This document shows, one piece after another, positions 1 to 64,000 of a stretch of 64,000 nucleotides of DNA (its first letter is position 1; every line of letters begins with the position of its first letter). The notes below the pieces were generated by a model. The model worked only from the letters and a program-made list of their open reading frames with translations, ran no database searches and was not told where the DNA came from. Origin of the DNA: Chloroflexota bacterium. Its GTDB lineage: Bacteria; Chloroflexota; Dormibacteria; Aeolococcales; Aeolococcaceae. The DNA is taken from positions 1 through 64,000 of the forward strand of contig VBIQ01000007.1 in the NCBI GenBank assembly GCA_005880985.1, in the 5' to 3' direction. The translations under genes were made by a program, and so were the position numbers.

Positions 1-1
1 C

Positions 2-1378
2 GACGCCGCCGGCATCGCCGCCGCGCTGCAGGAGGCGTCGAACGTCGCCTACAAGGCGGTGATGAAGCCGACCGAGGGCACCGTGCTCACCGTGGTGCGC
101 GAGGCCGCTGCCGCGGCACGCCAGGCGGCCGACGGTAGCGACGACATTCACGTCGTGCTCGATGCCGCGGTGCGCGAGGCCCACGACTCGGTGGACCGCA
201 CCCCGCAGCAGCTCGCGGTGCTTCGCGATGCCGGGGTGGTCGATGCCGGCGGCTTCGGGTTCACCGTCATCCTGGAGGGCTTCGCCCGAGCCCTCGAGGG
301 CGTGGAGGTCGGGCTGGCGACGCCACCGCCTCCCCGGCGAGTGGGCGAACCGCAGCTCCGTCCGCCGGGGTTTGCCGGCGTCGAGGGCCGGCGCGGCGCC
401 GCCGCCGTCGCCGCCCGCGAGGAGGGCTGGGGCTACTGCACCGAGTTCCTCATCCACGGGCCCGGGCTGGACCTCGACAGGGTGCGGGGGGAGCTCGCCC
501 CGCTGGGCGAGTCCTCGCTGGTGGTCGGTGACCCCGATCTGATCCGGGTGCACATCCACACCCACGAGCCGGCGCTGCTGATCGGCGCCGCCGCCCGGCA
601 GGGGCGGCTGAGCAAGCTGAAGGTCGAGGACATGTCGGCGCAGCACCACGACGTTCTCGACCGCGCCGCCGCGGAGGAGGCTGCCGGCGGCCGGGCCAAC
701 GGCGCCGATCTCCCCGGTGCCAGGCATCTGGGGGTGGTCGCGGTGGCGCCCGGCACCGGTTTCCGCGAGATCTTCCGCGGCCTCGGCGTCGACCAGGTGG
801 TGGAGGGCGGGCAGACGATGAACCCGTCCATCGAGGATCTGCTCAACGGCGTTCGCGAGAGCGGTGCCGGCGAGGTGATCCTGCTCCCCAACAACGGCAA
901 CGTGATCCTCACCGCCCAGCAGGTCGACGATCTCGCCGGCGAGACCACGGTGCGGGTGGTCCCCAGCCGCAACCTGCCGCAGGGGATCAGCGCCCTGCTC
1001 GCCCTCGACCCCACCGCCGACCTCGACGAGAACGCGCGGCGGATGGAGGAGGCCATGGCCGGGGTGCGCACCGTCGAGATCACCCGAGCGGTGCGCGACA
1101 GCACCGCGAACGGCCGCACCATCCACGCCGGCGACGTCATCGCCGTCGTCGACGACCGGATCACCGAGGTCGGCGACGACAACCTGGCGGTGGCCCAGGC
1201 GGTGCTCACCAACCTTCCCGACCGGCCGGAGCTGGTGACCGTGTACAGCGGTGCCGGCGTTGCCGAGGAGGAGGCCGAGAAGCTGGTCTCGGCGCTGCGG
1301 ACCAGCCACTCCGACATCGAGTTCGAGCTCCACCCCGGCGGCCAGGAGCACTACCCCTACATCCTGTCGCTCGAGTAG
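2..1378 (+). CDS. fakA: Fatty acid kinase FakA (DAK/DhaL family), 5' truncated
   Basis: This is the 3' part of a FakA/YloV-type kinase, which in characterised bacteria phosphorylates fatty acids held by a DegV/FakB carrier and so feeds exogenous acyl chains to phospholipid synthesis. The frame is open from base 2, so the true start lies before the window. About 458 residues remain of the roughly 550 usual. Visible parts are the end of the DhaL domain (AYKAVMKPTEGTVLTV at the edge, AGVVDAGGFGF further on), the middle domain (GYCTEF, VHIHTHEP) and the C-terminal domain (GTGFREIF, LLPNNGNV). The ATG at 59 is inside a conserved helix and is not the start. A DegV-family gene follows after 27 bases, as expected for a kinase and carrier pair. 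The family assignment is firm; the substrate is inferred from the family. Confidence 0.9.
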   Translation, partial: DAAGIAAALQEASNVAYKAVMKPTEGTVLTVVREAAAAARQAADGSDDIHVVLDAAVREAHDSVDRTPQQLAVLRDAGVVDAGGFGFTVILEGFARALEGVEVGLATPPPPRRVGEPQLRPPGFAGVEGRRGAAAVAAREEGWGYCTEFLIHGPGLDLDRVRGELAPLGESSLVVGDPDLIRVHIHTHEPALLIGAAARQGRLSKLKVEDMSAQHHDVLDRAAAEEAAGGRANGADLPGARHLGVVAVAPGTGFREIFRGLGVDQVVEGGQTMNPSIEDLLNGVRESGAGEVILLPNNGNVILTAQQVDDLAGETTVRVVPSRNLPQGISALLALDPTADLDENARRMEEAMAGVRTVEITRAVRDSTANGRTIHAGDVIAVVDDRITEVGDDNLAVAQAVLTNLPDRPELVTVYSGAGVAEEEAEKLVSALRTSHSDIEFELHPGGQEHYPYILSLE

Positions 1379-1405
1379 ACCCCCACCACCGGACATCGCC
1401 CCGCC

Positions 1406-2239
1406 GTGCTCCACATCGTCACCGACAGCACCTGCGATCTGCGCCCGGCTGAGGCGCAATCGCTCGGCGTCACCGTGGTGCCGCTGACGGTGCGCTTCGG
1501 TGACGAGCAGTTCCGCGACGGCATCGACATCGACGGCGACACCTTCTACCGGCGGCTGGAGTCGGCGTCGGCGCTGCCGACCACCTCGCAACCGTCGCCG
1601 GAGCAGTTCGCCGAGGTCTACCGCGACCTGCTCCGCGACCCGGACGACCGGGTGCTCTCGATCCACATCGCCCAGAAGTGGAGCGGCACCCTGCAGTCGG
1701 CGACCGTCGCCGCCCAGGACTTCGACGGCCGCGTCGCCGCCGTCGACTCCGGCACCGTCAGCGTCGGCATGCAGTTCCTCATCCGGGCCGCCATCGCCGA
1801 CCGCGCTGGCGGCGCCGATGCGGACACAGTTGTCCGCAACACCCAGGCCCGGCGCGACCGGGTGATGATCTACGTCCTCCTCGACACCCTCACCTATCTC
1901 CACAAGGGCGGCCGCATCGGCCCCGCCCAGGCCTTCCTGGGCGGCATCCTCAACGTCAAGCCGCTGCTGCGGGTGGTCGACGGCGAGGCCCACCCCCAGG
2001 CCCGCACCCGCAACCGCCAGCAGGGGGTGGAGAAGCTGCTGGAGCTGGTTCCCGCCGGCACCCGCCTGCAGGGGTTGGGGACGATGCACACCAGCGCCCC
2101 CGAGCTGCTCGACGAGGTGCGGCGGCGGCTCGGCGACGCGCAGCCGGGGACGGAGCTGATCGCCGGCCAGATCGGTCCGGTGGTGGGGACGTACGTGGGT
2201 CCCCGGGCGATCGGGGTGGCCTGGCTGCTGGCGGACTGA
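1406..2239 (+). CDS. DegV family fatty-acid-binding protein (FakB-like)
   Basis: This is a 277-residue DegV-family protein starting at GTG 1406. The family binds a single fatty acid in a buried pocket, and FakB members present it to FakA. Supporting signs are the N-terminal IVTDSTCDL, the pocket segment TTSQPSPEQF, the central LDTLTYLHKGGRI and the C-terminal GTYVGPRAIGVAWL, all at family-typical positions. Length is normal (about 280). Its position directly behind the FakA-like kinase is the best evidence for a FakB role. DegV paralogues with other partners exist, so the exact ligand cannot be read from sequence. Confidence 0.88.
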   Translation: MLHIVTDSTCDLRPAEAQSLGVTVVPLTVRFGDEQFRDGIDIDGDTFYRRLESASALPTTSQPSPEQFAEVYRDLLRDPDDRVLSIHIAQKWSGTLQSATVAAQDFDGRVAAVDSGTVSVGMQFLIRAAIADRAGGADADTVVRNTQARRDRVMIYVLLDTLTYLHKGGRIGPAQAFLGGILNVKPLLRVVDGEAHPQARTRNRQQGVEKLLELVPAGTRLQGLGTMHTSAPELLDEVRRRLGDAQPGTELIAGQIGPVVGTYVGPRAIGVAWLLAD

Positions 2240-2322
2240 CCCTTCCTTGATATATGTGCCGCCCGAGCGCGGCCATCATTCGCAGTGGTTTCGCCGGCGC
2301 CGTAGCGAACCCCCGTTCGGGA

Positions 2323-2328
2323 TACACT
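2323..2328 (+). promoter_or_regulatory. -10-like box TACACT, 9 bases before the recG start
   Basis: TACACT is followed by nine bases and then the ATG at 2338, with no Shine-Dalgarno between them. A transcript started from this box would begin at or within a few bases of the ATG, so recG may be leaderless. A small hairpin (CGAAC, CCCC, GTTCG at 2306-2319) sits just upstream. No good -35 is visible. Confidence 0.45.
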
Positions 2329-2337
2329 CCGCCGCAG

Positions 2338-4413
2338 ATGCCCGCCGCCGTCGCGCCCGCCCCGCTCGCCGTCCCCGCAGCCGACGCTCCGGTCGCCGGT
2401 CTGCCCGGCGTCGGTCCCCGCCAGGCCCAGCGGCTGGCCCGTCTGGGGGTCGGCACGGTCCGCGACCTGCTCTTCCACCTGCCCCGGCGCTACGAGGACA
2501 CCCGCGACGTCCGGCCGCTGGCAGAGCTGCACCCGGGCGAGGAGCAGACGGTGTACGCGCGGGTGCGCAACGTCTCGTCGCACCGCAGCCCGCGCAAACG
2601 GATGGTGCTGGTGGAGGCCTCGCTGGAGGACGGCGGCCATGTCGCCTCGGCGGTGTGGTTCAACCAGCCGTTCCTCGCCCGCCAGATCCACAGCGGCGAC
2701 GAGCTGCTGCTGAGCGGCAAGGTGAAGCTCGGACGGGGCGGGCTGGTGCTGCAGAATCCCGAGTTCGAGCGCGCCTCGGGCGAGCAGCGACACGTCGGCC
2801 GGCTGGCGCCGGTGTATCCCGAGACGGAGGGGGTGAGCTCACGCTGGCTGCGCAGCCGCATCGAGCCGCTGCTGCCGGTCGCCGACGCGCTCGAGGATCC
2901 GCTCCCGCCGCAGCTGCTGCGCAGCCACGACCTGCCCCGGCTGGCGGCGGCGCTGCGCCAGGTGCACTTCCCCGACGATCCCGCCCGGCTCGAGCTCGCC
3001 CGCCGTCGCATCGCCTTCGAGGAGATGTTCCTGCTCCAGCTGGCGGCGCAGCGGGCTCGCCGGCGCCGGCTGGCGGGGAGCGGCGTGGCCGTCGCCTACG
3101 ACGTCGAGGTGGCGCGCCGCTTCGTCGCCTCGTTGCCCTTCCGGTTGACCGAGGGGCAGCGCGTCGCCGCCCACGAGATCCTCACCGACATGGCCGGCAC
3201 CGGCTCGATGAACCGGCTGCTGCAGGGCGATGTCGGCAGCGGCAAGACGGTGGTGGCGGCGATGGCGGCGCTGATGACTCACGCCGCCGGACACCAGACG
3301 GCGGTGATGGCTCCCACCGAGATCCTCGCCCGCCAGCATCACGCCACCATGGAGGCCCTGCTGGCGCCGCACGGTGTGTCGTCGCGGCTGCTGGTGGGAA
3401 GCACCCCGGCGCGGGCCCGGCGCGAGGTGCTCGTGGGGGTCGCGGCCGGGCACGACACGGTGCTCATCGGCACCCACGCGCTGATCGAGGAGGCGGTGGT
3501 GCTGGCCGACCTCGGCCTGGTGGTGGTGGACGAGCAGCATCGCTTCGGGGTCGCCCAGCGGCAGCAGCTGCGGCGCAAGGGCGCGCTCGCGCCCAACTTC
3601 CTGGCGATGACGGCGACCCCCATCCCTCGCTCGCTGTCGCTGACGCTGTACGGCGACGTCGACCTCTCCGAGCTGCGGGAGATGCCGCCCGGCCGCATCC
3701 CCGTCGAGACCCGGGTGGTGGCTCCCCATCAGCGCCCCGAGGCGTACGACTTCGTGCGCGCCCAGGTGGCCGAGGGACGGCAGGCCTTCGTCATCTGCCC
3801 GCTCATCGAAGAATCGGACAAGCTTGGCGTCAAGAGCGCGACCGAGGAGTACGAGCGGCTGCGCCGCGAGGTGTTCCCGGAGCTGCGGGTCGAGCTGCTC
3901 CACGGACGGATGCCGGGGCGCGAGAAGGAGGAACGGATGGGGCGCTTCGCCGCCGGCGAGGCGGACCTGCTGGTCTCGACCAGTGTCGTCGAGGTCGGCG
4001 TCGACGTGCCCAATGCCACCATCATGTTCATCGAGGGCGCAGAGCGTTTTGGCCTGGCGTCGCTGCACCAGTTCCGCGGCCGGGTGGGTCGGGGCGAGCA
4101 CGCCTCGGTCTGCCTGCTCTTCCAGGGCTCGCCCGACGAGGAGGGGAGCAAGCGGCTCGAGGCGGTGGCGCAAACCCGCAGCGGCTTCGACCTGGCCGAG
4201 GCCGATCTGCGGCTGCGCGGGCCCGGCGACGTCGTCGGGCTGCGGCAGCACGGGCTTCCCGAGGTCAGGGTCGCCGACCTGCTCGACACCGCGCTGCTCG
4301 AGGAGGCGCGGCGCGCTGCCGGCGACTGGCTCGACGCCGACCCCGAGCTCGTCACCCATGACCCCCTGCACCGCGCCATGAACGGCTACCGCGCGGTGTT
4401 CGACCTGGACTGA
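2338..4413 (+). CDS. recG: ATP-dependent DNA helicase RecG
   Basis: RecG is a 691-residue branch-migration helicase that regresses stalled replication forks and processes Holliday junctions. The N-terminal wedge/OB region starts with GLPGVGPRQAQRL, and the OB core includes YARVRNVSSHRSPRKRM. The SF2 helicase core has Walker A GDVGSGKT near residue 297, DEQH near 398, and MTATPIPRSLSLTLYGDVD. The C-terminal helicase lobe carries HGRMPGREKEERM, STSVVEVGVDVPNA and QFRGRVGRG. I chose ATG 2338 because it gives the normal length and lies 9 bases after a -10-like box. A start at 2254 would add 28 unconserved residues upstream of that box. Confidence 0.96.
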   Translation: MPAAVAPAPLAVPAADAPVAGLPGVGPRQAQRLARLGVGTVRDLLFHLPRRYEDTRDVRPLAELHPGEEQTVYARVRNVSSHRSPRKRMVLVEASLEDGGHVASAVWFNQPFLARQIHSGDELLLSGKVKLGRGGLVLQNPEFERASGEQRHVGRLAPVYPETEGVSSRWLRSRIEPLLPVADALEDPLPPQLLRSHDLPRLAAALRQVHFPDDPARLELARRRIAFEEMFLLQLAAQRARRRRLAGSGVAVAYDVEVARRFVASLPFRLTEGQRVAAHEILTDMAGTGSMNRLLQGDVGSGKTVVAAMAALMTHAAGHQTAVMAPTEILARQHHATMEALLAPHGVSSRLLVGSTPARARREVLVGVAAGHDTVLIGTHALIEEAVVLADLGLVVVDEQHRFGVAQRQQLRRKGALAPNFLAMTATPIPRSLSLTLYGDVDLSELREMPPGRIPVETRVVAPHQRPEAYDFVRAQVAEGRQAFVICPLIEESDKLGVKSATEEYERLRREVFPELRVELLHGRMPGREKEERMGRFAAGEADLLVSTSVVEVGVDVPNATIMFIEGAERFGLASLHQFRGRVGRGEHASVCLLFQGSPDEEGSKRLEAVAQTRSGFDLAEADLRLRGPGDVVGLRQHGLPEVRVADLLDTALLEEARRAAGDWLDADPELVTHDPLHRAMNGYRAVFDLD

Positions 4414-4439
4414 GGCCGGGCCTTCGCCCGATCAGAGGG

Positions 4440-5018
4440 TTGGCAGAGACACGGATCACCGCGGGCGCCTGGCGCGGGCGGCGTGTGCTCACGCCCCGCG
4501 GCCAGGCGGTGCGACCCACCACCTCACTGGTGCGCGAGGCGCTCTTCAACATCCTCGGCGAGAGGGTGGTCGGCGCCGCCGTGCTCGACCTCTACGCCGG
4601 GGCGGGCACGCTGGGCTTCGAGGCGCTCTCGCGTGGCGCCGCCGGCGCGGTGTTCGTGGAGCGCGACCGCAAGGCGCTCGACCTGGTGGCCCAGACCGCC
4701 GAGAGCCTCGGCTGCGCCGACCGCTGCCGGCTGATCGCGGCCGACGTGCTGACCTGGCTGCGGCGCGGCCCGGAGGAGGCGGTGACCGCCGACATCGCCC
4801 TGCTCGACGCGCCCTACCGCGACGAGCAGTTGGAGGACGCCCTGAGGCTGCTCGGCGACCGTCCGCCGGCGCTGGTGGTGTGCGAACATCACCGGTCGCG
4901 CCGGCTGGGCGAGCGTTTCGGACGGCTGCAGCGCGTGCGCGAGGCGGGCTACGGTGCCACCCAGCTCACCATCCTGCGGCGTGAGGACGCCGCCGGCAGC
5001 GGAGGAGACCGAGGGTGA
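4440..5018 (+). CDS. rsmD: 16S rRNA (guanine966-N2)-methyltransferase RsmD
   Basis: RsmD is an SAM-dependent enzyme that methylates G966 of 16S rRNA during 30S assembly. The 192-residue product opens RITAGAWRGRRV, followed by RPTTSLVREALFNIL and the SAM-binding LDLYAGAGTLGFEALSRGA. The catalytic loop reads LLDAPYRDE where most homologues have DPPY or NPPY, a P-to-A change. The only plausible start is TTG 4440, which fits the family N terminus. The AGAGGG just before it is too close to be a normal ribosome site. The stop overlaps the coaD start. RsmD beside CoaD is a conserved pairing. Confidence 0.93.
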   Translation: MAETRITAGAWRGRRVLTPRGQAVRPTTSLVREALFNILGERVVGAAVLDLYAGAGTLGFEALSRGAAGAVFVERDRKALDLVAQTAESLGCADRCRLIAADVLTWLRRGPEEAVTADIALLDAPYRDEQLEDALRLLGDRPPALVVCEHHRSRRLGERFGRLQRVREAGYGATQLTILRREDAAGSGGDRG

Positions 5019-5524
5019 TGACGACGCATGTGGCGGTGTACCCGGGAAGCTTCGACCCGGTCACCCTGGGGCATCTCGACATCCTCGAGCGTGCCACCCT
5101 GATCTTCGACAAGCTGATCATCGCCGTCCTCGAGAACCCGGGGAAGACGCCGCTGTTCAGCGTCGAGGAGCGGGTCGACCTCATCCGCCAGAGCGCCGCT
5201 CTCGACGGGGGTGTAGAGATCGGCACCTTCAACGGGCTCACCGTCGACTACGCCCGGACCTGCGGCGCCACCGCCATCGTGCGCGGGCTGCGCGCGGTGA
5301 GCGACTTCGAGAACGAATTCCAGATGGCGCTGATGAATCGCCGCCTGGCCCCCGACATCCACACCGTGTTCCTGATGACCTCTTTCAGCAACGTGTTCGT
5401 CTCCTCGTCGCTGATCAAGGAGGTCTTCCACTACGGCGGCAACATCGACGAGTTCGTGCCTGCTCCGGTGGCCGAGGCCATGCGTCGCAAGTTTGGAAGC
5501 ACGGCCAAGCGAGCCGGCGGCTGA
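5015..5524 (+). CDS. coaD: Pantetheine-phosphate adenylyltransferase CoaD
   Basis: CoaD transfers AMP from ATP to 4'-phosphopantetheine, the penultimate step of coenzyme A synthesis. The 169-residue nucleotidyltransferase fold shows YPGSFDPVTLGHLDI near residue 8 (the H/TxGH motif), RGLRAVSDFENEFQMALMN, and the second signature SSSLIKEV. Translation can begin at GTG 5015, which overlaps the rsmD TGA, or at ATG 5018 one codon later. GGAGGAG at 5001-5007 is placed to serve either. Length and motifs are normal. Confidence 0.96.
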   Translation: MMTTHVAVYPGSFDPVTLGHLDILERATLIFDKLIIAVLENPGKTPLFSVEERVDLIRQSAALDGGVEIGTFNGLTVDYARTCGATAIVRGLRAVSDFENEFQMALMNRRLAPDIHTVFLMTSFSNVFVSSSLIKEVFHYGGNIDEFVPAPVAEAMRRKFGSTAKRAGG

Positions 5525-5537
5525 GGCTCGATCAGCC

Positions 5538-6050
5538 ATGTCGATCATCGATGTCATCGACCAGCTCGAGGGCCTGCTGGCGGGCGGCCGCCGCGTCGTC
5601 TTCACCCCCAACGTCATCGTCAACGAGGAGGAGGCGCTCGAGCTGATCGATCGTGCGCGGTTGGAGCTGCCCGAAGAGCTCAAGCAGGCGCACTGGACGG
5701 CGCAGGAGCGAGAGCGGCTCATCGCCGAGGCGGAGGCCACGGCGGAGGCCATCCGTGCCCGGGCCGAGGAGGAGGCCGCCGCGCTCGAGCGCGGCGTCGC
5801 CGCCCGCTGCGAGGCTCTGGTGGCGGAGAGCGAGGTGGCGCGTCGCGCCGAGGAGCGTGCCGCCGCCGTGCTCGCCGACGCCGAGGCGAGCGCCGAGCGG
5901 GTCCGCGGCGAGGCCGACACCTATGTCCGCAACGCGCTCACCACCCTCGAGCAGCAGCTGTCGCGCCTGGTCGCCGAGATCCGCAAGGGAGTTGACAGCC
6001 TTCCGGGCACGACATCGAGCACCGAGACACAGCGGTCCAGACGGCGGTGA
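5538..6050 (+). CDS. Coiled-coil protein, DivIVA-like or ATP-synthase-b-like
   Basis: This 170-residue protein has a short ordered N terminus (MSIIDVIDQLEGLLAGGRR, then NVIVNEEEALELIDRAR). About 100 residues of Ala/Glu/Arg-rich heptad sequence follow (residues 45-150), then a basic tail ending RSRRR. There is no signal peptide or membrane segment. Such proteins are often labelled DivIVA-domain or ATPase-like; the opening resembles the N-terminal part of small DivIVA relatives, but I see no diagnostic motif. It lies between coaD and rpmF, where many bacteria carry the yceD gene, yet it does not look like YceD. ATG 5538 is chosen over an upstream ATG that would overlap coaD. Confidence 0.7.
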   Translation: MSIIDVIDQLEGLLAGGRRVVFTPNVIVNEEEALELIDRARLELPEELKQAHWTAQERERLIAEAEATAEAIRARAEEEAAALERGVAARCEALVAESEVARRAEERAAAVLADAEASAERVRGEADTYVRNALTTLEQQLSRLVAEIRKGVDSLPGTTSSTETQRSRRR

Positions 6051-6081
6051 GCCTGAGCTCGTGCGTGCGCGGCGGTCGCGC

Positions 6082-6087
6082 TATACT
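6082..6087 (+). promoter_or_regulatory. -10-like box TATACT upstream of rpmF
   Basis: TATACT lies in the short gap after the coiled-coil gene, 48 bases before the rpmF ATG. Unlike several other promoters here, this one leaves a real leader, with GGAG at 6127-6130 as ribosome site. It probably drives rpmF and the fab genes behind it. Confidence 0.45.
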
Positions 6088-6135
6088 CCCCGCCGGGCGC
6101 GTCATCTCTCTTCTCGCGCGCCCGCCGGAGTAGCC

Positions 6136-6312
6136 ATGGCGGTCCCCAAGGAACGAATTCCCAAAGCACGTCGCGACCGGCGCCGCGCCCACCTGGCGCT
6201 GGCCCGGCCGGTGCTGACGCCGTGTCCGCAGTGCCACCAGTCGAAGCGGCCGCACCACGTGTGCCGCAACTGCGGCTACTACCACGGACGCGAAGTCGTC
6301 GTCACCGAGTAG
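6136..6312 (+). CDS. rpmF: 50S ribosomal protein L32
   Basis: L32 is a small protein of the large ribosomal subunit. The 58-residue product starts MAVPKERIPKARRDRRRAH, the standard N terminus. It keeps a four-cysteine zinc knuckle (CPQC near residue 33 and CRNCGYYHGR near 46), so it is the zinc-binding form. GGAG at 6127-6130 precedes the ATG. Placement before fabD matches the widespread rpmF-fab cluster. Confidence 0.96.
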   Translation: MAVPKERIPKARRDRRRAHLALARPVLTPCPQCHQSKRPHHVCRNCGYYHGREVVVTE

Positions 6313-6340
6313 GAGGTCAACCGGCACGGCCTCCTCGCCG

Positions 6341-7270
6341 GTGTCGCGAGTCGCACTCTGCTTTCCCGGTCAGGGAAGCCAGGCGAAGGGCATGGCCGAC
6401 GACCTGCTCGATGTGCCCGGCGCCGCCGGACTCTTCGAGCAGGCGGAGGCGCAGGGGCTTGACCTGCGCGCCCGGCTGGCGGGCGACGACGACGACCTGC
6501 GGCCGACCGAGGTCGCGCAGCCGGCGCTGCTCTTCGTCGGGGTGCTGCTGACCACGATGCTCGATCCCGCCGTCGAGGTGGTCGGGGTGAGCGGCCACAG
6601 TGTGGGTGAGTACGCGGCCCTGGCGGCCGCGGCAGCGCTGCCGGCGTCGGAGGCGATGCGATTGGTGGTGGCACGCGGCGGGGCGATGGCGTCGATGCGC
6701 GAGGGAACCATGGCGGCCCTCCTCGGGCTCGACGCCGACGCGGTTGCGCAGGTGTGCCGCGAGGTCGATGAACGCGGCCAGGGCCCGGTGGTGGTCGCCA
6801 ACCTCAACGCTCCGGGGCAGGTGGTGGTCAGCGGCACCGTCGCCGGCGTGCGCGCCGCTGGCGAGCTTGCCAAGGGGCGGGGTGCGCGGCGGGTGCTGCC
6901 GCTCAACGTCAGCGGCGCCTTCCACTCGCCGTTGATGGAGGCGGCGGCGGAGCGCTTCGCCGCGGCGCTCGACGCCGCGCCGCTGGTCGATGCGCGGGTG
7001 CCGGTCGCCTGCAACGTCGACGGGGCGCTGGTCACCGACGCCGCCGGTCTGCGCGCGCGACTTCGCCGTCAGCTGACGGGCGCGGTGCGCTGGAGCGATT
7101 GCGTCGAGGCGCTGCTCTCGCTGCGGCCCGACGCCCTGGTCGAGGTCGGTGCGGGCGGCGTCCTCACCGGCCTCGCGCGCCGCATCGCTCCCGCGGTCAG
7201 GGCGGTGTCGGTCGCGACTCCGGGCGAGGCGCACTCGCTCGGCGTGCGGCTGGTCGCTGCCGGTGCCTGA
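6341..7270 (+). CDS. fabD: Malonyl-CoA:ACP transacylase FabD
   Basis: FabD loads malonyl groups from CoA onto acyl carrier protein for fatty-acid elongation. The 309-residue product has the N-terminal CFPGQGSQAKGM, the nucleophile elbow GHSVGEY with Ser87, and the catalytic histidine in SGAFHSPLM. GTG 6341 gives the normal N terminus. AGGAGG at 6311-6316 lies about 25 bases upstream and can pair with CCTCCT at 6331-6336 across a short loop, so it may be masked rather than used. The stop overlaps the fabG start by 8 bases. Confidence 0.95.
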   Translation: MSRVALCFPGQGSQAKGMADDLLDVPGAAGLFEQAEAQGLDLRARLAGDDDDLRPTEVAQPALLFVGVLLTTMLDPAVEVVGVSGHSVGEYAALAAAAALPASEAMRLVVARGGAMASMREGTMAALLGLDADAVAQVCREVDERGQGPVVVANLNAPGQVVVSGTVAGVRAAGELAKGRGARRVLPLNVSGAFHSPLMEAAAERFAAALDAAPLVDARVPVACNVDGALVTDAAGLRARLRRQLTGAVRWSDCVEALLSLRPDALVEVGAGGVLTGLARRIAPAVRAVSVATPGEAHSLGVRLVAAGA

Positions 7271-8009
7271 GTCGGCGCTCGCCGGTCAGGTGGCACTGGT
7301 GACCGGAGGCTCGCGCGGCATCGGCCGGGCGGTGGCGGTCGCCCTCGGAGCCGCCGGCGCGGCGGTGGCCGTCGCCCACGGCAGCGGCTCCGACGCCGCC
7401 GCCGTCGCCCGCGACGTGGAGGCGGCCGGCTCGCGGGCGGTCACCCTCGCTGCCGACCTGCGTGATGAGCGCGCCGCGGCGGCACTGGTGCAGCGGACCG
7501 TTGACGCCTTCGGGCGCATGGACATCGTTGTCAACAACGCGGGGCTGACACGTGACGGGCTGGCGGTGCGGATGAGCGACGAGGACTGGGCGGCGGTGAT
7601 CGCCGTCGACCTCACCGCGGCCTTCGTCATCTGCCGCGCGGCGCTGCGACCGATGCTGCGCCAGCGCTCGGGGCGGATCATCAACATCTCCAGTGTCGCC
7701 GGGGTCATCGGCAACCCCGGCCAGGCCAACTACTCCGCCGCCAAGGCCGGACTGATCGGTCTCACCCGCTCGCTGGCCAAGGAGATCGGTGAGCGCGGCA
7801 TCACCGTCAACGCGGTGGCTCCGGGCTTCATCGACACCGACATGACCGCCGCACTTCCCGTGGCGGTGCGCAGCCGCGCCGTCGAGCTGGTCCCGGCCGG
7901 CCGGCTGGGACGGCCCGACGAGGTGGCGGCGGCGGTGGTCTTTCTCGCCTCGCCGGCTGCGTCGTACGTCAACGGTCACGTTCTCCATGTCGACGGTGGC
8001 CTTGCCTGA
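7263..8009 (+). CDS. fabG: 3-oxoacyl-ACP reductase FabG
   Basis: FabG is the NADPH-dependent reductase that converts 3-ketoacyl-ACP to 3-hydroxyacyl-ACP. The 248-residue short-chain dehydrogenase shows the cofactor motif TGGSRGIGRA, NNAGLTRDG, the catalytic Ser in NISSVAG, YSAAKAG with the Tyr and Lys, and the C-terminal NGHVLHVDGG typical of FabG. GTG 7263 overlaps the end of fabD by 8 bases, and upstream in-frame starts would intrude deep into fabD. The context fabD-fabG-acpP supports the assignment over other short-chain dehydrogenases. Confidence 0.94.
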   Translation: MPESALAGQVALVTGGSRGIGRAVAVALGAAGAAVAVAHGSGSDAAAVARDVEAAGSRAVTLAADLRDERAAAALVQRTVDAFGRMDIVVNNAGLTRDGLAVRMSDEDWAAVIAVDLTAAFVICRAALRPMLRQRSGRIINISSVAGVIGNPGQANYSAAKAGLIGLTRSLAKEIGERGITVNAVAPGFIDTDMTAALPVAVRSRAVELVPAGRLGRPDEVAAAVVFLASPAASYVNGHVLHVDGGLA

Positions 8010-8583
8010 ACCGCGCGGCACCTCGGCGCTGCGTGGACTCGCGTTGGTCGCGCTGGCGCTGATCCTCGCGAGCTGCGGCGGTGGTGGTTCCAGCGCCCCG
8101 TCGACAGCGTCGCCGGTCACCGCTGCGGGGGCGATGCTCTCCGTGTCCAGCCCGGAGCTGAGCTCCGGTCGCTTCGCGCGCGACCTCACCTGTGACGGCG
8201 CCGACCGTTCGCCCCGGGTCACCTGGCAGCAACCGCCCGCAGGCACCGGCGCGGTGGTCGTCGAGCTGATCGATCCCGACGCGCCCGGGGGTGCCTTCGT
8301 GCACTGGTTGCTCGCCGGCGACGGAGCCGATCCGGGGGCGATGCAGCTGCCGGCGCCGGCCGGCGCGTTCCAGGAGGGTCGCAACGGCTTCGGCAAGTCC
8401 GGTTACGGCGGCCCCTGCCCTCCGCCGGGATCCACGCACCACTATCGGCTCTCGGTCAGCGCCTACTCGGCCGGCCTTCGCCTCAGGACCGGTTTCGAAC
8501 GTGCGGCGCTCGACGCCGCCGTTGCCGCCACCGCTGCCCACCTGCTGGCGCGCGGCGAGGTGGTCGCCACCTATGGCCGTTGA
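7987..8583 (+). CDS. YbhB/YbcL-family (PEBP-like) lipoprotein
   Basis: This 198-residue protein belongs to the phosphatidylethanolamine-binding/RKIP-like family. It begins with a signal peptide whose lipobox is LASC (Cys near residue 31), followed by a Gly/Ser linker, so it is probably anchored outside the membrane. The core shows the family's ligand-pocket motifs: CDGADRSPRVTWQQPP, VVELIDPDAPGG with FVHWLLAG, and GYGGPCPPPGSTHHYR. Its biochemical role is unknown. It interrupts the usual fabG-acpP junction. The start is uncertain: ATG 7987 overlaps fabG by 23 bases, and in-frame GTG 7996 or TTG 8002 are alternatives. Confidence 0.87.
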   Translation: MSTVALPEPRGTSALRGLALVALALILASCGGGGSSAPSTASPVTAAGAMLSVSSPELSSGRFARDLTCDGADRSPRVTWQQPPAGTGAVVVELIDPDAPGGAFVHWLLAGDGADPGAMQLPAPAGAFQEGRNGFGKSGYGGPCPPPGSTHHYRLSVSAYSAGLRLRTGFERAALDAAVAATAAHLLARGEVVATYGR

Positions 8584-8636
8584 GACCGCTCGGGCGGGGA
8601 ATGTGCGATGAGGCCGTCCGCCCGCGGCGGCACCGG

Positions 8637-8642
8637 TAGACT
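8637..8642 (+). promoter_or_regulatory. -10-like box TAGACT, 10 bases before GTG 8653
   Basis: TAGACT is followed by ten bases and GTG 8653, the same geometry as at proS and rel. The GTG opens the long Arg/Ala-rich frame that is in phase with RNase III. The box could also simply drive acpP with a roughly 600-base leader. Confidence 0.4.
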
Positions 8643-8652
8643 GAGCCCGATC

Positions 8653-9525
8653 GTGTCGCAGATCTCGCCGGACATCGTTCCTGACGATCTCCCCTCTGGC
8701 GCCCCCGCGGACGTTCCTTCTCGCCGCCGCCGCCGGAGTCGAGCCCGGTCGCCCGGCAGCGGCGCCGAGAACGCCGTCGCCGGCCAGGCGACGCAGGTCG
8801 CGGGTCCCGCCGGTGACGTCGCCGCCCCTCCTGCCGAGGGCGGCGAGGTCCCCGGTGAGGACACCGCCGGCCGGGCGCGGCGCCGCCGGGGACGTCGGGG
8901 AGGAGCGCGCCGGCGCCGCGGGGCCGACGGAGCCGCCGGCCCGGCGGAGGCCACCGCGGCGCGCGGTCCGGACAGCGCCACCGAGGCGGAGACGGCCGCG
9001 CCCTCGGCCGGCGGTGCGGAGACCGCAGCGCCGCCACGACCCGCCCGGCGGCGGAGCCCGCGCCGCCAAGGATCGGGCGCGGCGGCCGCGACCTCCGGCG
9101 CGGAGACCGGGTCCCCGACGCAGCCGGTTGTTCTCGACGGAGCCTCCGGGCCGCTGGCGTGGGCGGCCGGGGCGGCCGTGCCACCCGAGGCCACCATTTC
9201 CGGGCAAACTGACACGGTCAGCGAGACCGCCGGACCACAAGGGAGCACCGATGGCAGACACGAGCTTCGAGAAGTTCAAGTCGATCGTGGTCGACCAACT
9301 CGGAGTCGAGCCCGAGCAGGTGACGCTCGAAGCGTCCTTCGTGGAGGATCTGAACGCGGACTCCCTGGACCTGGTCGAGCTGATCATGGCGTTCGAGGAG
9401 GAGTACGGGATGGAGATCTCCGACGAGGACGCGGAGAAGATCGGGACGGTGGGGCAGGCCTGGGACTACGTCCAGGAGAGGTTGGGGATCGCCTCCTAGC
9501 TCCGACCGCCGAGGAGCAGGCCAGG
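8653..9525 (+). other. Arg/Ala-rich open frame, in phase and continuous with rnc
   Basis: From GTG 8653 a frame without stops runs to 10764, passing acpP in a different phase and then encoding RNase III. The first 180 or so codons (8653 to about 9200) prefer G or C at the third position. They encode a disordered basic sequence with runs such as [15 protein letters not shown], much like the RNase III C-terminal tail. Over acpP (9251-9499) the codons of this frame look non-coding. Either RNase III has an N-terminal extension overprinted by acpP, or this is a chance open frame in high-GC DNA over a long acpP leader. No other gene is visible in 8584-9250. Confidence 0.35.
9251..9499 (+). CDS. acpP: Acyl carrier protein AcpP
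   Basis: AcpP carries growing acyl chains on a 4'-phosphopantetheine arm during fatty-acid synthesis. The 82-residue acidic protein has the attachment site [17 protein letters not shown] with Ser38, and the usual C-terminal YVQERL helix. ATG 9251 gives the standard length, with GGGAG a few bases upstream. A small hairpin (CTGAC, acg, GTCAG, 9209-9221) lies in the leader. The gene sits inside a longer open frame of another phase that continues into rnc. Confidence 0.97.
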
Positions 9526-10764
9526 CTGGAGGCGCTGCAGCAGCGTCTCGGGGTGCGCTTCCGCCGGCCGGAGCTGCTTCGCGAGGCGATGACCCACGCC
9601 TCGTGGACCAACGAGAGGGGCGGCCCGAGCGGCCCGGGCTACGACAACGAGAGACTCGAGTACCTCGGTGACGCGGTCCTCGAGCTGGTCGTCGGCGAGT
9701 ATCTCTTCCGGCGCTTTCCCGGATACGACGAGGGCCAGCTGACCCAGTTGCGCGCCGCGCTGGTCAACACCGTGTCGCTCGCGCGCCTGGCGGAGCGGCT
9801 CGGTCTCGGCGACTCGCTGCTCGTCGGTCGCGGTGCCGCCAAGACCGGAGCACGAGCGTTGCCGTCGCTGCTCGCCAACAGCTTCGAGGCGATGATCGGC
9901 GCGCTGTTCCTCGACCAGGGATACCGCGTCGCCACCCGCGTCTTCCTGCAGAACATCGGCGACCTCGCCGACTGGACGGACGCAAACTTCAAGGGCCGCC
10001 TGCAGGAGGCTGCCCAGGAGCGCAGCGGCAGCACCCCCGTCTATCGGGTGGTGAGCAGGGGCGGCGCGGGGCATCGTCGCGAGTACCTGGCCGAGGCGAT
10101 CGTCGACGGCGAGGTCCTCGCCGAGGGGACCGGTACCACCAAGCAGGCGGCCGAGCAGGCCGCGGCCAAGCTCGCGCTCGCGCGGCTGGTGAAGCCGCCG
10201 TCTCGCCGCCGCGCCCGGCGGCCGGCCGCGGCGGCGGAGGCCGAGCCGGCACCGTCGCGCGCCGTCGCCGCGGAGCCGCTGCGGGTGCGGCGTCGCATCG
10301 CCGAGGCGGCCGCCGACACCAGTGCCAGTGCCAGTGCTCGGGCCCAGCCGCCACCGAGGCGCGCCGTGTCGGAGCCGGAATCCGCGGCGGCCGCCGCCTC
10401 GCGGCGCCGCGGCCTGCTCTCGGTGCTCCGCTCGGCGGCGGAGGCGCTGGTGGGGCGGCCGCTGGTCGCCGGCGACGGGGTCCCGCCCGCGGCTGAGTTC
10501 CCCCCGCCGGCCGAAGCGCCGGTCGCGCCGGCGCGCAAATCGAGCTCGCGGCGGGGAAGGCGCGGTGGACGGGGGCGCCGCCGCGCCGCGGCCACCGCCG
10601 ACACCGCCCCCTCGGGCGAGACCAGCCCCCCGCGGCCGACATCGCGACGCCGGCGCAAGCCGGCGACGCCCGCCGCCGAGCCGGCGCCCGCCCGTCCCCC
10701 GCGGGGTGAGGCGTCGCCGGGGACCCCTCGCCGAAGGCGCCGCCGGCCGGCGGCGGTGGAGTGA
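9526..10764 (+). CDS. rnc: Ribonuclease III with long basic C-terminal tail; start unclear
   Basis: RNase III cleaves double-stranded RNA in rRNA processing and regulation. The nuclease domain has the signature NERLEYLGDAVLELVVGEY and the second acidic cluster in ANSFEAMIGALFLDQG. The dsRNA-binding domain has FKGRLQEAAQE and GTGTTKQAAEQAAAKLAL. After it comes a tail of about 180 residues rich in Arg, Ala and Pro, including SSRRGRRGGRGRRR, absent from ordinary RNase III. The start is unresolved. Homology begins around 9505 (EEQARLEALQQRLG), but the first canonical codon is GTG 9553, which would delete the first helix. CTG 9526 has GAGGAG nine bases upstream and is used here provisionally. The frame also remains open back to GTG 8653. 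Confidence 0.87.
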   Translation: MEALQQRLGVRFRRPELLREAMTHASWTNERGGPSGPGYDNERLEYLGDAVLELVVGEYLFRRFPGYDEGQLTQLRAALVNTVSLARLAERLGLGDSLLVGRGAAKTGARALPSLLANSFEAMIGALFLDQGYRVATRVFLQNIGDLADWTDANFKGRLQEAAQERSGSTPVYRVVSRGGAGHRREYLAEAIVDGEVLAEGTGTTKQAAEQAAAKLALARLVKPPSRRRARRPAAAAEAEPAPSRAVAAEPLRVRRRIAEAAADTSASASARAQPPPRRAVSEPESAAAAASRRRGLLSVLRSAAEALVGRPLVAGDGVPPAAEFPPPAEAPVAPARKSSSRRGRRGGRGRRRAAATADTAPSGETSPPRPTSRRRRKPATPAAEPAPARPPRGEASPGTPRRRRRRPAAVE

Positions 10765-10769
10765 CATCG

Positions 10770-10792
10770 GTGCCACCCCACGTGCCACCCCA
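10770..10792 (+). repeat. Two tandem copies of GTGCCACCCCA
   Basis: The 11-base word GTGCCACCCCA occurs at 10770-10780 and again at 10782-10792, just after the rnc stop and about 40 bases before the smc promoter. It may be a protein-binding site or chance; nothing else in the gap explains it. Confidence 0.4.
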
Positions 10793-10828
10793 TATGTTGT
10801 GCTTCACTCCCGACCGGCCACCAAGATG

Positions 10829-10858
10829 TTGACGGTTTGTCGATGCTGACCGGACAAT
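10829..10858 (+). promoter_or_regulatory. smc promoter: TTGACG, 18-base spacer, GACAAT
   Basis: TTGACG at 10829-10834 and GACAAT at 10853-10858 are separated by 18 bases, the best sigma-70-type match in the window. The ATG of smc follows seven bases after the -10, with no Shine-Dalgarno, so the transcript is likely leaderless. Confidence 0.6.
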
Positions 10859-10865
10859 CCGGGCG

Positions 10866-13800
10866 ATGAAGCTGCGGCGCGTCGCGCTGTCGGGGTTCAA
10901 GACCTTCGCTCGCCGGAACGAGATCGTCCTGGAGACGGGACTGACGGCCATCGTCGGCCCCAACGGCAGCGGCAAGAGCAACCTGGTCGACGCCATCCGC
11001 TGGGCCCTGGGCGAGACCAGCGCGCGCGAGCTGCGCGGCGCCCGCATGGACGAGGTGATCTACGCCGGAGGCAACGGTCGTGGCCCGATGGGCATGGCCC
11101 AGGTCGAGCTCACCCTCGACAACGAGGAGGGGCGTCTGCCCACCGAGGACGTGGAGGTCGCCATCGGCCGGCGGGTCACCCGCGGCGGCGACAGCGAGTA
11201 CCGCATCAACGGGGCTCGCACCCGGCTGCGCGACCTGGAGCGGCTGCTGGCCTCCACCGGCCTCACCCAGAGCGGCTACGCGGTGGTGGCGCAGAACGAC
11301 GTCGACGCCATCATCCAGGCCAACCCGGCGCAGCGACGCACCCTGGTCGAGGAGGCCGCGGGCGTTCGCGGTCTGCGGGCGGCCCGCGAGGACGCGCTGG
11401 CCCGGGTGGTGACGGTCGAGACCCGCCTGCTCCGCCTGGAGGACCTTCTGGCGGAGGCTGAGCCGCGGCTCGAGGAACTCGAGGCTCAGGCGGCGGTCGC
11501 GAACGACCACCGGGCGATGGCCGAGCGGCTTGCCGAGCTGCGGGGCAGCCTGGCCCGCGAGGAGTGGCGTGCCGCCCGCGCCCAGGCGCGGCAGGCCCGC
11601 AACCGGCTGACCGCGGCCCGCAGTCGGGCCGAGACGGCGGGCGCCGCCGAAGGCGAGGTCGCCGCCCGGCTGCGGTCCGAGCGCACCCGGTTGGAGGCGG
11701 CTCGGGCCGCTCACCAGGAGGCGGTGGCCCGGCTCGAGGCAGCCCGCCTCGCCGAGGAGCGCAGCGCCGGCGACGTGCGGCGGTGGGCCGACCGCGAGCA
11801 CACCGGCGCCCTGCACTGGGCGTCGGCACGAGCCGAGAGCGTGCTCGCCCGGCAGGAGGTGGAGGCCGCCGAGTCGCAGGTCTCCGAGATGGCCGCCTCG
11901 GGCGCCGTCGCCGAGACCCGGCTGGAGGCGATGGAGGCAGAGAGCCAGGCCGGCCTCGCCGTCGTGGCGGATGCTGAGCGGGCGCGGCGCGAGGCGGCGG
12001 AGCTCGCCCGCCAGGCAGGCGAGGCGCTGGCCTCCGCCGAGCACGCCCACGCCGACGCGGTCGCCGACGCGCGCGACCACGCGGCTCGCGCCGGGCTGCT
12101 GGCGGAGGCGGCCGCCGCCCTGGCCCAGTCGGCGGCGGCGGCACGGCAGCAGGCGATCGGGCTGACCCGCGATGCGGCCGTGGCCGAGCGCCGGGCGGCG
12201 GACCTGGCGCAGGCGCTGGGTGACGCCGCCCGGCGCTCCGAGGCGGCCCGGGAGGCGGCCGGGTCGGCCCGGCTCGCGACGGTGGCGGCGGAGACCGCCG
12301 AGGCCGACGCCCACCGGGCGGCGCGCGAGGCCGCGGCGCGGGCGGCGGCGCTCCGCGGCCAGATGGACGGCGCCCTCGGCGACAGCGGCGCGGTCGCCGC
12401 CGCGGCCGCCGCCGGCAGGCTCGCAGCGGTGCGCCTAGTCCAGTGCTTCCGGGTCCGCGACGAGGCCGACGCGGCGGCGGTGGAGGCGGCCCTCGAGCCC
12501 CACCTGGGAGCCTGGCTGGTCGAGGACCTCGAGACCGCGGCCACCGTGCTCGCGGGGGGCGGCCCCCGCGAGGAGGTGCTCGTCGCCGGCCTGGAGATGG
12601 GAGCCAGAATTTCGCCACCATCCGGCGTCCGGGGGGTGCTCGACGCCATCGAGGCGCAGCCGCGGGCGCTGGGAGCGCTGGCGGTCTGTCTCGACTCGGT
12701 GTGGCTGGCGCCCGACCGGGCCGCCGCCCGCGCCGCGGTTGCGGCCACCGGCGGCCGGGCCGTGCTTCCCGACGGCACGGTGGTGCAAGCGGCGGGAATC
12801 CGGGGCGGTGGCCGGCCCGGCGAGACCATCGCCCTGGCGGCAGCCGAGCGGGCCGCCGCGCAGCTCGCCGAGTCGGCCACCGCCGAGGCGAGGACCGCCG
12901 CCGAACGCAGCCTCGACGCCACCGGCGCCCGCCGTGCCGCCGACGACGACTCCGAGTCGGCGGCGGTCGCGCTCGCCGGCGCCCGGACCGCCGCCGCCGA
13001 GGCGACCGCCGCCGCCGCTGCCGCCGCCGCCGCCGCGGCTGCCGAGGAGCAGCGCGCCGGGAACCTGGAGGCCGAGCGCGCTGCCCGGGAGCGGTCCCGC
13101 CACGAGGCGGAGGCTGCCGCCGCCGCCACCGAGGCGGAGGCCCGGCGGCTTGCGGACGAGGCCCATGGCGCCACCGCCGCGGCGATCGAGGCGGGGCGGC
13201 ACGAGCAGGACGCCATTGCCGCCGTCGACGCCGCTCTCGAGGCCGCCCGCGCCCACGACGTCGAGATGGCGCAGGCTCGATCGGAGGCCCGCGAGCTGCA
13301 GCGGCGCCGGATCGCCGCTCGGGCGACACTCGACGCGGCCGGGCAGCGGCTTCGCCTGGCGGAGGCGAGGCTGGTCGCCGCCGAGGGCGATGTCATCGCC
13401 GCCCTTGCCCGGGGACGGGCCGCGGCCGTGGCGGCGGTCGGGTTCTCGCGTGACGTCGAGTGGGCCGAGATCGACGTCACGCGGGCGGCGCCACCGGTCG
13501 GGGAGGCCGAGGCCGGCATCGCCGGGCTCGAGGCGCAGCGGGCCGAGGTCGCCGTCGCGGTCGCCCGCGCTGCCGACGAGACCGCTGCCGCCCAGGCCCA
13601 GCTGGGCGCCGCCGAGCAGCGCGTCGCCGAGCTGGCGGACGCGGTCCGCGGCGACGACGCCGACGAGGGTCCCGCCCCCGACGCCGACGCCGCGGAGCGG
13701 GCCGAGCGCGAGATCACCCGGCTGGAGCGGCGGGTCGCGGCGCTGGGCCCGGTCAACGCCCTCGCCCCGGCGCAGCTGGAGGTCCTCTCCGGCCGGGTCG

Positions 13801-14447
13801 GGCGGCTGCGCGCCGACCGCGACGACCTGGCCGGCGGCTGTGTCGACCTGCGCCGCATCGCGCGCCACCTGGGGGTGGACATCGAGCGCCGCTTCGACGC
13901 GGTCTTCGGGGCGGTCGCCTACCACTTCCGCCTTCTCTTCCAGGAGCTGTTCCCCGGGGGCCACGCCACCCTGCGGCTGACCGAGCCGCCGCCGCTGTCG
14001 GAGGACGAGGATGAGGGCGAGGTCGAGGGCGAGCCCGGCACCGTCCGGCGCGAGGCGCTCGCCGGCGTCGAGATCCTGGCCCAGCCGGCGGGGAAGCGGC
14101 TCCAGGCGCTCAGCCTGCTCAGTGGCGGCGAGCGGGCGCTGACGGCGCTGGCGATGATCCTGGCGCTGCAACAGGTCAACCCCAGCCCCTTCTACGTCTT
14201 CGACGAGGTCGACGCCCCCCTCGACGACGCCAATGTCGGACGCTTCGTCAAGTTGCTGCTGAGGTTGTCATCAACTCAGCAGTTCATCATCGTCACCCAC
14301 AACCACATCACCATGGCGGCGGCGGAGGTGCTCTACGGCGTCACCATGGACGGCGACGGCACCAGCACCCTGCTGAGCGTGCGCTTCGAGGAGGGACGCG
14401 GCCCCATCCCGCAGCGCCGGGAGGCCGTTACCGCAGCGGTCGGCTGA
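10866..14447 (+). CDS. smc: Chromosome segregation ATPase SMC
   Basis: SMC is the ATPase of the condensin complex (with ScpA and ScpB) that compacts and segregates the chromosome. The 1193-residue product has the N-terminal head with Walker A GPNGSGKS (residues 31-38) and GYAVVAQNDVDAII. A coiled coil follows, then the hinge at about residues 500-650 (RLAAVRLVQCFRVRDE through GTVVQAAGIRGGGRPGE). The return coil leads to the C-terminal head with signature LLSGGERALTALAM near 1083 and Walker B FDEVDAPLDDAN near 1111. The coiled coils are unusually Ala-rich, probably from base composition. Placement between rnc and ftsY is the conserved order. Confidence 0.97.
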   Translation: MKLRRVALSGFKTFARRNEIVLETGLTAIVGPNGSGKSNLVDAIRWALGETSARELRGARMDEVIYAGGNGRGPMGMAQVELTLDNEEGRLPTEDVEVAIGRRVTRGGDSEYRINGARTRLRDLERLLASTGLTQSGYAVVAQNDVDAIIQANPAQRRTLVEEAAGVRGLRAAREDALARVVTVETRLLRLEDLLAEAEPRLEELEAQAAVANDHRAMAERLAELRGSLAREEWRAARAQARQARNRLTAARSRAETAGAAEGEVAARLRSERTRLEAARAAHQEAVARLEAARLAEERSAGDVRRWADREHTGALHWASARAESVLARQEVEAAESQVSEMAASGAVAETRLEAMEAESQAGLAVVADAERARREAAELARQAGEALASAEHAHADAVADARDHAARAGLLAEAAAALAQSAAAARQQAIGLTRDAAVAERRAADLAQALGDAARRSEAAREAAGSARLATVAAETAEADAHRAAREAAARAAALRGQMDGALGDSGAVAAAAAAGRLAAVRLVQCFRVRDEADAAAVEAALEPHLGAWLVEDLETAATVLAGGGPREEVLVAGLEMGARISPPSGVRGVLDAIEAQPRALGALAVCLDSVWLAPDRAAARAAVAATGGRAVLPDGTVVQAAGIRGGGRPGETIALAAAERAAAQLAESATAEARTAAERSLDATGARRAADDDSESAAVALAGARTAAAEATAAAAAAAAAAAAEEQRAGNLEAERAARERSRHEAEAAAAATEAEARRLADEAHGATAAAIEAGRHEQDAIAAVDAALEAARAHDVEMAQARSEARELQRRRIAARATLDAAGQRLRLAEARLVAAEGDVIAALARGRAAAVAAVGFSRDVEWAEIDVTRAAPPVGEAEAGIAGLEAQRAEVAVAVARAADETAAAQAQLGAAEQRVAELADAVRGDDADEGPAPDADAAERAEREITRLERRVAALGPVNALAPAQLEVLSGRVGRLRADRDDLAGGCVDLRRIARHLGVDIERRFDAVFGAVAYHFRLLFQELFPGGHATLRLTEPPPLSEDEDEGEVEGEPGTVRREALAGVEILAQPAGKRLQALSLLSGGERALTALAMILALQQVNPSPFYVFDEVDAPLDDANVGRFVKLLLRLSSTQQFIIVTHNHITMAAAEVLYGVTMDGDGTSTLLSVRFEEGRGPIPQRREAVTAAVG

Positions 14448-14457
14448 CCCGAGGCTG

Positions 14458-15438
14458 ATGGCGGAGCAGGCGGCTGAAGAGCGCCGCGCCAGGCGCGAGT
14501 CGTGGTGGCGGCGCATGTCGCGCCGCATGGACAAGGCCTCGCTCTCCTTCAGCGAGCAGGTGCGCGACGTGGTGCTGCTGCGCCGCGACCTCGACGACGC
14601 CTTCTACGACGATCTGCTGGACATCCTGGTGGCCGCCGACGCCGGCATGGGCACCGCGGAACAGCTGGTGGAGCGGTTGCGCGAGCGGGTGCGCGAGCAG
14701 CGCATCGCCACCGCCGAGGAGGCGCTGGCGGCGCTCAAGGCGGAGATGCTCGAACTGCTGCAGGGTCGCAACCGCGGCCTGCGCCTGGACGCCAGGCCGA
14801 GCGTGGTCCTGGTGGTCGGGGTCAACGGCAGCGGCAAGACCACCACCATCGGCAAGTTCGCCCACCGGCTGCGCGAGGACGGGCTCTCGCCGCTGGTGGG
14901 CGCCGCCGACACCTTCCGCGCCGCCGCCATCGAGCAGATGCGGGCGTGGGCGGAGCGGGCCCGGGTCCCCATCGTCGCCGGCCGCCCCGAGGGCGATCCC
15001 GCCGCGGTCGCCTTCGACACCGTGCAGTCCGGCATCGCCCGGGGCGCCGACGTGGTGCTGATCGACACCGCCGGGCGGTTGCACACCAAGGGCGGACTGA
15101 TGGCCGAGCTGCAGAAGATGAGCCGCGTCGTCGGCCGGCTGATCCCCGACGCTCCCCACGAGACCCTGCTGGTGCTGGAGGCGCCGACGGGGATGAACGC
15201 GGTGGTCCAGGCGCGCGCGTTCCATGAGGCGCTGGGGCTGACGGGAGTGGTGCTGACCAAGCTCGACGGCACCGCGCGCGGTGGGACGCTGCTGGCGATC
15301 GAGGCCGAGCTCGGGGTGCCGGTGAAGCTGGTCGGGATGGGGGAGGGGATCGACGACCTCAACGTCTTCGATCCTGCCGCCTACCTGGACGCGCTGTTTG
15401 CGGGGGTGCTCGACGTGCCGCAGCCGGCTGCCGGGTAG
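14458..15438 (+). CDS. ftsY: Signal recognition particle receptor FtsY
   Basis: FtsY is the SRP receptor GTPase that docks ribosome-nascent-chain complexes at the membrane. The 326-residue protein has a short basic N-terminal segment, the NG domain with G1 GVNGSGKTTTIGK near residue 121, GAADTFRAAAIEQM, G3 DTAGRLHTK and G4 TKLDGTARGG. The loop usually written DATTGQN reads EAPTGMN here, two changes at generally strict positions. The acidic A domain found in E. coli FtsY is absent, as in many other bacteria. It starts 11 bases after smc. Confidence 0.95.
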   Translation: MAEQAAEERRARRESWWRRMSRRMDKASLSFSEQVRDVVLLRRDLDDAFYDDLLDILVAADAGMGTAEQLVERLRERVREQRIATAEEALAALKAEMLELLQGRNRGLRLDARPSVVLVVGVNGSGKTTTIGKFAHRLREDGLSPLVGAADTFRAAAIEQMRAWAERARVPIVAGRPEGDPAAVAFDTVQSGIARGADVVLIDTAGRLHTKGGLMAELQKMSRVVGRLIPDAPHETLLVLEAPTGMNAVVQARAFHEALGLTGVVLTKLDGTARGGTLLAIEAELGVPVKLVGMGEGIDDLNVFDPAAYLDALFAGVLDVPQPAAG

Positions 15439-15490
15439 GCGCTTGTTGGCGGCGCCGGGCGCGGCACACCGGCTCTGGAGACCCGCGGTT

Positions 15491-15509
15491 CTGACGCCTC
15501 TGGCGTCAG
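15491..15509 (+). terminator. Hairpin CTGACGCC-TCT-GGCGTCAG after ftsY
   Basis: An eight-base perfect stem with a three-base loop lies 53 bases after the ftsY stop. There is no U-tract, as is usual in very GC-rich genomes, so it is a terminator candidate only by position and stability. Confidence 0.45.
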
Positions 15510-15864
15510 CCCGCTGCGCTCGGCTCGCTCAGCTCGCCTGCGCGACGGTCTCCTCCGCCGGCGCGCCACGGCCGCCGCCTTTCGTGCGTCCCATGGGCAG
15601 ACGGGAGGCGACCTCCGGCGCAACGCGTCGTCGGTGCCGGGCCGGGACGCTGACCGGAGACGATGAGGTCGCCGATCCACGGCAGACGAGGACGCCGATC
15701 TCGGCTCCCTGAGGGCGGCGATCATGGGCGCCGGAACGCTCATCGCCGGCGCGGGGGGCGCCGCTCCAAACTCCTAGAGGGTGCCGATCCGGCGCGACGA
15801 GGCGCGGATCGCCTCCAAATCGCCCCCCAGAGGACGGCGATCCGCCTCCAGACGAGCAAGGGCG
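15510..15864. other. Non-coding stretch between ftsY and ylxM
   Basis: I see no convincing gene here: short open frames lack ribosome sites and family motifs. The second half holds loosely repeated phrases around GCGGATCGCCTCCA and GCGATCCGCCTCCA, partly inverted, which could fold. No tRNA or known RNA motif was recognised. Confidence 0.5.
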
Positions 15865-15890
15865 TAACATGTCAAGGCTTTGTCCTTGAC
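15865..15890 (+). promoter_or_regulatory. -10-like TAACAT and hairpin before ylxM
   Basis: TAACAT at 15865-15870 is followed immediately by a perfect stem, GTCAAGG (15871-15877) with CCTTGAC (15884-15890), ending seven bases before the ylxM ATG. If transcribed, the hairpin would occupy the ribosome landing area and could limit ylxM-ffh translation. Confidence 0.35.
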
Positions 15891-15897
15891 ACCTGCG

Positions 15898-16219
15898 ATG
15901 CTGTCGGCGTCGGCGTCGGCGTCGGCCGGGCCGGCGGCAGTGGTGCTGCACCGGCAGCGGCTGCTCGACGTGTACGGCGCCCTGCTGACGGCGCGGCAGC
16001 GGGAGGCGTGCCGGCTGCACCTCGACGAGGACCTCTCCTTCACCGAGCTGGCGGAGCGGTTCGAGTGCACGCGGAGCGGGGCGCACGACCTGGTGCGGCG
16101 GGCGCTGGCTCAGCTGGAGCACTACGAGGACCGCCTGGGTCACGCCACCGAGCTGTCGCGGCGCGAGGCCGCGGAGGCCCGGCTGCAGCGGCGCATCGCG
16201 GTGCTCGAGGGACGCGGCC

Positions 16220-16227
<8 letters not shown>
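15898..16227 (+). CDS. ylxM: YlxM/p13 family DNA-binding protein (SRP-associated)
   Basis: This 109-residue helix-turn-helix protein matches the YlxM family (UPF0122), which resembles sigma region 4 and is nearly always encoded beside ffh. In Streptococcus a homologue modulates SRP activity. The family core is LLDVYGALLTARQREACRL, DLSFTELAERFECTRSGAHD and LEHYEDRLG. The N-terminal SASASASA is encoded by a four-fold GTCGGC microsatellite just after the ATG. ATG 15898 is preferred to TTG 15880, which lies within the hairpin. It overlaps ffh by eight bases. Confidence 0.85.
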
Positions 16228-17602
<1,375 letters not shown>

Positions 17603-17617
17603 CCACGAGGAGAAGTT

Positions 17618-18046
17618 TTGGTCAAGATTCGCCTGAAGCGGATGGGCGCCAAGAAGCGTCCTTTCTACCGGCTGGTGGTCGCCGACTCGCGCAGCCCGCG
17701 CGACGGCAAGTTCATCGAGGAGATCGGCTTCTACGATCCCCTGCCCAACCCGGCCAGGGTGCAGGTCGATGCCGACAAGGTGCGCGAGTGGATGCGTCGC
17801 GGCGCGCGGCCGAGCGACATCGCCCGCAAGCTGCTGGAGCGGGAGGGCATCCTGCAGCGGACAGCCCGGCCGAGAGCGGCTGCCAAACCAGCCGCCGAGG
17901 CAGCCGCGCCCGCCGCCGCGGAGTCGCCCGCTGCGGTAGCCGAGGCGCCGGCCGCGGAGGCCGCCGAGACTCCCGCGTCCGAGGCGGAGGTCGAGGCGGT
18001 GAAGGAGGAGAGCCGCGCCGCCGCCGCCGAGGAGGAGGAGGCATGA
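17618..18046 (+). CDS. rpsP: 30S ribosomal protein S16 with Ala/Glu-rich tail
   Basis: S16 is an early-assembling protein of the small subunit. The first 80 residues are canonical: [40 protein letters not shown], then [16 protein letters not shown]. After that comes a tail of about 60 residues made almost entirely of Ala, Glu and Pro, giving 142 residues against a usual 80-90. It uses TTG 17618, supported by GAGGAGAAG just upstream. It heads the rpsP-khpA-rimM-trmD-rplS operon. Confidence 0.95.
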
Positions 18047-18279
18047 CGGAGTACGGCGAGGTCACCGACTTCATCGTCCGCAACATCGTCGACGACAAGG
18101 AATCGGTCGAGGTGCGGGTCCGCCCCGGAGGGCGGCAGACGGTGGTCGCCATCAAGGTGGCCAGCACCGACATGGGCAAGCTGATCGGCAAGGGCGGACG
18201 GAACATCGACGCCATCCGCGCCGTGGTCCGCGCCGCCGGGCTGCGCCACCGGCAGCGGGTCCAGGTGGACGTCGACTGA
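18043..18279 (+). CDS. khpA: KH-domain RNA-binding protein KhpA
   Basis: KhpA is a small RNA chaperone-like KH protein that in Gram-positives pairs with KhpB/Jag. The 78-residue protein carries the GxxG loop in [18 protein letters not shown]. The ATG overlaps the rpsP stop by four bases (ATGA), so translation is probably coupled. Its position between rpsP and rimM is conserved across many phyla. Confidence 0.93.
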
Positions 18280-18283
18280 GCCG

Positions 18284-18817
18284 GTGACGATCGTGCCCGC
18301 AGCCCGGCCCACCAGCGCCACCCGCCTGCGCGCCGCCCAGGTGCGACGGCCGCACGGCGTGCGCGGCGAGCTCCGCGTCGAGACCCTCGGCGGGGACGCG
18401 GCCCGCTTTGCCGCGGGGCTGCGCCTGTATCGCGAGTCCGACGGCGCCGCGCTCACGGTGCGCTCCGCCCGTCCGCTGGGAGCCGACCTGATGCTCCTCG
18501 CGCTGGAGGAGCTGACCACCCGCGAGCAGGCGGAGGCGATGCGCGAGGAGTACCTCTGCGTCGACGCAGCCCAGGCGCGTCCGCTCGCCGGCGGAGAATG
18601 GTTCGTCCACCAGCTGGTCGGGCTGAGCGTCCAGGCGGCCGACGGTCGAGCGCTGGGCACGGTGGCCGATGTCGAGCACTATGTCGGCAATGACGTTCTC
18701 GTCATCCGCGACCAGAACACCGAGCGTCGCCTTCCCATGGCCCAGCCATTCGTGGAGCGGGTCGACCTCGAGGCCGGCGTCATGCTGGTGACCCCGTGGG
18801 AGGAGGAGCAGGGGTGA
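18284..18817 (+). CDS. rimM: 16S rRNA processing protein RimM
   Basis: RimM binds S19 and helps mature the 3' domain of the 30S head. The 177-residue protein has the N-terminal barrel motif PHGVRGELRVETLGG and the PRC-barrel half with EWFVHQLVGLSV and VEHYVGNDVLVI, then a C terminus reading PMAQPFVERVDLEAG. It starts at GTG 18284, four bases after khpA, and ends in a GTGA overlap with trmD. Confidence 0.94.
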   Translation: MTIVPAARPTSATRLRAAQVRRPHGVRGELRVETLGGDAARFAAGLRLYRESDGAALTVRSARPLGADLMLLALEELTTREQAEAMREEYLCVDAAQARPLAGGEWFVHQLVGLSVQAADGRALGTVADVEHYVGNDVLVIRDQNTERRLPMAQPFVERVDLEAGVMLVTPWEEEQG

Positions 18818-19515
18818 GGATCGATGTGCTCACCATCTTCCCCGAGGTCTTCCCCGGGCCCCTGGGCGTCGGCGTGGTGGGGCGTGCCCTGGCGGCGGGA
18901 ACGCTCGAGGTGGTCGCCCAGGACCTGCGCACCTGGACGGATGACCGCCACCGCCAGGTGGACGACATCCCCTTCGGTGGCGGCCCGGGCATGGTGCTCA
19001 AACCGGAGCCGCTGATCCGGGCGGTGCGCAGCCTGCGCGCCGCCGACCCCGCGCTGCGCGCCCTCCTGCTCTCCCCCCAGGGTCGCGGGTTCACCCAGGA
19101 GGTGGCGGCAGAGCTTTCCCGCGAAGCCCACCTGCTGCTGGTCTGCGGCCGCTACCAGGGTGTCGACGAGCGCGCCCGCGAGGAGATCGGCGAGGAGCTC
19201 TCGGTCGGCGACTACGTCCTCAGCGGGGGCGAGGTTGCCGCCATGGTGGTGATCGAGGCGACGGCGCGGCTGCTGCCCGGCACGGTGGGTTCGCCGCACT
19301 CGCTGGAGGGCGAGACCTTCGCCGGCGGCTGCTTCGAGGCGCCGTTGTACACTCGCCCCGCCAACTTCGAGGGCCGCGAGGTTCCCGAGGTGCTGCGCAG
19401 CGGCGATCACGCCGCCATCGAGCGTTGGCGCCGACAGATGAGTGAGGATCGCCTTCGGCGTCTTCGCCCCGACCTCGGGCGTACCGGCGTGGCGAGCGGA
19501 GGAGACACGCGATGA
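18814..19515 (+). CDS. trmD: tRNA (guanine37-N1)-methyltransferase TrmD
   Basis: TrmD methylates G37 of tRNAs to prevent frameshifting, using a knotted SPOUT fold. The 233-residue product shows [10 protein letters not shown] at the start, [28 protein letters not shown], the SAM knot [13 protein letters not shown] with GDYVLSGGE, and the C-terminal [15 protein letters not shown] 18814 overlaps the rimM TGA, with GAGGAGGAG upstream; this choice gives the canonical N terminus. Confidence 0.96.
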
Positions 19516-20066
19516 ACGTCATCGACCTGCTGCAGCGCGAGCAGGAGAAGCCCGAGGTCCCGGTGCTGCGCAGCGGTGACACCGTTCGCGTCCACGTCAA
19601 GGTGGTCGAGGGGACGCGCGAGCGGATCCAGGTCTTCGAGGGCGTGGTCATCGCCCTGCGGGGGAAGACCGGTCTCGGCCAGAAGTTCACGGTGCGCCGG
19701 GTGGCCCACGGAGTCGGCGTGGAACGCACCTTCCTCATCCACTCACCGCGCATCGATCGCATCGAGGTGCTCCGGCACGGCGATGTCCGTCGCGCCAAGC
19801 TCTACTACCTGCGCGAGAAGGTCGGCAAGCGAGCCCGTGTCCGCGAGCGTCGCGAGCCCATCGGCGGGCCGGCGCTGGTGCGCACCCGCGGCGGTGTCGG
19901 CCTCACCGAGTCGGCGGTGGGCGACGAGGCGGAGGAGATCGGCGAGATCGGCCCCGAGGCCGAGAGCGCACGCGAGGCAGCGCTCGAGGCCCTGCCGGAC
20001 ACCGAGGCCGCAGCGGAGGTCGAGGGCGAGGAGGAGCCACCGGCCGAGGAGAAGCCCAACGGCTAG
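19512..20066 (+). CDS. rplS: 50S ribosomal protein L19 with acidic tail
   Basis: L19 lies at the 30S-50S interface. The first 115 residues are canonical ([60 protein letters not shown]). A tail of about 65 residues follows, rich in Glu, Ala and Pro and ending PPAEEKPNG, giving 184 residues. The ATG overlaps the trmD stop by four bases. Confidence 0.95.
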
Positions 20067-20121
20067 TCGCGCCCGGCCTGCTCCCCAGGCGCTTCCCCCG
20101 GCCCGACCGCTCAAGGACAGG

Positions 20122-20475
20122 GTGGGCTCGGCCGGAGAAGCCGCCGCCCTCACCTTCGTCGGCAGCACCCTCGGCTATCGCGTGCTGGCGCGCGACTGGC
20201 GCTCGCGACTCGGCCAGGCGGACATCGTCGCCGAGGACGGCGACACCCTGGTGCTCTTCGAGGTCAAGACCCGCCGCGGCACCGGCTTCGGGCTGCCGGA
20301 GGAGGCGGTCGACGCGCGCAAGCAGCGCAAGCTGCGGATGCTGATGGAGACCTATCGCGCCGCCACCCACCGCCAGCAGCAGCCCTGCCGCATCGACGTG
20401 CTCGGTCTGATCGTCGACGAGCGGATGCAGGTGGTGCGCACCGAGCACATCAAGGACGCGGTCGCGGGCGAGTAG
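20122..20475 (+). CDS. yraN: YraN/UPF0102 endonuclease-like protein
   Basis: This 117-residue protein has the restriction-endonuclease-like fold of the UPF0102 family, whose role is unproven though it is common beside comM/dprA. The core is GYRVLARDWRSRLGQADIVAEDGDTLVLFEVKTRR. The usual GEIDLI reads GQADIV, so one acidic residue of the putative active site is a Gln. GTG 20122 follows AGGACAGG and is the only start codon in frame after rplS. Confidence 0.88.
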   Translation: MGSAGEAAALTFVGSTLGYRVLARDWRSRLGQADIVAEDGDTLVLFEVKTRRGTGFGLPEEAVDARKQRKLRMLMETYRAATHRQQQPCRIDVLGLIVDERMQVVRTEHIKDAVAGE

Positions 20476-20518
20476 GCGGTCACCCCCGCCGGCGGGTCGC
20501 CTCGACCGGCCGGCTGGC

Positions 20519-20554
20519 ATACACGGATTTGTGATGCTATCCTGATTTGTGTAT
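20519..20554 (+). promoter_or_regulatory. comM promoter with inverted and direct repeats
   Basis: TATCCT at 20538-20543 lies nine bases before the comM ATG. It is flanked by an inverted repeat, ATACAC (20519-20524) and GTGTAT (20549-20554), and a direct repeat of ATTTGTG (20527-20533 and 20545-20551). The arrangement resembles an operator over a leaderless promoter. The CCCGCCGGCGGG palindrome at 20485-20496 may end the upstream operon. Confidence 0.4.
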
Positions 20555-22112
20555 GATCGCTCGCACCGTCAGCTGTGCCGTCCGCGGGCTGGGCGGGGTG
20601 GTGGTGAGCGTCGAGGCCGATCTGGCCAACGGGCTGCCGGCGTTCACCATCGTGGGGCTGACCGACCGGGCCATCCAGGAGGCCCGGGAACGCGTCAAGG
20701 CGGCGGTCCGCAACGCGGGCTTCGACTTTCCCCAGCGGCGGCTGACGGTCAACCTCGCTCCCGCCGAGGTGCCGAAGGAGGGCACCGGCTTCGATTTGGC
20801 CATCGCGCTGGCGGTGATCGTCTGCACCGGGCGCGCGCTGGACCTCGGGGAGACCGCCGCGCTCGGCGAGCTGGCCCTGGACGCCACCGTCCGGCCGGTC
20901 ACCGGAGTGCTCCCCATGGCGCGGGGGCTGCGCGCTGCGGGCGTCCGCCGGCTGCTGGTGCCGGTCGAGAACGGTCCGGAGGCGGCGCTGGTCGAGGGCC
21001 TCGAGGTGGTGCCGGTGCCGACCCTGCAGGCGTGCCTGCGTCATCTCGACGGGGTCGAGCTGCTGCCCGGCCCGCGGTCGGCGTTCGCCGCGACCGAGAA
21101 CGGCGCGGTCACCGACGTCGCCGACGTCCGCGGCCAGGAGACCGCCAAGCGGGCCCTCGAGATCGCCGCCGCCGGTGGCCACAACGTCCTGATGCTCGGC
21201 CCGCCGGGCGCCGGCAAGACGATGCTCGCTCGCGCCCTGGCGTCGCTGCTTCCCGATCTCACCACCGAGGAGTCGCTCGAGGTCGCGGCGCTGTACTCGC
21301 TGCGGGGCGCGCTCCGTGAGCGCGCCCCGACCTCGCTGCGGCCGCCGTTTCGCGCTCCCCATCATTCGGTGTCGCGGGCCGGCCTGATCGGCGGCGGCAC
21401 CGGCCTCGCCCACCCCGGCGAGATCAGCCTCGCCCATCGCGGCGTGCTTCTGCTCGACGAGGCTTGCGAGTTTCCGCGGTCGCTGCTCGAGGCGCTGCGG
21501 CAGCCGCTCGAGGAGCGGACGGTCACCGTGACCCGAGCGCGCGGCAGCGTCACCTTTCCCGCCGCGTTCACCCTGGTGGCCGCCGCCAACCCGTGTCCCT
21601 GCGGCCACCTCGGCGACGGCACCCGGCCCTGCACCTGTGATCCGCGCTGCCTCGCCGCCTACCAGGGGCGTCTGTCCGGGCCGATGCGGGATCGCCTCGA
21701 CCTGTGCGTCAGCGTGCCGCGGCAGCCGTTCGGAGTTCTCTTCGCCGAGGACGGCGTCGCCGGACCGACGTCGGCCGCGGTGCGACACCGCATCGACGCA
21801 GCCCGCCGCCGCCAGCGCGAACGCGCCGCCGAGATGTCGACGGAGGTGACTGCACCATCGCGGTTTTCGGTGGCGGCGGATAGCCACCTCAACGCGGCGC
21901 TCGACGGCAGTGCCCTTGCCATCGCCTGCCGTCCGCTTCCCGCGGCGGTGCGCCTGCTCGCCGCTGCCGGCGAGCGGCTGGGGCTGAGCGCTCGCGCCTT
22001 CCATCGGGTGCTGCGGGTGTCGCGCACCATCGCCGACCTCGCCGGGGAGGAGCGCGTCGGCGAGGTGGCGGTGGCGGAGGCGCTCCGCTACCGCGCCGAG
22101 GCCAGCGGATGA
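20553..22112 (+). CDS. comM: ComM/YifB family Mg-chelatase-like AAA+ ATPase
   Basis: ComM is a hexameric helicase that promotes branch migration when transformed DNA recombines into the chromosome. The protein of about 519 residues has the Lon-like N-terminal domain (SVEADLANGLPAFTIVGL, VNLAPAEVPKEG). The AAA+ module follows, with Walker A GPPGAGKTMLA near residue 215, Walker B LLLDEACEFPRS, and a zinc-like cluster CPCGHLGDGTRPCTCDPRC. The C-terminal domain has SRTIADLAGEERVGEVAVAEAL. ATG 20553 gives MIARTVSCAV, the family N terminus, and fits the promoter; TTG 20547 is the alternative. dprA overlaps it. Confidence 0.94.
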   Translation: MIARTVSCAVRGLGGVVVSVEADLANGLPAFTIVGLTDRAIQEARERVKAAVRNAGFDFPQRRLTVNLAPAEVPKEGTGFDLAIALAVIVCTGRALDLGETAALGELALDATVRPVTGVLPMARGLRAAGVRRLLVPVENGPEAALVEGLEVVPVPTLQACLRHLDGVELLPGPRSAFAATENGAVTDVADVRGQETAKRALEIAAAGGHNVLMLGPPGAGKTMLARALASLLPDLTTEESLEVAALYSLRGALRERAPTSLRPPFRAPHHSVSRAGLIGGGTGLAHPGEISLAHRGVLLLDEACEFPRSLLEALRQPLEERTVTVTRARGSVTFPAAFTLVAAANPCPCGHLGDGTRPCTCDPRCLAAYQGRLSGPMRDRLDLCVSVPRQPFGVLFAEDGVAGPTSAAVRHRIDAARRRQRERAAEMSTEVTAPSRFSVAADSHLNAALDGSALAIACRPLPAAVRLLAAAGERLGLSARAFHRVLRVSRTIADLAGEERVGEVAVAEALRYRAEASG

Positions 22113-23059
22113 CGCTCGACCTGGCGTGCGCGTGGGGCCCGGTCACCGAGGTGGGCGGCGCGCCCGCATGGCTGATGGCTCGGGGCGATCCCGGCTGGCC
22201 CGCCGGGCTCGAGCATCTTGTCGACGTGCCGGCCCGCCTCTGGCTCGCCGGCCGCCATCCGCCGCGGGCGCCCGCGGTGGCCGTGGTCGGCGCCCGCCGC
22301 GCCACCCTGGGAGGTCTCGAGGTCGCGCATCGCATCGGCAGCGAGCTGGCGTCGGCGGGAATCCAGGTGATCAGCGGCATGGCTCGCGGCATCGACGCCG
22401 CCGCCCACCGCGGCGCCGTCGACGGCGGCGGCACCACGGTCGCGGTGCTGGGGACGGGGATCGACGTGTGCCATCCGGCCGGCAACCTGCCGCTCCGCGA
22501 CCGGATCCTGGCGCACGGCTGCCTGGTCGCCGAGGACCCGCCGGGCACCGACGCCGCCGCCTTCCGCTTTCCCCGCCGCAACCGGCTCATCGCCGCGCTG
22601 TCGGTCGCCGTGGTCGTGGTCGAGGCGGCCGAGCGCAGCGGCGCGCTGATCACCGCGCGGCTCGCCGCCGACCTCGGCCGTGAGGTCCTGGCCGTACCCG
22701 GGTCGCTGCTCAACGACCGCAGTGTGGGCACCAACCGCCTGCTTCGCGATGGGGCGGGGGTGTGGCTGGGACTCGAGGACCTGATCGGGGCGGTCCCCCG
22801 GCTGGCCGATCGAGCTCCCCGCCAGCGGATGGCGGAGGCCACCGGCGCACCCCTCGACCCGCCGCTCGCCAGACTGCTGGAGCTGATCGGGACCGACCCC
22901 GTCCACCCCGACCAGCTGGCGGCGGAGCTGGCCAAACCGGCTCAGGCGGTGGCGGCGCAGCTCTCGGCGCTCGAGCTTCTCGGCGAGGTCCGCACCCTGC
23001 CCGGCGGCCTGGTGGTGCGGGCCTCGAAGGCGGCCGCCCCGGGGGCTCGCGATCGCTGA
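22109..23059 (+). CDS. dprA: DNA processing protein DprA
   Basis: DprA loads RecA on incoming single-stranded DNA during natural transformation. The 316-residue protein has the Rossmann core: VVGARRATLGGLEVAHRI, SGMARGIDAAAHRGA, VLGTGIDVCHPAGN, FPRRNRLIAALS, SGALITARLAADLGREV and VPGSLLNDRSVGTNRLLRDG. A small C-terminal winged-helix domain (residues 255-305) follows. Its ATG overlaps the comM stop by four bases, making a two-gene competence/recombination unit. Confidence 0.95.
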   Translation: MTLDLACAWGPVTEVGGAPAWLMARGDPGWPAGLEHLVDVPARLWLAGRHPPRAPAVAVVGARRATLGGLEVAHRIGSELASAGIQVISGMARGIDAAAHRGAVDGGGTTVAVLGTGIDVCHPAGNLPLRDRILAHGCLVAEDPPGTDAAAFRFPRRNRLIAALSVAVVVVEAAERSGALITARLAADLGREVLAVPGSLLNDRSVGTNRLLRDGAGVWLGLEDLIGAVPRLADRAPRQRMAEATGAPLDPPLARLLELIGTDPVHPDQLAAELAKPAQAVAAQLSALELLGEVRTLPGGLVVRASKAAAPGARDR

Positions 23060-23159
23060 TCCGGAGGGTCCGGGTTTGCCGGCGAGGCGCTCGGGGAAGG
23101 CTTCGCGATGGTCGCGCCAGTGCCCCTGCTGCCCGGCGGGCGGCTTTCCGACCCGCTGC

Positions 23160-23165
23160 TATGAT
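23160..23165 (+). promoter_or_regulatory. -10-like box TATGAT upstream of topA
   Basis: TATGAT lies 54 bases before the topA ATG in the 160-base gap after dprA. CCGGAGAT around 23206-23213 provides a ribosome site, so this would be a conventional leadered transcript covering topA-hslV-hslU. Confidence 0.4.
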
Positions 23166-23219
23166 CGGCCCCGAGGCGCGGCCGGTGGCTGGCACAGCCG
23201 CCCCCCGGAGATCCTCTAG

Positions 23220-25475
23220 ATGCCCAATCGCCTCATCATCGTCGAGTCGCCCAGCAAGGCACGCACCCTCTCGAAGTTCCTTGGCGCGGGCTACACGGTC
23301 AGAGCGTCGATGGGGCACGTCCGCGACCTGCCCAAGTCGCGGCTGGGCGTCGATCTCGAGAACGGATACACCCCTGAGTACGAGGTGCTCAAGGGCAAGG
23401 AGGCGCAGATCCGCGAGCTGCGCGCCGCCACCCGGCAGGCGACCGGGGTGCTGCTCGCCTCCGACCCCGACCGCGAGGGCGAGGCGATCGCCTGGCACCT
23501 CACCGAGGCGCTCAAGCTCAAGGACGCCGAGCGCATCGTCTTCCACGAGATCACCCGGTCGGCAGTGGAGGCGGCCCTGAGCAGCCCCCGCAAGATCGAT
23601 CGCGACCTGGTCGCCGCCCAGGAGGCGCGCCGGGTGATCGACCGCCTGGTCGGCTACCAGCTGAGCCCGCTGCTCTGGAAGAAGGTGCGCACCGGGCTGT
23701 CCGCAGGGCGGGTGCAGTCGGTCGCGGTCCGTCTGGTGGTCGACCGCGAGAACGAGATCGGGGCGTTCGTGCCCGAGGAGTGGTGGACCATCGAGGCCGC
23801 CCTCGAGACGGACAAGGGGGAGCAGCTGACCGCCCGGCTCCACGCCCGCCGCGACGACACCGAGACCGCCGAGAGCTCGAGCGAGGACAGCGCCGGCGAC
23901 GAAGCCCCTTCCGGCCGGCTGCGCATCGGCGACCTCGCCGCCGCCCAGGAGGTGATGGCCCGCCTCGGTGTCGACGACGAGGGGCGCCCGGGCGCCGACA
24001 CGCCCCCGTTCCGAGTGGCTGCCATCGAGGCTCGCGAGACCAGCCGCAACGCCCCGGCGCCGTACACCACCAGCACCCTGCAGCAGGACGCCAGCACCCG
24101 GCTCCGCTTCTCGCCGAAGCGGACCATGACGGTGGCGCAGCAGCTCTATGAGGGCGTCGAGCTCGGCGCCGAGGGCTCGGTGGGACTGATCACCTACATG
24201 CGCACCGACTCCCCCCGCATCAGCGAGCTCGCCCGCAGCGCCGCCGAGCACTATGTTGGCGACGCTTTCGGCAAGAACTACGTGCGCAAGGGCAGCCGCC
24301 CGGCGCCCAGCAAGGGGCCGGTGCAGGCGCAGGACGCCCACGAGGCAGTCCGTCCCACCGAGGTGGGACGCACCCCGGAGGCGGTGGCCGACCACCTCTC
24401 CGCCGACCAGCGGCGCCTGTACGAGCTGATCTGGCGCCGCTTCGTGGCGAGCCAGATGGCGCCGGCGCGCTTCGCGAACACCCGCGTCGACATCCACGCC
24501 GGCGACTATGTCTTCCGCGCCTCGGGCTCGGTGCTGAAGTTCGACGGCTTCACCAGGGTGCTCCGGCGCGAGGACGAGAAGGCCGACCGCAGCCTGCCAG
24601 CGCTCAGCGTGGAGCAGCTGCTCGCCTGTCTCGGGCTCAGCCGCGAGCAGCACTTCACGCAGCCGCCACCCCGCTACACCGAGGCTTCGCTGATCAAGGA
24701 GCTGGAGGAGCGTGGCATCGGCCGGCCCTCCACCTACGCCCCCACCATCGAGGTGATCCAGGAGCGCAACTACGTGCGCGAGGAGGAGCGCCGTCTCCAT
24801 CCCACCGAGCTCGGCAAGACCGTCGACGCGGTGCTGCGCGAGCACTTCCCCGAGATCGTCGACGTCGACTTCACCGCCGAGATGGAGAAGAAGCTCGACG
24901 GCATCGAGGGTGGCCGGCGCCCGTACGTGCGCACCGTCAAGGAGTGGTACGAGCCCTTCGCGAAGACCCTGGAGAAGGCGGAGACGTCGATGGAGCGGGT
25001 CCGCGTCCCCGCGCGCGAGACCGGCGAGACGTGTCCCGAATGCGAGATCGGTCAGCTGGTGGTCCGCCAGGGACGCTTCGGTGAGTTCACCGGCTGTTCG
25101 CGCTACCCCGAGTGCAAGTACATCAAGGGCAAGGACACCACCCCACCACAGCCCACCGGCGAGAGCTGCCCGGAGTGCGGCAAGGCGCTGGTGATGCGCC
25201 AGGGACGGCGCGGACCGTTCGTCGGTTGCTCCGGCTATCCCGACTGCCGCTACATCCAGCAGCGGGCGATCCAGGCCGGCGACGGCACCACCGCCGCCGC
25301 CCGCACCCGCCCCGCGCCGGAGCCCACCGGCGACAGCTGTCCCGAATGCGGCAAGGCGCTGGTCCGCCGCCAGGGACGCTTCGGACCCTTCGTGAGCTGT
25401 TCCGGCTATCCGCGCTGCCGCTACCGGCCGCCCAAGGCGGCGGCCGCCGCGCCGGCGAGCTCGGCGCGAGCATGA
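23220..25475 (+). CDS. topA: DNA topoisomerase I
   Basis: TopA relaxes negative supercoils by single-strand passage. The 751-residue type IA enzyme has the TOPRIM domain (IVESPSKARTLSKFLG, ASDPDREGEAIAWH), the core with VQSVAVRLVVDRE, and the catalytic tyrosine in LITYMRTDS near residue 326. The C terminus has three consecutive C4 zinc ribbons (each CPEC, about 18 residues, then CSxYPxC) from about residue 603. The linker near residues 205-250 is acidic and variable. It overlaps hslV by ATGA. Confidence 0.96.
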   Translation: MPNRLIIVESPSKARTLSKFLGAGYTVRASMGHVRDLPKSRLGVDLENGYTPEYEVLKGKEAQIRELRAATRQATGVLLASDPDREGEAIAWHLTEALKLKDAERIVFHEITRSAVEAALSSPRKIDRDLVAAQEARRVIDRLVGYQLSPLLWKKVRTGLSAGRVQSVAVRLVVDRENEIGAFVPEEWWTIEAALETDKGEQLTARLHARRDDTETAESSSEDSAGDEAPSGRLRIGDLAAAQEVMARLGVDDEGRPGADTPPFRVAAIEARETSRNAPAPYTTSTLQQDASTRLRFSPKRTMTVAQQLYEGVELGAEGSVGLITYMRTDSPRISELARSAAEHYVGDAFGKNYVRKGSRPAPSKGPVQAQDAHEAVRPTEVGRTPEAVADHLSADQRRLYELIWRRFVASQMAPARFANTRVDIHAGDYVFRASGSVLKFDGFTRVLRREDEKADRSLPALSVEQLLACLGLSREQHFTQPPPRYTEASLIKELEERGIGRPSTYAPTIEVIQERNYVREEERRLHPTELGKTVDAVLREHFPEIVDVDFTAEMEKKLDGIEGGRRPYVRTVKEWYEPFAKTLEKAETSMERVRVPARETGETCPECEIGQLVVRQGRFGEFTGCSRYPECKYIKGKDTTPPQPTGESCPECGKALVMRQGRRGPFVGCSGYPDCRYIQQRAIQAGDGTTAAARTRPAPEPTGDSCPECGKALVRRQGRFGPFVSCSGYPRCRYRPPKAAAAAPASSARA

Positions 25476-26044
25476 CGCGAATCCGCGCCACCACCATCGT
25501 CGGGGTCAAGCGCGGCAACCAGGTTGCCATCGCCGGCGACGGCCAGGTGACCATCGGCGACGTGGTGATGAAGCACCGTGCCGCCAAGGTGCGGCGCATG
25601 TTTCGCGACGAGGTGATCACTGGGTTCGCCGGGGCCATCGCCGATGCGCTCACCCTGTTCGACAAGTTCGAGCAGCAGCTCGAGCGGCATCAGGGGAACC
25701 TGTTGCGCGCGTCGGTGTCGCTGAGCAAGGAGTGGCGCACCGACAAGTACCTGCGCCACCTCGAGGCGATGCTGCTGGTCGCCAACAGCCGCCAGCTGCT
25801 GCTGCTCAGCGGCGACGGCGAGATCATCGAGCCAGATGACAACGTGGCCGCCATCGGCAGCGGCGGTCCCTACGCCCAGGCGGCGGCCCAGGCGCTGCTG
25901 GAGAGCACCGACCTGTCGGCTGCCGAGGTGGCGGAGCGGGCGCTGCACATCGCCGCCAAGCTGTGCATCTACACCAACGACGAGATCACGGTGGAGACGC
26001 TGGACACGATCGGGGCACCGACAGACGGGGTACCGGTGGGCTGA
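25472..26044 (+). CDS. hslV: ATP-dependent protease peptidase subunit HslV
   Basis: HslV is the proteasome-like N-terminal threonine peptidase of the HslUV complex. The 190-residue precursor has a short propeptide (MTRIRA) followed by TTIVGVKRGNQVAIAGDGQVTIG, so the mature catalytic residue would be Thr7. Further family motifs are HRAAKVRRMF, GFAGAIADALTLFDKFE and LLLLSGDGEIIEPDDNVAAIGSG split over its core. The ATG overlaps the topA stop. Confidence 0.95.
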   Translation: MTRIRATTIVGVKRGNQVAIAGDGQVTIGDVVMKHRAAKVRRMFRDEVITGFAGAIADALTLFDKFEQQLERHQGNLLRASVSLSKEWRTDKYLRHLEAMLLVANSRQLLLLSGDGEIIEPDDNVAAIGSGGPYAQAAAQALLESTDLSAAEVAERALHIAAKLCIYTNDEITVETLDTIGAPTDGVPVG

Positions 26045-26061
26045 TGGAGGAGAGAGGCGCC

Positions 26062-27654
26062 ATGCCGGAGCCCGCCGGACGTCGCGATCCAGCAGAGGGA
26101 AGCCCCGCGCCTCCGGCGGCGCCGGTGCCGCCGGCCGCCGGGGTGCCGGCAGCGAGCTCGCCTGCGCCCGGCGATGTCGCCCTCACCCCGCCCGAGGCTC
26201 CTGCCGTCGCGGAAACCCCCGACGACCTCGACAACCTTCGGCCTGCGGAGATCGTTCGCCGGCTCGACGAGTACATCGTCGGCCAGGCGGCCGCCAAGCG
26301 CGCGGTGGCCATCGCCCTGCGCAACCGGGTCCGCCGGCGGCGGCTCTCCGACGACATGCGCCAGGAGGTGCTGCCCAAGAACATCCTGATGATCGGTCCC
26401 ACCGGCGTCGGCAAGACCGAGATCGCCCGGCGCCTCGCCAAGCTCACCAACTCGCCGTTCATCAAGACCGAGGCCACCAAGTTCACCGAGGTCGGATACG
26501 TCGGCCGTGATGTCGAGGCGATCGTCCGCGACCTGCTCGAGCAGACGATCAACGAGGTGCAGAACGATCGGGTCAACGAGGTTGAGGACCGTGCTCGCGA
26601 GCTCGCCGAGGCGCGCATCGTCGACGCGCTGCTCGACGCCGAGGAGCGCGCCGCGGCCGGGAGCGAGGCCGCCGCCGGCCGCCCGGCCGGAGCGGAAGCC
26701 GCGATCAGCGCCAACGGCGACGGCGCCACTGCGGTCGCCGGCGACGGTGCCGACGAGGAGGTGCGCCGCCGTCGCCGGGCGCGCCGGCGCCGCCTCGAGA
26801 AGAAGCTCGTTGCGAAGGCGCTGGAGGAGCGCTACGTAGAGGTCGAGGTCGAGGAGCCGTTTCAGCCGGTGATCGAGAGCTTCTCGGGCACCCAGTTCGA
26901 GGAGATGGGGGTGTCGCTCTCCGACTTCTTCTCGCAGCTGGCACCACCCCGCAAGCGGATGAAGCGGATGACCGTCGCCGATGCGCGGCAGGTGCTGATC
27001 CAGGAGGAGACCGATCGCCTCATCGACATGGATCGCATCTACGACGAGGCGATCCGCCTGGTCGAGGAGGAGGGCATCGTCTTCATCGACGAGGTCGACA
27101 AGATCGCGGGTCGCAGCAGCGAGCAGGGTCCCGACGTGAGCGGGGAGGGGGTGCAGCGCGATCTGCTGCCGCTGCTCGAAGGATCGACGGTGCACACCCG
27201 CTACGGGTCGGTGCACACCGATCACATCCTCTTCGTCGCCGCGGGCGCCTTCAACGTCGCCCGTCCCAGCGACCTGATCCCGGAGTTTCAGGGGCGCTTC
27301 CCCATCCGGGTGGAACTGAGTGCGCTCTCCGAGGCCGACCTGCAACGCATCCTGGTCGAGCCGGGCAACGCCCTGACCAAGCAGTATCAGGCGCTGCTGG
27401 CGACCGAGGAGGTCAGCCTCGACTTTGCCGAGGAGGGCCTGCGCGAGCTGGCGCACGCCGCCTTCCGCATCAACGAGGAGGACGAGAACATCGGCGCCCG
27501 CCGCCTCTTCACCATCCTCGAGAAGGTGCTCGAGGATCTCTCCTTCCGCGCCGAGAACTTCACCGGTCAGACGGTCGCCATCGACGCCGAGTACGTGCGC
27601 AGTCGCCTGGTCGACCTGGTCCGCAACGAGGATCTCCGCCGCTACGTGCTCTAG
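26062..27654 (+). CDS. hslU: ATP-dependent protease ATPase subunit HslU
   Basis: HslU is the AAA+ unfoldase that feeds HslV. The core has the N-terminal RPAEIVRRLDEYIVGQAAAKRAVAIA, Walker A GPTGVGKTE near residue 111, Walker B IVFIDEVDKIAGR near 338, FQGRFPIRVEL, and an ordinary C terminus DLVRNEDLRRYVL, which docks into HslV. ATG 26062 is chosen because GGAGGAGAGAGG sits directly upstream. ATG 26044, overlapping the hslV stop, is possible. At 530 residues it is longer than usual (about 450), owing to a Pro/Ala-rich N-terminal stretch of some 55 residues and an I-domain insertion containing an Arg run. Confidence 0.94.
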   Translation: MPEPAGRRDPAEGSPAPPAAPVPPAAGVPAASSPAPGDVALTPPEAPAVAETPDDLDNLRPAEIVRRLDEYIVGQAAAKRAVAIALRNRVRRRRLSDDMRQEVLPKNILMIGPTGVGKTEIARRLAKLTNSPFIKTEATKFTEVGYVGRDVEAIVRDLLEQTINEVQNDRVNEVEDRARELAEARIVDALLDAEERAAAGSEAAAGRPAGAEAAISANGDGATAVAGDGADEEVRRRRRARRRRLEKKLVAKALEERYVEVEVEEPFQPVIESFSGTQFEEMGVSLSDFFSQLAPPRKRMKRMTVADARQVLIQEETDRLIDMDRIYDEAIRLVEEEGIVFIDEVDKIAGRSSEQGPDVSGEGVQRDLLPLLEGSTVHTRYGSVHTDHILFVAAGAFNVARPSDLIPEFQGRFPIRVELSALSEADLQRILVEPGNALTKQYQALLATEEVSLDFAEEGLRELAHAAFRINEEDENIGARRLFTILEKVLEDLSFRAENFTGQTVAIDAEYVRSRLVDLVRNEDLRRYVL

Positions 27655-27687
27655 ACTCGGGCAGCTCACCAGAGAGGAGGCAGCCAC

Positions 27688-28119
27688 ATGTCCAGGCTAC
27701 GCGAGCTCGTCGACCGGCACTACCATGGGATCAACAGCCACAACATGAACATCGCCGTCGAGGTCTTCCACCCCGACGTCGAGGCGGCGATGCCGGGCGC
27801 ACCTCCGACGCGTGGCGTCGACGCCCACCGCGAGTACGGCGACGTCCTCATGAGTGCGATCCCCGACATGACGGTGGCCATCAAAGAGGTCTACGAGGGG
27901 CCCGACACCATCATCGTGGAGGGCACCTTCAGTGGCACCCAGACCGGGACGCTCACCGGTCCCGGCGGCGACATCCCTGCGACCGGCCGTCGCTTCGAGC
28001 TGGACTATTGCGACGTCTTCAAGGTGCGCGACGGCAAGGTCGTCGCCCACCGCGTCTACTTCGACCAGCTGTCCCTCCTGGGCCAGCTCGGCGTGACCCC
28101 GGCGCCCACCGGCCGTTAG
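27688..28119 (+). CDS. SnoaL-like / NTF2-fold protein
   Basis: This 143-residue protein has the cone-shaped NTF2-like fold typical of SnoaL-type cyclases and many uncharacterised proteins. Signs are the N-terminal helix LRELVDRHYHGINSHNM, FHPDVEAAMPG, a central DVLMSAIPDMTVAIKEVYEGPD, and the closing FKVRDGKVVAHRVYFD. Substrate and role cannot be told from sequence, and SnoaL-type names do not imply polyketide chemistry. GAGAGGAGGCAG lies just upstream of the ATG. It is the last gene before a repeat element and the rpsB promoter. Confidence 0.82.
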   Translation: MSRLRELVDRHYHGINSHNMNIAVEVFHPDVEAAMPGAPPTRGVDAHREYGDVLMSAIPDMTVAIKEVYEGPDTIIVEGTFSGTQTGTLTGPGGDIPATGRRFELDYCDVFKVRDGKVVAHRVYFDQLSLLGQLGVTPAPTGR

Positions 28120-28125
28120 CAGGAA

Positions 28126-28348
28126 AGCGCGGCAAAGCCGCGCTCGGCGCGGAGTCGCGCCGGAAGGGGGGTGCGCTGCGAGGCGAAGCCGAGTGGCGCA
28201 GGGGGGAAGCCCCCCTCAGCGGGCGGCACGTGTTGTGCCGCCCTCCCGCCGCGCGCAGCGCGCCGTAAAGACCCGCGCCAAGAGCACCCGGCGAGTAGCC
28301 GGATTTCGCTCCGGCACGACTGCGCGCCGAGCGCGGCTTTGCCGCTCT
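28126..28348 (+). repeat. Palindromic MITE-like intergenic element (member of a repeat family)
   Basis: The ends are 39-base inverted repeats (28126-28164 and 28310-28348) matching at 36 positions. The interior holds a stem of nine pairs (GGGCGGCAC 28221-28229 with GTGCCGCCC 28235-28243). On the minus strand the left half matches the third unit of the repeat at 57.2-57.3 kb almost base for base (GCCACTCGGCTTCGCCTCGC and neighbours). It encodes no transposase. No clear target duplication is visible. It fills most of the gap between the SnoaL-like gene and rpsB. Confidence 0.7.
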
Positions 28349-28368
28349 TGGGGCTAAGCGGGGGCTGG

Positions 28369-28374
28369 TAGACT
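28369..28374 (+). promoter_or_regulatory. -10-like box TAGACT of the rpsB operon
   Basis: TAGACT lies 120 bases before the rpsB ATG, giving a long leader. It follows directly behind the palindromic repeat element. Confidence 0.45.
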
Positions 28375-28420
28375 TGCCGGCACGTATTCCGCACGTCCGG
28401 TTGACGGCGGTGATCGGGTG

Positions 28421-28435
28421 TCCGGCTCGGCCGGA
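28421..28435 (+). promoter_or_regulatory. Hairpin in the rpsB leader (TCCGGC-TCG-GCCGGA)
   Basis: A six-pair perfect stem sits midway in the 120-base leader of rpsB. S2 genes are often autoregulated through leader RNA, so this may be part of a control structure. I do not recognise a known rpsB leader motif. Confidence 0.3.
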
Positions 28436-28494
28436 GAGATCATCGCGGAGCGACGCCGGGCGGAGGCACCAACCCATCCTGGAGGCTCCGCGAC

Positions 28495-29343
28495 ATGCCA
28501 GTCGCCACCCTCCGCCAGCTGCTCGAGGCCGGGGTTCACTTCGGTCACCAGACCAGCCGGTGGAACCCCAAGATGCGCCCGTACATCTTCACGGCGCGCA
28601 ACGGCATCCACATCATCGACCTGCAGCAGACCCAGACCCTGCTGGACCAGGCCTGCGACTTCGCCCGCGACCTGGTGGCGCGCGGCGAGAAGATGCTCTT
28701 TGTGGGCACCAAGAAGCAGGCCCAGGACACCATCGAGGAATGCTGCAAGCGCAGCGGCCAGTACTACGTCACCCATCGCTGGATGGGCGGCATGCTCACC
28801 AACTTCACGGTGATCCAGCGGCAGCTCAAGCGGTTGCAGGAGCTGCGTGCCATGCAGGAACGCGGCGACTTCGCGCGGATGACCAACAAGGAGGCGAACG
28901 TTCACGCCGACGAGCTCGAGCGGCTGGAACGGAACTTCGGCGGCATGGTCAATATGCGCCGGCTGCCAGGTGCCCTCTATGTGGTCGACTGCCGCAAGGA
29001 GCGGCTGGCGGTGAGCGAGGCCAGCAAGCTTGGGATACCCATCGTCGCCATCACCGACAGCAACGTCGACCCCGACAACATCCGGTACCCGATCCCCGGC
29101 AACGACGACGCCATTCGCGCGGTGCGGCTGATCACCACCCTGCTCACCGACGCCATCGTCGAGGGGCAGCGGCTGCTCAGCGAGCGCGAGCTGCGCGAAC
29201 GTGAGGAGCAGGCGGCCGCCGAGGCGCGCGCCGCCGAGGAGGCCGCTCGAGCCGCGGCTGCGCCGGCTGCCGACCTCGACGGGACCGCCGAGGTGGCGGA
29301 GGAGGAGTTCGCCACCGCAACCCCGGCCGCGGAGACCGAGTAG
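28495..29343 (+). CDS. rpsB: 30S ribosomal protein S2 with Ala/Glu-rich tail
   Basis: S2 is a late-assembling 30S protein. Canonical motifs are [66 protein letters not shown] and [16 protein letters not shown]. After about residue 230 an extra Arg/Glu/Ala-rich helix-like stretch and an acidic tail bring the length to 282. GGAGG at 28481-28485 supports ATG 28495. tsf begins directly after its stop. Confidence 0.96.
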
Positions 29344-29979
29344 ATGGCGGACGTCAGCGCCACCCAGGTCAAGCAGCTGCGCGAGATGACCGGCGCCGGG
29401 ATGATGGACGCCAAGCGGGCGCTGGTCGAGGTCGACGGCGACATCGAGAAGGCCAAGGACCTGCTGCGCCAGCGCGGGCTCGCCAAGGCGGCGGGCAAGG
29501 CTGGTCGCACCGCCAACGAGGGCCTCGTGGACGCCTACATCCATCACAGCGGCGGCGTCGGCAAGCAGGGGGCGATGGTCGAGGTCAACTGCGAGTCCGA
29601 CTTCGTCGCCCGCACCGCGGACTTCAAGCACCTCGCCCACGAGCTTGCCCTCCAGGTGGTGGGGGCGCGCCCGCAGTACGTGCGCCGCGAGGACATCCCG
29701 GGCGATGTCCTCGAGCGTGAGCGCTCCATCTATCGCGCCCAGGTCGAGGGCAAGCCGGACAACATCGTCGACAAGATCCTCGCCGGCAAGCTCGAGGACT
29801 TCTACAAACAGGTCTGCCTGCTCGACCAGGAGTACATCCGCGAGAAGGGCAAGAAGGTCGGCGACCTGGTCGCCGAGGCGGTGGCCAAGCTGGGCGAGAA
29901 CATCACCGTCGCCCGCTTCGCCCGCTTCGAGGTGGGCGAGGCCTCGGAGAACGGCGCCGCCGCGCCGTCGCAGAACTGA
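29344..29979 (+). CDS. tsf: Elongation factor Ts
   Basis: EF-Ts recycles EF-Tu by GDP release. The 211-residue protein has the N-terminal UBA-like [20 protein letters not shown], the signature [20 protein letters not shown] and [17 protein letters not shown]. It is shorter than the E. coli protein (283), matching the single-core form found in many Gram-positive relatives. The start follows the rpsB stop without a gap. Confidence 0.96.
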
Positions 29980-29996
29980 GCGCCGACGCCTCCCCG

Positions 29997-30788
29997 GTGG
30001 GCGTTGCCGAGCTCACCGAGGACTCCGGCTCCAGCGTCCGTCCCCGCTACCGTCGCGTCGTCCTCAAGCTCAGCGGCGAGGCGCTGATGGGCGACGCGGG
30101 GTACGGCATCGACGCGGCGACGGTCGACGCCATCGCCCGCCAGATCGAGCGGGTGGTGGCGGCCCACCGGGTCCAGGTCGCGGTGGTGGTGGGCGGCGGC
30201 AACATCGTCCGCGGCCTGGAGGCGAGCGCCCAGGGGATCGATCGGGTCACCGCCGACTACATGGGCATGCTGGCCACGGTGATCAACGCCCTGGCGCTGC
30301 GGGACTCGCTGGAGAAGCTGGGCATCCCCTGCCGGGTGCAGTCGGCGATCGAGATGAACAAGGTCGCCGAACCGTTCATTCGCGGCCGCGCCGTGCGCCA
30401 CCTGGAGAAGGGCCGGGTGGTGATCCTCGGCGCCGGCACCGGCAATCCGTTCTTCACCACCGACACCACCGCCGCGCTGCGCGCCGCCGAGGTCGGCGCC
30501 GAGGTGCTGCTCAAGGCGACCAAGGTCGACGGGATCTACACCGCCGATCCGCTGCTGCACGCCGATGCCCAGCGGCTCACCCACCTCACCTATCTCGAGG
30601 TGCTCAACCGCGGGCTGACGGTGATGGACAACACCGCCCTGACGCTCTGCATGGACAACCGCATGCCCATCATCGTCTTCGACCTGCTCACCGAGGGCAA
30701 CATCGAGCGGGTCGTCCTGGGTGAGGACATCGGCACCCTGGTGGACGACGGAGGCACCGCGGCGGCGCGATCCTCGGGCCAGATGTGA
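29997..30788 (+). CDS. pyrH: Uridylate kinase PyrH
   Basis: PyrH phosphorylates UMP to UDP and is allosterically controlled. The product has 263 residues with an extra N-terminal stretch of about 20 residues before the core [14 protein letters not shown]. Core motifs are [47 protein letters not shown] and [10 protein letters not shown]. The GTG at 29997 is the best start. The extension or a later start cannot be settled from sequence. Confidence 0.95.
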
Positions 30789-30804
30789 CGGAGAGCCGGA
30801 CGCG

Positions 30805-31362
30805 ATGATCGACGACTGGCTCAAGGACGCCGAGGTGCGGATGGAGAAGAGCATCGAGTCGCTGCAGAAGGAGCTGGGGTCGATCCGCACCGGCCGGGCC
30901 ACGCCGGCGCTGATCGAACGGATCCAGGTCGACTACTACGGGTCACCGACCCCGCTGCAGAGCCTGGCGAGCATCACCGCCCCCGAGGCGCGGCTGCTGG
31001 TCGTCCAGCCGTACGACCGCAATGCCATGGGTGCCATCGAGAAGGCGATCCAGCGCAGCGAGCTGGGCCTCAATCCCGGCAACGACGGCCAGCTGATCCG
31101 CATCCCCATCCCACCGCTGACCGAGGAGCGGCGCAAGGAGTTCGTCAAGCTGGTCAAGGCGCGGGCCGAGGAGGCCCGGGTCGCCATCCGCAACGTCCGC
31201 CGCCACGAGGCCGACCACATCCGCAAGATGGAGAAGGACGGGGAGGTCGGCAGCGACGAGATGGATCGGGGGCTGGCTCAGCTGCAAAAGATCACCGACC
31301 GGTTCGTGGCCCGCGTCGACGAGGTGGCTCACAAGAAGGAGACGGAGATCCTCGAGGTCTAG
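30805..31362 (+). CDS. frr: Ribosome recycling factor
   Basis: RRF splits post-termination ribosomes together with EF-G. ATG 30805 gives exactly 185 residues, the classic length, with MEKSIESLQKELGSIRTGRA, DYYGSPTPLQSLASI, PYDRNAMGAIEKAI, IPIPPLTEERRKEFVK and the C-terminal KKETEILEV. ACGGAGAG lies upstream. An earlier in-frame ATG at 30721 lies inside pyrH and is rejected. Confidence 0.97.
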   Translation: MIDDWLKDAEVRMEKSIESLQKELGSIRTGRATPALIERIQVDYYGSPTPLQSLASITAPEARLLVVQPYDRNAMGAIEKAIQRSELGLNPGNDGQLIRIPIPPLTEERRKEFVKLVKARAEEARVAIRNVRRHEADHIRKMEKDGEVGSDEMDRGLAQLQKITDRFVARVDEVAHKKETEILEV

Positions 31363-31409
31363 GCGGGGCTGCGAAACGCCCCCGCCTCGAGCCGCGTTCT
31401 GCCCGCAGC

Positions 31410-32195
31410 ATGGAGCGTCCTCCCGACCCCAACACCGTTCCCGGCCCTGCCCACCCAGGGCTCCCTGCCCACATCGCCATCATCATGGACGGCAACGGGC
31501 GGTGGGCTCGCCGCCGCCACCTTCCCCGCAGCGCCGGGCACCGGGCCGGGGTCCAGGCGATCCGGCCGGTGACCGAGGAGTGCGACCGCCAGGGGGTTCA
31601 CGTCCTCACCCTGTACGCCTTCAGCACCGAGAACTGGTCGCGGCCTCGGAGCGAGGTCGATGCTCTCATGGACCTCTTCGTCGAGACCATCGACCGCGAG
31701 CTGGAGGAGCTCGATGGGGAGGGCATCCAGCTGCGCTTTCTCGGCCACCGTGAAGAGCTGAGCGAGAAGCTTCGCGCCACCGTGCGGATGGCGGAGAGCC
31801 GGACCGCCGGCAACACCAACGGGATCCTCAACATCGCGCTCAACTATGGCGGTCGCAGCGAGATCGTCGCCGCGGTGCGCGAGCTCGCTGAGAGCGGAGT
31901 GGACCTCCGCCAGCTCGACGAGGCGACCCTCAGCCGCGCCCTGTACACCGGCGGCCTGCCCGATCCCGACCTGATCATCCGCACCGCCGGCGAGCAGCGG
32001 GTCAGCAACTTCCTGTTGTGGCAGGCGGCCTACGCCGAGCTCTGGGTCACCGACACCCTCTGGCCCGACTTCGGCGGCGATCAGCTGGGCCGCGCCATCG
32101 CCGACTTCGGCGCCCGGGAGCGCAAGTTCGGCGCCGTGCACGGTCCGGGCGAGGCGCGTCCGGTGGTGCCGCCCCTGGCGACGCGCACGGGATGA
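31410..32195 (+). CDS. uppS: Isoprenyl transferase (undecaprenyl diphosphate synthase) UppS
   Basis: UppS makes the C55 carrier lipid for cell-wall synthesis by cis-condensation of isopentenyl diphosphate. The 261-residue protein shows IAIIMDGNGRWARRRHLPR with the catalytic Asp, GHRAGVQAIR, LYAFSTENWSRP, LNIALNYGGRSEIV, PDPDLIIRTAGEQRVSNFLLWQ and LWPDFGG. Its stop overlaps the cdsA start by ATGA, linking carrier-lipid and phospholipid synthesis. Confidence 0.96.
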   Translation: MERPPDPNTVPGPAHPGLPAHIAIIMDGNGRWARRRHLPRSAGHRAGVQAIRPVTEECDRQGVHVLTLYAFSTENWSRPRSEVDALMDLFVETIDRELEELDGEGIQLRFLGHREELSEKLRATVRMAESRTAGNTNGILNIALNYGGRSEIVAAVRELAESGVDLRQLDEATLSRALYTGGLPDPDLIIRTAGEQRVSNFLLWQAAYAELWVTDTLWPDFGGDQLGRAIADFGARERKFGAVHGPGEARPVVPPLATRTG

Positions 32196-33043
32196 GGTCA
32201 GCGGGCCGCCGGAGCCTGGCCGGCGGCCGGTTGGGGAGGAGGGTGGCCTCGGCCGCCGTCCTCCTCGCGCTCCTCGGTGTCGCGCTGTGGGTGGAGGGGC
32301 CATTTCTCTACGTTTTTCTCGGCGTCGTGGTCGCGGTGGGGCTCTGGGAGCTCTCCGGGCTGCTGCAGCAGATCGGGGCGCCACCGCCGCCGTGGGTTCT
32401 CTATCCCCTGGGACTGTGGCTGCTCTACCAGTACGTGCTGCCCCCGGAGGTCCCGGTGCTCGATTGGGGGCTGGGGCTGGCGGTCGTCGCCGGGCTGATC
32501 GGCGGGCTGGTCATGCGCCCGCCGCAGATGGTGCGCTGGGTGGCGGCGGTGGGCGGGGCTGTCTACATCGGGCTGTCGATCGGCTTCCTGGTCGGGGTGC
32601 TGCGGCTGACCGGGTCGGCATCCCATGCCTACGCCCACTTCGGGCTGCGCGCCGTCGGCGTCACCCTGGCCTCGGCGTTCGCCGGCGATACCGCCGCCTT
32701 CTTCACCGGCAGCGCCGCCGGTCGCCACTCCTTCTTCCCCAGCATCTCGCCCAACAAGACGGTCGAGGGAGCCCTGGGCGGGGGCCTCGCCACCGTCCTC
32801 GTCTGGCTCATCGCCGCCCCCCTGGGCTTCGGCCTGGCCTGGTACCACGCCCTGATCGTGGGGATGCTGGTGGCGGTGGCCTCGCAGGGCGGCGACCTCG
32901 TCGAGTCGTCGCTCAAGCGGGCCGCCGGGGTGAAGGACTCGAGCTCGTTGATCCCCGGCCACGGCGGGCTGCTCGACCGGATGGACAGCGTGGTGCTTCT
33001 GGGACCGGTCGTATATTGCTATCTGAGGCTCCTCGGTCTCTGA
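32192..33043 (+). CDS. cdsA: Phosphatidate cytidylyltransferase CdsA
   Basis: CdsA makes CDP-diacylglycerol from phosphatidic acid and CTP in the membrane. The 283-residue protein has about eight hydrophobic segments and the C-terminal signature QGGDLVESSLKRAAGVKDS then SLIPGHGGLLDRMDSV. FPSISPNKTVEGALGG is also typical. The ATG overlaps the uppS stop. Confidence 0.95.
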   Translation: MRSAGRRSLAGGRLGRRVASAAVLLALLGVALWVEGPFLYVFLGVVVAVGLWELSGLLQQIGAPPPPWVLYPLGLWLLYQYVLPPEVPVLDWGLGLAVVAGLIGGLVMRPPQMVRWVAAVGGAVYIGLSIGFLVGVLRLTGSASHAYAHFGLRAVGVTLASAFAGDTAAFFTGSAAGRHSFFPSISPNKTVEGALGGGLATVLVWLIAAPLGFGLAWYHALIVGMLVAVASQGGDLVESSLKRAAGVKDSSSLIPGHGGLLDRMDSVVLLGPVVYCYLRLLGL

Positions 33044-33102
33044 ACTCGCAGCCCCGTCGGCCCTCTCGTCCCCGCCGGTCCCTTCCGGAGTCGCCCATTC
33101 CC

Positions 33103-34272
33103 GTGTCCCACACAACCCCGACCGGACGCCGGCGGGTCGTCCTCCTGGGCGCCACCGGGTCGATCGGCCGCCAGGCCTGCGAGATCATCGAGCGCTATCC
33201 CGAGCATTTCGAGCTGGTCGGAGCGGTCGCCGGCCAGGACGCGGCCGCACTCTCGGCGCTGGTCGAGCGCTTCCGCCTGCGCCACGCCGCGGTCGTCGCC
33301 CCGCCGCCGGGCGCCGCGCTTCCGTCGGGTTGCGGGACGGGCATGGCGGCGGCGTGCGAGGTCGCGGCCATGCCCGCCGACGTGGTCTGCGTGGGGATCA
33401 GCGGGGCCGCGGCCCTGCGTCCCACCCTGGCCGCCCTCGACGCCGGCACCGACGTCGCCATCGCCACCAAGGAGGTGCTGGTGATGGCCGGCGAGCTGGT
33501 CACCGAGCGGGCCCGCGCCAGCGGGGCCCGGCTGCTTCCGGTCGACAGCGAGCACAGCGCCCTGTGGCAGTGCCTGCGCGGCGAGGACCCGGCGGGCGTC
33601 CGGCGCCTGGTGCTCACCGCCAGCGGCGGCCCCTTCCGGGATCGCCCGCTCGCCGACTTCGCCGGCATCACCGTCGAGGAGGCGCTGCACCATCCCAACT
33701 GGTCGATGGGGCCGAAGATCACCGTCGACTCGTCGACGATGATGAACAAGGGCCTGGAGATCATCGAGGCCCACTTCCTCTTCGACGTCCCGTACTCGCG
33801 GATCGACGTCGTCATCCATCCGTCGAGCATCGTTCACTCCTGCGTCGAGTTCATCGACGGCGCCACCAAGGCACAGTTGGGCGTGCCCGACATGAGCCTC
33901 CCCATCGCCCTCGCGCTGACCGGCGGCCACCGCCTCCCCGGGGTCTGCCCGCCGGCGGACCTCGCCGCGGTCGGCCGTCTCGACTTCCTGCCGGTGGAGC
34001 CGGCCCGCTTCCCCGCCGTGGCGCTGGCGCGGCACGCCGGCGAGACCGGTGGCGCGGCGCCCTGCGCGCTCAACGCCGCCAACGAGGCCGCCGTCGCCGC
34101 CTTCCTCGCCGGCCGTTTGCGCTTCGTCGACGTCATCCCGCTGGTGGCCGAGACCCTCGACGCCGCCGAGCTGCCCGCATCGCCGGGCATCGAGGAGCTG
34201 GCCGCCATCGACGCCTGGGCCCGGGCCGCGGTGGACCGCGCCAGCACGGCTGCGATGAGCGGGGGCGGCTGA
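33103..34272 (+). CDS. dxr: 1-deoxy-D-xylulose 5-phosphate reductoisomerase Dxr
   Basis: Dxr catalyses the first committed step of the MEP isoprenoid pathway. The 389-residue product has the NADPH motif VVLLGATGSIGRQAC, ATKEVLVMAGELV, PVDSEHSALWQCL, LTASGGPFRD, HPNWSMGPKITVDSSTMMNK, and IHPSSIVHSCVEF with the metal and substrate residues. GTG 33103 gives the right N terminus, with CCGGAG about 12 bases upstream. TATATT at 33012-33017, inside the end of cdsA, could be a promoter. Confidence 0.95.
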   Translation: MSHTTPTGRRRVVLLGATGSIGRQACEIIERYPEHFELVGAVAGQDAAALSALVERFRLRHAAVVAPPPGAALPSGCGTGMAAACEVAAMPADVVCVGISGAAALRPTLAALDAGTDVAIATKEVLVMAGELVTERARASGARLLPVDSEHSALWQCLRGEDPAGVRRLVLTASGGPFRDRPLADFAGITVEEALHHPNWSMGPKITVDSSTMMNKGLEIIEAHFLFDVPYSRIDVVIHPSSIVHSCVEFIDGATKAQLGVPDMSLPIALALTGGHRLPGVCPPADLAAVGRLDFLPVEPARFPAVALARHAGETGGAAPCALNAANEAAVAAFLAGRLRFVDVIPLVAETLDAAELPASPGIEELAAIDAWARAAVDRASTAAMSGGG

Positions 34273-35591
34273 TGCTGGCGATGGTGAGCGCCCTCGACGG
34301 TGCCAAGATCGCCGGCGCGATCATCCTCATCCTGGTCGTGGTCGTCGGCGTGCACGAGCTCGGGCACTTCACCGTGGGCAAGCTCTCCGGCATTCGCATC
34401 GACCAGTTCTCCATCGGTTTCGGTCCCAAGCTCGTGGCCCGGCAGCGAGGAGAGACGCTGTACGCGCTGCGTGCCTTCCCGCTCGGCGGCTTCGTGAAGA
34501 TGCCGGGGATGACCGACCTCGACGCTGCCGCTGACGCCGGCGAGCGCAACTTCAACCGGGCCAGCATCCCCAAACGGACGGCGGTGATCCTCGCCGGCGT
34601 GATCGCCAACTTCATCCTCGCCGGCGTTCTCTACAGCGTCGATGCGCTGCCCGACCAGCCCTCGCACATCCCCAAGGGAAGCGCCCTGTACGGCAAGGTG
34701 CCGGACGGCGCCCAGCTGCTCCGCATCGGCAGCACCAGCATCGACACCAGCAGCGGCGATCGCGTGCAACGTGATGTGCGGGCCGCGCTCAGCGCCGACC
34801 AGGGGCGGCCGACCACGGTCGCGTACCGCGCCGTCGACGGCCGCACCGGTACCGCGGCCGGGGTCCGCCCCTACCTCGAGCTCTTCGACCTCAACCTCGG
34901 CGACCCGCTCTACCAAGGCCTTCGCCTCCTGGCGAAGTCGGCCGACTCCTCCAACCCGCTGTCGGGCGCGGCGGTGATCGACACCATCGAGGGCGCTCCG
35001 GTGGGAAGCGGCGATCCCGCGACCCTGCTGAAGCCCCCGCCGGGACAGAGCGCGGTCGCGGTGACCGGTCACATCGCCAGCGAACTCCGGCTCACCTTCC
35101 GCGGTGTGCTGCCGGACGCGACCACCGGCAATGGTGACCTCGGGCGGATCGAGGCCAACTGGAGGCTGGGGATCAACCTGGGCCACGGTGGTCTTGCCCT
35201 GCCGGCCGCCGTCGCCCAGGGCTTCACCGCGGTTCCCCGCAACATCGGCGACATCTTCAACGGGCTCTACACCGTGTTCAGCACTCCCAACAGTGGCGGC
35301 ATCAGCAACTTCCAGGGGCCGGTCGGAATCGCCGCCAGCACCGCTCAGACCACCCAGGGCGGGTGGCTGGATCTGGCGAACTGGATGGCCTTCATCAGCC
35401 TCAACCTCGGCTTCGTCAACGTTCTACCGATCCCCTTCCTCGACGGCGGGCGCTTCGCCCTGCTGGTGGTCGAGGCGGTGCGGCGCCGCCGGCTCGATCC
35501 CCGCCGCGAGCTGGCCCTCGTTGTCGCCGGCGCCGCCCTGGTGGCAACCTTCGTCCTGATCGTCACTATCAACGACATCAAGGGGTTCTGA
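34272..35591 (+). CDS. rseP: Site-2 protease RseP/RasP (M50 family)
   Basis: RseP-type proteases cut membrane-spanning anti-sigma factors and signal peptides within the membrane. The 439-residue protein has the zinc motif HELGH in the first helix, GFGPKLVAR, FPLGGFVKM, a PDZ-like region (residues 115-290) and the second active-site motif NVLPIPFLDGG. ATG 34272 shares one base with the dxr stop. ATG 34281 is an alternative. It lies between dxr and ispG, the usual place. Confidence 0.94.
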   Translation: MLAMVSALDGAKIAGAIILILVVVVGVHELGHFTVGKLSGIRIDQFSIGFGPKLVARQRGETLYALRAFPLGGFVKMPGMTDLDAAADAGERNFNRASIPKRTAVILAGVIANFILAGVLYSVDALPDQPSHIPKGSALYGKVPDGAQLLRIGSTSIDTSSGDRVQRDVRAALSADQGRPTTVAYRAVDGRTGTAAGVRPYLELFDLNLGDPLYQGLRLLAKSADSSNPLSGAAVIDTIEGAPVGSGDPATLLKPPPGQSAVAVTGHIASELRLTFRGVLPDATTGNGDLGRIEANWRLGINLGHGGLALPAAVAQGFTAVPRNIGDIFNGLYTVFSTPNSGGISNFQGPVGIAASTAQTTQGGWLDLANWMAFISLNLGFVNVLPIPFLDGGRFALLVVEAVRRRRLDPRRELALVVAGAALVATFVLIVTINDIKGF

Positions 35592-36769
35592 TGATTCCTC
35601 CCCACCGCAGGCGGACGGTGCCCGTCAACGTCGGCGGCGTCGTCATCGGCGGTGCCGCACCGGTCTCGGTGCAGACCATGACCAAGACCCAGACCGAGGA
35701 CGTGCGTGGCACCGTGGGCCAGATCGAGCGCTCCGCCGCGGCCGGCGCCGACCTGGTGCGGGTCACCTGCGACACCAAGGAGGCGGCGAGCGCGCTTGGC
35801 GAGATCGTGAGCCGCTCGCCGGTCCCGATCATCGCCGACATCCACTACGACGCGCCGCTGGCGCTGCTGGCGCTGGAGGCGGGAATCGGCTGTCTGCGAC
35901 TCAATCCCGGCAATATCGGCGACCCCGCCAAGATCCGCGACATCGCTCGCGAGGCCAAGGCGCGCAACGTCCCCATCCGCATCGGCGTCAACTCCGGCAG
36001 CATTCCCCAGCGCAAGGAGCTGGAGCGCGGGCGCGGTAGCAGCATCGAGGAGACCGCGCAGCGGATGGTCGATGCCGCGCTGCACCACATCCGCCTGCTC
36101 GAGGAGCAGGACTTCACCCAGATCAAGGTGTCGCTGAAGGCGAGCGACGTGCCCACCAACCTCGCGGCAAACCGTCACTTCGCCGCCCTCGACAACCGCT
36201 ATCCGCTGCACCTGGGGCTGACCGAAGCCGGTCCCGTCGACAGCGGCAGCATCAAGTCGGCGATGGGCATCGGCGTGCTCCTGGCCGAGGGCATCGGCGA
36301 CACCATCCGCGTCTCCCTGGTCGGTGAGCCCGAGGAGGAGGTGCGGGTGGCGCGGCAGATCCTTCGCAACCTCGAGGAGGAGCCGAGCGGTCCCAACCTG
36401 ATCGCCTGTCCCACCTGCGGCCGGCTCGAGATCGACATGGTGCCGATGGTGGAGCGCGTCAACGCCGCCCTCCAGAAGGTGCGCCGTCCGCTGACGGTGT
36501 CGGTGATGGGCTGCGTGGTCAACGGTCCCGGGGAGGGCATGCACGCCGACATCGGCATCGCCGGGGGCCGGCAGAAGGGGGCGCTCTTCCGGGGTGGCCG
36601 GGTCATCGCCTCGCTGCCGGAGGGCGAGCTCATCGAGGCCCTTGTGGCCGAGCTCGAGGCCATCGCCGACGCGGATGCGCGACTGATCGCCGCCGGCAAG
36701 CCGCTCCCGGTCGGACTGGGCGACACCGAGACCCCGTTGACCCGCCTCGCCGTCACCGCCGGCCCGTAG
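35591..36769 (+). CDS. ispG: 4-hydroxy-3-methylbut-2-enyl diphosphate synthase IspG
   Basis: IspG is the iron-sulfur enzyme that makes HMBPP in the MEP pathway. The 392-residue bacterial form has SVQTMTKTQTEDV, DIHYDAPLALLAL, RLNPGNIGDPAKI, IRIGVNSGSI and LGLTEAGPVDSG. The cluster cysteines are in CPTCGRLE and SVMGCVVNGPGEG. The start shares a base with the rseP stop (TGATG). Confidence 0.96.
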   Translation: MIPPHRRRTVPVNVGGVVIGGAAPVSVQTMTKTQTEDVRGTVGQIERSAAAGADLVRVTCDTKEAASALGEIVSRSPVPIIADIHYDAPLALLALEAGIGCLRLNPGNIGDPAKIRDIAREAKARNVPIRIGVNSGSIPQRKELERGRGSSIEETAQRMVDAALHHIRLLEEQDFTQIKVSLKASDVPTNLAANRHFAALDNRYPLHLGLTEAGPVDSGSIKSAMGIGVLLAEGIGDTIRVSLVGEPEEEVRVARQILRNLEEEPSGPNLIACPTCGRLEIDMVPMVERVNAALQKVRRPLTVSVMGCVVNGPGEGMHADIGIAGGRQKGALFRGGRVIASLPEGELIEALVAELEAIADADARLIAAGKPLPVGLGDTETPLTRLAVTAGP

Positions 36770-36791
36770 ACGTACCGCGGTCAGCGACACC

Positions 36792-38366
36792 ATGGAGTCG
36801 CCGCTCACCCCGCTGGAGTTCATGCGCCGCACCCGCCGCCTCCACCCGGGCCGGCCGGCGGTCGTCGACGGCGAGCTGCGACTGACGTACGAGGAGTTCT
36901 TTCAGAGGTGTGACCGCTGGTCGGCGGCGCTGCAGGCGATGGGGGTGCGCCGCGGTGACCGCGTCGCCTACATCGCCCCCAACACGCACGCGCAGCTGGA
37001 GTCGTTCTACGCCGTCCCGCAGCTGGGGGCGGTGCTGGTTCCCATCAATTACCGGCTGACCGCCGCCGACTTCCGCTACATCATCGAGCACTCGGGCACG
37101 ACCGTGGTCTGCAGCCACCCCGATCATCTCGACGCCGTCGACTCGATCCGCGGCGAGCTACCCGCGGTACGCCACCTGGTCGCTCTGGATGGGGGCCCGC
37201 GGGAGGGCTGGGTCGATTACGAACGGACTCTGGCGGAGGCGCCGACCAGCTTCGAGAGTCCCCCGATCGACGAGCGCGACCTGCTGACCATCAATTACAC
37301 GAGCGGCACCACGGCGCGCCCCAAGGGGGTGATGATCACCCACCGCAACGCCTGGATCAACGTGGTCGGCACTCTGCTTCACCTGCGCCTTGGCGTGGGC
37401 GACCGCTACTTGTGGACGCTGCCGATGTTCCACGCCAACGGCTGGACGTTCACCTGGGCGGTGACCGCGGCGGGGGCCACGCACATCTGCCTGCCCAAGG
37501 TCGAGCCGGCGCGCATCTTCGAGCTGATCCGTGACGAGCAGGTCGGCTGGCTCTGCGCCGCGCCTACCGTGCTCATCGGCATCGCGGGCGCCGCCGAGGA
37601 ACTGCTCCGCCAGGCTCCCCGCGGTGTCCGGGTGGTCACCGCCGGCGCCCCGCCGGCGGCGGCGACGATCGAGCGGCTCGAGGGTGACCTGGGCTGGGAG
37701 GTGACCCACGTCTACGGCCTCACCGAGACGTCGCCGTTCATCACCGTCTGCGAGCCGTTGCCGGAGCACACCGCCGTCAGTCCCGCCGAGCGCGCGGTGA
37801 TCAAGGCCCGCCAAGGGGTCGAGCTGCTCACCTCGGGCGAGCTGCGGGTCATCGACGGCAACGGGGTGGAAGTGCCGCGCGACGGCATGCACGTGGGCGA
37901 GATCGTGGTGCGGGGCAACGCGGTGATGGACGGCTACTACAACGATCCCGACGCCACCGAGCGCGCCATGGGCGACGGCTGGTTCCACTCCGGCGACGCC
38001 GCGGTGGTGCATCCCGACGGCTACATCGAGATTCGCGATCGCCTCAAGGACGTGATCATCAGCGGCGGCGAGAACATCTCCTCGGTGGAGGTGGAGGGCA
38101 CGCTGCTGCGCCATCCCGCGGTGCTCGAGGCGGCAGTGGTCGGGCTGCCCCACGAACGCTGGGGAGAGGCGCCTCACGCCTTCGTGGTGCTGCGCCCGGG
38201 CGTCGCCGCCACCGAGGAGGAGCTGCGCGATTTCGCCCGGTCTCAGCTCGCCCATTTCAAGGCTCCACACAGCATCACCTTCGTCGACGCGCTGCCCAAG
38301 ACCGCGACCGGGAAGATCCAGAAGTTCGTGCTGCGCAGGGGAGCGCCCGCGATCAGCCGGCAGTAG
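36792..38366 (+). CDS. Acyl-CoA synthetase (AMP-binding, ANL superfamily)
   Basis: This 524-residue adenylate-forming enzyme activates a carboxylic acid to its CoA thioester. The motifs are YTSGTTARPKGVMITHRN near residue 168, YGLTETSPFITVCEP, GWFHSGDAAVVHPDGYIEIRD, KDVIISGGENISSVEVE, and the catalytic lysine in PKTATGKIQKFVL. It resembles the medium/long-chain fatty-acid ligase subgroup, but substrate cannot be read reliably. It follows ispG by 22 bases and precedes the proS promoter. Confidence 0.92.
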   Translation: MESPLTPLEFMRRTRRLHPGRPAVVDGELRLTYEEFFQRCDRWSAALQAMGVRRGDRVAYIAPNTHAQLESFYAVPQLGAVLVPINYRLTAADFRYIIEHSGTTVVCSHPDHLDAVDSIRGELPAVRHLVALDGGPREGWVDYERTLAEAPTSFESPPIDERDLLTINYTSGTTARPKGVMITHRNAWINVVGTLLHLRLGVGDRYLWTLPMFHANGWTFTWAVTAAGATHICLPKVEPARIFELIRDEQVGWLCAAPTVLIGIAGAAEELLRQAPRGVRVVTAGAPPAAATIERLEGDLGWEVTHVYGLTETSPFITVCEPLPEHTAVSPAERAVIKARQGVELLTSGELRVIDGNGVEVPRDGMHVGEIVVRGNAVMDGYYNDPDATERAMGDGWFHSGDAAVVHPDGYIEIRDRLKDVIISGGENISSVEVEGTLLRHPAVLEAAVVGLPHERWGEAPHAFVVLRPGVAATEEELRDFARSQLAHFKAPHSITFVDALPKTATGKIQKFVLRRGAPAISRQ

Positions 38367-38375
38367 CCCGCCACC

Positions 38376-38381
38376 TATACT
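38376..38381 (+). promoter_or_regulatory. -10-like box TATACT, 10 bases before proS
   Basis: TATACT is followed by ten bases and ATG 38392. There is no Shine-Dalgarno, so a leaderless transcript is likely. It starts immediately after the stop of the acyl-CoA ligase gene. Confidence 0.5.
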
Positions 38382-38391
38382 CGGCGGACCG

Positions 38392-39837
38392 ATGGCCAAG
38401 GCATCGTCCAAGCAGATCACGCCCAAGAGCGAGGACTTCGACCGCTGGTACGTCGACGTGATCCGCCGTGCGGAGCTCGCCGATTACACCCCGGTCGCGG
38501 GCTGCATGGTGATCCGTCCCTACGGCTTCGCCCTCTGGGAGAACACCCAGCGCGCTCTCGACGACATGATCAAGCGGACCGGCCACCAGAACATGCAGTT
38601 CCCCCTGTTCATCCCCGAGTCCCTTCTCGTGAAGGAGGCCGAGCACGTCGAGGGTTTCGCGCCCGAGGTCGCCTGGGTGACCCAGGGCGGCAGCGAGCAG
38701 CTCCACGAGCGGCTGGCGGTGCGGCCCACCAGCGAGACGATCATCTGCGAGCTCTATCGCAAGTGGATCCACTCCTGGCGTGACCTGCCGGTGCTGATCA
38801 ACCAGTGGGCCAACGTGGTTCGCTGGGAGAAGCGCACCCGGCTGTTCCTGCGCACCACCGAGTTCTGGTGGCAGGAGGGGCACACCTTCCACGAGACCTG
38901 GGAGCAGGCCCGCGACGAGGTCGACACCATGCTGGGCTGCTACCGCGAGCTGGCCGAGGAGTGGCTGGCGATGCCGGTGATCGCCGGGCGCAAGACAGCG
39001 TCGGAGAAGTTCGCCGGCGCCGAGTACACCCTGAGCATCGAGGCGATGATGTCGGACGGCTGGGCCCTACAGACGGGAACGTCCCATCACCTCGGTCAGA
39101 ACTTCACCCGCGCCTACGACATCTCCTACAGCGGGCGCGACAACACCCTGCTGTTTCCCTTCCAGACCTCGTGGGGGCTGTCGACCCGGATCATCGGCGG
39201 GGTGATCATGGCCCATGGCGACGACGCCGGACTGATCCTGCCGCCGCGGGTCGCGCCGGTTCAGGTCATCGTCGTCCCCATCGCGCAGAGCGGCGATGCG
39301 GGCGGCCCGGTGGAGGAGGCGGCGGTGCGGCTGGAGCGCGAAGCCCCCTCCGGGGTGCGCCTCCGAGTCGACCGTCGAGACGGCATCCGCCCCGGGGAGA
39401 AGTACGCGGATTGGGAGCTGCGCGGCGTCCCGCTGCGCGTCGTCGTCGGCGCCCGCGACCTCGCCGAGGGCCGGGTGACGGTGGTGCGCCGCGTTGACGG
39501 CGAGCAGCAGCAGCTTCCTCTCGAGGGAGTCGCGGCTCGGCTGCCGGGGATGCTCGACGAGGCGCAGGCGGCCATCCGCGCCCGCGCCCAGCGGCTGCTC
39601 GACGAGCGCAGCGTCGAGGTCACCGACCTCGATGGTCTTCGCCAGGCCTTCGAGGTCCAGCCGGTCTTCGCCAGCGGGCCCTTCTGCGACTCCCCCGAGT
39701 GCGAGCTGGCGGTCAAGCAGGCGGTCCACGCGCTGACGGTGCGCGTCCTTCGCGCCGACCGCCGCCCCGACGGCGCCCCCTGCCTCGGCTGCGGCCGGCC
39801 TGCCGACCACGTCGCCCTGTTCGCGCGCGCGTACTGA
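38392..39837 (+). CDS. proS: Prolyl-tRNA synthetase, archaeal/eukaryal type
   Basis: This is the short ProRS without the bacterial editing insert, 481 residues. It has GCMVIRPYGFALWENTQ, the class II motif 2 region VVRWEKRTRLFLRTTEFWWQEG, TGTSHHLGQNF, and motif 3 SWGLSTRIIGGVIMAHGDD. A C-terminal domain with two cysteine pairs (FCDSPECE and PCLGCGRP) follows, ending in Tyr as in the archaeal-type enzymes. This ProRS type occurs in scattered bacterial groups. Confidence 0.95.
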   Translation: MAKASSKQITPKSEDFDRWYVDVIRRAELADYTPVAGCMVIRPYGFALWENTQRALDDMIKRTGHQNMQFPLFIPESLLVKEAEHVEGFAPEVAWVTQGGSEQLHERLAVRPTSETIICELYRKWIHSWRDLPVLINQWANVVRWEKRTRLFLRTTEFWWQEGHTFHETWEQARDEVDTMLGCYRELAEEWLAMPVIAGRKTASEKFAGAEYTLSIEAMMSDGWALQTGTSHHLGQNFTRAYDISYSGRDNTLLFPFQTSWGLSTRIIGGVIMAHGDDAGLILPPRVAPVQVIVVPIAQSGDAGGPVEEAAVRLEREAPSGVRLRVDRRDGIRPGEKYADWELRGVPLRVVVGARDLAEGRVTVVRRVDGEQQQLPLEGVAARLPGMLDEAQAAIRARAQRLLDERSVEVTDLDGLRQAFEVQPVFASGPFCDSPECELAVKQAVHALTVRVLRADRRPDGAPCLGCGRPADHVALFARAY

Positions 39838-39878
39838 ATCGACACGCGACTCTGGCGGGGTTCTGACCGATCCCGGGG

Positions 39879-39884
39879 TACACT
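39879..39884 (+). promoter_or_regulatory. -10-like box TACACT, 10 bases before rel
   Basis: TACACT is followed by ten bases and ATG 39895 in a 57-base gap after proS. No ribosome site is visible, which fits leaderless initiation. Confidence 0.5.
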
Positions 39885-39894
39885 CGAAACGGCC

Positions 39895-42057
39895 ATGCCG
39901 CTGAGCGACCTTCTCACCAAGGTCACCTATCTGCCCGGGGACGACCAGGACAAGCTGCGGCGGGCGTACGAGCTCGCCGAGCGCGCCCACCTGGGGCAGT
40001 TCCGCCTGTCCGGCGAGCCCTACATCGAGCATCCCGTCGCCGTCGCCGGGATCCTCGCCGACCTGCGGATGGATGTCGACACCCTGGCCTCCGCCATCCT
40101 CCACGACACGGTGGAGGACACCGACCTCACCTCGGAGGAGCTGCGCCAGCAGTTCGGTGACCAGGTGCAGCGGCTGGTGGAGGGAGTCACCAAGCTGGGC
40201 AAGATCCACGTGCACACAAAGGAGCAGGCGGAGCAGGCGCAGGCGGAGAACATCCGCAAGATGCTGGTGGCCATGGCCGAGGACGTCCGGGTGGTGCTGA
40301 TCAAGCTCGGCGACCGCCTGCACAACATGCGCACCGTCGAGGCGCTGCCTCCCCACCGCCGCCAGCGCATCAGCCGGGAGACCCTCGACATCTACGCCCC
40401 GCTGGCTCATCGGCTGGGCATCTGGCAGATGAAATGGGAGCTCGAGGACCTGGCCTTCCGCCAGCTGGACCCCGACAACCACCAGGTGGTCGAGGACAAG
40501 CTCGCCAGCCGCCACGAGGAGCGCGAGCTCTTCGTCCGCGATGTCACCGAGATCCTCGGGCGCGAGCTGGAGCGGATCGAGGTCGTCGCCGAGGTGTCGG
40601 GGCGTCCCAAGAACCTCTACAGCATCTTCGAGAAGATGCGCGGCAGCCAGAGGAGTTTCGACGAGGTCTACGACGTCGTCGCCATCCGCGTGCTGGTGGA
40701 GAGCATCAAGGACTGCTACGGCGTCCTGGGCGTGGTGCACACGCTCTGGAAGCCGATCCCCGGGCGGTTCAAGGACTACATCGCCATGCCCAAGGGCAAC
40801 GGGTATCAGTCGCTGCACACCACGGTGATCTCGCACACCGGCGAGCCGATGGAGATCCAGATCCGCACCCACGAGATGCACCAGACCGCCGAGTACGGAG
40901 TGGCGGCGCACTGGCGCTACAAGGAGGGGGCCGTCGCCGGTCGCGACGGCAAGCCGGACGAGCGCTTCACCTGGCTGCGCCTGCTGATGGACTGGCAGAA
41001 GGAGGTGCTCGACGCCGAGCGCTTCGTCGACGCGGTCAAGGTCGACATCTTCCAGGACGAGGTGTTCGTCTTCACCCCCAAGGGTGACGTGCGCTCGCTC
41101 CCGGCGGGCAGCACTCCGGTCGACTTCGCCTACCGCATCCACACCGACGTCGGCCACCACTGCATCGGGGCCAAGGTCAACAGCCGCATGGTCCCGCTCG
41201 ACCAGCATCTGCAGAACGGCGACATCATCGAGATCCTGACCAGCCGCGGCCCCCACGGTCCCTCGCGCGACTGGCTCACCTTCGTCAAGACGAGCAGCGC
41301 CCGGGAGAAGATCCGCGGCTGGTTCAAGAAGGAGCGCCGCGAGGAGAACATCCAGAAGGGACGCGAGCAGCTCGACAAGGAGTTCCGGCGGATGCGCCAG
41401 ATGGCCCTGAGCACGCTGCGGGACGATCGCCTGCTCGAACTCGCCGAGGCCTTCAAGTTCAACACCGTCGACGACTTCGTCGCCGCCGTCGGGTATGGCG
41501 ACATCAGCGCTCGCGCGGTGGTCCTCAGGCACACCGCCATGGAGGAGGCGGCGCGCGGCGGCGGGCCGGCCGAGGAGCCGCTGCCGATCCCGCTGGTCGG
41601 CCAACCGCGCACCACCGGCGAGGTGCGGGTCCACGGCGTCGGCGACGTCCTCACCACCCTGGCGCGCTGCTGCAAGCCGGTGGCGCCGGAACCGATCCGC
41701 GGCTACATCACCCGCGGCAAGGGGGTCACGGTGCACCGGGCCACCTGCGTCAACGTCGCCAACGCCATCGACCCGGATCGCATCGTCGAGGTGGAGTGGG
41801 AGAAGTCCGGCCGGCAGCTCTATCCGGTGGGGATCAAGATCGAGGCGTGGGACAGGACCGGCCTGCTCCGCGACATCGCCGCGGTGATCGCCGAGTCCAA
41901 GATCAACCTCTCGGGAGCCGACGTCCAGGTCTTCGACGACCGCACCGCGGTGATCTCGACCATCGTCGAGATCCAGAGCCTCACCCAGCTCAGCCGGCTC
42001 CTGGAGCGGCTCGAGTCGGTCAAAGACGTGCATACGGTGGCTAGAGAGGCTGGCTGA
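39895..42057 (+). CDS. rel: Bifunctional (p)ppGpp synthetase/hydrolase Rel
   Basis: Rel makes and degrades (p)ppGpp in the stringent response. The 720-residue protein has an intact hydrolase HD motif (HDTVEDT from residue 70) and the synthetase domain with YQSLHTTV. It also has the RFKD motif near residue 290 that marks bifunctional rather than synthetase-only enzymes. The TGS domain begins VFVFTPKGDVRSLPAGSTP near 389, followed by the Cys-containing CCKPVAPEPIRGYI and an ACT domain at the end. It lies in the conserved rel-hisS-aspS order. Confidence 0.96.
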   Translation: MPLSDLLTKVTYLPGDDQDKLRRAYELAERAHLGQFRLSGEPYIEHPVAVAGILADLRMDVDTLASAILHDTVEDTDLTSEELRQQFGDQVQRLVEGVTKLGKIHVHTKEQAEQAQAENIRKMLVAMAEDVRVVLIKLGDRLHNMRTVEALPPHRRQRISRETLDIYAPLAHRLGIWQMKWELEDLAFRQLDPDNHQVVEDKLASRHEERELFVRDVTEILGRELERIEVVAEVSGRPKNLYSIFEKMRGSQRSFDEVYDVVAIRVLVESIKDCYGVLGVVHTLWKPIPGRFKDYIAMPKGNGYQSLHTTVISHTGEPMEIQIRTHEMHQTAEYGVAAHWRYKEGAVAGRDGKPDERFTWLRLLMDWQKEVLDAERFVDAVKVDIFQDEVFVFTPKGDVRSLPAGSTPVDFAYRIHTDVGHHCIGAKVNSRMVPLDQHLQNGDIIEILTSRGPHGPSRDWLTFVKTSSAREKIRGWFKKERREENIQKGREQLDKEFRRMRQMALSTLRDDRLLELAEAFKFNTVDDFVAAVGYGDISARAVVLRHTAMEEAARGGGPAEEPLPIPLVGQPRTTGEVRVHGVGDVLTTLARCCKPVAPEPIRGYITRGKGVTVHRATCVNVANAIDPDRIVEVEWEKSGRQLYPVGIKIEAWDRTGLLRDIAAVIAESKINLSGADVQVFDDRTAVISTIVEIQSLTQLSRLLERLESVKDVHTVAREAG

Positions 42058-42110
42058 GCCAGCCATCTCGCGCCACCTCGACTCAGAGGAGGGCAGTTCC
42101 GCCCTGGCCA

Positions 42111-42138
42111 CCCCACGAATCGCAAGCGATTCGCGGGG
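42111..42138 (+). terminator. Long hairpin after rel
   Basis: CCCC, one mismatch, then CGAATCGC pairs with GCGATTCG and GGGG across an AA loop, making a very stable stem about 55 bases after the rel stop. There is no U-tract. A terminator role is inferred from position. Confidence 0.5.
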
Positions 42139-42189
42139 AACCCCGGCCCTCGCCGCGCGAGCACAGCCCGCACGGCTCACCTCCCCGAC

Positions 42190-42227
42190 GGCGCGACTCC
42201 GCGCCGGCGCGTCCGTTCGGACGCGCC
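42190..42227 (+). repeat. Paired hairpins sharing the GGCGCGACTCCGCGCC repeat motif
   Basis: The first stem, GGCGCG-ACTC-CGCGCC (42190-42205), is the same 16-base hairpin found in the repeat elements near 28.15 kb (minus strand) and 57.28 kb. A second perfect stem, GGCGCGTCC-GTTC-GGACGCGCC (42206-42227), follows directly and ends 13 bases before the hisS -10 box. These may end rel transcription or be a fragment of the intergenic repeat family. Confidence 0.6.
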
Positions 42228-42240
42228 GCAGCGTGGCAGG

Positions 42241-42246
42241 TACACT
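42241..42246 (+). promoter_or_regulatory. -10-like box TACACT, 8 bases before hisS
   Basis: TACACT is followed by eight bases and ATG 42255 without a Shine-Dalgarno. The upstream hairpin occupies the -35 region. Confidence 0.5.
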
Positions 42247-42254
42247 CGGCGGTC

Positions 42255-43528
42255 ATGCCCCCGATCGCTGCGCCGCGCGGCACCAATGACCTGCTTCCCG
42301 ACGCGTCCTCCGCGTGGCGCTGGCTGCACGAGACGCACGCGCGGGTGGTCGAGTCCTTTGGCTACCGCCTGGTGGACAGCCCCATCTTCGAGCACACCGA
42401 ACTCTTCGAGCGCGGTGTGGGGACGAGCACGGACGTGGTCGAGAAGCAGATGTACACGTTCACCGACCGCGGTGGGCGCTCGCTGACCCTCCGTCCCGAG
42501 GGGACCGCCGGAGTCCTCCGGGCGGTGATGGCGGGCAACGCCCTGGCCGAGGTACGCCCGGCGCGGGTGCACTACGCGGGGCCGATGTTCCGCTCCGAAC
42601 GGCCGCAGAAGGGTCGCTACCACCAGTTCCAGCAGGTCGGCATCGAGTGCATCGGTGAGCGTGCCGCCGAGCTCGACGTCGAGGTGATCGAGGCCGGCTG
42701 GCGCTTCATCACCGCGCTCGGCCTGGCCGACGTCGACATCCAGGTGAACAGCCTCGGTGACTTGGAGGACCGCCAGCGCTTCCGCGAGGCGTTGCTCGCC
42801 TACTATCGGCCGCTTGCCGACCGCCTCTGCGACGACTGCCGTCGCCGCCTGGAGGTCAACCCGTTGCGACTCCTCGACTGCAAGCGCGACGCTGCCCCCG
42901 CGGCGGCGGCGCCGCTGATCACCGACTCGTTGAGCGCGACCAGCGCCGCGTACTTCGACGACGTGCTCAGCGGGCTCAGGGCAGCGGGGATCGCGGCAAC
43001 TCTCAACCCGCGGCTGGTGCGAGGCCTCGACTACTACGCCCACACCGCATTCGAGTACTGGCACGGCTCACTCCAGGGTTCGCAGAACGCGCTGGGCGGG
43101 GGCGGTCGGTACGACGGTCTGGCCGAGGTGCTGGGTTTCGCCAGCACCCCGGCGACCGGCTACGCGCTGGGAGTCGAGCGTCTGCTGCTGGTCGCCCGGC
43201 AGATGGCGACGGTGCCGCCGTCGCCGCCGGCGTGCGAGGCGGTCGTCTGCTCGGTCGAGCCGCCGCAGGCAGCGATCGCCGCCGACCTGGCGCGGCAGCT
43301 GCGTGAGGCCGGTCTCCGGGTGGTGCTCGACGCCCTGGACCGCAAGCTGGATCGCAAGCTCCGCGCTGCCGACCGGCTCGGGGCGAGCGCGGCCGTCATC
43401 GTCGGCGAGGATGAGGCCCGGGACGGCATGGCCACGGTGCGCGACCTGCGACAGCGCACCCAGCGACGCGTCGGCGTGGCCGGCCTGGTCGCGGCCGTCC
43501 GCGCCACCCTGGCCTCGCCGGTGGCGGG

Positions 43529-43532
<4 letters not shown>
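42255..43532 (+). CDS. hisS: Histidyl-tRNA synthetase
   Basis: HisRS charges tRNA-His. The 425-residue class II enzyme has APRGTNDLLP at the start, EKQMYTFTDRGGRSLTLRPEGTAG with motif 2 RSERPQKGRYHQFQQVGIEC, the histidine motif LVRGLDYYAHTAFEY, and motif 3 ALGGGGRYDGLAEVLG then GYALGVERLLL. The C-terminal anticodon domain includes LDRKLRAADRLGASAAVIVG. It overlaps aspS by GTGA. Confidence 0.96.
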
Positions 43533-45307
<1,775 letters not shown>

Positions 45308-45310
45308 CGA

Positions 45311-45365
45311 CCGCGCGGCAAAGCACCGAAGCGCGGGGACAGGCCGCGCCGTCAAGACCGTCCCC
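45311..45365 (+). terminator. Two hairpins after aspS
   Basis: CCGCGC (45311-45316) can pair with GCGCGG (45331-45336), or GGGGAC (45335-45340) with GTCCCC (45360-45365). These mutually exclusive stems directly follow the aspS stop and probably mark the end of the hisS-aspS transcript. Confidence 0.35.
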
Positions 45366-45422
45366 AATGTTTGCTTGCACTGTGACAGACGTCGCTTCGC
45401 GCGCCGATGCGAGTTGCGGGAG

Positions 45423-45589
45423 CGGCGCGAAGAAATTGGTTGCGGTCGTCGGTGCGTGAAGCAGGCTCCGGCGCGGTACCATCATCGGGTCCCTTGCCGG
45501 TGGCAGCCGAGAATGCGGCTGGACCAACACCTTTGACTTAGGGGTTCCTACATCCGGCATCTGCCTTCATGCCTCGCGGCCTCGCGCCG
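45423..45589 (+). ncRNA. Candidate structured RNA downstream of aspS (6S-like shape)
   Basis: A 167-base segment folds back on itself. CGGCGCGA (45423-45430) pairs with TCGCGCCG (45582-45589), GCGTGAAG (45454-45461) with CTTCATGC (45565-45572), CCGG (45468-45471) with CCGG (45554-45557) and GTA with TAC (45549-45551). Large unpaired bulges lie between these stems. The long interrupted rod of about 170-180 bases recalls 6S RNA, and in Bacillus subtilis a 6S RNA gene is adjacent to aspS. I do not see clear 6S sequence consensus or a strong promoter, so this is a hypothesis. Confidence 0.3.
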
Positions 45590-45625
45590 GTGGACGGAGA
45601 ACGGTGACGTGCGGATCCCCACCTG

Positions 45626-45663
45626 GTCCTGGGGCTCAGCCCAGGACGGCTGTGCCGGCACAG
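45626..45663 (+). terminator. Two strong hairpins before the small membrane gene
   Basis: GTCCTGGG pairs with CCCAGGAC around a GCTCAG loop (45626-45647), followed by the perfect palindrome CTGTGCCGGCACAG (45650-45663). They could end the upstream candidate RNA or form a leader structure for the gene at 45707. Confidence 0.35.
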
Positions 45664-45706
45664 GGACTGTTATCCGTCGGCGCGCGTAGTCGAGAACGTC
45701 CTGCTC

Positions 45707-45970
45707 ATGCGCCCCAGCCCTGGCCTCGTCATGGCGGTCCTGCTGGTGCTCCTGGCTGCGCAGCTGACGCGCCTGGTGGTGCCGGGTCGCGGCCCCTACC
45801 TCTGGACGCTGCTGCTCGCCGCCGCGGGTGTTGCGGCGGGAGAGATCCTCGCTGGTTCGGGGCACTTCGCAAGCCCGGTCGTGGGCGTCATCCATCCGGT
45901 CCCCGACGCGGCCGCCACCGCCCTGCTGGAAGCGGGAGGGGCGCTGCTGCTCTCTCCGCGGCGGACCTGA
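45707..45970 (+). CDS. Small hypothetical membrane protein
   Basis: This 87-residue frame encodes two hydrophobic segments, roughly residues 7-24 (VMAVLLVLLAAQLTRLVV) and 31-47 (YLWTLLLAAAGVAAGEI). A small Gly/His/Pro loop (GSGHFASPVVGVIHPVP) and a third weak hydrophobic stretch follow. I do not recognise a family. There is no strong ribosome site. It precedes the small-protein/anti-sigma/sigma operon and may belong with it. Confidence 0.5.
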   Translation: MRPSPGLVMAVLLVLLAAQLTRLVVPGRGPYLWTLLLAAAGVAAGEILAGSGHFASPVVGVIHPVPDAAATALLEAGGALLLSPRRT

Positions 45971-46033
45971 CCAGGCCTCCTTTGACGCGCTGTGGCAAGG
46001 CGGTGATGGAGGGGGGTGGCAGCACCTCGCCCC

Positions 46034-46039
46034 TATACT
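46034..46039 (+). promoter_or_regulatory. -10-like box TATACT of the sigma-factor operon
   Basis: TATACT lies 35 bases before ATG 46075, leaving a short leader with AGAGGG at 46063-46068. It would drive the three-gene chain ending in the sigma factor. Confidence 0.45.
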
Positions 46040-46074
46040 GCTGCGGTCGCGTGCGCCAAACGAGAGGGATCCTG

Positions 46075-46290
46075 ATGATGAGCCGTCGCCTTGTTGCTGC
46101 CGCCGTCGGGGGCGGCGCGATCGCGGCCGCGGCCGCGGCCGCGGTTGTAGGCTGCCTGACCCTCCGGCGCCGGATCGGCAGCCGGGAGGAGGAGCCGTCC
46201 CTCCCGACCCATATCGTTCTTCCCGACCGGCTCGCCTCTGGGCCGAACGGGTCCGCGGTCGAGGAGGGTGTGGCGGCGGCCTCGGCGTGA
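46075..46290 (+). CDS. Small membrane-anchored protein, first gene of a sigma operon
   Basis: This 71-residue protein starts MMSRRLVAAAVGGGAIAAAA, a strongly hydrophobic Ala-rich segment ending VVGC, then TLRRR and a polar, Pro/Ser-containing tail. It may be a single-pass anchor; VVGC also fits a lipobox, though the following arginines argue for a cytosolic tail. The hydrophobic run is encoded by GCGGCC repeats. A ribosome site (AGAGGG) and promoter support it as real. Its stop overlaps the next start (GTGA), suggesting coupled expression with the anti-sigma and sigma genes. Confidence 0.6.
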   Translation: MMSRRLVAAAVGGGAIAAAAAAAVVGCLTLRRRIGSREEEPSLPTHIVLPDRLASGPNGSAVEEGVAAASA

Positions 46291-46796
46291 TCCCGCGGGG
46301 TTTCGAGACGGCAGTCTCCGGGTACCAAACCCGTGAGATGTCGCCCGCGACCTCCGAGCTCCGCATCCCCGCCGACGCCGCCTACATCGTGGTGGCGAAG
46401 CGGGCGGCGGCCGGGTTTGCCGCGGTGGCCGGCTTCGGGCTCGAGGCCATCGACGACCTGACCATCGCGGTGGCCCAGGCCTGCGAGAACGCCATCAGCC
46501 TGGTGCAGCGCGCCGGCGCCACCGGCCAGGTCAGACTCGCGTTCAAGCTCGAGGGCCAGCGCCTGGAGATCCAGGTGCGGAGCGTCTGCGGACGCAACGA
46601 GGAGCCGTGCGCTCCCGATCAGCAGGTCGCCGTCGCGCCTGCTGCCGCGCCGCGGTCGGCCCCCGAGACCCAACCGGTGGCCGCGACCGACCTCGCGCTG
46701 CGCATGATGGGCCTGTTCGTCGACGACTTCCGCTATCGCGTCGACGAGCGGACCGGCGGCCTGCGCGTCCGCCTGACGAAGTACCGCATTTCGTGA
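46287..46796 (+). CDS. RsbW-like anti-sigma factor with degenerate ATP-binding motifs
   Basis: The core of this 169-residue protein is a serine-kinase-type (GHKL) anti-sigma domain: SELRIPADAAYIVVAKRAAAGFA and the N-box LTIAVAQACENAISLV. The usual G1 box (DxGxGF) is missing, replaced by VRSVCGRNEEP, and the G2 region reads TDLALRMMGLFVDDF without the GLGL glycines. It may therefore bind its sigma without normal kinase activity. GTG 46287 overlaps the preceding stop. ATG 46338 is an alternative giving 152 residues that start closer to the conserved domain. It overlaps the sigma gene by GTGA. Confidence 0.75.
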   Translation: MIPRGFETAVSGYQTREMSPATSELRIPADAAYIVVAKRAAAGFAAVAGFGLEAIDDLTIAVAQACENAISLVQRAGATGQVRLAFKLEGQRLEIQVRSVCGRNEEPCAPDQQVAVAPAAAPRSAPETQPVAATDLALRMMGLFVDDFRYRVDERTGGLRVRLTKYRIS

Positions 46797-47659
46797 CCTC
46801 GGGCCCGGGGGGCGGCTCGGGTTCTGAGGCCGGTGGGGGCACCGGGACGGCGCGGCGCCGGCGACCGGCTCCGCCCCGGGTGCGGACCATTGCCAAGCCG
46901 GCTACCGACGGCCAGCGGGAAGAGGTTCGCCGGCTTCTCCGCGAGTACGCCGCCGACCGCGATCCGGCGGTGCGCGACCGGCTGGTGGAGCTGAACTCCG
47001 ATCTCGTCCACTACATCGCCCGCCGCTTTGCCAACCGCGGCGAGCCGCTCGAAGACATCGAGCAGGTCGGCTTCCTCGGGCTGATCAACGCGATCGAGCG
47101 TTTCGATCCGGGGCTGGAGAACGAGTTCAGCACCTTCGCCACCCCGACCATCATGGGCGAGATCCGCCGGTACTTCCGGGACCGCTCCTGGGCCATCCGG
47201 GTGCCGCGCCGCCTGCAGGAGAACTATCTGAGAGTGGTGCGCGCCGAGGAGCAGCTGCGCGGCGAGCTCGGCCGGCAGCCCTCGGTCAGCGAGATCGGCG
47301 AGCGCCTCGGTCTCGCCCCCGACGAGGTGCTGGCCGCCCTCGAGGTCTCGCCTGCCCAGCACACCGTGTCGCTGGAGGCGCCCTCGTCGACCGCGGTCGA
47401 CGAGGGATCGGAGCTCGGCGAGCGGCTGGGGCGTGAGGACGAGAACCTCGAGCGGGTGGAGACGGCGGCGCTGCTGGAGCAGGCGATGGCCCACCTCACC
47501 CCCCGCGAGCGCCAGATCATGGTGCTGCGCTTCTTCGACCAGCTGCCGCAGACCGAGGTCGCCAAGCGGCTGGGCATCTCCCAGATGCACGTCTCCCGGC
47601 TGCAGCGGGCCGCCCTGGAGCACATGCGCCGCGAGTTCCCCGAGCCCCCACCGGTCTGA
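46793..47659 (+). CDS. RNA polymerase sigma factor, SigB/SigF type (group 3)
   Basis: The protein has 288 residues with a Gly/Arg-rich N terminus. Region 2 is LVHYIARRFANRGEPLEDIEQ through FSTFATPTIMGEIRRYFRD. It is followed by WAIRVPRRLQENYLRV, region 3 (GRQPSVSEIGERLGLAPDEV), and region 4 with helix-turn-helix LTPRERQIMVLRFFDQLPQ and EVAKRLGISQMHVSRLQ. The subtype is the stress/sporulation SigB/SigF group, which agrees with the RsbW-like gene directly upstream. The usual RsbV antagonist is not next to it. GTG 46793 overlaps the upstream stop. Confidence 0.92.
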   Translation: MTSGPGGGSGSEAGGGTGTARRRRPAPPRVRTIAKPATDGQREEVRRLLREYAADRDPAVRDRLVELNSDLVHYIARRFANRGEPLEDIEQVGFLGLINAIERFDPGLENEFSTFATPTIMGEIRRYFRDRSWAIRVPRRLQENYLRVVRAEEQLRGELGRQPSVSEIGERLGLAPDEVLAALEVSPAQHTVSLEAPSSTAVDEGSELGERLGREDENLERVETAALLEQAMAHLTPRERQIMVLRFFDQLPQTEVAKRLGISQMHVSRLQRAALEHMRREFPEPPPV

Positions 47660-47699
47660 AGCCGAGGAGGATCCGGCAGGCGCCAAGTCGGGGCGCTGT

Positions 47700-47705
47700 T
47701 ATGAT
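47700..47705 (+). promoter_or_regulatory. -10-like box TATGAT upstream of alaS
   Basis: TATGAT lies 65 bases before the alaS TTG, after the sigma-factor gene. It would give a conventional leader, though no clear ribosome site precedes the TTG. Confidence 0.35.
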
Positions 47706-47770
47706 CGCCTCGATCTCCGGCCGGGATCGGTCCGCGCGCCGGGAATGGACTTCGAGCCAGCAGGCGGCAC

Positions 47771-50323
47771 TTGCGTAGCCCAGAGATCCGGGAACGCTTT
47801 CTCAACTTCTTCGAACGCCGGGGGCACCACCGACTGCCGAGCGCGTCGCTTGTGGCCTACGACGACCCCACGGTGCTCTTCACCGTGGCTGGCATGGTGC
47901 CTCTCCAGCCGTTCTTTCGCGGTACCAGCACGCCTCCGGCGCCGCGGGTGACGACCTGCCAGAAGTGCCTTCGCACCGCCGACCTCGAGTCGGTGGGCGA
48001 TGGCAGCCACCACACCTTCTTCGAGATGCTCGGCAACTTCTCGTTCGGCGACTACTTCAAGGAAGGGGCGATCACCCTGGCGATGGAGCTGCTCACCGCC
48101 GACTTCGAGCTGGCCGGCGACCGGCTCTGGCCCAGCATCCACCCCGACGACGCGGAGGCGCTCGATATCTGGACCCGGGTGGTCGGGGTGCCCCGGGAGA
48201 AGGTGTCGATGCTGGAGGACAACTTCTGGGGCCCGGCCGGTCCGTCGGGTCCGTGCGGCTTCGACAGCGAGATCTACTGGGATTGGGGCGCGCCCTGTTC
48301 CTGCGGCCGCGGCGACTGCCGGCCTGACACCGAATGCGGCGGCGACCGTTGGACAGAGGTGTGGAACCTGGTCTTCCCCGAGTTCGAGCAGGACGAGGGT
48401 GGCCGGCGGACGCCCCTTCCCGAGAAGGGCATCGACACCGGCATGGGGCTGGAGCGTATGGCCGCGGTGATGCAGGGGGTGCGCAGCAACTACCAGACCG
48501 ACCTCTTCCTGCCGATCGTCGCCGGCTTCGAGAGCCGCAGCTCGGCGGCGGTCGACGCCGCCACCCGCAGCCGGGCGCTCAACGTCCTCGCCGATCACGC
48601 CCGCTGCAGCAGCTTGCTGATCGCCGACGGCGTCCTCCCCGGCAACGAGTCGCGTGGCTACGTGCTGCGGCGGATCATCCGCCGGGCGGCGGTCCACGGC
48701 CGCCGCATCGGCCTGCGGGGCGGGCTCTCCGCCGGCGTGGCCGACGTGGTCGCGGTGATGGGCGACGCCTACCCCGAGCTGGTCCAGCATCGCACCCTCA
48801 TCGAGACCACGGTGCGCGACGAGGAGGAGGCATTCGCGCGCACCCTGTCGGAGGGATCGGAGCGGCTCGAGCAGCTGCTGGAGCGCAGCGGTGCCCGGCT
48901 GAGCGGCGACGACGCCTTCCGGCTGCACGACACCTTCGGCTTTCCCATCGAGCTGACCGTCGAGCTGGCGGCCGAGCGCGGTGTCGAGGTGGACATCGAC
49001 GGCTACCGCGCCGCCATGGCGGCGCAGCGTGCCCGCAGCCGCCCCGCCGCGAGAGGGGCGGGCTTCGCCCAGGTGCCGCAGCTTGCGCCCACCACCTTCG
49101 TCGGATACGACGCGCTGGAGACGGACGCGGAGGTGCGCTGGGTAGGCGCCGGCCCGCTGCAGGTGGTGATCGAACCCTCGCCGTTCTATGCCGAGGCGGG
49201 CGGCCAGGTCGGCGACCGCGGCACCCTCGAATGGGACGGCGGCAGTGCGACCGTGGTCGACTCGCAGTTCTTCCCGGGCACCGAGATCCGCGGGGTGGCG
49301 CTCGCCGCCCCCGCGCCTGCGCTTGCGGTGGGCGTCAGGGTGCGGGCTCGGGTCGACCCCAGCTGGCGGTGGCGCGCCGCACGCCATCACAGCGCCACCC
49401 ATCTGCTGCACCGGGCTCTTCGCGAGGTGCTCGGCGACAGCGTCGTGCAGCGAGGCTCGCTGGTGCGGCCCGACTACACCACCTTCGACTTCAGCTTCCC
49501 CCGCGCCCTCACCGGCGATGAGGTGCGGGCGGTGCAGCACCGCGTCAACGAGGCGATTCGCGACGACCTGCAACGGAGTGTCGACCTCCTACCCATCGCC
49601 GCCGCGCGACAGTCCGGCGCCGTCGCCCTCTTCGGCGAGAAGTACGGCGAGACAGTGCGCGTCGTCGATTTCGGCGGCTGGGCGCGCGAGCTCTGTGGCG
49701 GGACCCACGTCGAGCGCACCGGCAACATCGGCGCCGCCATCGTGGTGTCGGAGTCGAGCATCGGCCAGGGCATCCGGCGCATCGAGATGGTCGCCGGAGA
49801 GGCGGCCGAGAAGCAGTGGACCGAGAACGCGGCGGAGCTCAGCGCGGCGGCGCGAGCGCTGCGTGCCCGGCCCGAGGAGGTGGGCGAGCGCGTCGCCGCC
49901 CTGCAGCTGCAGGTCAAGCGGCTGCAGCGCGAGCTGGAGGAGGCCCGCCGCCGCGGCGCCGGTGGTGGCGGCGGTGCGGCCGCGGCGGTCGAGGAGATCG
50001 CCGGCATCCCGCTCGCCTATCTGCTGCTCGACCAGCCCGGGCGCGACGCCGTGCAGGGCGCCACCGACACCGTCTACGCGGAGCAGCTGCAGGGCAACGG
50101 AGTGGTGATCGTCCTCGGGCTCGACGCCGTCGCCGTCAAGGCCGGCGGGGTGGCCACCGCCGGCGGGGTCGACGCCGGGGCGCTGGCACGTGCCGCCGCC
50201 GAGGTCACCGGCGGCCACGGCGGCGGGCGGTCCGACTTCGCCAGCGGCGGCGTCAAGGATCCCTCGCGGCGCGAGGCCGCCGTCGACGCGGTGCGGCGGG
50301 CGCTGCGGGAGCGGGCGGCATGA
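47771..50323 (+). CDS. alaS: Alanyl-tRNA synthetase
   Basis: AlaRS charges tRNA-Ala and edits mischarged Ser and Gly. The 850-residue protein has the catalytic domain (SPEIRERFLNFFERRGH, MVPLQPFF, CQKCLRTADLESVG, FFEMLGNFSFGDYFK, KGIDTGMGLERMAAVMQG). The editing domain has HHSATHLLHRALRE near residue 537 and CGGTHVERTGNIG near 641, and the C-terminal domain ends GGGRSDFASGGVKD. It uses TTG 47771, which gives the family N terminus; no ATG or GTG in frame fits. Confidence 0.96.
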   Translation: MRSPEIRERFLNFFERRGHHRLPSASLVAYDDPTVLFTVAGMVPLQPFFRGTSTPPAPRVTTCQKCLRTADLESVGDGSHHTFFEMLGNFSFGDYFKEGAITLAMELLTADFELAGDRLWPSIHPDDAEALDIWTRVVGVPREKVSMLEDNFWGPAGPSGPCGFDSEIYWDWGAPCSCGRGDCRPDTECGGDRWTEVWNLVFPEFEQDEGGRRTPLPEKGIDTGMGLERMAAVMQGVRSNYQTDLFLPIVAGFESRSSAAVDAATRSRALNVLADHARCSSLLIADGVLPGNESRGYVLRRIIRRAAVHGRRIGLRGGLSAGVADVVAVMGDAYPELVQHRTLIETTVRDEEEAFARTLSEGSERLEQLLERSGARLSGDDAFRLHDTFGFPIELTVELAAERGVEVDIDGYRAAMAAQRARSRPAARGAGFAQVPQLAPTTFVGYDALETDAEVRWVGAGPLQVVIEPSPFYAEAGGQVGDRGTLEWDGGSATVVDSQFFPGTEIRGVALAAPAPALAVGVRVRARVDPSWRWRAARHHSATHLLHRALREVLGDSVVQRGSLVRPDYTTFDFSFPRALTGDEVRAVQHRVNEAIRDDLQRSVDLLPIAAARQSGAVALFGEKYGETVRVVDFGGWARELCGGTHVERTGNIGAAIVVSESSIGQGIRRIEMVAGEAAEKQWTENAAELSAAARALRARPEEVGERVAALQLQVKRLQRELEEARRRGAGGGGGAAAAVEEIAGIPLAYLLLDQPGRDAVQGATDTVYAEQLQGNGVVIVLGLDAVAVKAGGVATAGGVDAGALARAAAEVTGGHGGGRSDFASGGVKDPSRREAAVDAVRRALRERAA

Positions 50324-51582
50324 GCAAGCGCAAGTTCTCGCTGCTCCGCCGTCGCGACGACTTCCGCACCCACCTCACCGCGGTCGACATCGGTACCGAG
50401 GTGATCAAGGCGCTGGTGATGAAGCGCGAGGACGACCGGGGCATCGTCATCGGCGTCGGCAAGGTGCGTCAGTCGCTGACCGACATGCAGGCCGGTGCCG
50501 TCGCCGACATCCAGTCGGTGATCGACAACTGCGACCGCGCTCTCTCCGAGGCCGAGGACATGTGCCAGGTGGTCCCCGGCCAGGCGGTGATCGGGGTCGC
50601 CGGCGAGCAGATCAAGGGTTTCAGCACCTCCGCCAGCGTCCCCCGCCAGCAGCCGCAGTCGCGGATCACCGAGGCCGACCTGGCAAACGCTCTCCAGGTG
50701 GTCCAGCGGCGGGCCCTGCGCGAGGCGGTGCGCCAGATGTCGCAGGAGCTCGGCGTGCCCGAGATCAACGTCAAGCTGGTGCACAGCGCCATCACCTCGG
50801 TGCGCGTGGATGGATACAACGTGACCAACCCGCTCGACTTCCAGGGCCGGGTGCTCGACATCACCGTCTTCAACACCTTCGCACCGCTGACGCACATCGG
50901 CGCGCTGCAGACCATCGCCCAGGAGCTCGACCTGGAACTGGTGGCGATGGTGGCCGAGCCCTATGCCCTGGCCCGCGGCTGCGCCACCGATGAGGTCTAC
51001 GAGTTCGGCGGCATCTTCATCGACGTCGGCGGGGGCACCACCGACGTCGCCCTGGTGCGCAGCGGCGGCATCGAGGGGACGCGGATGTTCGCGCTCGGCG
51101 GCCGCTCCTTCACCAAGCGGGTGGCGAGCGAGCTGAACATGTCGCTGGAGCAGGCGGAGCAGTTCAAGGTGGCTCACGGCGAGGGCCGGCTTCCCGCCGA
51201 CCAGCGAGCCCTGGCCCACCAGGCGGTCACCCCCAACGCCGAGGTGCTGGTCCAGGGTGTGGCCCTCACCCTCGACGAGCTGGCCCATGGTGAGATGCTG
51301 CCGCCCGCGATCTACCTCGCCGGAGGGGGCGCCGGTCTGCCGGAGATCGCGCAGCAGCTGTCCGCGCTCAACTGGACCGACTACCTGCCGTTCAGCAAAC
51401 CGCCCACCATCCGGGTGCTGACCCCGGCCGATGTCCGCGGCATCTTCGACACCACCGGCCTGCTGGTGGCCAGCCAGGACATCACCCCCATGGGTCTCGC
51501 CCATCACGCCATCCAGCTCGACCGGAACGAGGAGCCGATGGGTGGAGTGATGCGCCGGGTGATGAAGGCGATGAAGGTTTAG
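50320..51582 (+). CDS. FtsA-like actin-family ATPase
   Basis: This 420-residue actin-fold protein resembles FtsA and its pilus relative PilM. It has phosphate-1 motif TAVDIGTEVIKALVM, a subdomain-1C-like stretch QAVIGVAGEQIKGFST, phosphate-2 motif FIDVGGGTTDVALV, and an adenosine motif YLAGGGAGLPEIAQQL. It ends with a short basic amphipathic helix (VMRRVMKAMKV), like the membrane-targeting tail of FtsA. The ATG overlaps alaS (ATGA). The next gene is a single-pass membrane protein, a pairing reminiscent of PilM-PilN. No ftsZ is in the window, so division versus envelope/pilus function is unresolved. Confidence 0.8.
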   Translation: MSKRKFSLLRRRDDFRTHLTAVDIGTEVIKALVMKREDDRGIVIGVGKVRQSLTDMQAGAVADIQSVIDNCDRALSEAEDMCQVVPGQAVIGVAGEQIKGFSTSASVPRQQPQSRITEADLANALQVVQRRALREAVRQMSQELGVPEINVKLVHSAITSVRVDGYNVTNPLDFQGRVLDITVFNTFAPLTHIGALQTIAQELDLELVAMVAEPYALARGCATDEVYEFGGIFIDVGGGTTDVALVRSGGIEGTRMFALGGRSFTKRVASELNMSLEQAEQFKVAHGEGRLPADQRALAHQAVTPNAEVLVQGVALTLDELAHGEMLPPAIYLAGGGAGLPEIAQQLSALNWTDYLPFSKPPTIRVLTPADVRGIFDTTGLLVASQDITPMGLAHHAIQLDRNEEPMGGVMRRVMKAMKV

Positions 51583-51596
51583 GAGCCCGCTCCCGC

Positions 51597-53237
51597 ATGC
51601 CGACCACGACCAAGGTCCTCTACGTCGAACCCGATGACGAGATCACCGACCTGGTGGAACGCATCCGTCAGAACACGGACATGTCCGAGCTCGTCTTCGT
51701 CCTGCCCAACCGCGCCAGGGTGCTGGGGAGCCCGCTCAACCTCCGGCTGCTGCAGCAGTACGGCCGCAGCTACGGCAAGACCACCGCCATCGTCAGCGGC
51801 GACCCTCGGGTGCAGGCGCTGTCGCGGGACATCGGCTTTCCCACCTACGCCTCGGTGCAGGCCTTCGAGCGCGGGGTCGAGGTGGTGCGCCCCCACGCCC
51901 CGGTCGAGGACCGCAACGGCGAGGACGCGATGCCCGCGATCGGTGCCGGCACGGTGGCCACCGTCGATGCGGCCGAGGCGGCATGGGCTGCGCGCCACGC
52001 GCAACCGCCACCGCCGCCGTTTCGCCCGCGACCGCGCCCCACCCGCAGCTGGTACTACGCCGCCGCCGCCGTCTTCGTGGTCGGCCTGCTGCTCCTCTTC
52101 CTGGTGGCGCCGTCGGCGAAGGTCACCGTCGACCTGGCGGCGACCCCGGTCGCGGTCAATCCGACCGTCCAGGGAAGCACCGATCCCAGCAACCAGAACC
52201 AGCCCGACCACGTCGTCACCGCGGTCGCCACCTCCGACGCGAACCAGCAGTTCCAGGCGAATCCGACCGGAACCAAGGACGTGCCGGCGACGCCGGCGAC
52301 CGGGGCGGTGGTGTTCATGACCGACCTGCCCAACGGCGCCAACTTCACCATCCCCAAGAACGAGACCTTCCAGACCAGCGACGCCTCGGTGACCTTCTTC
52401 GCCACCGCCGACACCCCGGTGCAGATCCCGCCGGGTGGGGCGCCCAGCAACCCGGTCCCGGTGCAGGACGGTGCGGCCGAGGCCAAGGGCAACCTTCCCG
52501 CCAACTCCATCACCCAGTGGCCGCAGAACCCATGCCGTCCCGGCGGCGCCAACAGCGACGTCTGCCGCCCCAGCGACCTCACCGTCAGCAACCCGCAGCC
52601 GACGTCCGGCGGTGCCGATCAGAAGCATTTGGTGGTTGCCAGCGCCCAGGACGTCGCCGGCTGGAACCAGCAGGTCCAGACCCTCGAGAAGCAGCTCGGC
52701 GACCGGGTGAAGGCGGACATGCAGAACAAGCAGCACGGGCTCACCCCCGCGGTCGACCCGGGCGGTTCGGGCACCACGCTCAGCAATGACGTGTCGCCAC
52801 CGGTGCCGAAGGCGGGTGACGAGTTCGCCCCCGCCAACCTCACCGTCACCGTGCACGGCAAGGGCGTCTTCTACAATCCCGCCGACATTCGCAAGGTGGT
52901 TGAGCAGGATCTCAGTGGACAGGTTCCCCAGGGAGAGACGCTGGCCAACCAGCCGAAGATCGGCGCGGTCAAGGTGACCCAGGCGCTCGACGACGGCACC
53001 GTCATCTTCAGCGTCGACGGCTCTGGGTTCAGTGAGCCGACCTTCGACATCTCGGGGCTCAAGGACCAGCTGACCGGCAAGAGCGGCGGTGATGCGCGGA
53101 AGCTGCTGCGGCAGCGGCTCGGGGCCGACCGGGTGCAGAACGTCGACATCAGCCAGTCGATCCCCTTCTTCGTGCTGCCGTACTTCTCCAGCCGCATCGA
53201 GTTGCAGATCATGCCGATCGAGAAGCCGTCTTCGTGA
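51597..53237 (+). CDS. Single-pass membrane protein with large outer domain, unknown role
   Basis: The 546-residue protein has a cytosolic domain (residues 1-125) opening KVLYVEPDDEITDLVERI with LVFVLPNRARVLGSPLNLRL. A Pro/Arg linker (PPPPPFRPRPRPTRS) and one membrane helix (about 152-171, YYAAAAVFVVGLLLLFLVAP) follow. The outer region of some 370 residues is rich in Thr, Pro, Asn and Gln, with patterns of small beta domains (for example VPATPATGAVVFMTDLPNG). Some relatives may be labelled baseplate-J-like; I cannot verify that. It lies 14 bases after the FtsA-like gene and overlaps ruvX, so co-expression is likely. Confidence 0.75.
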   Translation: MPTTTKVLYVEPDDEITDLVERIRQNTDMSELVFVLPNRARVLGSPLNLRLLQQYGRSYGKTTAIVSGDPRVQALSRDIGFPTYASVQAFERGVEVVRPHAPVEDRNGEDAMPAIGAGTVATVDAAEAAWAARHAQPPPPPFRPRPRPTRSWYYAAAAVFVVGLLLLFLVAPSAKVTVDLAATPVAVNPTVQGSTDPSNQNQPDHVVTAVATSDANQQFQANPTGTKDVPATPATGAVVFMTDLPNGANFTIPKNETFQTSDASVTFFATADTPVQIPPGGAPSNPVPVQDGAAEAKGNLPANSITQWPQNPCRPGGANSDVCRPSDLTVSNPQPTSGGADQKHLVVASAQDVAGWNQQVQTLEKQLGDRVKADMQNKQHGLTPAVDPGGSGTTLSNDVSPPVPKAGDEFAPANLTVTVHGKGVFYNPADIRKVVEQDLSGQVPQGETLANQPKIGAVKVTQALDDGTVIFSVDGSGFSEPTFDISGLKDQLTGKSGGDARKLLRQRLGADRVQNVDISQSIPFFVLPYFSSRIELQIMPIEKPSS

Positions 53238-53707
53238 GCCCGCGTGAGGGGGCACTGCTCCCCGCCCTCGGCGTCGACGCCGGGGCGGTGCGCGTCGGCC
53301 TCGCCGCCAGCGACCCCACCGGGACCGTGGCCAGTCCGGTCGCGGTGCTGGCGCGCCGTGACCCGGCCGCCCTCTGGGAGCGGGTGCGCCGCGAGGCCGC
53401 GACCCGCGGAGCCCGCTGCGTCGTGGTGGGCCTGCCGCGACGCCTCGACGGCAGCGAGGGCGCGGAGGCCGAGGCGGCGCGAGCGCTGGCGGCCGAGGCG
53501 GCGAAGCAGACCGGACTGCCGGTGGAACTCTGGGACGAGCGCTTCACTTCGGCGCAGGCCGAGCGGGCGCTGATCGCGGTCGGGCGACGGCGGGAGCGGC
53601 GTCGGCAGACGATCGACGCCGTCGCCGCCGCGCTGATGCTGCAGAGCTGGCTGGACCGGATCGCCACCCCTCCGGTGGGCGTCGCTCCGGCAGCGACGGG
53701 GAGGTGA
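53234..53707 (+). CDS. ruvX: Putative pre-16S rRNA nuclease / Holliday junction resolvase (YqgF/RuvX)
   Basis: This 157-residue RNase H-fold protein shows GVDAGAVRVGLAASDPTGTVASPVAVL split over strands 1-2, VVVGLPRRLDGSEG, ELWDERFTSAQAERAL, and the last catalytic Asp in TIDAVAAALMLQSWLD. The E. coli homologue processes the 5' end of 16S rRNA. GTG 53234 overlaps the preceding stop, and the gene overlaps mltG, a common neighbour. Confidence 0.92.
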   Translation: MSPREGALLPALGVDAGAVRVGLAASDPTGTVASPVAVLARRDPAALWERVRREAATRGARCVVVGLPRRLDGSEGAEAEAARALAAEAAKQTGLPVELWDERFTSAQAERALIAVGRRRERRRQTIDAVAAALMLQSWLDRIATPPVGVAPAATGR

Positions 53708-54747
53708 GCCGCCGCCGCACCAGCCGGCGCATGGTCGTCGTCTTCTTCGTGCTGTCGGCGTTGGTGGTGCTCGGCATCGGTGCCGGCGCCACCGTGCTCT
53801 ACGGGCGCTCACAGCTGGAGGCGCCGGCGGCGTCGGGGCAGGGCCATCGGGTGTCCATCACCGTGGCCTCCGGCGAGACGGTCGATCACCTCGCCTCCGA
53901 CCTCGAGTCGCACGGCGTCATCCGCAGTGCCTTCTGGTTCGGGTGGTTCGCCCGCTTCAAGGGGCTGGACGGACGCCTCCATGCCGGCAGCTACGCCGTC
54001 GACAGCGCCATGGGGGCAAGCGCGGTGATCGCCGCTCTCGAAGCCGCACCCGAGACCCCCGTCCACCGCGTGGTTCTCGCCGAGGGACTGACGGCGGGGC
54101 AGATGGCAGAGCGGGTGCAGGCCGCCGGCACCGGCATCACGGCCGCCGACTATCTCGACCAGGTCAGACACGGGACCTTCTCGGACAGCTTTCTCTCCGG
54201 CCGCCCCGCGGGGGCATCGCTCGAGGGCTTTCTCTTTCCCGACACCTATGACGTCCCGGCCGGCACCAGCGCCCATGACATCGTGGCCATGCAGCTGCAC
54301 GCCTTCGCCGCCAAGGCAGCATCGCTGCTCGGCCATCCGGTCAACGGGCTGTCGGCGTACCAGCTGGTGGTGATGGCGTCGATCGTCGAGCGTGAAGCGC
54401 GCTTCGCCGACGACCGCCCCAAGGTGGCCAGCGTCTTCTACAACCGGCTTGCGGCGGGGATGGACCTGCAGGCGGACGCCACCGTCCTCTATGGACTCGG
54501 CCTGAGCGGGCAGTCACCCAGCCTCGACCAGCTCAAGCAGGACACCCCGTACAACACCTATCTCCATCCCGGCCTGACGCCGACGCCGATCGCCAATCCT
54601 GGGGTGGCGTCGATCAACGCCGTGGTCAACCCGATCGGCACTCCCTACCGCTTCTACGTATCGGACAGGTGCGGCCACAACCACTACAGCGTCACCCAGG
54701 CCGAGCACGACCGCCAGGTAGCGATGTACCTCAACGCCTCGTGCTAG
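53704..54747 (+). CDS. mltG: Endolytic murein transglycosylase MltG
   Basis: MltG cleaves nascent glycan strands and is thought to set glycan length. The 347-residue protein has one N-terminal membrane helix (VVVFFVLSALVVLGIGAGA), a LysM-like segment (VSITVASGETVDHLASDL), and the YceG domain with LEGFLFPDTYDVP. The catalytic Glu229 lies in MASIVEREARFADDRPKVA, followed by VFYNRL and QADATVLYGLG. GTG 53704 overlaps ruvX by four bases. Confidence 0.95.
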   Translation: MSRRRTSRRMVVVFFVLSALVVLGIGAGATVLYGRSQLEAPAASGQGHRVSITVASGETVDHLASDLESHGVIRSAFWFGWFARFKGLDGRLHAGSYAVDSAMGASAVIAALEAAPETPVHRVVLAEGLTAGQMAERVQAAGTGITAADYLDQVRHGTFSDSFLSGRPAGASLEGFLFPDTYDVPAGTSAHDIVAMQLHAFAAKAASLLGHPVNGLSAYQLVVMASIVEREARFADDRPKVASVFYNRLAAGMDLQADATVLYGLGLSGQSPSLDQLKQDTPYNTYLHPGLTPTPIANPGVASINAVVNPIGTPYRFYVSDRCGHNHYSVTQAEHDRQVAMYLNASC

Positions 54748-54781
54748 CGGCCGGTTGACAGGCCGGCCGCCGGGACCTGCG

Positions 54782-55603
54782 ATGCGCCTGTGGTTGATCG
54801 GCTCTGGGATCGGGGCGTCGCCGAGCCCGGCGATGCAGAACGCGGCCCTGCGCGCGGCCGGCCTGCCGGGCAGGTATGAGGCCTGCGAGGTCGATGGCGC
54901 CGGTCTCGCCGGGGTGCTGGCGAGGCTGCGGGCGGGTGAGGCGCAGGGCGCCAACGTCACCATCCCCCACAAGCAGGCGGTTGCCGCGGCCTGCGACGAG
55001 CTCGAGGGCGACGCGGTGGCGACCGGCTCGGTCAACACGGTGACGGTGGAGAGCAGGCGCCTGGTCGGCGGCAACACCGATGCGCTGGGATTCGAGGCGG
55101 CGGTGCGGGCTGCCGGACTGTGGCCCGGGCCGGGCGCCACCGCGCTGGTGCTCGGAGCGGGCGGCGCGGCGGCGGCGGTGCTGCTGGCGCTGTCGCGGGC
55201 GGGGGTGAGCGGGGTCGCGGTGGTGGCCCGGCGGCGCGAGGCGGCGATCGCCCTGGCGGGCCGCTTCGAGGGCAGCGTGCCGATCGCGGCAGCCGGCTGG
55301 GGGGGCGACGACTTGCGGCATCTCCTGGCCGGCGCGTCGATGGTGGTGAACGCCACCCCGGCGCCGCTGGCCGCCCTTCCCTTTCACCCTCGTGACCTCG
55401 CTGCGGGGTGCGCCGTGTTCGACCTGCGCTACCGTCCGCGTCCCGTGGACCTGGTCGCCGCCGCCGTCGAGGCCGGGCACCCTGCCGGTGACGGCCTGGA
55501 GATGGTGCTGCAGCAGGGCATGCTCAGCTTCCGGCGCTGGACCGGGATCGAGCCGCCGTGGGACGCGGCGCGGGCCGCCCTGATCGCGGCGGTGGCCGGG
55601 TGA
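54782..55603 (+). CDS. aroE: Shikimate dehydrogenase AroE
   Basis: AroE reduces 3-dehydroshikimate to shikimate with NADPH. The 273-residue product has the substrate motif GSGIGASPSPAMQNAAL (the two serines kept, HNA replaced by QNA), NVTIPHKQAV with the catalytic Lys, GNTDALGFEAAV, the cofactor turn VLGAGGAAAAVLLAL, and the C-terminal GLEMVLQQGMLSF. ATG 54782 gives the typical N terminus; TTG 54755 is rejected. It is separated by two genes from the other aro genes. Confidence 0.92.
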   Translation: MRLWLIGSGIGASPSPAMQNAALRAAGLPGRYEACEVDGAGLAGVLARLRAGEAQGANVTIPHKQAVAAACDELEGDAVATGSVNTVTVESRRLVGGNTDALGFEAAVRAAGLWPGPGATALVLGAGGAAAAVLLALSRAGVSGVAVVARRREAAIALAGRFEGSVPIAAAGWGGDDLRHLLAGASMVVNATPAPLAALPFHPRDLAAGCAVFDLRYRPRPVDLVAAAVEAGHPAGDGLEMVLQQGMLSFRRWTGIEPPWDAARAALIAAVAG

Positions 55604-56346
55604 CGGGGCTGGCCGCCGGCGCCGCGGCGGCGGTCGGCGCCGTGGTCGGCGCCGGCTCGGGCGCCCTGGCGGTCTGGCTCGAGCGGGTCGAGCGGCTCGA
55701 GGAGGAGGAGGGCGAGGAGCGCGCCCAGTACGAGGCCGAGACGGCGGCGCTGGATGTCGCGGCGCGGGGCGTCGCCCCCGGCTGGCAGGGTGACCGCTAC
55801 GGCTGGACCTTCCTCGAATGGTTGCTGTCGCCGCTGGCGGCGGCGGCCGGTTTCGCGGCGTTCGCCGCCCATGAGTCGTTCGGTCGCGGCCTGGTCATCC
55901 ACCTGCTGTGGGTGAGCGTCTTCGTTCACATCCTCGCCTTCGACATCAAGCACCGCCTGATCCTCAACAAGGTCACCTATCCCGCCATTGCCGTGGCGCT
56001 GGCGCTGGGCCAGGTGTCACCCGGCCTCACCTTCGTGTATGCGCTGTTCGGCGCCGCGGTGGTGTATCTCTTCTTCTGGATCCAGAGCCTGCTCCTCGGC
56101 GGCGAGCGGCTGGGGATGGGCGACGCCAAGCTGGGAGCGCTGGTGGGAGCGGTCACCGGTTTCGGCCTCGACGCCGATCATCTCGGCGCCGTCTACGCGG
56201 TGGTGGCGGCGGCGCTCAGCGCCGGCGTGGTGGCGGTGCTGCTGCTCGTCACCCGTATCCGCGGGCTCAAGGACCCGATACCCTACGGGCCGTTCCTCTG
56301 CGCGGGGGCGGCGCTGATCCTCTTCACCGGTCCCTCGGCCGGCTGA
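55600..56346 (+). CDS. A24-family prepilin peptidase-like protein without methylase cysteines
   Basis: A24 peptidases cut leader peptides of type IV pilin-like proteins within the membrane. The 248-residue protein has the two catalytic aspartates, Asp115 in AFDIKHRLILNKVTYP and Asp175 in LGMGDAKLGALVG, and about six hydrophobic segments. The N-terminal segment that in bifunctional enzymes carries CxxC pairs and N-methylates pilins is instead Glu-rich (RVERLEEEEGEERAQYE) and has no cysteine. It may be peptidase-only. GTG 55600 overlaps aroE. No pilin gene is visible nearby. Confidence 0.85.
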   Translation: MTGLAAGAAAAVGAVVGAGSGALAVWLERVERLEEEEGEERAQYEAETAALDVAARGVAPGWQGDRYGWTFLEWLLSPLAAAAGFAAFAAHESFGRGLVIHLLWVSVFVHILAFDIKHRLILNKVTYPAIAVALALGQVSPGLTFVYALFGAAVVYLFFWIQSLLLGGERLGMGDAKLGALVGAVTGFGLDADHLGAVYAVVAAALSAGVVAVLLLVTRIRGLKDPIPYGPFLCAGAALILFTGPSAG

Positions 56347-56366
56347 CGCAGCACGGAGGTGCGTGG

Positions 56367-57002
56367 TTGGTTTCGCAGCTGATCGCGGGCGAGCGTCCCA
56401 TCCGCACCGCCCGTCAGCACTGGACCATCTTCATCCCGGTCGGCTCGGTCTGCGTGGTCGCGCTGGTGGCCGGGCTGACGCTGCTCAAGCTGGCGCCGGG
56501 AACGGTGGCCGGGCGCAGCCTGCACGACGTCAAGCTGCTGATCGCGCTCGGGCTGGTACTGGCGGTGGCAGCGGCGTTCTCGCTGCGCTGGCTGCGGTGG
56601 CACTTCCAGGCCTACATGCTCACCGACCATCGCATCGTCGTCAGCCGCGGCGTCCTGTCGCGCTACAGCGAATCGATCGCGCTCGACCGCATCCAGAACA
56701 GCGCGGTGCGGCGCGGGCTGCTGGCGCGGGTGCTCGGCTACGGCGACGTCGAGGTGGAGTCGGCGGGACGCGACGGCGCCGAGCGGCTGGCTCACATCGC
56801 CCACGCGGAGGAGTTCGCCAACGAGCTGCTGATGGCGGTCGAGGCGCGCCGGACGGGGCGGCCCTATCCGTCGCCGGACGCCGCGTCGGGAGCGGCGCCC
56901 TCGGGATACGCACCCCCGGGCTCGTCCTGGGGTGACGGCGGTCCGGAGAGCTACTCGCCGCCGCTCGGATATCGCCACCCGCGCGACCGGGACGGGCTGT
57001 AG
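56367..57002 (+). CDS. PH-domain (DUF304/bPH2) membrane protein
   Basis: This 211-residue protein has two membrane helices (about 20-40 and 57-76). A bacterial PH domain follows (YMLTDHRIVVSRGVLSRYSES, LDRIQNSAVRRGLLARVLGYGDVEVES), then a Pro/Gly/Ser-rich tail ending HPRDRDGL. Such YdbS-like proteins are common and poorly understood. TTG 56367 is chosen because GGAGG (56355-56359) lies seven bases upstream and no other start fits. It closes the alaS-to-PH gene run and is followed by a repeat region. Confidence 0.83.
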   Translation: MVSQLIAGERPIRTARQHWTIFIPVGSVCVVALVAGLTLLKLAPGTVAGRSLHDVKLLIALGLVLAVAAAFSLRWLRWHFQAYMLTDHRIVVSRGVLSRYSESIALDRIQNSAVRRGLLARVLGYGDVEVESAGRDGAERLAHIAHAEEFANELLMAVEARRTGRPYPSPDAASGAAPSGYAPPGSSWGDGGPESYSPPLGYRHPRDRDGL

Positions 57003-57032
57003 GGGGCGACGGTTTTTACGTCGCGCTGCGCC

Positions 57033-57315
57033 CCCCCTGCGCCACTACGCTTCGCCTCGCAGCGCACCCCCCTTCCGGCGCGACGACGTTAGAAGGGCGC
57101 ACATCACGTGCGCCCTGATGAGGGGGGAGCTTCCCCCTGCGCCACTCGGCTTCGCCTCGCAGCGCACCCCCCTTCCGGCGCGACGACGTTAGAAGGGCGC
57201 ACATCACGTGCGCCCTGATGAGGGGGGAGCTTCCCCCCTGCGCCACTCGGCTTCGCCTCGCAGCGTACCCCCCTTCCGGCGCGACTCCGCGCCGGCGCGG
57301 CTTTGCCGCGCGTGG
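57033..57315 (+). repeat. Tandem hairpin-rich intergenic repeat, period about 100 bases
   Basis: Two units of exactly 100 bases (57033-57132 and 57133-57232) differ at only two positions. A third, partial unit begins at 57234 and diverges after GGCGCGAC into GGCGCG-ACTC-CGCGCC and CGCGGC-TTT-GCCGCG stems. Each full unit holds a stem of eight pairs, GGGCGCAC with GTGCGCCC (57095-57115 and 57195-57215), and GGGGGGAGCTTCCCCC. The third unit matches the element at 28.1 kb in the opposite orientation. Apparent protein frames here are by-products of the repeat. It accounts for the 348-base gap before aroK/B. Confidence 0.8.
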
Positions 57316-57335
57316 GGGGCTTTGGGGGTGTCTGA

Positions 57336-57341
57336 GACAAT
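57336..57341 (+). promoter_or_regulatory. -10-like box GACAAT, 9 bases before aroK/aroB
   Basis: GACAAT, the same hexamer as at smc, lies nine bases before ATG 57351. No Shine-Dalgarno follows, so the shikimate operon may start leaderless. It directly follows the repeat region. Confidence 0.45.
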
Positions 57342-57350
57342 CGCGGGGCG

Positions 57351-58982
57351 ATGGGTGGAATTCAGAACGGGGCGGAGCCGGTGACGCGGGTGGCGCTGGT
57401 TGGTCTGCCCGGGGCGGGCAAGTCGGCGGTGGCGGCGTCGCTGGCGCGGCGACTCGGCTGGCGGCTGGTGGACACCGATGCCCTGGTCGAGGCGGCCGCC
57501 GGGACTCCGGTCGGCGAGATCTTCGCCGCCGAAGGCGAGGCCGGCTTCCGGCGGCGCGAGCTCGAGGCGCTGCGCGAGGCGTTCGCCGGCGAGGCGCCAA
57601 CGGTGATCGCGGCCGGCGGGGGCGTGCTCTCCCAGCCGGAAGCAGCGGCGATGCTGCTGCAGGGGACGTGCGCGGTCTGGCTCGACGCTCCCGACTCGGT
57701 GCTGCTCAACCGGGTCGGCAGCGCCACCGACCGGCCACTGCTGCGCGACGACCCGGCGGGCCGGTTGGCGGCGCTGCGTTCCGCCCGCGCCAGCCAGTAC
57801 GGTCGCGCGTCGCTGCGGGTCGACTGCGGCGACGGCGACGTCGAGGAGATCGTCGATCGGGTCGTCGACGCCATCGCCGGGACCCGGCTTCCGACGTCCG
57901 GCGATGCCGCCGTCGAGGTCGACCTCGATCGGCTCGCCTACCCGGTGGTGGTGCGTCGCGGCGCCGTCGCCGACCTGCCGGGACTGCTGCCGGCGACGAG
58001 CGGGCGCGTCGCAGTGGTCGTCGATCGCGCCACCGGACGGCTGGGGCGGCGGGTGGTCGAGACCATCGAGCAGTCGGGGCGGCGGGTGGCGACGATCACC
58101 CTGACCGGTGGCGAACAGGTGAAGACCTGGAGCCACGCCGGACGGCTTCTCGATCGCTTCGCCGCGCTCGAACTCGACCGCGACGACTGCGCGGTCGCCG
58201 TCGGCGGCGGCAGCATCGGCGACTTGTGCGGCTTCGCCGCCGCCGTCTACATGCGCGGCATCGCCTGCCTGCAGGTGCCGACCACCCTGCTGGCCATGGT
58301 CGACAGCGCGTTGGGCGGCAAGACCGCCGTCAATCTCTCCGCCGGCAAGAACCTGGTGGGAGCGTTCGCGCAACCGCGGGCGGTGGTCTGCGACCTCGAC
58401 GCTCTGGAGGACCTGCCGGAGCGCCCGTACCGCTCCGCGCTCAGCGAGGTGGTCAAGTACGCGATGGCGGTGGACGGCTCGCTGGCACCGCTGCTGGACG
58501 AGGGTGTGCCGCAGCTGCTCGCCCGCGACCCCGAGGTGGTCGCCGAGGTCGTGCGCCGCTGCTGCGCGCTCAAGGCCGAGGTGGTTGCCGGTGATGAGCG
58601 CGAGACCGGGCGGCGTGCCGTGCTCAACTACGGACACACCGTGGGCCACGCCTTGGAAGCGCTCACCGGATATGGCGATGCCCTGCTCCACGGTGAAGCG
58701 GTGGCGGCGGGGATGCGGGTCGCGGGAGATCTCAGCGTGCGCGCCCTGGGCTGCCCCACCGCGGACGTCGCCTGGCAGGATGAGATGCTCACCCGCTGCG
58801 GGTTGCACGGTGCCCCGCCTCTCCATCCCGACGCCGTGCTCGAGCGCACCCGACTCGACAAGAAGAGTCGCGGCGGCGTTGCTCGCTGGGTGCTGCTGGA
58901 GCGGCGCGGGGCGGCACGTTATGGTCAGCTGGTGCCGGCAGAGATGGTGCGGGAGTCGCTGACCGCGGTGCTGGCCGCATGA
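57351..58982 (+). CDS. aroKB: Fused shikimate kinase / 3-dehydroquinate synthase
   Basis: One 543-residue chain carries two enzymes of the shikimate pathway. Residues 1-170 are shikimate kinase: P-loop VGLPGAGKSAVAASLARRL, DTDALVEAAAG, FRRRELEAL, AAGGGVLSQPEA and DRPLL. Residues 185-543 are dehydroquinate synthase: TLTGGEQVKTW, VAVGGGSIGDLCGFAAAVYMRG, QVPTTLLAMVDSALGGKTAVN, KNLVGAFAQPRAVVCD, and the metal ligands in NYGHTVGHALE and LHGEAVAAGM. The joint near residue 175 is a short linker. Such fusions occur in several lineages. aroQ overlaps its stop. Confidence 0.94.
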   Translation: MGGIQNGAEPVTRVALVGLPGAGKSAVAASLARRLGWRLVDTDALVEAAAGTPVGEIFAAEGEAGFRRRELEALREAFAGEAPTVIAAGGGVLSQPEAAAMLLQGTCAVWLDAPDSVLLNRVGSATDRPLLRDDPAGRLAALRSARASQYGRASLRVDCGDGDVEEIVDRVVDAIAGTRLPTSGDAAVEVDLDRLAYPVVVRRGAVADLPGLLPATSGRVAVVVDRATGRLGRRVVETIEQSGRRVATITLTGGEQVKTWSHAGRLLDRFAALELDRDDCAVAVGGGSIGDLCGFAAAVYMRGIACLQVPTTLLAMVDSALGGKTAVNLSAGKNLVGAFAQPRAVVCDLDALEDLPERPYRSALSEVVKYAMAVDGSLAPLLDEGVPQLLARDPEVVAEVVRRCCALKAEVVAGDERETGRRAVLNYGHTVGHALEALTGYGDALLHGEAVAAGMRVAGDLSVRALGCPTADVAWQDEMLTRCGLHGAPPLHPDAVLERTRLDKKSRGGVARWVLLERRGAARYGQLVPAEMVRESLTAVLAA

Positions 58983-59431
58983 GCCGGGTCCTGGTTCTCA
59001 ACGGTCCCAACCTGGGCAGCGTGGGACGGCGCGAGCCGGAGCTCTACGGCGACACCACCCTGGCCGCCATCGAGACGGCGCTGCGCGACCGCGCCGCGGC
59101 CCTGAAGGTCGACCTCCGCTGCGAGCAGAGCAACCATGAGGGCGTGCTGATCGACATCCTCGAGGAGGAGCACGATCGTGCCCACGGCTGCCTGATCAAC
59201 CCCGGAGGGTTCAGCCATACCAGCATCGCCCTGCTCGACGCACTGCGGGCCTTCGCCAAGCCGGTGATCGAGGTGCACCTCAGCAACATCCACGCCCGCG
59301 AGAGCTACCGCCGCACCACCGTGACCGCCGAGGCCGCCCGGGGAGTGATCACCGGTCTCGGACCAGAGGGCTATCTGCTGGGGCTGGCCGCCCTGGTCCG
59401 CATCATCTCCGCCACCGAGGGATCCGCATGA
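58979..59431 (+). CDS. aroQ: 3-dehydroquinate dehydratase, type II
   Basis: AroQ is the dodecameric type II dehydroquinase. The 150-residue product has VLVLNGPNLGSVGRREPELYG with the active-site Arg and Tyr, EQSNHEGVLIDIL, LINPGGFSHTSIALLDAL, and VIEVHLSNIHARESYR. The ATG overlaps aroK/B and the stop overlaps efp, both by four bases. Confidence 0.95.
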   Translation: MSRVLVLNGPNLGSVGRREPELYGDTTLAAIETALRDRAAALKVDLRCEQSNHEGVLIDILEEEHDRAHGCLINPGGFSHTSIALLDALRAFAKPVIEVHLSNIHARESYRRTTVTAEAARGVITGLGPEGYLLGLAALVRIISATEGSA

Positions 59432-59988
59432 TCGACGCCGGCGACCTGCGTCCGGGCAACACCGTCGAGCGTGGCGGCGACCTCTTCCAGGTGATGGACT
59501 TCGCCCACGTCAAGCAGGGACGGGGAACCGCCTTCGTGCGCGCCAAGTTCAAGAACCTGGCAAGCGGAGCGGTGACCGAGGAGACCTTCCGCCCGGAGGA
59601 GCGTTTCACCCGGGCCCGGATCGAGCGCTCCGAAGCCCAGTACCTGTACAAGGACGGCGACGCCTACGTGGTCATGGACACCATCACCTACGATCAGTTT
59701 CCCGTCGGCGCGCAGATGCTCGGTGACGCCGTGCAGTGGCTCAAGGAGAACGACACGCTCTACCTGCTCAGCTACCAGGGGCGCGTCCTCGGAGTCGAGC
59801 TTCCCATCGCCGCGGAGCTCGAGGTCACCTACACCGAGCCCGGTTTCAAGGGAGATACCGCCAACGCCAGCACCAAGCCGGCGACTCTCGAGACCGGCGT
59901 CTCGGTCGACGTGCCGCTGTTCGTCGAGACCGGCGAGCGCATCCGCGTCGACACCCGTACCGGTCGCTACATGGAGCGGGTGTCGTGA
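59428..59988 (+). CDS. efp: Elongation factor P with Arg32 at the loop tip
   Basis: EF-P relieves ribosome stalling at polyproline. The 186-residue protein has the three-domain family pattern: IDAGDLRPGNTV, HVKQGRGTAFVRAKFKNL, EERFTRARIERSEAQYLYKDGD, and the C-terminal GRYMERVS. At the loop tip the usual Lys is Arg32, and the usual Pro before the Gly is Gln. Arg32 EF-Ps of beta/gamma-proteobacteria are rhamnosylated by EarP, which is not seen here. aroQ-efp-nusB is a conserved order. Confidence 0.95.
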   Translation: MIDAGDLRPGNTVERGGDLFQVMDFAHVKQGRGTAFVRAKFKNLASGAVTEETFRPEERFTRARIERSEAQYLYKDGDAYVVMDTITYDQFPVGAQMLGDAVQWLKENDTLYLLSYQGRVLGVELPIAAELEVTYTEPGFKGDTANASTKPATLETGVSVDVPLFVETGERIRVDTRTGRYMERVS

Positions 59989-60377
59989 GCAGTGACGGCA
60001 CCGAGACCGGCAACCTGCGCCTCGACGATCCCCGAGGCGACGAGCGGCTCGGCACCACCCGGGTCGCCAACGAGGTGGTCGCCTGGATCGCCGCCCTGGC
60101 GGCGCTCGAGGTGCCGGGGGTCGCGGCCATGTACCAGGCCAGCGGGCAGCAGTTCGACCGCATCCTGCGGCGTCCGGTGAGCCACCGGGGTGTGCGGGTC
60201 GAGCTGCAGCCGGACGACAGCCTCAAGCTCGATCTCCACGTGGTGATCGCGGCGGGAGCCGAAGTGCCGCGCATGGGCGCGGAGGTGCAGCGCCGGGTCG
60301 CCGAGGAGATCGACAAGATGCTCGGGCTGCCGATCGCCGAGGTGAACGTCTACATCAGTGAGGTGGTCTTCGCGTGA
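59985..60377 (+). CDS. Asp23/Gls24 family protein (YqhY-like)
   Basis: This 130-residue protein is an Asp23/Gls24 homologue: TTRVANEVVAWIAALAALEVPGVAAM, then VELQPDDSLKLDLHVVIAAG and a closing GLPIAEVNVYISEVVF. The YqhY branch lies beside accBC or nusB in Firmicutes and has been linked to acetyl-CoA carboxylase control, which remains to be shown here. GTG 59985 overlaps efp by four bases. Confidence 0.9.
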   Translation: MSSDGTETGNLRLDDPRGDERLGTTRVANEVVAWIAALAALEVPGVAAMYQASGQQFDRILRRPVSHRGVRVELQPDDSLKLDLHVVIAAGAEVPRMGAEVQRRVAEEIDKMLGLPIAEVNVYISEVVFA

Positions 60378-60384
60378 GCCGGCC

Positions 60385-60828
60385 GTGACCGCGACACGGC
60401 GCCGTTCCGGTCGCCGTCATCGTGGCCGCGAGCTGGCGCTGCGCGTGCTCTTCGAGCTCGAGGGCAGCGCCAAGGATCCCGAGAAGACCCTGCTCTACCA
60501 GGCCGACGACATGGGTGCCGCCGCCGATGTGCTCGCCTTCGCCCGCAGCCTGGTGTGGGGGACCCTGCGACAGCTCGACACCATCGAGGCCTCGATCAGC
60601 GCCGCCAGTGTCCACTGGCGGCTGGAGGAGATCGGCAAGGTGGAGCGGGCGGTGCTCCGGCTGGGCGGCTACGAGCTGCTCTTCGAGCCGAGCGTTCCGG
60701 CGGCGGTGGTCATCGACGAGTCCGTCGAGCTGGCCAAGGCGTACGCCGGCGGCGAGGCCGCCGGCTACGTCAACGGGGTGCTCGGGCACATCGCCGAGCA
60801 GCAGCGCGTCGGAAGGGCGGCGCAGTGA
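60385..60828 (+). CDS. nusB: Transcription antitermination factor NusB
   Basis: NusB, with S10, binds boxA RNA and supports rRNA antitermination. The 147-residue protein has a basic N terminus (RRRSGRRHRGRELALRVLFE), LVWGTLRQLDTIEASIS, KVERAVLRLGGYELLFEP and the C-terminal ESVELAKAYAGGEAAGYVNGVLG. GTG 60385 gives the family N terminus; GTG 60358 would lie inside the Asp23 gene. The stop overlaps xseA. Confidence 0.93.
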   Translation: MTATRRRSGRRHRGRELALRVLFELEGSAKDPEKTLLYQADDMGAAADVLAFARSLVWGTLRQLDTIEASISAASVHWRLEEIGKVERAVLRLGGYELLFEPSVPAAVVIDESVELAKAYAGGEAAGYVNGVLGHIAEQQRVGRAAQ

Positions 60829-62192
60829 GCAGCGGACGGATCACCTACACCGTCTCGCAGCTGACCGGACTGGTGCGCGCCGCGGTGAGCGCATCGCCGG
60901 CGCTCGAGGACGTGTTCGTCGAGGGCGAGGTGAGCAACCTGCGCATGCCCGCCAGCGGACATCTCTACTTCACCCTCAAGGATGCGGCGGCGGGGCTGCG
61001 CTGCGTCTGCTTCCGCCGCGAGGCCCAGCGCATCCCCTTCCACCCCGAGAACGGGATGCGGATCGTCGCCCACGGACGGGTCGATGTCTACGACAGCGAG
61101 GGCGTGTACCAGCTCTACGTCGACGCACTGGAACCGGCCGGGCTGGGAGCGCTGGCGCTGGCGGTCGAGCAGCTGGCGCGACGGCTCTCCGCCGAGGGCC
61201 TCTTCGACCCCGCACGCAAGCGGCCGCTGCCGGTGCTGCCGCGGCGGGTGGCCGTGATCAGCTCGTCGAGCGGGGCGGCGGTGCGCGACGCGTGCACGGT
61301 CATCGGGCGGCGCGCTCCCGGCGTGGGAGTGGTGGTGGTACCGACCATCGTCCAGGGCGAGGGAGCGCCCGCGGCCGTCGTCCTGGCGCTGGACCGGGCC
61401 CAGCGGCTGTCTGGGATCGATGTGATCCTGCTGGTGCGCGGTGGTGGGTCCTTCGAGGACCTGATGGCCTTCCAGGACGAGCAGGTGGCTCGCGCCATCC
61501 GCGGCTGCGCCATCCCGGTGGTCACCGGCATCGGGCACGAGACCGACACCACCATCGCCGACCACGCTGCCGATCGCCGTGCGCCCACGCCGTCGGCGGC
61601 GGCGGAGATGGCGGTGCCGGCGGCGATCCAGCTGCGCGACGAGGTGGCCACCCGAGCGGCGCGGCTGCGCCAGGCGCTGCGCCAGGAGGTGGCGGTGAAG
61701 CGCCGCCGCCTCGACGCCGCCCGGGAGCGGATGGCGCGGGTGTCGCCGGACCGCCGGGTCCCGGGGATGCGCCAGCAGCTCGACGGCCGCGCCCAGCAGC
61801 TGCGCGCCGCGCTGCTCCGTGAGCTCGGTGCCAAGCGGCGGCGGTTGGACCGCGCCGCCGGCCGGCTCGAGCTCGCCTCGCCGGTGCGACGGTTGCCGGC
61901 GGAGCGTGAGGGGCTGAGGCGGCGGGCGCAGGCGCTGGAGGCGGCGGGACGGGCGCTGGTCCGGGCCCGCCGGGCCGCCCTGGACGGCTCGCGCGGCCGG
62001 CTCGAGGCGCTGTCACCGCGGCGGACCATCGAACGCGGCTTCTCGGTCACCCTGGACGCCGCCAGCGGCGCGGTGGTCACCGACCCGGGGCAGGTCGCGC
62101 CCGGGCAGCGGCTGCGCAGCCTGCTCGCCGGCGGCGAGGTGGAGAGCGAGGTCGTCGAGGGCGGGAGCGGTGGGGAGGCCTCGACGCCGTGA
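60825..62192 (+). CDS. xseA: Exonuclease VII large subunit XseA
   Basis: XseA is the catalytic subunit of exonuclease VII, which degrades single-stranded DNA from both ends. The 455-residue protein has the OB domain (VSQLTGLVRAAVSAS, VEGEVSNLRMPASGHLYFTL), the nuclease domain with VAVISSSSGAAVRDACTV, LLVRGGGSFEDLMAFQDE, VVTGIGHETDTTIADHAADR and APTPSAAAEMAVP, a long Arg/Ala coiled coil, and SPRRTIERGFSVTLD near the end. GTG 60825 overlaps nusB. Confidence 0.95.
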   Translation: MSSGRITYTVSQLTGLVRAAVSASPALEDVFVEGEVSNLRMPASGHLYFTLKDAAAGLRCVCFRREAQRIPFHPENGMRIVAHGRVDVYDSEGVYQLYVDALEPAGLGALALAVEQLARRLSAEGLFDPARKRPLPVLPRRVAVISSSSGAAVRDACTVIGRRAPGVGVVVVPTIVQGEGAPAAVVLALDRAQRLSGIDVILLVRGGGSFEDLMAFQDEQVARAIRGCAIPVVTGIGHETDTTIADHAADRRAPTPSAAAEMAVPAAIQLRDEVATRAARLRQALRQEVAVKRRRLDAARERMARVSPDRRVPGMRQQLDGRAQQLRAALLRELGAKRRRLDRAAGRLELASPVRRLPAEREGLRRRAQALEAAGRALVRARRAALDGSRGRLEALSPRRTIERGFSVTLDAASGAVVTDPGQVAPGQRLRSLLAGGEVESEVVEGGSGGEASTP

Positions 62193-62204
62193 CGCGAACG
62201 CATG

Positions 62205-62210
62205 TACGAT
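62205..62210 (+). promoter_or_regulatory. -10-like box TACGAT upstream of xseB
   Basis: TACGAT lies in the 83-base gap between xseA and xseB, 65 bases before ATG 62276. It could let the small subunit be expressed separately from xseA. Confidence 0.3.
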
Positions 62211-62275
62211 AGCGGCGGTCGGGTTCTCCGCCTCCGCCGCCCCGGTCGTACGCTGCGCAGTTGCAGGCAACGCTG

Positions 62276-62689
62276 ATGAGCACCATTGACGACGTCACCT
62301 CGCTGAGCTACGAGCGCGCTCTCGCCGAGCTCGACGCTCTGATCGAGCGGCTCGAGGGCGGGGCGGTCAACCTGGAGGAGGCGATCGCGTGCTACGAGCG
62401 CGGATCGCGCCTGGTGCAGCGCTGCAGCGAGCTCCTCGACCGCACCGAGCAGAGCGTGATGCAGCTGGTGGTGGGCGGCGGCGGTTCGCTGCAGGAGCGG
62501 CCCTTCACCCCCGCGAGCACCGCGGAACCGCCGCCGGGGCAGCCCGACCCGATGCCCGCCCCGCCGCCGGAAGCGCAGCGCGTGCGGCCGGTCGGGGGTC
62601 GCCGGGCGCCGTCGCTGCTCCCCGGGCTGGACGCCGAGCCGGCCAGCGAGCGGCGTCCACCGATCGACCCCGACGAGATCCCTTTCTGA
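62276..62689 (+). CDS. xseB: Exonuclease VII small subunit XseB with SSB-like C-terminal tip
   Basis: XseB subunits bind XseA's coiled coil to form the active exonuclease VII. Residues 1-72 are the normal XseB two-helix domain (LSYERALAELDALIERLEGG, VNLEEAIACYERGSRLVQRC). A Pro/Gly/Ala-rich tail of about 60 residues follows, ending RRPPIDPDEIPF. That acidic Asp/Glu then Ile-Pro-Phe ending closely resembles the C-terminal tip of single-stranded-DNA-binding protein. At 137 residues it is well over the usual 70-85. ATG 62276 is chosen over TTG 62261. Confidence 0.9.
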   Translation: MSTIDDVTSLSYERALAELDALIERLEGGAVNLEEAIACYERGSRLVQRCSELLDRTEQSVMQLVVGGGGSLQERPFTPASTAEPPPGQPDPMPAPPPEAQRVRPVGGRRAPSLLPGLDAEPASERRPPIDPDEIPF

Positions 62690-62750
62690 GCGCACTCCGG
62701 TGACCCGCACCAGGCGGCCATACGTGCCGCAGCAGATACACAAGTGGGTG

Positions 62751-62756
62751 TAAGAT
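62751..62756 (+). promoter_or_regulatory. -10-like box TAAGAT, 7 bases before tlyA ATG 62764
   Basis: TAAGAT overlaps the possible upstream ATG 62755 and lies seven bases before ATG 62764, fitting the leaderless pattern. If the box is real, 62764 is the start. Confidence 0.35.
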
Positions 62757-62763
62757 GACCCGC

Positions 62764-63519
62764 ATGGCGGCCGCCGCGCCCGATGCCGCGCGCCTCGACC
62801 GATCGCTGGTCGAGAGGGGGTTCGCCGCCAGCCGGGAGCGCGCCCAGGCACTGATCGCCGCCGGTCTGGTCGAGGTCGACGGCGTGCGCGCCCGCAGCGC
62901 TGCGCAGACGGTGGCGGCCGGGCAGGCCCTGCGGCTGACCGGGCGCGACCATCCCTGGGCCAGCCGGGGCGGTCTCAAGCTGACCGCCGCCCTCGACGTC
63001 CTCGACGTCGATCCGCGGGACCGGGTCGCCCTCGACGCGGGAGCCTCGACCGGTGGCTTCACCGACGTGCTCCTACAGCGCGGCGCGGTGCTCGTCTACG
63101 CCGTCGACGTCGGCAAGGGTCAGCTCGATCCGCGGCTGCGCGGCGACCCGCGGGTTGTGGTCATGGATGACACGAATATCCGCTACCTCGCGCCGCCGCC
63201 GGGTCCGCCGCCCACCCTCGTCACCCTCGACCTGTCCTTCATCTCCCTGCGCCTGGTGCTGCCCGTCGTGGCCCGTCTGGTGGCGCGGCCGGCCGACGTC
63301 GTCGCCCTGGTGAAGCCGCAGTTCGAGCTGGGTCGGGACGCGGTGGGCAAGGGCGGCATCGTGCGCGACTCCGCCGCCGGCGAGGCGGCGGCTCGTGACC
63401 TGCTGAGCTGGGCGGAGTCCGGTCTCGAGGCGGTCGGCACGGGACCGGTGCCGTCTTCGGTACGCGGAGCCAAGGGCAACCGCGAGTGGTTCGTGCGTCT
63501 GCGACTGGAGGAGCACTGA
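62764..63519 (+). CDS. tlyA: TlyA family rRNA 2'-O-methyltransferase
   Basis: TlyA-type enzymes add 2'-O-methyl groups to 16S and 23S rRNA; in mycobacteria this governs capreomycin sensitivity. The 251-residue protein has an N-terminal S4 domain (ARLDRSLVERGFAASRERAQ, LVEVDGVRARSAAQTV) and a FtsJ-like methyltransferase: WASRGGLKLTAALD, ALDAGASTGGFTDVLLQRGA, LDLSFISLRLVLP, ALVKPQFELGRD and VRGAKGNREWFVRL. ATG 62764 follows a -10-like box; ATG 62755 is possible. nadK follows after one base, as in actinobacteria. Confidence 0.93.
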   Translation: MAAAAPDAARLDRSLVERGFAASRERAQALIAAGLVEVDGVRARSAAQTVAAGQALRLTGRDHPWASRGGLKLTAALDVLDVDPRDRVALDAGASTGGFTDVLLQRGAVLVYAVDVGKGQLDPRLRGDPRVVVMDDTNIRYLAPPPGPPPTLVTLDLSFISLRLVLPVVARLVARPADVVALVKPQFELGRDAVGKGGIVRDSAAGEAAARDLLSWAESGLEAVGTGPVPSSVRGAKGNREWFVRLRLEEH

Positions 63520-63520
63520 G

Positions 63521-64000
63521 GTGGTGCGACGGCGCAGCATCGGGCTGCTGCTCCACCCGCGAGAGGAGCATCGCGACCGCGACCTCGCCGCCGCCATCGC
63601 ACGCGCCGGCGCGCACGGCTTCGACACCTGGACCGCGGTCAGTCAGCCGGAGGAGGCGGTCCGCAGCCATCGCGACGACGCCGCGCTGCTGGTCACCGTC
63701 GGCGGCGACGGCACCTTCCTGCTGGGAGCGCGGCTGGCGGCGCCGCTGGGCATCCCGGTGCTCGGTGTCAACCGCGGACAGCTCGGCTTTCTGACCGACG
63801 TCGATCTGCCGGCGATGGCCGGGGCCATCGACACCTTCGCCGAGGGCCGCCATCGCATCGAGCGGCGATCGTTGCTCGACGTGCGCCGGGCGGGGGAGGG
63901 GGCCGACGATGGCCGCTTCGAGGCCCTGGCCCTCAACGAGGTGGTGGTGAAATCCGACGGGCTCAACCTCGCGCGCATCCGGGTCGAGGTCGAGGGCGAG
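63521..64000 (+). CDS. nadK: NAD kinase, 3' truncated by window end
   Basis: NAD kinase makes NADP from NAD. The visible 160 residues include the opening SIGLLLHPREEHRDRDLA, the catalytic VTVGGDGTFLLGARLA near residue 60, LGVNRGQLGFLTDVDLP and ALNEVVVKSDGLNLARI. GTG 63521 (or GTG 63524) follows GGAGGAG at 63507-63513. The frame is open at base 64000, so the C-terminal part is missing. tlyA-nadK(-recN) is a familiar order in high-GC Gram-positives. Confidence 0.93.
   Translation, partial: MVRRRSIGLLLHPREEHRDRDLAAAIARAGAHGFDTWTAVSQPEEAVRSHRDDAALLVTVGGDGTFLLGARLAAPLGIPVLGVNRGQLGFLTDVDLPAMAGAIDTFAEGRHRIERRSLLDVRRAGEGADDGRFEALALNEVVVKSDGLNLARIRVEVEGE

Follow-up and report, generated by a model that had tools for sequence, protein, structure and literature searches.

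A probably autoregulated SigB-type module of Candidatus Dormibacteria with a lineage-specific membrane-protein gene upstream of its promoter

Organization of the cluster

The window, the whole 64,000-nucleotide stretch of Dormibacteria DNA that was analyzed, contains a forward-strand gene cluster bordered upstream by aspS (43529–45307) and downstream by alaS (47771–50323), both assigned from Pfam matches and synteny. Between these borders lie tm87 (45707–45970), encoding an 87-residue protein with hydrophobic stretches, a gene for a predicted 71-residue single-pass membrane protein (46075–46290, with ATG 46078, one codon on, as a possible alternative start), an RsbW-like anti-sigma gene (46338–46796, 152 residues from ATG 46338) and a sigma factor gene (46793–47659). 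The sigma factor is of the SigB/SigF/SigG type, with a score of 274.6 bits against TIGR02980 (cut-off 234.35).

The cluster was compared across 61 genomes of Dormibacteria, comprising the window's own family (f1, in which the window locus is L001) and three sister families (f2, f3, and f4). The anti-sigma gene is present in 57 of the 61 genomes, counting that of the window, and was not found in four, two of which are f1 genomes (G001 and G003). Within the sequence retrieved for each locus, the f1 order is aspS, tm87, small gene, rsbW-like gene, sigma gene, alaS, with no match to tm87 in one f1 locus (L028). The tm87 product is 42–68% identical in 28 f1 loci (L001–L027 and L064, by tblastn), also matches a locus of f3 (L059), and has no Pfam or NCBIfam match; it is better conserved than the product of the small gene.

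The stop codon of the anti-sigma gene and the start codon of the sigma gene share the GTGA at 46793–46796. With L071 counted in f1, 24 of 30 f1 loci and 15 of 27 others have an NTGA overlap that leads into a long sigma frame. By this comparison the anti-sigma/sigma overlap is conserved, and the GTGA link between these two genes in the initial annotation stands.

The small gene and its product

The small gene lies in ∼70% GC DNA, where an ORF listing gave 62 frames of at least 40 residues overlapping the surrounding 8 kb. This wealth of long chance frames, together with the low pairwise identity of the window protein to the other copies (20–39%), would fit a frame that is open by chance. Length alone was given little weight, and the ORF is counted as a gene because it is conserved. 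The interval from tm87 (or aspS) to the anti-sigma gene, here called the slot, contains a small hydrophobic frame in all 30 f1 loci that include it (L001–L028, L064, and L217), the frames having been chosen by place and hydrophobicity and afterwards by prefix. The individual copies include one that lacks an ATG, GTG, or TTG start (L004), two with a GTG start (L007 and L008), one with unread bases (L064), and, in the thirtieth slot on a second piece of genome G013, a 50-residue copy whose neighboring promoter is one base off. A Shine-Dalgarno sequence of at least 4 bases precedes 25 of the 26 f1 copies checked; in the window it is GAGG at 46064–46067, 7 nt 5′ of the ATG.

Substitutions in the small gene follow a coding pattern. 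Differences at codon positions 1, 2, and 3 number 119, 28, and 561 among seven loci of genus g6, and pN/pS is 0.10 in g6, 0.32 in g12 (seven loci), and 0.54 in g11 (three loci), rising to 0.71 when the window, whose genus is represented by a single genome in the sample, is set with the three g11 loci. The corresponding values for the anti-sigma gene are 0.05, 0.14, 0.24, and 0.39. The window copy shares the motif PTHIVLPD with g11 and an A-x-x-E/D-G tail with most other f1 copies; in a ten-row alignment Ala61 is invariant and Gly65 nearly so, and the conserved tail sits behind a basic juxtamembrane stretch. Given the third-position bias, the shared motifs, and the regular presence of a ribosome site, a chance origin of the frame is extremely improbable, and the comparative evidence is that 46075–46290 is a genuine gene. 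The frame with its Ala-rich hydrophobic segment and its own ribosome site are as initially described, and the checks proposed at that time, on gene order, conservation of the small protein, and coding signature in relatives, came out in its favor.

The 71-residue protein is probably membrane-bound, with a single predicted membrane pass. The AlphaFold model consists of a helix at residues 4–38 (best scored at 11–30), a linker, and a short helix at 59–70, and with a mean pLDDT of 69 weight is given to the first helix only. Judged by the searches made, the protein has so far been found in this lineage only. The Pfam family HCV_NS4a came up with an E value of 0.01 and 16 bits against a cut-off of 27, which was taken as chance, and no match to DUF948 or YtxH was obtained in Pfam at E values up to 1. 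Most matches from a search of the 61 genomes with the 71-residue protein alone were Ala-rich and due to chance; those of use adjoined the anti-sigma gene in g11 (G016, G021, and G010), and comparison by slot was therefore used instead.

The small gene had also been credited with a promoter of its own, which did not find support: a sigma-70 consensus scan of 45300–46850 yielded no promoter for the small gene or tm87, and no terminator was found around the small gene. Because tm87 ends only 31–102 nt 5′ of the small gene in relatives, the two genes are at least as likely to share a transcript as the small gene is to have a separate promoter.

A SigB-type promoter and the start of the anti-sigma gene

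The region between the small gene and the anti-sigma gene contains the sequence GTTTCG-N14-GGGTAC (46300–46325), with a −35 element at 46300–46305 and a −10 element at 46320–46325 of SigB type. The form GTTT-N16-GGGTAY (N15 in L010) is found in all of L001–L027, ending 9–12 nt 5′ of the start codon of the anti-sigma gene; over these 27 loci GTTT and GGGTA do not vary, in contrast to the spacer. GTTT is present in all 30 f1 loci and GGGTAY in 27, the remaining three (L028, L064, and L217) being one base off. Shuffled regions gave an expectation of 0.02 matches in 27, compared with the 27 of 27 observed, and loci L001–L027, 90,582 bases in total, contain no second match on the same strand. The PB-type form, GTTT-N15 to N17-GGGTAT directly 5′ of the switch genes, is thus matched in f1 by the GTTT and GGGTAY elements.

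Among the 57 loci scanned, the exact promoter is present in 28, namely L001–L027 and one locus of f2 (L030). The 15 f2 loci score 10 of 10 in one case, 9 in eight, and 8 in six. No comparable promoter was found 5′ of rsbW in f3 or f4, and no exact SigB-type promoter was found in f3. In f4 an exact promoter lies 7 nt 5′ of a DUF948 gene in three of the four loci with the whole gene (L073, L075, and L076, not L074), and this gene heads a series of DUF948, a Gly-rich transmembrane (TM) protein, rsbW, and sigma. For comparison, SigB sites of Bacillus are given as GTTTAA-N12 to N17-GGGTAT, and those of Streptomyces include GTTTGC-N14-GGGTAC (PMC9847131, PMC8346170). The Streptomyces sites as tabulated extend 3–11 bases past the −10 element (PMC9847131, PMC8346170); if the printed ends are taken as transcript starts, by analogy the message of the window would carry few or no leader bases.

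The promoter bears directly on where the anti-sigma gene begins. The initial annotation had linked this gene to the small gene by a GTGA overlap and regarded the two as translationally coupled, which would place the anti-sigma start at GTG 46287. The GTGA is indeed present at 46287–46290 and the frame downstream of it is open in the window. Among 26 loci compared, an in-frame start overlapping the stop of the small gene occurs in two only (L021 and the window itself), however, and in eight the anti-sigma frame is closed before reaching that stop; L007 carries an in-frame TGA between the small-gene stop and the anti-sigma start. The distance from the −10 element to the ATG is 11 nt rather than 12 in L006, and the spacer is 15 nt in L010, neither of which is compatible with a conserved reading frame, arguing against GTG 46287. 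The 17 additional codons that such a start would add coincide with the invariant promoter, and the peptide-like "GF...GY" pattern in their translation is the promoter read as codons. A Shine-Dalgarno sequence precedes rsbW in only two of 26 loci but the small gene in 25 of 26. Consequently, a start at GTG 46287 is very unlikely; the anti-sigma gene most likely starts at ATG 46338, almost without a leader, and the overlap at 46287–46290 is most likely due to chance. The four letters of the proposed link are therefore real and the coupling is not supported, since a SigB-type promoter and a near-leaderless start intervene, and the gene model is corrected from 46287 to 46338.

Taken together, these data suggest, with a probability of roughly 0.8, that the cluster represents a SigB-type stress module of Candidatus Dormibacteria under autoregulatory control, with a lineage-specific 71-residue membrane-protein gene upstream of its promoter. 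The rsbW-like and sigma genes would form one transcript from the promoter at 46300–46325, the message beginning a few bases 5′ of ATG 46338, so that the anti-sigma factor would be translated from an mRNA with almost no leader, and the sigma gene next by way of the GTGA overlap at its start. Active sigma factor would then yield more sigma factor and more of the inhibitor that presumably binds it, as at PB of the Bacillus subtilis sigB operon. The small gene, upstream of the SigB promoter, would be translated from its own ribosome site on a transcript that probably begins at or before tm87, and this transcript may run on to provide basal anti-sigma and sigma factor, as PA does in Bacillus.

The B. 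subtilis operon is described as PA-rsbR-rsbS-rsbT-rsbU-PB-rsbV-rsbW-sigB-rsbX, with a SigB promoter 5′ of rsbV-rsbW-sigB (PMC7522486). As far as the accounts of that operon go (PMC7522486, PMC9847131), the window cluster shares with it a SigB-type promoter directly 5′ of the switch genes, the position of rsbW 5′ of sigB, and the logic of autoregulation. It differs in having no rsbV, rsbX, or stressosome genes, in an anti-sigma factor that lacks the kinase motifs, in the membrane-protein genes upstream, and in a start codon that lies almost at the expected start of the transcript. Regulation has been little studied in this phylum, for which the analysis now supplies the sequence of a SigB-type promoter; a literature search with Dormibacter* and "sigma factor", a term that does not cover the spelling Dormiibacterota, retrieved no paper.

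Beyond the cluster, the promoter pattern has seven sites in the window's genome and none for a backwards control. Over the 32 f1 genomes it is hardly enriched, with 170 sites against 142 for the control, or 145 against 93 without G013, G018, and G007, which were set aside after their high controls had been seen. Only the place and conservation of the promoter therefore carry weight, and a regulon prediction from the pattern was dropped as evidence. One pattern site that recurs in several genomes, GTTTAGGGCGTGGACTACCGGGGTAT, resembles 16S rRNA antisense by eye. As side observations, a SigB-type site lies 55 nt 5′ of a Lon protease-like gene in the window's genome (L085; G000 contig C26, 179407–179431; by eye), and others lie 182 nt (L083) and, in a relative, 122 nt (L154) 5′ of an rpoB-like gene. 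Members of one genus share such sites at equivalent positions (L150–L152 in g6; L139–L143 and L144–L149 in g12); judged by eye, the g6 site is 5′ of a cold-shock-like gene and those of g12 are 5′ of an unknown gene and of one for an FmdB-like zinc-ribbon protein.

The anti-sigma factor and the upstream membrane proteins

The anti-sigma protein matches HATPase_c_2 with 45.3 bits (cut-off 27.4, the longer frame being used) and B. subtilis RsbW (6m36) with an E value of 2e-19 with a profile and 1.9e-9 alone. Against the NCBIfam RsbW model it scores 54.2 bits, below the cut-off of 145. When 55 loci were aligned to RsbW, leaving out L071 (incomplete) and L077 (a doubtful paralogue), the N-box Glu and Asn pair was present in none, the G1 DxG in none, and the G2 GxG in one (L060), which itself lacks the N-box pair and G1. 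In RsbW, Glu49 contacts the RsbV serine that RsbW phosphorylates (PMC7340262); the anti-sigma factor has Gln at this position. On the basis of these alignments the protein is classed as RsbW-like, outside the RsbW kinase membership, with the kinase motifs lost in 55 of 55 loci, and RsbW homologues of this kind occur in all four sampled families of the class.

A close parallel is Mycobacterium smegmatis, where RsbW1 is described as a kinase-inactive RsbW homologue that acts as an anti-sigma factor paired with SigF, a separate RsbW2 being the kinase (PMC7693655). The window cluster resembles rsbW1-sigF in pairing an RsbW homologue, here predicted to be without kinase activity from its lost motifs, with a sigma factor of the SigB/F type. 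The two differ in that the M. smegmatis account includes the second RsbW as the kinase and RsfA and RsfB as antagonists (PMC7693655), whereas in the window cluster no linked partner was found and membrane proteins are encoded upstream. No RsbV-like gene is linked to the SigB locus, and the window's genome (93% complete) has no match to PF01740. It has one match to PF13466, a lone 96-residue STAS_2 protein (L093, contig C2:402158–402394) that lies away from the SigB module, one to PF07228 (SpoIIE) at 30.8 bits, just over the cut-off of 25, and 17 to PF13581, of which the two inspected are the window's own anti-sigma factor and a frame that is histidine-kinase-like by eye (L202). With these STAS_2, SpoIIE-type, and PF13581 matches elsewhere in the genome, an unlinked kinase or antagonist may exist.

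The loss of the kinase motifs raises the question of how SigB is released, for which a small set of membrane proteins can be named as candidates. The slot of the small gene is occupied differently in the sister families. The layout is tm87-like, DUF948-like, rsbW, sigma in f3 and tm87-like, DUF948, Gly-rich TM protein, rsbW, sigma in f4, the tm87-like ORFs of both having been assigned by inspection; the f4 protein scores 38.8 bits against Pfam DUF948, over the cut-off of 37.2, and the f3 protein 28.8 bits (E 1.4e-6), below it. In f2 the layout is aspS, rsbW, sigma, with no match to tm87 and no small membrane ORF passing the filter in the 14 of 15 loci where the slot is complete, L061 being cut. 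The f4 Gly-rich TM protein was considered as a YtxH, with the window protein as its reduced form, and this was rejected as there is no Pfam YtxH match; the hhalign probability between the two proteins is 9.7%. YtxH proteins carry an AI-x-D/E-G pattern, and its occurrence in both proteins is kept as a resemblance only.

The 71-residue protein occupies the slot that DUF948-type membrane proteins fill in sister families. DUF948 proteins (YtxG/FacZ) and YtxH of Firmicutes are, like it, small single-TM proteins and are tied to SigB in B. subtilis, where ytxG, ytxH, and ytxJ are listed in a core SigB set (PMC7824861); YtxG is also known as FacZ, a DUF948 protein involved in cell division (PMC10914604). 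This likeness argues for a stress-response effector, an envelope protein broadly like DUF948 and YtxH proteins, encoded at the same locus and making no contact with the anti-sigma factor. The window protein, however, is shorter and matches neither profile, the hhalign value to the f4 protein is low, and the f1 small gene lies upstream of the SigB promoter and not under it, leaving such an effector about evenly balanced between likely and unlikely.

Alternatively, and in line with the envelope sensing or tethering suggested in the initial annotation, the small protein could sit in the membrane as an anchor or sensor, retaining or freeing the kinase-dead anti-sigma factor and replacing the phosphorylation-driven RsbV input. 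The filled slot in every f1 locus that includes it, the kinase motifs missing from all 55 anti-sigma proteins, the lack of a PF01740 match or a linked RsbV-like gene, with the sole PF13466 protein away from the locus, the conserved tail behind the basic stretch, and the DUF948 proteins of the sister families are all consistent with this role. Nevertheless, 14 f2 loci keep rsbW-sigma without a small protein in the slot, the sequence of the small protein drifts fast, and the unlinked STAS_2 protein and SpoIIE-type match leave room for an ordinary antagonist pathway, so that a direct regulator appears unlikely. Still more doubtful is the broader proposal that the Dormibacteria SigB switch no longer uses phosphorylation-based partner switching, its kinase-dead RsbW homologue being gated directly from the envelope by small membrane proteins encoded immediately upstream, namely the 71-residue protein and tm87 in the window and DUF948 proteins in the sister families. 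Within the autoregulated module preferred here, the likeliest role of the 71-residue protein would be that of an accessory envelope or stress protein beside, and perhaps feeding into, the SigB switch.

Separately, in f3 (L052, L056, L057, L059, L060, and L062) the interval from aspS to the tm87-like gene encodes a conserved protein of 257–286 residues with a signal-like N terminus, present in one or two copies.

Follow-up and report, generated by a model that had tools for sequence, protein, structure and literature searches.

Near the end of the window, the whole 64,000-nucleotide stretch of DNA analysed here, lie the genes for the large and small subunits of exonuclease VII, with xseA directly upstream of xseB, the pairing expected of this enzyme (Table 1). 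XseA was identified by its match to TIGR00237 (457.7 bits against a cut-off of 180) and contains an N-terminal OB fold at residues 8-102 (PF13742, with PF01336 also matched). In profile searches the product of the downstream gene matched both PF02609 (57.7 bits against a cut-off of 24) and the TIGR01280 xseB model (58.8 bits against a cut-off of 35). The most plausible start of this gene is the ATG at 62276, with an in-frame TTG located 15 bp upstream, and its stop codon is the TGA at 62687-62689. Judged by these matches the product is XseB and not an SSB; PF02609 was the sole Pfam match in the profile search of the protein, from which the SSB OB-fold domain PF00436 was absent. A fusion of ssb with xseB was rejected because XseB lacks this OB fold.

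Table 1. Positions of the exonuclease VII genes, the segments of XseB and the downstream genes in the window
Feature	Position	Strand	Remarks
xseA, exonuclease VII large subunit	60825..62192	+	455 aa, complete; TIGR00237, PF02601, PF13742
xseB, exonuclease VII small subunit	62276..62689	+	137 aa, stop codon included in span; PF02609 and TIGR01280
Two-helix XseB domain, conserved	62309..62458	+	Residues 12-61, PF02609 match; helices in model
Extra Pro/Ala/Gly-rich linker	62516..62662	+	Residues 81-129, after the last residue aligned with E. coli XseB
SSB-Ct-like tip IDPDEIPF	62663..62686	+	Residues 130-137, extreme C terminus
TlyA-type gene, S4 and FtsJ-like methyltransferase domains	62755-63519		Downstream of xseB
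NAD kinase gene	63521 onwards		After the TlyA-type gene

The two-helix domain is held in common with E. coli XseB (PF02609/TIGR01280; PDB 8txr, also 1vp7), and xseB here adjoins xseA. The E. coli protein (80 aa), however, stops where the linker and tip of the present XseB start; it aligned to residues 10-80, leaving ~57 extra residues, or a tail of ~70 residues if the count begins at the end of helix 2. Pro, Ala and Gly abound in this tail, which terminates in RRPPIDPDEIPF, such that acidic residues followed by Ile-Pro-Phe, the arrangement that characterizes the SSB-Ct motif, stand at the very C terminus. The sequence-only reading had described an XseB extended by a linker that ends in IDPDEIPF, which is borne out by the open reading frame at 62276-62689. 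It had also put the tail at ~60 residues; the extension stands, but its measured length is ~57 residues relative to E. coli XseB, and the tip itself occupies 62663-62686 only. An AlphaFold2 model built from the single sequence placed helices at residues 12-27 and 33-67, and past residue 67 this model contained neither a strand nor a helix of at least four residues. The pLDDT of the tail was mostly 51-73 and, because no alignment was used, the model is weak evidence for disorder.

The genome contains two open reading frames with an SSB fold, both located away from xseB. The main SSB (L001) has the C terminus GGDIDPDDIPF, and XseB is thus identical to the SSB of its own genome at seven of the last eight residues, the sole exchange being Glu in XseB for Asp in SSB. 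The SSB-like character first ascribed to the ending of XseB is therefore upheld by the genome's own SSB (IDPDEIPF in XseB against IDPDDIPF in SSB). The second SSB-fold frame (L002, G000:C1:180244-180552) ends in VAGVASD, without an acidic-IPF tip. The DNA pattern GANGANNTNCCNTTYTRR, which represents [DE][DE]xPF followed by a stop codon, occurs at just two sites in the 3.3 Mb assembly, ssb and xseB, ruling out a genome-wide abundance of such ends; the reversed control pattern gave 0 sites in the same assembly. From the composition of these tails, a terminal [DE][DE][ILVMF]PF would arise by chance with p ~6e-6 per protein, while for the octamer class the p derived from composition is ~5e-10. The presence of the tip is confirmed, and the observation is stronger than first described. 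What XseB has in common with SSB-Ct is a terminal acidic-Ile-Pro-Phe sequence, preceded by a Pro/Ala/Gly-rich linker that may likewise be of the disordered type. It differs in that the protein bearing the tip is a nuclease subunit and lacks an OB fold, and in that some XseB tips contain Val instead of Ile, or one acid fewer.

XseB tails were compared among the genomes nearest the source genome. Within its own family (f1) the sequence [IV]PF terminates 23 of the 25 complete XseB tails, mostly as [IV]DPD[DE][IV]PF; one genome (G028) was excluded from this count as its tail contains an unknown base. The variant tips comprise FDLDDIPF, FGLDDIPF and IDPADVPF, together with VDPDSVPF and DQDDTIPF, which lack the second acid. 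On a truncated contig from another f1 genus (G001), VDPDDVPF and a stop codon are followed by a gene that resembles the TlyA-type gene, and thus this tail most likely also belongs to an xseB. With this contig included, the acidic-IPF end was found in independent assemblies of 11 f1 genera. The exceptions are two genomes of genus g14, in which the tails end in RDEE. In a tree of the SSB and XseB domains g14 is nested inside f1 with modest support (~0.8), and its tipless tails indicate one putative loss. The recurrence of acidic-IPF tails in close relatives, on which the sequence-only reading depended, hence holds for 23 of the 25 tails, with g14 as the exception.

The terminal Pro and Phe are invariant in all 23 f1 tips (23/23), the codons of both vary, and the linkers that precede the tips diverge in length and sequence. 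In the gapless alignment of tails from genus g12, amino acid changes fall in 20 of the first 43 codons and in none of the last nine, six of which vary synonymously. The pN/pS of the last eight codons was 0 in g12, 0.04 in g6 and 0.12 in g7, compared with 0.08 to 0.15 in the domain. All these counts are descriptive and carry no formal test, as the sequences are related and the codons few. Codon changes in the tip are almost all synonymous. The SSBs encoded by the same genomes, which had been put forward as the relevant comparison, end likewise, though the two tips do not co-vary strictly; XseB and SSB both end in DDVPF in family f31, whereas they differ in g6, g9, g5 and f38 (in g6 and g9 XseB ends in DDVPF and SSB in DDIPF). 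Because relatives keep the tip, its codons change synonymously, the linkers diverge and the SSBs end alike, the view that SSB-like mimicry is a selected feature of f1 XseB is well supported.

Beyond f1, the XseB tails of the sister family f2, which belongs to the same order, are ~27 residues long and without a tip. In family f3, of the same class, XseB of this type ends in GEIPF, a shorter version of the tip, in all five genomes that have it, while in family f4 no tip was present on any XseB tail read. Genomes of f3 and f4 (L031, L079-L099) contain two XseB-type genes, and the second copy in f3 is short and tipless. A wider sample of 60 further XseB tails, drawn from ~50 families of the phylum, contained a true tip in two cases, f31 (DTDDVPF, where the SSB ends in SVDDVPF) and f50 (EDVPFQKDVPF), and near misses in DDDMPW and EDEDLPFS. 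With tips on 2/60 of these tails, the feature is uncommon yet recurrent in the phylum; it was absent from the three XseB loci that made up the whole sample outside the phylum. With f1 left aside, three or more families of the phylum have similar tips on XseB, which suggests that they had several origins, or that the tip is old and was often lost. As g14 has lost the tip and f2 never shows one, it is not essential.

The SSB tip is treated as a signature of SSB itself and as a docking hub of bacterial DNA repair. When it docks, the terminal Phe enters a hydrophobic pocket, a basic residue secures its carboxylate and the acids run along a basic ridge, and removal of the Phe or a change of the Pro abolishes or weakens docking (PMC10164576; PMC4846377, the latter for the RecJ pocket). 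For E. coli SSB a linker of 11-20 residues is enough (PMC10164576), a length that the XseB linkers exceed. The XseB tip is invariant in just the part that SSB partners read, and RecO, RecJ and PriA are encoded in this genome. The most economical reading, which is supported by evolution, is probably docking of exonuclease VII on proteins that bind the SSB tip. In such a mechanism f1 XseB would hold, at the end of a flexible linker that is presumably disordered in solution, a short linear SSB-Ct-like motif maintained by selection, and the XseA-XseB complex would present one or more of these tips. The terminal Ile/Val-Pro-Phe and the preceding acids would bind in the SSB-tip pockets of repair and restart proteins, of which RecO, PriA and RecG are offered as candidate examples, and exonuclease VII may thereby meet SSB partners at single-stranded DNA. 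Points against docking are the variants VDPDSVPF and DQDDTIPF, each short of one acid, the lack of strict co-variation between XseB and SSB tips, and the distribution of the tip, which was lost in g14 and never present in f2. On balance we regard docking through a selected SSB-Ct-like motif as rather probable.

It could be argued, as the main rival to docking on SSB partners, that the tip works within the enzyme, binding to the OB fold of XseA when this carries no single-stranded DNA and thereby restraining the nuclease. XseA does contain an OB fold (PF13742, PF01336), the SSB tip interacts with SSB's own OB fold (PMC10164576) and no outside partner would be required. Relatives in f2 and f4, however, have a tipless XseB, and the strict conservation of Pro-Phe-COOH would appear to suit docking in a pocket more than a loose acidic contact; self-docking on XseA is thus considered unlikely, although it deserves to be kept in view. 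The motif may also serve some other use of an acidic C terminus (stability, a degradation signal or an unknown partner), its likeness to SSB having arisen by convergence. This is improbable: while an Amidase_3 membrane protein of f2 does have a conserved DDLPF end, the likeness in f1 reaches beyond the acidic-IPF core to DPD, which is also a mark of the SSBs of these genomes.

That the tip chiefly competes with SSB, making the complex a decoy by which SSB-bound enzymes are released or held up but not recruited, gains from the near identity of the XseB octamer to that of the genome's own SSB. If, moreover, several XseB share one XseA, as is established for exonuclease VII, the complex would offer many tips. 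PDB 8txr contains 16 small-subunit chains from E. coli, in agreement with several XseB per XseA, and tip display in the present enzyme may be multivalent. It should be emphasized, however, that SSB is normally abundant and bears the same tip, so that a scarce nuclease would be expected to compete weakly unless it acted locally, and a principal role as a decoy seems very improbable. High-GC DNA contains many open frames, and a tip that merely reflects chance or an annotation artefact has to be weighed for that reason; the conservation data refute it, since the same end occurs in 11 f1 genera with synonymous substitutions and the octamer class has p ~5e-10, and the probability that remains for such an artefact is negligible.

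Docking on SSB-tip-binding proteins, if true, would mean that a natural and conserved copy of the SSB tip on a nuclease subunit enables other complexes to address the same partner pockets, and would provide a concrete, testable route for bringing exonuclease VII to its substrates. A bolder version, in which exonuclease VII is a second SSB-Ct hub, probably multivalent, and assembles SSB partners such as RecO and PriA without the help of SSB, is possible but doubtful. The XseB tips would provide natural peptide variants (IDPDEIPF, VDPDDVPF and GEIPF) for studies of SSB-tip pockets, which are considered as antibacterial targets.

To our knowledge an SSB-like tip on XseB has not been described before, and neither a description of such a tail nor a structure paper on exonuclease VII was found in the literature searched, whose range excluded most subscription journals. 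The XseB with an SSB-Ct-like tip brings together two known elements in a new way. DdrB of Deinococcus radiodurans, the motif of which was reported to be unnecessary for radioresistance (PMC3834827), itself binds single-stranded DNA, whereas XseB is a nuclease subunit with a conserved tip. In the chimeric PriB-SSBc (PMC8509808), an SSB C-terminal segment is likewise carried by another protein of DNA metabolism; that construct is laboratory-made, in contrast to the natural tip of XseB.

Other motifs and tip-like ends were seen in the genomes compared. Elements resembling the beta-clamp-binding motif are present in some XseB tails of the phylum, among them L004, L020, L033 (EQRLFG), L200 (QPDLFDD), L172 (QRELFD) and L219 (QATLDL); a beta-clamp-like LF motif was counted in the linkers of 11 of 85 tails, where shuffled sequences led to an expectation of 6.5, and this excess is too weak to count as enrichment (p ~0.04, uncorrected for four patterns). 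In f2 genomes (L151, L152, L153 and L161) an Amidase_3 protein that probably has a membrane segment carries a conserved, basic-rich tail that ends in YDDLPF, and in those f2 genomes examined for the [DE][DE]xPF-stop pattern this protein accounts for the second site. As this end is conserved on a protein without a known DNA role, a short end of the YDDLPF type need not mean SSB mimicry. In a further genome (G030) a Cys-rich open frame of 135 residues ends in DDDDIPF (L155, G030:C103, tip 4178-4195), and a small protein that matches no Pfam family and may be a phage-type single-stranded-DNA-binding protein ends in NNVDPDDVPF (L156, G030:C144, tip 16158-16175).
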